12,023 nt of DNA. It comes from Ktedonobacteraceae bacterium. GTDB lineage: Bacteria; Chloroflexota; Ktedonobacteria; Ktedonobacterales; Ktedonobacteraceae. The position numbers were made by a program, and so were the translations under genes. The stretch is from assembly GCA_014896635.1 (NCBI GenBank), contig JADBKA010000138.1:1-12023 (forward strand). Reading direction: 5' to 3'. Positions 1 through 12,023 of the stretch are shown here, in pieces; positions within the stretch are counted from its first letter, which is position 1; each line of letters starts with the position of its first letter. Below the pieces are notes generated by a model, which was not told the DNA's origin, did not search any database, and was given only the letters and a program-made list of their open reading frames with translations.

Positions 1-91
1 CACCACGCCTTACAAAGCGAGCAGGAACTCCCTTACCATTTGTATTGTTGCTGCCGCGATCAGCAGATGAACTGTTATGTGTTTCGTCCAT
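1..91 (-). CDS. Start of an unidentified gene running off the left edge (first 30 codons)
   Basis: A minus-strand frame opens with ATG at 91-89 and stays open to the window edge. The visible 30 residues begin MDETHNSSSADRG and are rich in Ser, Asn and Gly, then become basic (PARFVRRG). This looks like a disordered, polar N-terminus ahead of a domain that lies outside the window. A purine-rich AGAGGAG at 112-106 lies 14 bases upstream, a little far for an ideal Shine-Dalgarno site, and an extended -10 box sits at 160-168. The gene follows coaE in the same direction but is separated from it by a likely terminator, so it is probably its own unit. No family can be recognised from so few residues. 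Confidence 0.5.
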   Translation of the reverse strand, partial: MDETHNSSSADRGSNNTNGKGVPARFVRRG

Positions 92-159
92 ATGTAAGTC
101 AAAATCTCCTCTATACTCTGCCTTCTACCGGCTCAAGAATACATGATGAATCTCTGCGT

Positions 160-168
160 AGTATAGCA
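160..168 (-). promoter_or_regulatory. Possible extended -10 promoter for the gene at 1-91
   Basis: The minus strand reads TGCTATACT, an extended -10 motif (TG, one base, then TATACT). Transcription would start near 153, giving a leader of about 60 bases before the ATG at 91. I see no convincing -35 box at the usual distance, which is tolerated for extended -10 promoters. A 12-base imperfect palindrome (GGTCACGCGACC, 196-207) lies just upstream and could be an operator, but it may be chance. Confidence 0.35.
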
Positions 169-292
169 CGCAGCACCACTTTATTCCTAGTGCATGGTCA
201 CGCGACCTTTTCGAGAATGGGAAAGAGGTGGGAATACTCCATGCGCGTTAACTTGAGAGGATATTCCTTCTTTCTCAAAAGAGAAAAACAAG

Positions 293-333
293 AAAAAAAG
301 AGGTTTTCGGAGACACTCCAAAGGGGACACCTC
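293..333 (-). terminator. Likely intrinsic terminator after coaE
   Basis: On the minus strand GAGGT (333-329) pairs with ACCTC (304-300), with a small inner GGAG/CTCC stem. Seven T residues (299-293) follow immediately. It begins 28 bases past the coaE stop. A second weak hairpin, TTTCTC/GAGAAA at 271-286, lies just beyond. The outer stem is only 5 bp, so efficiency is uncertain. Confidence 0.5.
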
Positions 334-360
334 CTGGACCATCTTTTCGCTTAAAGCTTT

Positions 361-966
361 TTATGCCGGGAATTTGCGGCAGAAACGCTCGAAAGCGGCA
401 ACAACCTGGCGCCGCGTCTCTTCGATGCTGCCACCGTTGTCAATGATCTCATCAACCAGGGCTTTTCTGGCTTCGGCATCCGGTTGCGCGCGCAGGCGCG
501 CTCGCGCTTCCTCTTTGCTCAAGCCGTTGCGCGCCATCAGACGGGCCAGTTCCTGTTCTTCGGGACAGATCACCAGCCACTTGCTCTGGCAAAAGGCGGA
601 TGAGCCACCCTCCAGCAGCTTCACAGCATCAATCACGGCGATTCCACTCGCGCTGACCGCCGCCAGTTCCTCTTGCAAGGCGACACTCACAGCAGGATGG
701 ACTATGCATTCAAGGCGGCGCAGCGCCCCGGCATCCCGAAAAACGAGCACACCTAGCGCCCGACGGTCCACACTGCCATCGGGCGCCAGCATCGCCGGAC
801 CAAACTCCTGCGCCACCTGTAGCGCAACCGGCTGACCTGCGGCATACAAACGATGCACAACAGCGTCCGCGTCAATATATCGCTCAGCTCCCAGTTCTAG
901 CAACATATGCCCGACCAGCGTCTTCCCACAGGCAATGTTGCCAGTAATCCCTATCACACGCGGCAT
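361..966 (-). CDS. coaE: Dephospho-CoA kinase
   Basis: CoaE catalyses the last step of coenzyme A synthesis, ATP-dependent phosphorylation of the 3'-hydroxyl of dephospho-CoA, in the cytoplasm. The 201-residue protein has the normal family length. A P-loop GNIACGKT (residues 9-16) follows the hydrophobic strand PRVIGIT. The DAD motif (32-34) matches the catalytic Asp region, and LECIVHP corresponds to the family's RIVHP segment. The lid-like stretch LARLMARNGLSKEEARARL is also typical. The usual PLLFE strand is here VKLLEGG, a mild divergence. The ATG at 966 has AAGGAG 11 bases upstream, and a promoter at 1015-1043 fits a short leader. It appears monocistronic, with a terminator at 293-333. 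Its identification is secure. Confidence 0.93.
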   Translation of the reverse strand: MPRVIGITGNIACGKTLVGHMLLELGAERYIDADAVVHRLYAAGQPVALQVAQEFGPAMLAPDGSVDRRALGVLVFRDAGALRRLECIVHPAVSVALQEELAAVSASGIAVIDAVKLLEGGSSAFCQSKWLVICPEEQELARLMARNGLSKEEARARLRAQPDAEARKALVDEIIDNGGSIEETRRQVVAAFERFCRKFPA

Positions 967-1014
967 TAAGATAGAAGCTCCTTAAAAACTGGCTCTTCTT
1001 TTCTCCTCTCCCAT

Positions 1015-1043
1015 ATCTTACCGGCTGATCGTAAGATTGGCAA
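1015..1043 (-). promoter_or_regulatory. coaE: Sigma-70-like promoter of coaE
   Basis: On the minus strand a -35 box TTGCCA (1043-1038) and a -10 box TAAGAT (1020-1015) are separated by exactly 17 bases. The predicted transcription start near 1008 gives a leader of about 42 bases before the coaE ATG at 966. Match and placement are good; activity is inferred. Confidence 0.55.
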
Positions 1044-1106
1044 GGCCAGGCGGGCAGCCTCATCAGTCAAGCGAGACAAGGAAGAACTTCTATTCTGCGC
1101 GCCGCG

Positions 1107-1859
1107 CTATTTGAGCAAGACTGCAGCGGATTCGGGCGTGAAGGCGCGAGCACGGCGGGGCGCTAGTCGCGGCTCAGTAGAGGAGACAAGCGCAGGCCGG
1201 TGTAATTCAACCTGGATGCCGTCAAGAAACTGGCCGCCTAGAAAAGCTTCGATACTGTGAATTGTGTGCAGCTCACGCTCGTCGTGGGCCAAAAGACGGA
1301 GCACAGCGGGAAGCTCCTGGCCTGCTTCGAGCCAGAGTTGCTCGCCGGGTTTGAGGGCGCGATGTTCTGCTACCAGGCGCGCCGAGATGCCATCTGGCAG
1401 TTCGCCCTTGAAAGCGAAAGTAAAGGGCGCCGCTCGCCCGGTCGGGTTACCAACGTGGAAAGGAATGCTCCAGATGTGCTGCTCTGCCGGGGATTCGATG
1501 ACATACAGATTACGTCCAGCACGCAACGGCTGAGGAAGTGTCTCGATGAAGAGTGCGGCCCGTACGCAACGATGCCCGCCTTCAGTCGGGGTCCACTCGA
1601 CTGTGACCTCTTCAATGTATTCAGGATCGGGCGGCAAGCGGAAAGGGCCGAGTGGCGGTAGGGATTCCCAGGCCATACCCATGCCGAAGCGTGCAATTTT
1701 CATCTCCACGCGCTGGACTACAAGCGGCTCAGTGCCAGGATTGTTCAGGCGCATCATCAGCCTGGTGGGAACGCCAACCTGGGGCGGATTCGGCTCAACG
1801 GCAATATCTCTGCTGGCATAGGGGTGGGGATGCATACGGCCAATCTGCATCGGCTTCAT
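1107..1859 (-). CDS. Conserved-looking protein with two Ig-like beta-sandwich domains, function unknown
   Basis: The 250-residue product is not one I can name. Residues about 16-122 resemble a CARDB/Ig-like beta-sandwich: PNPPQVGVPTRLMMRLNNPG opens it, and WTPTEGGHRCVRA closes it in the way CARDB-type repeats do. Residues about 128-222 look like a second sandwich (SIPFHVGNPTGRAAPF, then LKPGEQLWLEAG). The last 20 residues are basic. There is no signal peptide or membrane segment, so unlike most such domains it is probably cytoplasmic. The frame is open up to 1913, but I choose the ATG at 1859: it has AGGAGG at 8-base spacing, and the TATAAT at 1918-1923 would put the transcription start at about 1911, making the upstream ATG nearly leaderless. 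Adhesive or scaffolding roles are only guesses. Confidence 0.75.
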   Translation of the reverse strand: MKPMQIGRMHPHPYASRDIAVEPNPPQVGVPTRLMMRLNNPGTEPLVVQRVEMKIARFGMGMAWESLPPLGPFRLPPDPEYIEEVTVEWTPTEGGHRCVRAALFIETLPQPLRAGRNLYVIESPAEQHIWSIPFHVGNPTGRAAPFTFAFKGELPDGISARLVAEHRALKPGEQLWLEAGQELPAVLRLLAHDERELHTIHSIEAFLGGQFLDGIQVELHRPALVSSTEPRLAPRRARAFTPESAAVLLK

Positions 1860-1867
1860 GTGATGTT

Positions 1868-1873
1868 CCTCCT
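1868..1873 (-). promoter_or_regulatory. Shine-Dalgarno site that decides the start at 1859
   Basis: The minus strand carries a perfect AGGAGG at 1873-1868, eight bases before the ATG at 1859. No comparable site precedes the upstream in-frame ATGs at 1913 and 1892, so the shorter 250-codon form is preferred. Confidence 0.7.
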
Positions 1874-1917
1874 GTTCTAGTTGAGATAACATGTGTCGCG
1901 CGTTCAGCGACATGCTT

Positions 1918-1947
1918 ATTATATCCCACCAGTCCGAGCCTCGTCAG
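1918..1947 (-). promoter_or_regulatory. Promoter of the two-domain beta-sandwich gene
   Basis: The minus strand has a consensus -10 TATAAT (1923-1918) and a -35-like CTGACG (1947-1942) with an 18-base spacer. The expected start near 1911 gives a leader of about 52 bases to the ATG at 1859. The -10 is perfect; the -35 matches four of six positions. Confidence 0.55.
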
Positions 1948-2155
1948 GCAGATTGAACATCCCACCCCTGCGCAAGCGAGCGATTATGCAGGGCTACAGC
2001 AGCATAACAGAGAGAATGCAGCCTGCCAGCGCCCGCCCCGTCTGAAAACGCCTTCGCCCCAGATTCGCTTCCGGCATCGAAACTCGTCACAGGCAGGGTC
2101 TATCCATCACAGTCTAGCAGACAAGCTGTCGTAATGTCGCCCTGACATATGTTCG

Positions 2156-2797
2156 TCACTGCGTGAGTATGCTTGCTCCTTCAATCATCTGAAGGCTGAT
2201 GATCTCGTACGCCTCTTCCCAGGCTTCCTGTATCTCAGGCGTAAAACGAGAGCCGAGATAATCATGAAGTGTTTCGAGCAAAACTGCGCCCACCAGGGTA
2301 TAATGCTCTGTTTTAGCTCCATATTTTTTATGCTTGCTGCCAAGATGCTGAAGGACAGGAGTGAGATTCTCGCCACGCTCAACTCCCGCCACCACTGTCG
2401 CCAGAGTCGCCATCAACGCCCCTTGCTGGCGGCGCATATCTGTCCTGGCGAAGAGCGCCCGCGTTTCAGGGTATTCCTCAAAGAGTCGCTCATAGAAACT
2501 GCGGGCAAACGCTTCTTTATAAGGGGCGATCATCGCAAAGCTTTCTTTCAACAGTGTTTTGTTCATGACCAGCACTTTCCTTTCACTACGTAATCTAATG
2601 CAATCAACCTGCCGTAATTCAGAAATGACTGTTTCAACGAGAGGAAGGGGTTTGTGAAGTAACGTGGCTATACGTTGCGTATCACGCCGGCCATCCGCCA
2701 GCCAGAAGACCTGCCGATGAATGCGCTGCCACGCCTGCGTATCTACGCTGAGGTACGCATTGCGCTCCGGCACATGTACCTGCTTTTGTAGTTGCAT
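2156..2797 (-). CDS. Winged-helix-like segment fused to a bacterial single-domain globin
   Basis: The product is 213 residues. Residues about 80-213 form a haemoglobin of the Vitreoscilla/flavohaemoglobin type. Tyr102 in SFYERLF matches B10, Phe116 in RALFA matches CD1, Gln124 matches E7, and His156 in GSKHKKYG matches the haem-ligating F8 proximal His, followed by HYTLVG and a C-terminal AWEEAYEII helix. There is no FAD/NAD reductase domain, so it is not a complete flavohaemoglobin. Residues about 13-70 (HRQVFWLADGRRDTQRIATLL and after) resemble winged-helix segments that carry a DGRR turn. Oxygen, NO or redox sensing or NO detoxification is inferred. The frame opens at 2836, but the ATG at 2797 is preferred: AGGAGG (2814-2809) lies 11 bases from it and only 2 from the ATG at 2806. 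A promoter lies at 2847-2876. Confidence 0.85.
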   Translation of the reverse strand: MQLQKQVHVPERNAYLSVDTQAWQRIHRQVFWLADGRRDTQRIATLLHKPLPLVETVISELRQVDCIRLRSERKVLVMNKTLLKESFAMIAPYKEAFARSFYERLFEEYPETRALFARTDMRRQQGALMATLATVVAGVERGENLTPVLQHLGSKHKKYGAKTEHYTLVGAVLLETLHDYLGSRFTPEIQEAWEEAYEIISLQMIEGASILTQ

Positions 2798-2846
2798 AAG
2801 AAACATAACCTCCTCACACGTTTCACACATCATCAAGATAGAGTAT

Positions 2847-2876
2847 AGTATAATATAGACACGATAAGTTCGTCAT
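2847..2876 (-). promoter_or_regulatory. Likely promoter of the globin gene
   Basis: In an AT-rich stretch the minus strand shows ATGACG (2876-2871), an 18-base spacer and TATACT (2852-2847). A second TATACT overlaps at 2847-2842, so the exact -10 is ambiguous. Transcription starting near 2840 would make the ATG at 2836 almost leaderless and supports the ATG at 2797. Confidence 0.45.
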
Positions 2877-2973
2877 AAAAAAGCAGTAAAGAATCCATTA
2901 ATATTTTACGGACCATCCAAACGTATATTATGTCACCTTACTAGAAGTAGAGCTTTTTATTACACAAGCCTCA

Positions 2974-3019
2974 GAAAAGAAAAGGGGGAAGCCTTCCCAT
3001 CATGTGGGAGTAGCTTCCC
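2974..3019 (-). terminator. Intrinsic terminator of the Lon-like protease gene
   Basis: On the minus strand GGGAAGC (3019-3013) pairs perfectly with GCTTCCC (2992-2986). An inner CCCA/TGGG stem (3008-3005 with 2999-2996) extends the hairpin. The minus strand then reads CCTTTTCTTTTC, a T-rich tail. It lies about 80 bases past the protease stop and before the globin promoter, so it separates the two genes. Confidence 0.65.
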
Positions 3020-3097
3020 GCCAGATTCATCATGTTAATCATATTCACCGTTTACGGGCAATATAGGCCAGACGGTGTGCAGTGCAGGGTGGAGCAG

Positions 3098-5551
3098 CTA
3101 TCGCTCGCCCGGCAGGTTGGTCTCGTTGCGGCCACTCTCGGCGGTGAAGGAGCGCAGGCGTTCGGCATAGCTGCGCAGGCGGTCTTCGACCAGGCGATGC
3201 ACTGTTCCTTCGGGGTACTGTCCATCGGAACCACGCCGTCCCGCCGGGCGTCCTGTGAGGAGTTCGATCCCCTCGTCGATGGAATGTACCGCCCAGACAT
3301 GAAACTGGCCGGCCCGCACGGCGTCGATCACCTCATCATCAAGCATCAGATTCGGCACATTTGCCGCCGGGATGATCACGCCCTGCTCGCCATTGAGGCC
3401 TTTTGCCTTGCAGACAGCGAAAAATCCCTCGATTTTGGTTGTGACACCGCCGACGGCCTGAATCTCACCATGCTGATTGACCGAGCCGGTAACGGCGATG
3501 CTCTGGCGCAGCGGCAGCCCGGAGAGCGCCGACAGCAGCGCATAGAGTTCGGTTGATGAGGCAGAATCGCCCTCAACCTCGTCGTAGGATTGCTCAAACG
3601 TGATGGTAGCACTGACTGCCAGCGGATACTGCTGGCCGTACTGGCCGGCCAGGTAGCCAGAGAGGATCAGGAAGCCTTTCGAGTGGATCGGACCCGACAG
3701 CTTGATTTCGCGCTCGATGCTCTGGACCGAACCGCGACCCAGGGAAACGCGGGCGCTGATACGCGAGGGTCTGCCAAAGGTATAACTGCCGAGGTCGATC
3801 ACTGCCACGCCGTTGACCTGGGCCTCTCTGGCGCCGGCGGTGTCGATCATGATGGTGCCGTTGTCGATCATCTCCTGGATCTGCTCTTCGACGAGGTTGG
3901 AGCGGAATTGCCTCCGCTCAATGGCCTGCTTCACGTCATCCGCCTGCACCAGCTCATGCCCGGCCTTGCCGGCCCAGTAATTCGCTTCACTCACCACGTC
4001 GGCAATATCACGCAGGCGGCTGGAAAGCTTGCGCTGATCCTCGCTCAGTCGCGCGCCATGTTCGATCACGCGGGCCATCGCCTCGCGGCTGAAGTGACGC
4101 AGATTCTCCTCACGCACGCGCCGCCCGATAAAAGCCACATAGTTGTTGACGTGTTCATCGCTCCAGTGCATATCCGGCGCGAAGTCGGCTTTGACTTTGA
4201 ACAGTTCCTGAAAGTCGGGATCGAGCCGGTAGAGCAGGTAGTAGACATCCGGCGGGCCGATCAGAATCACCTTGACGTCGAGAGGAATCGGCTCAGGCCG
4301 CAGACGTTCGGTGGGCAGGGCCGTGTATTGCTCTCCCAGGTTCTCGATAGCGACTTCGCCGCAGATGAGGGCGCGCTTGAGAGCCTCCCAGGCAAACGGG
4401 GCGCTCAGCACATCCAGGACATGTAAAATAAGAAAGCCACCGTTGGCCCGCTGGAGCGCCCCCGGCCTGACCTGGCGGAAATCGGTGATCATGGCGCCAA
4501 AGGTAGCACGATAGTCGATGCGGCCAATCAGGTTGTAGTAGGTCGGATTGCGCTCGACAACAACCGGCGCGCCTTTGAGACTGTTATTGTCAACGAAGAC
4601 GTTGACACCGTAGCGAGCCAGGTGCTCCTCACGCCGCATCGCTGCGAGATTACTGAGGACGGCAGCCTGCTGTCCTTCGCCTTCGCTCCCGCCGCGAAAA
4701 TCGTCGAGATGCTCCGGCAGGTCGTTTTTGATCTGATCCAGGTACGCCAGCACTTCTGGCTGGTCACTGTAGCTCTCATGAAGTTCGTCAAGATGCGGGC
4801 CAGCGGCAAAAAGCGCTACATCGCGGTCCAATTGTCGTACTCGTTCGGTTGCTTCCTTCTGTAAGAGGCGAATCTTGCGCAGGGTCTCGGCGGTCCGTTC
4901 CTGGACGGTATGGCTGCGCTGCTCAAGCTCCTGCCGGGTCTGAGCGGGCAGGCGCCGGAACTCTTCATCGGAGAGTGGTTGCCCCCGGCTGAGAGGCACA
5001 GTCACGATGCCCGCCGGGGTCATCTCCAGAGCGAAGCCCTGTTCACGTGCGAAAGTCTGGAGTTGATCGAAGAGGGCGTCTCGTTGTTGCGTCAGTTCGG
5101 AGAGAGCCTGGCGGCGGCGGCGCTCGTAGTCTTCGCTCTCGAAGGCGCGTGGAATGTCACGCTGAGCCGCTTCCAAAAAATTATCGAGGTCAGCCGCAAA
5201 CTTGCGTCCCCGGCCTGCCGGCAAGCGGATCGCATTGGGTCGATCAGGGTGGGCAAAGTTGTAAACATATACCCAGTCCGGCGGCGTGGGCCGTGTAGGA
5301 GCAAACTGTTGCAGGAAATCGTGGACGGTACGTTCACGCCCTGAGCCGGCGGAACCGGCCACAAAGAGGTTATAGCCAGGAGCGCCAATCTCCAGGCCAA
5401 AAGCCAGCGCATCAACCGCGCGTGGCTGACCAATAGTGCCTTCGAGCGGTGCAACGTCGGCGCTGGTCGAGGGCAGCCTGGCAGGATCAACGCGGCGGCG
5501 GAGTTGTTCCGGCGTGACCGCAAGCTGTGCGCTGAGAGTTTCTGTCACCAT
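3098..5551 (-). CDS. Lon-like ATP-dependent protease (AAA + S16 domain, YcbZ/LonB-like)
   Basis: The 817-residue protein belongs to the predicted ATP-dependent protease family that includes E. coli YcbZ. It has no membrane segment and is probably a cytoplasmic degradation machine. A nucleotide-binding loop lies at 66-75 (GSAGSGRERT), a charged helical insertion at about 120-300, and the rest of the AAA core around 340-480 (GGFLILHVLD, VKVILIGPPD). The C-terminal S16 peptidase spans about 575-770. Catalytic Ser663 is in EGDSASSTE, corresponding to Lon GPSAG, and Lys706 is in GGVTTKIEG, corresponding to the Lon GGLKEK Lys. Two oddities: the Walker A Lys is Arg72, and the expected Walker B Asp region reads ILHVLD. 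The ATG at 5551 has AAGGAG only 3 bases upstream; the adjacent GTG at 5548 is better spaced. It is a stand-alone unit with promoter 5682-5711 and terminator 2974-3019. Confidence 0.92.
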   Translation of the reverse strand: MVTETLSAQLAVTPEQLRRRVDPARLPSTSADVAPLEGTIGQPRAVDALAFGLEIGAPGYNLFVAGSAGSGRERTVHDFLQQFAPTRPTPPDWVYVYNFAHPDRPNAIRLPAGRGRKFAADLDNFLEAAQRDIPRAFESEDYERRRRQALSELTQQRDALFDQLQTFAREQGFALEMTPAGIVTVPLSRGQPLSDEEFRRLPAQTRQELEQRSHTVQERTAETLRKIRLLQKEATERVRQLDRDVALFAAGPHLDELHESYSDQPEVLAYLDQIKNDLPEHLDDFRGGSEGEGQQAAVLSNLAAMRREEHLARYGVNVFVDNNSLKGAPVVVERNPTYYNLIGRIDYRATFGAMITDFRQVRPGALQRANGGFLILHVLDVLSAPFAWEALKRALICGEVAIENLGEQYTALPTERLRPEPIPLDVKVILIGPPDVYYLLYRLDPDFQELFKVKADFAPDMHWSDEHVNNYVAFIGRRVREENLRHFSREAMARVIEHGARLSEDQRKLSSRLRDIADVVSEANYWAGKAGHELVQADDVKQAIERRQFRSNLVEEQIQEMIDNGTIMIDTAGAREAQVNGVAVIDLGSYTFGRPSRISARVSLGRGSVQSIEREIKLSGPIHSKGFLILSGYLAGQYGQQYPLAVSATITFEQSYDEVEGDSASSTELYALLSALSGLPLRQSIAVTGSVNQHGEIQAVGGVTTKIEGFFAVCKAKGLNGEQGVIIPAANVPNLMLDDEVIDAVRAGQFHVWAVHSIDEGIELLTGRPAGRRGSDGQYPEGTVHRLVEDRLRSYAERLRSFTAESGRNETNLPGER

Positions 5552-5681
5552 TCACTCCTTTCCCGATCCTCCTGGAACAATGGCCACAATCAGATTGCCA
5601 CTTACCTGCCTTACCCATGTCCAGCAGGGATCTTCGCCGGGCCAGCACTTCTGTATAGTTTTCTCCTACCCGGCTCTCTCC

Positions 5682-5711
5682 ATTGTATTCACAACGCAGT
5701 TGCGCTATCAA
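5682..5711 (-). promoter_or_regulatory. Promoter of the Lon-like protease gene
   Basis: The minus strand carries TTGATA (5711-5706), an 18-base spacer and TACAAT (5687-5682). Each box matches five of six consensus bases. The start near 5675 leaves a leader of about 124 bases. No CIRCE-like inverted repeat or other heat-shock operator is visible nearby. Confidence 0.6.
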
Positions 5712-5752
5712 GCCCGGTCGGGGAGGTCCAGGGACAGCAGCTCCCCACTGCA

Positions 5753-5782
5753 CTGGCATATTTTGCGCTTCTGGACTACAAT
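5753..5782 (+). promoter_or_regulatory. Possible promoter of the small Cys-rich gene
   Basis: The plus strand has CTGGCA (5753-5758), 18 bases, then TACAAT (5777-5782). Transcription would begin near 5790, about 46 bases before the ATG at 5836. It stands back to back with the protease promoter, 41 bases away, so a shared regulator is possible. The -35 match is modest. Confidence 0.45.
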
Positions 5783-5835
5783 TTATATCGTAGAACGACT
5801 TGATCTTGAAATTTCCAGGGAGGAGAAAAAAATAT

Positions 5836-6105
5836 ATGAGCCAGATATTCTCTGCACACGAGTCGCCATCACTGCTCATTGTTACTGAGACGTGTCGTCA
5901 GGCCGGGCATGAAACAGCCACCGCAGAACGCGAAGGCGGGGAAGGTCCGCTGGAGATCTGCGTGACCTGCACCGAACAATGGGGACGCCTCGATGGCTTG
6001 CGTAGCTGGCAGGAACACTGTCCCTGCTGCTTCTCGCAGGCACACCCGCATGGGCTGGCGGACCTCGGCATCACGGCCCAGATTCTCTCTACCCATCACG
6101 GGTAA
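5836..6105 (+). CDS. Small Cys-rich, zinc-ribbon-like protein, function unknown
   Basis: This 89-residue product has no family I recognise. Its centre holds two cysteine pairs, CVTC (Cys42, Cys45) and HCPCC (Cys62, 64, 65), 16 residues apart, with flanking His (61, 70, 72). This spacing suits a treble-clef or zinc-ribbon fold binding one Zn ion. There is no signal peptide. The ATG at 5836 is chosen because AGGGAGGAG (5817-5825) lies 10 bases upstream; the frame also extends to a TTG at 5800 without such support. A promoter-like pair precedes it and a terminator follows at 6167-6201, so it is probably a single-gene unit divergent from the protease. A small regulatory or adaptor protein is the most that can be inferred. 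Confidence 0.7.
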   Translation: MSQIFSAHESPSLLIVTETCRQAGHETATAEREGGEGPLEICVTCTEQWGRLDGLRSWQEHCPCCFSQAHPHGLADLGITAQILSTHHG

Positions 6106-6166
6106 GAGAGCAAAATTGACCTCGCGTTTGTGATAAACTGAAGAGGGGTTCAGGAGGACCGGCGGG

Positions 6167-6201
6167 GCCTCCGCCATAGATGGTGAGGCTATAGCTTTTT
6201 T
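6167..6201 (+). terminator. Intrinsic terminator after the small Cys-rich gene
   Basis: GCCTC (6167-6171) pairs with GAGGC (6185-6189). After a bulged C, GCCA (6173-6176) pairs with TGGT (6181-6184), closed by the loop TAGA. Six T residues (6196-6201) follow after TATAGC. It lies about 60 bases past the stop. Its position upstream of the GH3 gene at 6304 also makes it a possible attenuator if transcription continues through. Confidence 0.55.
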
Positions 6202-6202
6202 G

Positions 6203-6231
6203 TCTTTCTCCTTCGAGAGAGGGGAGAAAGA
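6203..6231 (+). other. Perfect 9-bp hairpin in the leader of the GH3 gene
   Basis: TCTTTCTCC (6203-6211) pairs perfectly with GGAGAAAGA (6223-6231) around an 11-base purine-rich loop. It overlaps an alternative pairing, GAGGGA (6230-6235) with TCCCTC (6244-6249). It lacks a clean T-run, so it is not called a terminator. No properly spaced promoter for the GH3 gene was found between here and 6304; a TTGACC at 6116-6121 has no matching -10 box. Confidence 0.4.
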
Positions 6232-6303
6232 GGGATATCTCTCTCCCTCACCTTTTAAACGGGTTTGCCGTGAAACAAAAGGCAGGCAGGAAGGATTCTC
6301 TTT

Positions 6304-7647
6304 ATGAAATCTCCCGTACCGCAACATGATCGGCGCCGGCTCTGGTCCCGCCTGACTGGTTTGCAGCGCCTGTTGCTCCTGCTTGCCCTCTTCTGCCTGC
6401 TGGCGATTATTGTCCTGTTGCTCGTTATAGGCCCGTTGCGACCTGCGCCTGCCGGTCCTGTGCTTCGTCCTACGCCTACCACGAGCGTATCCCCGTCGCC
6501 GGCGCTCTCTCCTTCTCCTACGCTAATGCCAACGCGCTCTCCGCCTGCGACGGCACAACCTTCTCCACAACCCTCGCTCGATCAGCGCATCGACGCCTAC
6601 ATCAATCACCTGACGCAGGCACAGCAGATCGGACAATTGCTCATGCTGGCCGTCTATACCAATGGCTATACAGCTTCTTTCGACCAGCCGTTGCAGCAAT
6701 GGGCCATCGCTAACGCTATCGTTTTCAACCAGTACAACGGCGGGCCGCTCAAGCCCACGACACTGAACGGCTTCACCCAACTGGTGCATGATCTCCAGGC
6801 CCATGCCAATCAACCGCTGATCATTGCTACAGACCAGGAGGGGGGAAACGTTGATCGCCTCGCGCCTTATTATGGCCCGACACCCTCACCACAGGCGCTC
6901 GCAGCCACAGGCGATCCCCGGCGCGCCTATGCCCAGGCACAGTTGTACGCGCAACGCCTGCGCGCTGCCGGCATCAACACCGACTTCGCGCCGCTGGCGG
7001 ACATTGCACAAGGGGGAGCTGTGGACCAGAGCCGGATGTTCGGCACTACCGCTGACCAGGTGATTACGTATGCGGGAGCCTTTCTGGATGGTTTGCAGCA
7101 GCACAACGTGGTAGGAACGTTGAAGCACTGGCCCGGCATTGGTTCCGCGCCCGCAAACCCCGATTACGGCCTGCCAACCATCACGAAAACTCAGGCCCAG
7201 CTCAACGCCGTTGACTTCGCCCCGTTCCGCGCGCTCCTTTCACACCAGCCGGGGATGATCATGGCAACACATGTTATGATACCCGCCTATGATCAGAATG
7301 CACCGGCCTCGCTCTCGCCGGTCCTGATCAGCCAGGTATTGCGTGGACAACTGGGCTACCAGGGGGTCGTGATCACCGATGCGATGAGCGCGCAGGGCCT
7401 CATCCAGTTTATGCAGCAGCAGGGATTTACTAATCCATCTCAGGCGATTGCCGAGGCAAGCGTACGCGCTCTACTGGCAGGTAACGATATCATCGAGTGT
7501 CCCATCGAGCCAGACCGCCTGGCGGCAACGGTCTCTGCCGTCACAGTGGCAGTCCAGTCAGGACGCATTTCCCAGGCGCGCCTGCGTCAATCGCTGCACC
7601 GCATTATCGCGCTGAAAGCGCAGATGGGGCTGATTACCCTGCCCTGA
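6304..7647 (+). CDS. Membrane-anchored GH3 beta-N-acetylhexosaminidase-like protein with altered catalytic dyad
   Basis: The 447-residue protein has a basic N-terminus, one membrane helix (about 20-43), a Pro/Ser/Thr-rich stalk (45-92) and a GH3 TIM-barrel domain (about 95-445). This predicts an outward-facing anchored enzyme. Family motifs are ATDQEGG (175-181), LKHWPGIG (273-280) and VVITDAMS, whose Asp359 aligns with the GH3 nucleophile. NagZ-type enzymes use an Asp-x-His dyad in the loop after KHFPGHG; here the equal-length loop reads Asn285-Pro-Asp287, replacing both residues. The Arg usually following DQEGG is Asn182. It could be catalytically altered, bind without cleaving, or use a different acid. 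AAGGA lies 8 bases before the ATG. It converges on a paralogue 21 bases downstream, with no terminator between them. Confidence 0.88.
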   Translation: MKSPVPQHDRRRLWSRLTGLQRLLLLLALFCLLAIIVLLLVIGPLRPAPAGPVLRPTPTTSVSPSPALSPSPTLMPTRSPPATAQPSPQPSLDQRIDAYINHLTQAQQIGQLLMLAVYTNGYTASFDQPLQQWAIANAIVFNQYNGGPLKPTTLNGFTQLVHDLQAHANQPLIIATDQEGGNVDRLAPYYGPTPSPQALAATGDPRRAYAQAQLYAQRLRAAGINTDFAPLADIAQGGAVDQSRMFGTTADQVITYAGAFLDGLQQHNVVGTLKHWPGIGSAPANPDYGLPTITKTQAQLNAVDFAPFRALLSHQPGMIMATHVMIPAYDQNAPASLSPVLISQVLRGQLGYQGVVITDAMSAQGLIQFMQQQGFTNPSQAIAEASVRALLAGNDIIECPIEPDRLAATVSAVTVAVQSGRISQARLRQSLHRIIALKAQMGLITLP

Positions 7648-7668
7648 AACGATACGCAAGCAATCTTC

Positions 7669-8928
7669 TTACTGGATGATGCCGTATTGCAGCTTCATGA
7701 GCAGGATGCGGGCCACCGACTGGTCAATGCGAGCCATCGTGAGACGCCCATCCTGTATCGCCAGCTTGAGCGCATCCACGACGGCAGCGACAGTAGCGGG
7801 GGAATAGGGTCCTTCGATCAGGTCATTGCCAGCAATGATGGCAAGCACTGCCGCTTCGCTCAACGTCCAGCGATCACTGATGCCCTTCATGTAGAGGCCG
7901 TCGGTGATGACAACACCATCATAGCCAAGCTGGCCGCGTAGGAGGCCATCAATGGCCTTCGGCGATAGCTCGGCAGGCAGTTCCGGGTCGATGGCAGGCA
8001 TGAGCACATCGGTTGACATAATCATCGCAGGTTTGTCGCGCTTGATCATCAGCTTGTAGGGGGCCAGGTCAATATTTTCTAGATCGGTCATGCTGCGCCT
8101 GACAATGGGCAGGCCATCGTGGGGATCAGAGGTGATGGAGCCGAGGCCGGGGAAGTGCTTGAGCGTGCCGGCGACACGGTTTTCTTGCAGGCCGGCCAGG
8201 AAGGCCGAGGCATAGGTAGCAACAGTCTGCGGATTGCGCCCGAACATGCGCGTCGCCAGGATGGCAGGGTCGGTCGCATGTACATCGACAACGGGGGCGA
8301 GGTCGGCGTTGATACCGAGTTCCCGCAGCCAGCGTGCAGTCTGTGTCCCCTGCTGGCGTACAACGGCAGGATCGCCGCTGGCCGCCATCTCCTGGGCTGA
8401 CGGCAGGTAGCCATGAAAGCGATAAAGACGGTTGACAAGGCCGCCTTCCTGGTCAGTGGCAATAAGCAGGGGAATACGGGCATCGGCCTGGGCCTGCCGC
8501 GAGAAGGCCATGACGGCAGCTTCCTGGTTGCAGGGCGGGTCAAAGTTGTGGTTGCTCTCCTGGTACATAAAGCCGCCGACGTACTGCTGGCTGATCATCG
8601 TGTACAGGCCGCTGGCCTGGTAGTTCGCGCCGGTGTATTCGACGATGATGAGCTGGCCGAGCTTCTGTTCGAGCGTCATGCCGCGCATGATCTGCTGAAC
8701 GCGGGCCAGGTAGGCGCGCAAGGCAGCCTCAGTCGTGAAGGTTGCGGCGTCGGATTTGGGTGAGATGGGGTGGCCACGCGCGTCCTGATCCAGTGTGACC
8801 TGTGTGGGCTGTGTGGGCTGCTGCGCCTGGTCTGCCAGGGGGGCGCAGGCAGCGGTGACAGTGACGACGATCAGGAAGAGAAAAGAAGGCGCGAATAGTC
8901 GCGCATACGCTCTTTTCTGTTGCTGCAT
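7669..8928 (-). CDS. GH3 beta-N-acetylhexosaminidase-like lipoprotein
   Basis: The 419-residue product starts with a lipoprotein signal: KR...R, a hydrophobic core at about 11-27, and TAAC with the lipidated Cys28. A Gln/Thr/Pro-rich linker follows, then a GH3 domain (about 65-415). ATDQEGG (157-163), LKHFPGLG (256-263) and VVITDGLYM with nucleophile Asp343 are all present. The loop reads SDPHDGLP, keeping the Asp268-x-His270 dyad of NagZ-type hexosaminidases. As in its neighbour, the Arg after DQEGG is missing. It probably removes N-acetylhexosamine from muropeptides or chitin-like oligomers outside the cell; the substrate is inferred. The frame is open to 9078 from a GTG, but the ATG at 8928 is preferred because it places the signal peptide at the N-terminus. 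No strong Shine-Dalgarno site precedes it. Confidence 0.87.
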   Translation of the reverse strand: MQQQKRAYARLFAPSFLFLIVVTVTAACAPLADQAQQPTQPTQVTLDQDARGHPISPKSDAATFTTEAALRAYLARVQQIMRGMTLEQKLGQLIIVEYTGANYQASGLYTMISQQYVGGFMYQESNHNFDPPCNQEAAVMAFSRQAQADARIPLLIATDQEGGLVNRLYRFHGYLPSAQEMAASGDPAVVRQQGTQTARWLRELGINADLAPVVDVHATDPAILATRMFGRNPQTVATYASAFLAGLQENRVAGTLKHFPGLGSITSDPHDGLPIVRRSMTDLENIDLAPYKLMIKRDKPAMIMSTDVLMPAIDPELPAELSPKAIDGLLRGQLGYDGVVITDGLYMKGISDRWTLSEAAVLAIIAGNDLIEGPYSPATVAAVVDALKLAIQDGRLTMARIDQSVARILLMKLQYGIIQ

Positions 8929-9122
8929 TTTCTGTGCCACGTCCGCACCTGTACTGTAGATAATTTTTATTTCTTTAAAAGCAAAAAAACCGTCACAGGG
9001 CAACGCTGCCGGGCGCCGCCTCTGTACTCCCCATAGGAGACAACGACGCAGCGCCAGGCGAGGTAACACAACGAACACGCCAACTACTGCATGAGGCTCT
9101 CATACTCCCTTGCGTTCAGATG

Positions 9123-9225
9123 GGCAAGATGCGCAAGCATCTTGCCAGTCCCGCCGGTGGCGGGACGGATCTCGACGGCTATCAAGATTTCATCCCATGT
9201 TGCTTCTCTGAAAGCAACATGGGAT
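9123..9225. repeat. Array of three strong hairpins
   Basis: Three perfect inverted repeats lie close together. Hairpin 1 is GGCAAGATGC/GCATCTTGCC (9123-9146), a 10-bp stem closed by a GCAA tetraloop. Hairpin 2 is GTCCCGCC/GGCGGGAC (9148-9166), an 8-bp stem with a 3-base loop, one base later. Hairpin 3 is ATCCCATGTTGCTT (9192-9205) with its exact complement at 9212-9225, a 14-bp stem with a 6-base loop. None has a T-run on either strand, so they are not simple terminators. They resemble REP/BIME-like extragenic palindromes or a small non-autonomous element. The right arm of hairpin 3 is in frame with, and directly joins, the TetR remnant. Confidence 0.7.
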
Positions 9226-9757
9226 CAGACAGCTATTAGAAGAAAAGAGCTTTCAGGCCCTGACGGTCCATGATATCACTACACGGGCATCGGTGAATCG
9301 TGGCACTTTTTATTTGCACTTCAGCGATAAATATGCTCTGCTGGATGACTACATTCGTGAGGAATTTCAACGGGTTCTCCCTGCACAGTTTCTAACATCT
9401 CCCTCTTTGAACAGGGAGAATACTCGTCTGCTCACCCTGACGACGATGGACTATCTTGCGCGTACATATGAGCATTGCAGGCTGGCTGACAAACCGATAG
9501 AATCGGTGCTGGAGATAGCCGTACAACAGGAAATTTATCAAGTGCTTGTCAAGATGCTCAAAAATGCTCAGGCTACTGAGACATCTTTTCCCGCTTCTGT
9601 AGAGATGATTGCAACGGTTATCAGTTGGGCCATCTTCGGGGCAGGAACCCAATGGCGACAGGGTGCAAGAGATGCAACTCTGGAAACAATGGCGCAACAG
9701 GTTATGGCCATGCTCGTCAATGGCCTCTCTCCAATCCTATCCCCCTTTTCTGCATAG
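9212..9757 (+). pseudogene. TetR-family regulator lacking its 5' end
   Basis: The frame from 9212 encodes the TetR DNA-binding region from its first helix onward: RQLLEEKSFQALTV, then HDITTRASVNRGTFYLHF, the recognition part, and DKYALLDDYI. A C-terminal ligand/dimer region of about 130 residues ends at TAG 9755-9757. An in-frame TGA (9209-9211) lies in the loop of hairpin 3, and no ATG occurs in frame between it and the helix-turn-helix. The first usable start, GTG 9293, would delete most of the helix-turn-helix. About 15-20 residues expected before RQLLEEKSF are absent. The simplest reading is a gene truncated by the hairpin element. A non-standard start (ATC 9224) or an assembly error are alternatives. 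The rest of the frame is intact, suggesting recent loss. Confidence 0.7.
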
Positions 9758-9783
9758 GGGAGTTTGGAGATTCTCTGTTAGCT

Positions 9784-12023
9784 TCAGCGGCCGACGATGA
9801 CGATTTTGATGTCCTGGATGCCTTCAGGAACGTGATCAGTGCCAAAAGGCAGGCTGACACGTACAGTGGCTATGCCGGGCTGCGCGCTGAGATAAGCAAG
9901 AGCGGCGGCCGAGGTAGCTCCACGAATGGATTGTCGCCATTTGTCTTCCACTTGCGGCGAAAGCGTGTAAGTCCAGACTCCCTGTACCGGTACACTGACG
10001 TAGATAATCCCATCTTTACCAGCTTGCACGGTATGAGCAGCAGCAGTTATCTCGCCCTGCAACTGGTAGTTGCTGTCCAGCGTCTGAACAGCCTGAGCAC
10101 GCAGCAACTGTGAGGCGGTGCGCGTGGCAAGCGTGCGATCATAGGCGGAGACGCTCCCTTCAACCCTGACACTCACCTGCACACGTTCAGCCTGGTCGCC
10201 GGCCTGCCTATCGGCGGTGGTGGTGACTTTATAGACGGGCGAGCCGACGATGACTTCATCCTTCTGTAACATTTTTTGAAACTGTTGCGCAAGCTGCTGT
10301 TCCAGTTTCTGTACCTGAGATTTCTGCGCGCTCTCCAGATCGGCCTGGGTGACGATCTGCACAGTCTGCGGATCAACGCCGCCGCTGAAAGGCGCGACAT
10401 TCCTGACGGTCAACGTATTGTTGCAGCAAGGGCCATCGAGCGCATGTGCGGGAATATTGCCTGCCGTGCCACTCTGGACGGCAATGGCCTGGGCGCTGGC
10501 CCGGCCGCCGTCCCGGCTGGCCGGCACGTTGACGCTCTGCACGATCTGGATACGCACGCCGGCAGACGTGGTGAGAATCTGGCCGCTCGGCACTGTCACC
10601 GCCGTGTCGCCACCATTAAAAAAGACGACGCTGCCGCGAGCCTGGACACCTGCAATTTGCTTTGTGCCGCTGGCCTGGACAGTCGCGCTGCTGTTCGCAC
10701 TCTGTTGCAACAGGCGATCAGGAATCGTATGCGAGACGAGATTCGCCTCTTTGACCTGCGGTGAGGCGGTCAGCAGGTATTTGTCCTGCAAGGTGCGGCT
10801 CTGTAAAGTGATGTAGACGGTGGCGACGGGCGGAGTGCCAAAAACAGGAAAGCCCGATGGGAAGAAGCTGCATCCGAGCAGGCGCGGCATCAGCGCCAGC
10901 ACCAGCAAGAGCGCCGGCACGAGCATGGCAATGACCAGTAGCATATTCACACGCCGCAGGCGCGCAGTTCGCTTCCCGCCTTTGAGCACAGGGTCGTGTG
11001 GAGCCGGTTCTTCAGTGATACGCAGCGCGGCCTGCGGTGGCCGCGAGGGTCGGATCGCGTCGGTGATACGCAGTCCATGCCGGGTATCATCCAGCGTGCG
11101 CCCACGCAATGCAGCCGACTGGCGCTCAGAACCCGGCGCGTCAAGATCGGTTGCAGGCATTTCGAGCGCAGCAGGGATAGAGCGGCGCGCCGGAAGGCGC
11201 GGTGCAGTCGCAATCTGATCAGCCCTGACTTCTTCCAGCTCGCCCGATGGCTCACTGGCGTCTTCTATGTGCAGGTTATGTATAGCTGAACTATCAGCGT
11301 GAGAGATATCCTCCTCTTTTTTAAGTACATTGAAATCTTCAGAAGCACGGGCAACAGAGGGAGTATCAGGGAAAGCGGAGATATCGACGGAGCGAGGGGA
11401 CAGAGCCGGTCCTTCGAGCGCGGCGAAGAAGGCACGGCGCAGTTCGGCGACGTTGCGGTAGCGCGCTTCGGGCCGCTTCGCCATCGCGCGGCGCACAACG
11501 GCATCCATTTCGGGCGGTAGCGACGTATCGCGTTCGCTCGGTGCGGGAATGGGGGCGCTGAGATGCATCTGGATCACACGCACGTCGTCAGCATCATAAT
11601 AGGGTAGTTCGCCGGTCAGCATCTGGAAGAGCAGCACACCCAGGGCGTAGATATCGGTCAACGGCGTGACGATGCCGCGTGTCTGTTCAGGGGCCATGTA
11701 GTGAGGAGTGCCGGGTACCTGGTCGAGGGGGATTGGCCTGCCGGCCTGCGAGTTGTCACGCTGGCGTGTTGTGCGCACGAGGCCAAAGTCGGCGAGGTAG
11801 ACGTAGGGCGGCCCGCTGCGGCGCTCTTCCAGTAAGACGTTCGACGACTTGATGTCGCGGTGGATGAGGCCCTGCTCGTGAGCATACTCGACGGCATCAA
11901 GCAGTTGTTCATAAATAGCGGCAACCTCACCGAGGCCCGGTAGACTGCGGCGCAGGTAGCTGGTCAGCGTGCCACCTTCGATAAAAGGCATCACCAGATA
12001 GAGGATTCCGCGCTCATCGCCAA
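9784..12023 (-). CDS. Membrane Ser/Thr protein kinase with exported baseplate J/gp47-like region (5' end outside window)
   Basis: The gene enters from the right edge; the kinase N-lobe is not visible. The first residues seen, GDERGILYLVMPFIEGGTL, are the kinase hinge, so the frame continues upstream of the GTG at 11994. HRDIKSSN (catalytic loop, 11862-11839), DFG (11790-11782) and YMAPEQ follow, all with catalytic residues intact; the kinase ends near 11416. A linker of about 150 residues holds two LRIT repeats. A single membrane helix spans 10876-10944. The exported part includes a region (10390-10662) with GSVVFFNGGDTAVTVPSGQ and SGTAGNIPAHAL, which match the baseplate J/gp47 family pattern, then a Gln-rich helix (10255-10344) and a beta-rich C-terminus ending IKIVIVGR. 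Most bacterial receptor kinases carry PASTA, beta-propeller or TPR sensors instead. It converges on the TetR remnant with 26 bases between. Confidence 0.88.
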   Translation of the reverse strand, partial: GDERGILYLVMPFIEGGTLTSYLRRSLPGLGEVAAIYEQLLDAVEYAHEQGLIHRDIKSSNVLLEERRSGPPYVYLADFGLVRTTRQRDNSQAGRPIPLDQVPGTPHYMAPEQTRGIVTPLTDIYALGVLLFQMLTGELPYYDADDVRVIQMHLSAPIPAPSERDTSLPPEMDAVVRRAMAKRPEARYRNVAELRRAFFAALEGPALSPRSVDISAFPDTPSVARASEDFNVLKKEEDISHADSSAIHNLHIEDASEPSGELEEVRADQIATAPRLPARRSIPAALEMPATDLDAPGSERQSAALRGRTLDDTRHGLRITDAIRPSRPPQAALRITEEPAPHDPVLKGGKRTARLRRVNMLLVIAMLVPALLLVLALMPRLLGCSFFPSGFPVFGTPPVATVYITLQSRTLQDKYLLTASPQVKEANLVSHTIPDRLLQQSANSSATVQASGTKQIAGVQARGSVVFFNGGDTAVTVPSGQILTTSAGVRIQIVQSVNVPASRDGGRASAQAIAVQSGTAGNIPAHALDGPCCNNTLTVRNVAPFSGGVDPQTVQIVTQADLESAQKSQVQKLEQQLAQQFQKMLQKDEVIVGSPVYKVTTTADRQAGDQAERVQVSVRVEGSVSAYDRTLATRTASQLLRAQAVQTLDSNYQLQGEITAAAHTVQAGKDGIIYVSVPVQGVWTYTLSPQVEDKWRQSIRGATSAAALAYLSAQPGIATVRVSLPFGTDHVPEGIQDIKIVIVGR

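Follow-up and report, generated by a model that had tools for sequence, protein, structure and literature searches.

A conserved receptor-type Ser/Thr kinase of Ktedonobacteria with a baseplate-J type barrel in its predicted exported region

The kinase gene at the end of the window

The stretch of DNA analyzed here (the window, 12,023 nucleotides of a contig from a Ktedonobacteraceae bacterium) ends in a gene that consists of a single frame on the minus strand (9784–12021, 745 residues) and that is still open at the window end. As proposed in the initial annotation of this DNA, the one frame encodes the C-lobe of a Ser/Thr kinase (with the motifs HRDIKSSN, DFG, and APE), one membrane helix, and an exported part of about 360 residues (about 365 by our count), an arrangement that we could confirm from the frame itself, from a match to PF00069, and from hydropathy. 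The kinase part (residues 1–204; 11410–12021, minus strand) matches PF00069 over residues 7–189 (E = 1e-30), and PknB, PknE, and StkP are among its best sequence matches in the PDB. The kinase N-lobe is missing from the window protein because the window ends there; it is present in the full-length relatives P0002 and P0003.

The kinase part is followed by a charged, proline-rich, and poorly conserved cytoplasmic linker (10945–11409, minus strand, as delimited from the reading frame), which contains the motif RITEEP (11005–11022, minus strand), a possible phosphorylation or docking site. The pattern RxTE[ED] is found in the linkers of 41 of 81 full-length relatives, which are not independent of one another, compared to a mean of 0.44 proteins over 100 shuffles. 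No motif of the RITEEP type occurs in 12 A-type and 11 B-type partner proteins (described below). Residues 360–378 (10888–10944, minus strand; mean Kyte-Doolittle hydropathy 3.0) are the sole strongly hydrophobic stretch of the window protein and make up the predicted membrane helix; a 19-residue segment of strong hydrophobicity (mean at least 2.2) is present in 89 of 89 homologues. The basic sequence RTARLRR just before this stretch suggests that the C-terminus lies outside the cell.

For the 365-residue region that would thus be exported (9787–10881, minus strand), AlphaFold2 returned a model with a mean pLDDT of 91.5 and a pTM of 0.65, a value at which the arrangement of the domains is unsure. 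The monomer prediction that the initial annotation had suggested bears out a J-type beta-barrel fold, placed at model residues 73–174 (10360–10665, minus strand) by profile and structure comparison. Within the barrel lies an adjacent pair of cysteines (10423–10428, minus strand) that could form a vicinal disulphide; CC is found in the last 320 residues of 83 of the 89 homologues, and exactly two cysteines are found in this segment in 84 of the 89. C-terminal to the barrel are predicted alpha-beta domains (9787–10359, minus strand). The first of these and the strand that precedes the barrel together resemble SIMPL, dodecin, and FtsA; in structure comparison, the exported residues outside the barrel give weak matches to small alpha-beta domains of these types. 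With catalytic motifs, one membrane helix, and an exported domain, the window protein has, as read from its sequence, the features of a Hanks-type receptor Ser/Thr kinase, and the CC pair and the linker motif offer handles for experiments.

Several other genes share the window. Near the kinase gene, two genes of glycoside hydrolase family 3 (PF00933; 6304–7647, plus strand, and 7669–9078, minus strand) converge; by our reading they are NagZ-like, and this cluster is present in the window alone among 33 stretches compared. Convergent with the kinase gene is a frame (9293–9757, plus strand) with a TetR-like C-terminal region (TetR_C_8, 21.0 bits, cut-off 26.1), which begins inside an apparent recognition helix, so that the start of the DNA-binding part lies outside the frame. 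Farther away are genes for a LonC-type protease with AAA_32 and LonB lid domains (3098–5551, minus strand) and for a protein with a globin domain (PF00042, residues 113–215) after an N-terminal part of about 110 residues (2156–2836, minus strand).

The exported region and its relation to baseplate J

The exported region had initially been read as a baseplate J domain. The motifs on which that reading relied (NGGD, VPSG, and GTAGN) are present in the exported sequence, and a J barrel is supported by profile, profile-profile, and structure comparison; J, however, covers only about 100 of the 365 residues. In the suggested check with PF04865, the profile scored above its cut-off of 21.1 bits on a 163-residue core (27.4 bits) and on the 103-residue barrel (27.5 bits) but was not reported on the whole 745 residues or on the whole 365-residue exported part, although the E limits were relaxed to 1 and 10. 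The precomputed annotation of P0001, the protein from the window itself, does list PF04865.20, and PHROG 6 (baseplate wedge) matches residues 451–553 (E = 3e-8). In structure comparison, baseplate wedge proteins score highest against the barrel. VIA-align paired 146–157 residues with wedge proteins, through to the C-terminus, at an rmsd of 33–48 Å, indicating that the paired residues are not one rigid unit, and on re-examination of the Foldseek matches no solved structure stood out across the whole exported region.

The kinship to phage and injection-system proteins that the initial annotation had drawn from the J motifs applies to the shared barrel; the closest relatives of the exported region are membrane proteins of Chloroflexota, often encoded beside ruvX and mltG. 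A profile search of the PDB returned only a baseplate component of Staphylococcus aureus phage phi812 (E = 0.57), and a tblastn search of 50,697 phage records with the exported part returned a single weak match (E = 0.9); as this match is weak and no relative was confirmed among viral contigs, we rejected a phage origin by close homology. By contrast, alignment of the exported region with the Chloroflexota J protein by hhalign gave a probability of 99.8 (E = 6e-28, 336 columns), and the putative exported region is thus, on profile comparison, homologous along its length to this membrane protein. The profile of the related Chloroflexota J proteins itself matches the phage profile (probability 75, E = 2.6e-5), more weakly than that of the window protein. 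Chloroflexota proteins of this kind (P0148 and relatives, about 500 residues), to which some sources give the name 'baseplate J/gp47 family protein', share the exported region and one membrane helix with the window protein and have a small N-terminal domain in place of the kinase.

Conservation and genomic setting of J-domain genes

The pair formed by a kinase and a J-type exported domain is real and conserved. At least 89 homologues of the exported region were drawn from the 7999 scored candidates sharing most words; 81 of the 89 are 700 residues or longer, the other 8 being shorter, and all 81 contain HRD, DFG, and APE patterns. All five kinase motif patterns are found in 79 of these 81, the exceptions being the window's own protein, which is cut, and P0074, which has no VAIK pattern. 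The survey of the domain pair that the initial annotation had called for was carried out across 301 Chloroflexota genomes, with at most five candidates scored per genome: 181 genomes have a match to the exported profile and 120 have none, and in 19 of the 19 genomes with a match above 400 bits the kinase and the exported part lie in one frame, for which reason we rejected an assembly error as the source of the fusion. The kinase sequence is partial in 3 of the 19 (L008, L021, and L031), where the frame reaches the end of the stretch or starts less than 40 bases from it. Over the 19 genomes, which include Dictyobacter kobayashii, the kinase has a median identity of 78% to P0003 and the exported part a median identity of 43% to that of the window; the fusion is also present in D. 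aurantiacus. Genome G089 contains a distant kinase-J fusion (L035 1489–4110; kinase 36% and exported part 28% identical), perhaps a further independent fusion judging from its sequence.

We refer to the genomes above 400 bits, which we take, judging from the match, to be Ktedonobacteria, together with those behind loci L001–L005 (Ktedonobacteraceae, Ktedonobacter, two Dictyobacter, and Ktedonobacterales), as kinase-J genomes. Besides a J gene linked to alaS, the eight of them that were examined carry tandem J genes, namely two kinase-J genes and one kinase-free gene in most of the loci read. With C denoting the orthologue of the window gene, A the other kinase (32–37% identical to C), and B the kinase-free gene, the order among 12 loci is A-B-C in six, B-A2-C in three, and B-C, over the stretch read, in two, the twelfth being a J fragment followed by A2 and C and cut by a contig end. 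Another J gene on the same strand precedes C in 12 of 12 kinase-J loci, with gaps of about 10–240 nucleotides or overlaps in the 11 listed. In these 12 loci the kinase operon lies away from mltG, and its flanks vary among genomes. In D. kobayashii, one of the six with A-B-C, both A and B (L003 105–2321 and 3096–5677, equivalent to A and B of L044) are broken across frames, which is not so in D. aurantiacus and reflects either sequencing error or decay. Downstream of the D. kobayashii operon (L003 8543–10231), one gene joins a SAM methyltransferase domain (PF10017) to a TIR domain.

A phylogeny of 55 J domains places the 13 C domains in one clade (100/98); two of its rows, labeled 'anc' (L052_5 and L048_16), come from kinase-J genomes, and L048_16, cut by a stretch end, groups with A2. 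The A, A2, and B domains are mixed with one another, and branches with good support require at least two changes for A, three for A2, and three for B; very long branches in five rows and a deviating composition in 16 make the deep forks unsure. In G005 the A and B domains are nearest each other (100/100), whereas in both Dictyobacter the A domains cluster together (87/99), as do the B domains (100/99). The intermingling implies that the kinases acquired the J sensor more than once or that neighbors swapped J domains, and on the sequences compared the apparent history is one in which the kinase-J fusion arose more than once or neighboring genes exchanged J domains in some lineages.

Most of the other matching genomes listed have one J match each, mostly in frames of about 470–600 residues (at most five candidates scored per genome). 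We compared 20 loci chosen, non-randomly, from better-scoring matches on long contigs (two pairs, L056/L057 and L064/L065, are near-identical) in genomes that, judging from the match, we take to lie outside Ktedonobacteria. None of the 18 J frames from these loci matched either kinase query. In 15 of the 20 loci the J gene is preceded by alaS on its own strand, in 14 it is followed by ruvX or mltG, and in 16 it has at least one of the three beside it, the remaining four having none; neighbors were grouped as BLAST clusters, with one representative of each checked by Pfam (PF01411, PF03652, and PF02618). A J gene also follows alaS within about 2.1 kb in eight of eight kinase-J genomes, although in G282 the J match beside alaS is weak (E = 7e-4), and no such J frame matches the C kinase query. 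BLAST found the N-terminal domain of the alaS-linked gene in six of these eight. The order alaS-J-ruvX-mltG is found in seven of the eight; in G121, ruvX and mltG are about 21 kb away. The N-terminal domain of B aligns with that of the Chloroflexota J protein (hhalign probability 96.3, E = 1.5e-9, 88 columns, 8 of 10 rows used), compared to a probability of at most 2.5 for ruvX and mltG as controls. The recurrent place of the J gene beside ruvX and mltG points to a role in envelope growth.

A candidate envelope-sensing kinase and its known counterparts

We tentatively favor the view that the window protein is a single-pass, PknB-like receptor Ser/Thr kinase that reads the state of the cell envelope. 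Its predicted exported sensor, akin along its length to an envelope protein of Chloroflexota, combines a J-type barrel with small alpha-beta domains around it. Through their exported domains, the products of the tandem genes would bind each other and an envelope ligand, perhaps peptidoglycan or a precursor, and ligand binding by the J domains would bring the kinase domains together for mutual phosphorylation. The J kinases would then pass information on the envelope to the machinery of cell-wall synthesis, plausibly by acting on MltG or its partners. The J domain might assemble into a ring or sense envelope contacts, as the initial annotation had imagined.

Several observations count against an envelope-sensing role: the kinase operon does not adjoin mltG in the 12 loci read, 120 of the 301 genomes lack a match to the exported profile, and 4 of the 20 chosen loci lack alaS, ruvX, and mltG alike. 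Speaking against matched A and B partners, within-genome pairing of J domains is well supported in one genome only (G005). Because A/B pairing is well supported there only, we have lowered the weight of envelope sensing and raised that of a receptor kinase that responds to a different extracellular cue, such as a kin or contact signal, or redox through the CC pair, and that does not read wall state. This last possibility we consider somewhat doubtful but worth serious attention: the exported part is more divergent than the kinase over the 19 genomes, the CC pair is retained in most homologues, the outer domains of A and B match each other weakly within genomes, and such cues exist in the lifestyle of Ktedonobacter racemifer, which is described as spore-forming and, in a cited title, as filamentous (PMC3971608). 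The presence of a related gene beside ruvX and mltG nevertheless speaks for a housekeeping role in the envelope. The weak SIMPL- and FtsA-like matches and the lack of a kinase in related Chloroflexota J proteins would also suit a purely structural role, in which the exported part anchors the kinase at sites of growth or division without sensing. The combination of two kinases and a kinase-free partner, all with related outer domains, is more suggestive of a signaling set, making an anchor improbable in our estimation.

Very improbable, we believe, is that the exported J part docks the baseplate of a contractile injection system or prophage at the membrane, with the kinase reporting or regulating firing. 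Baseplate wedge proteins head the structural matches of the barrel, and a search for tail and injection-system genes with the sheath family (PF04984) alone found a sheath gene in four of eight kinase-J genomes, yet the other four, including both Dictyobacter, retain the operon with no sheath match, which weakens the docking idea. Where a sheath gene does occur, a separate and stronger PF04865 match lies 5–9 kb from it, and the sheath gene is on a different contig from the operon in three genomes and 3.6 Mb away in G153, so that in none of the eight genomes did this search place the operon in a tail or injection-system gene cluster. The exported J region is probably not a phage or injection-system part. 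We also rejected a role in anti-phage defence, since the PADLOC matches of P0003 begin in its kinase domain and many are to kinase models (25 of 33 families listed); the kinase-free partner matches no PADLOC family.

The kinase-J protein suggests that bacterial receptor kinases can have an outer sensor of a new kind and provides a testable lead on how Chloroflexota may couple the envelope to Ser/Thr phosphorylation. For annotation, 'baseplate J' in Chloroflexota can mark an envelope protein beside ruvX and mltG and not a phage remnant. Our search of the open-access literature found no paper on baseplate J (PF04865) paired with a kinase domain and nothing joining J terms with mltG or ruvX; the paper on baseplate J and Chloroflexi concerns phage-tail-derived elements, and those on baseplate J and protein kinases concern, going by their listing, a virus gene network and Clostridium butyricum.

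Among known systems, the baseplate J proteins of phages and contractile injection systems (Mu gp47, T4 gp6; PF04865) have a like beta barrel of about 90–100 residues (2.1–2.8 Å in one-piece alignments), to which the hhalign profile alignment is confined; unlike them, the window protein is a membrane-anchored kinase, encoded outside a tail gene cluster going by the sheath search. A barrel is also found in GlxA, the galactose-oxidase homologue of Streptomyces lividans (5lqi, 5lxz, and 4unm; PF21110), but GlxA is an enzyme without a kinase, and PF21110 gave no sequence match above its cut-off (15.9 of 27 bits for the related L036 protein). Closer in layout are the PASTA kinases (PknB, StkP, PrkC, and IreK), which share a PknB-type cytoplasmic kinase, one membrane helix, and an exported C-terminal part with the window kinase and differ in the outer part. 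NF033483 is the best NCBIfam match, below its cut-off (176 of 450 bits for the window protein and 259 of 450 for P0002), and a PASTA (PF03793) search with E values as high as 1 gave no match to the window protein. PASTA domains are found in 20 of 20 kinase-J genomes and in 16 of 20 other Chloroflexota, in a search whose control gave a match in 9 of 14 genomes, two of them archaea. As PASTA domains remain in all 20 kinase-J genomes, we rejected J as a replacement for the PASTA sensor, and J looks like an addition and not a substitute.

A further parallel is the IreB/ReoM gene (PF06135) of Firmicutes; IreB and ReoM are one family of small proteins, distinct from J. In Bacillus subtilis, alaS presumably follows the family's gene, yrzL. 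PF06135 has no match in 28 Chloroflexota genomes, with control matches in B. subtilis and Lactococcus. Like the Chloroflexota J gene, yrzL (BSU27400) adjoins the ruvX and mltG homologues yrrK (BSU27390, yqgF) and yrrL (BSU27370, yceG), going by the locus tags in PMC3814617; PMC7286690 equates yrzL with reoM and describes control of peptidoglycan synthesis through phosphorylation of ReoM by the PASTA kinase PrkA, and in Enterococcus faecalis MltG is a phosphorylation target of the PASTA kinase IreK when the wall is stressed (PMC12369325). By analogy, J may fill the same functional slot beside ruvX and mltG as IreB/ReoM. On a broader and unlikely joint reading, the J-barrel protein would be the envelope arm of a Chloroflexota Ser/Thr-kinase pathway, seated in the ruvX-mltG slot, with the link made physical in Ktedonobacteria, where two kinases and a kinase-free J partner would form a three-part receptor tuning MltG and glycan length; if true, a barrel familiar chiefly from virus tails would serve bacteria as a wall-sensing module, holding the place that IreB/ReoM holds in Firmicutes.
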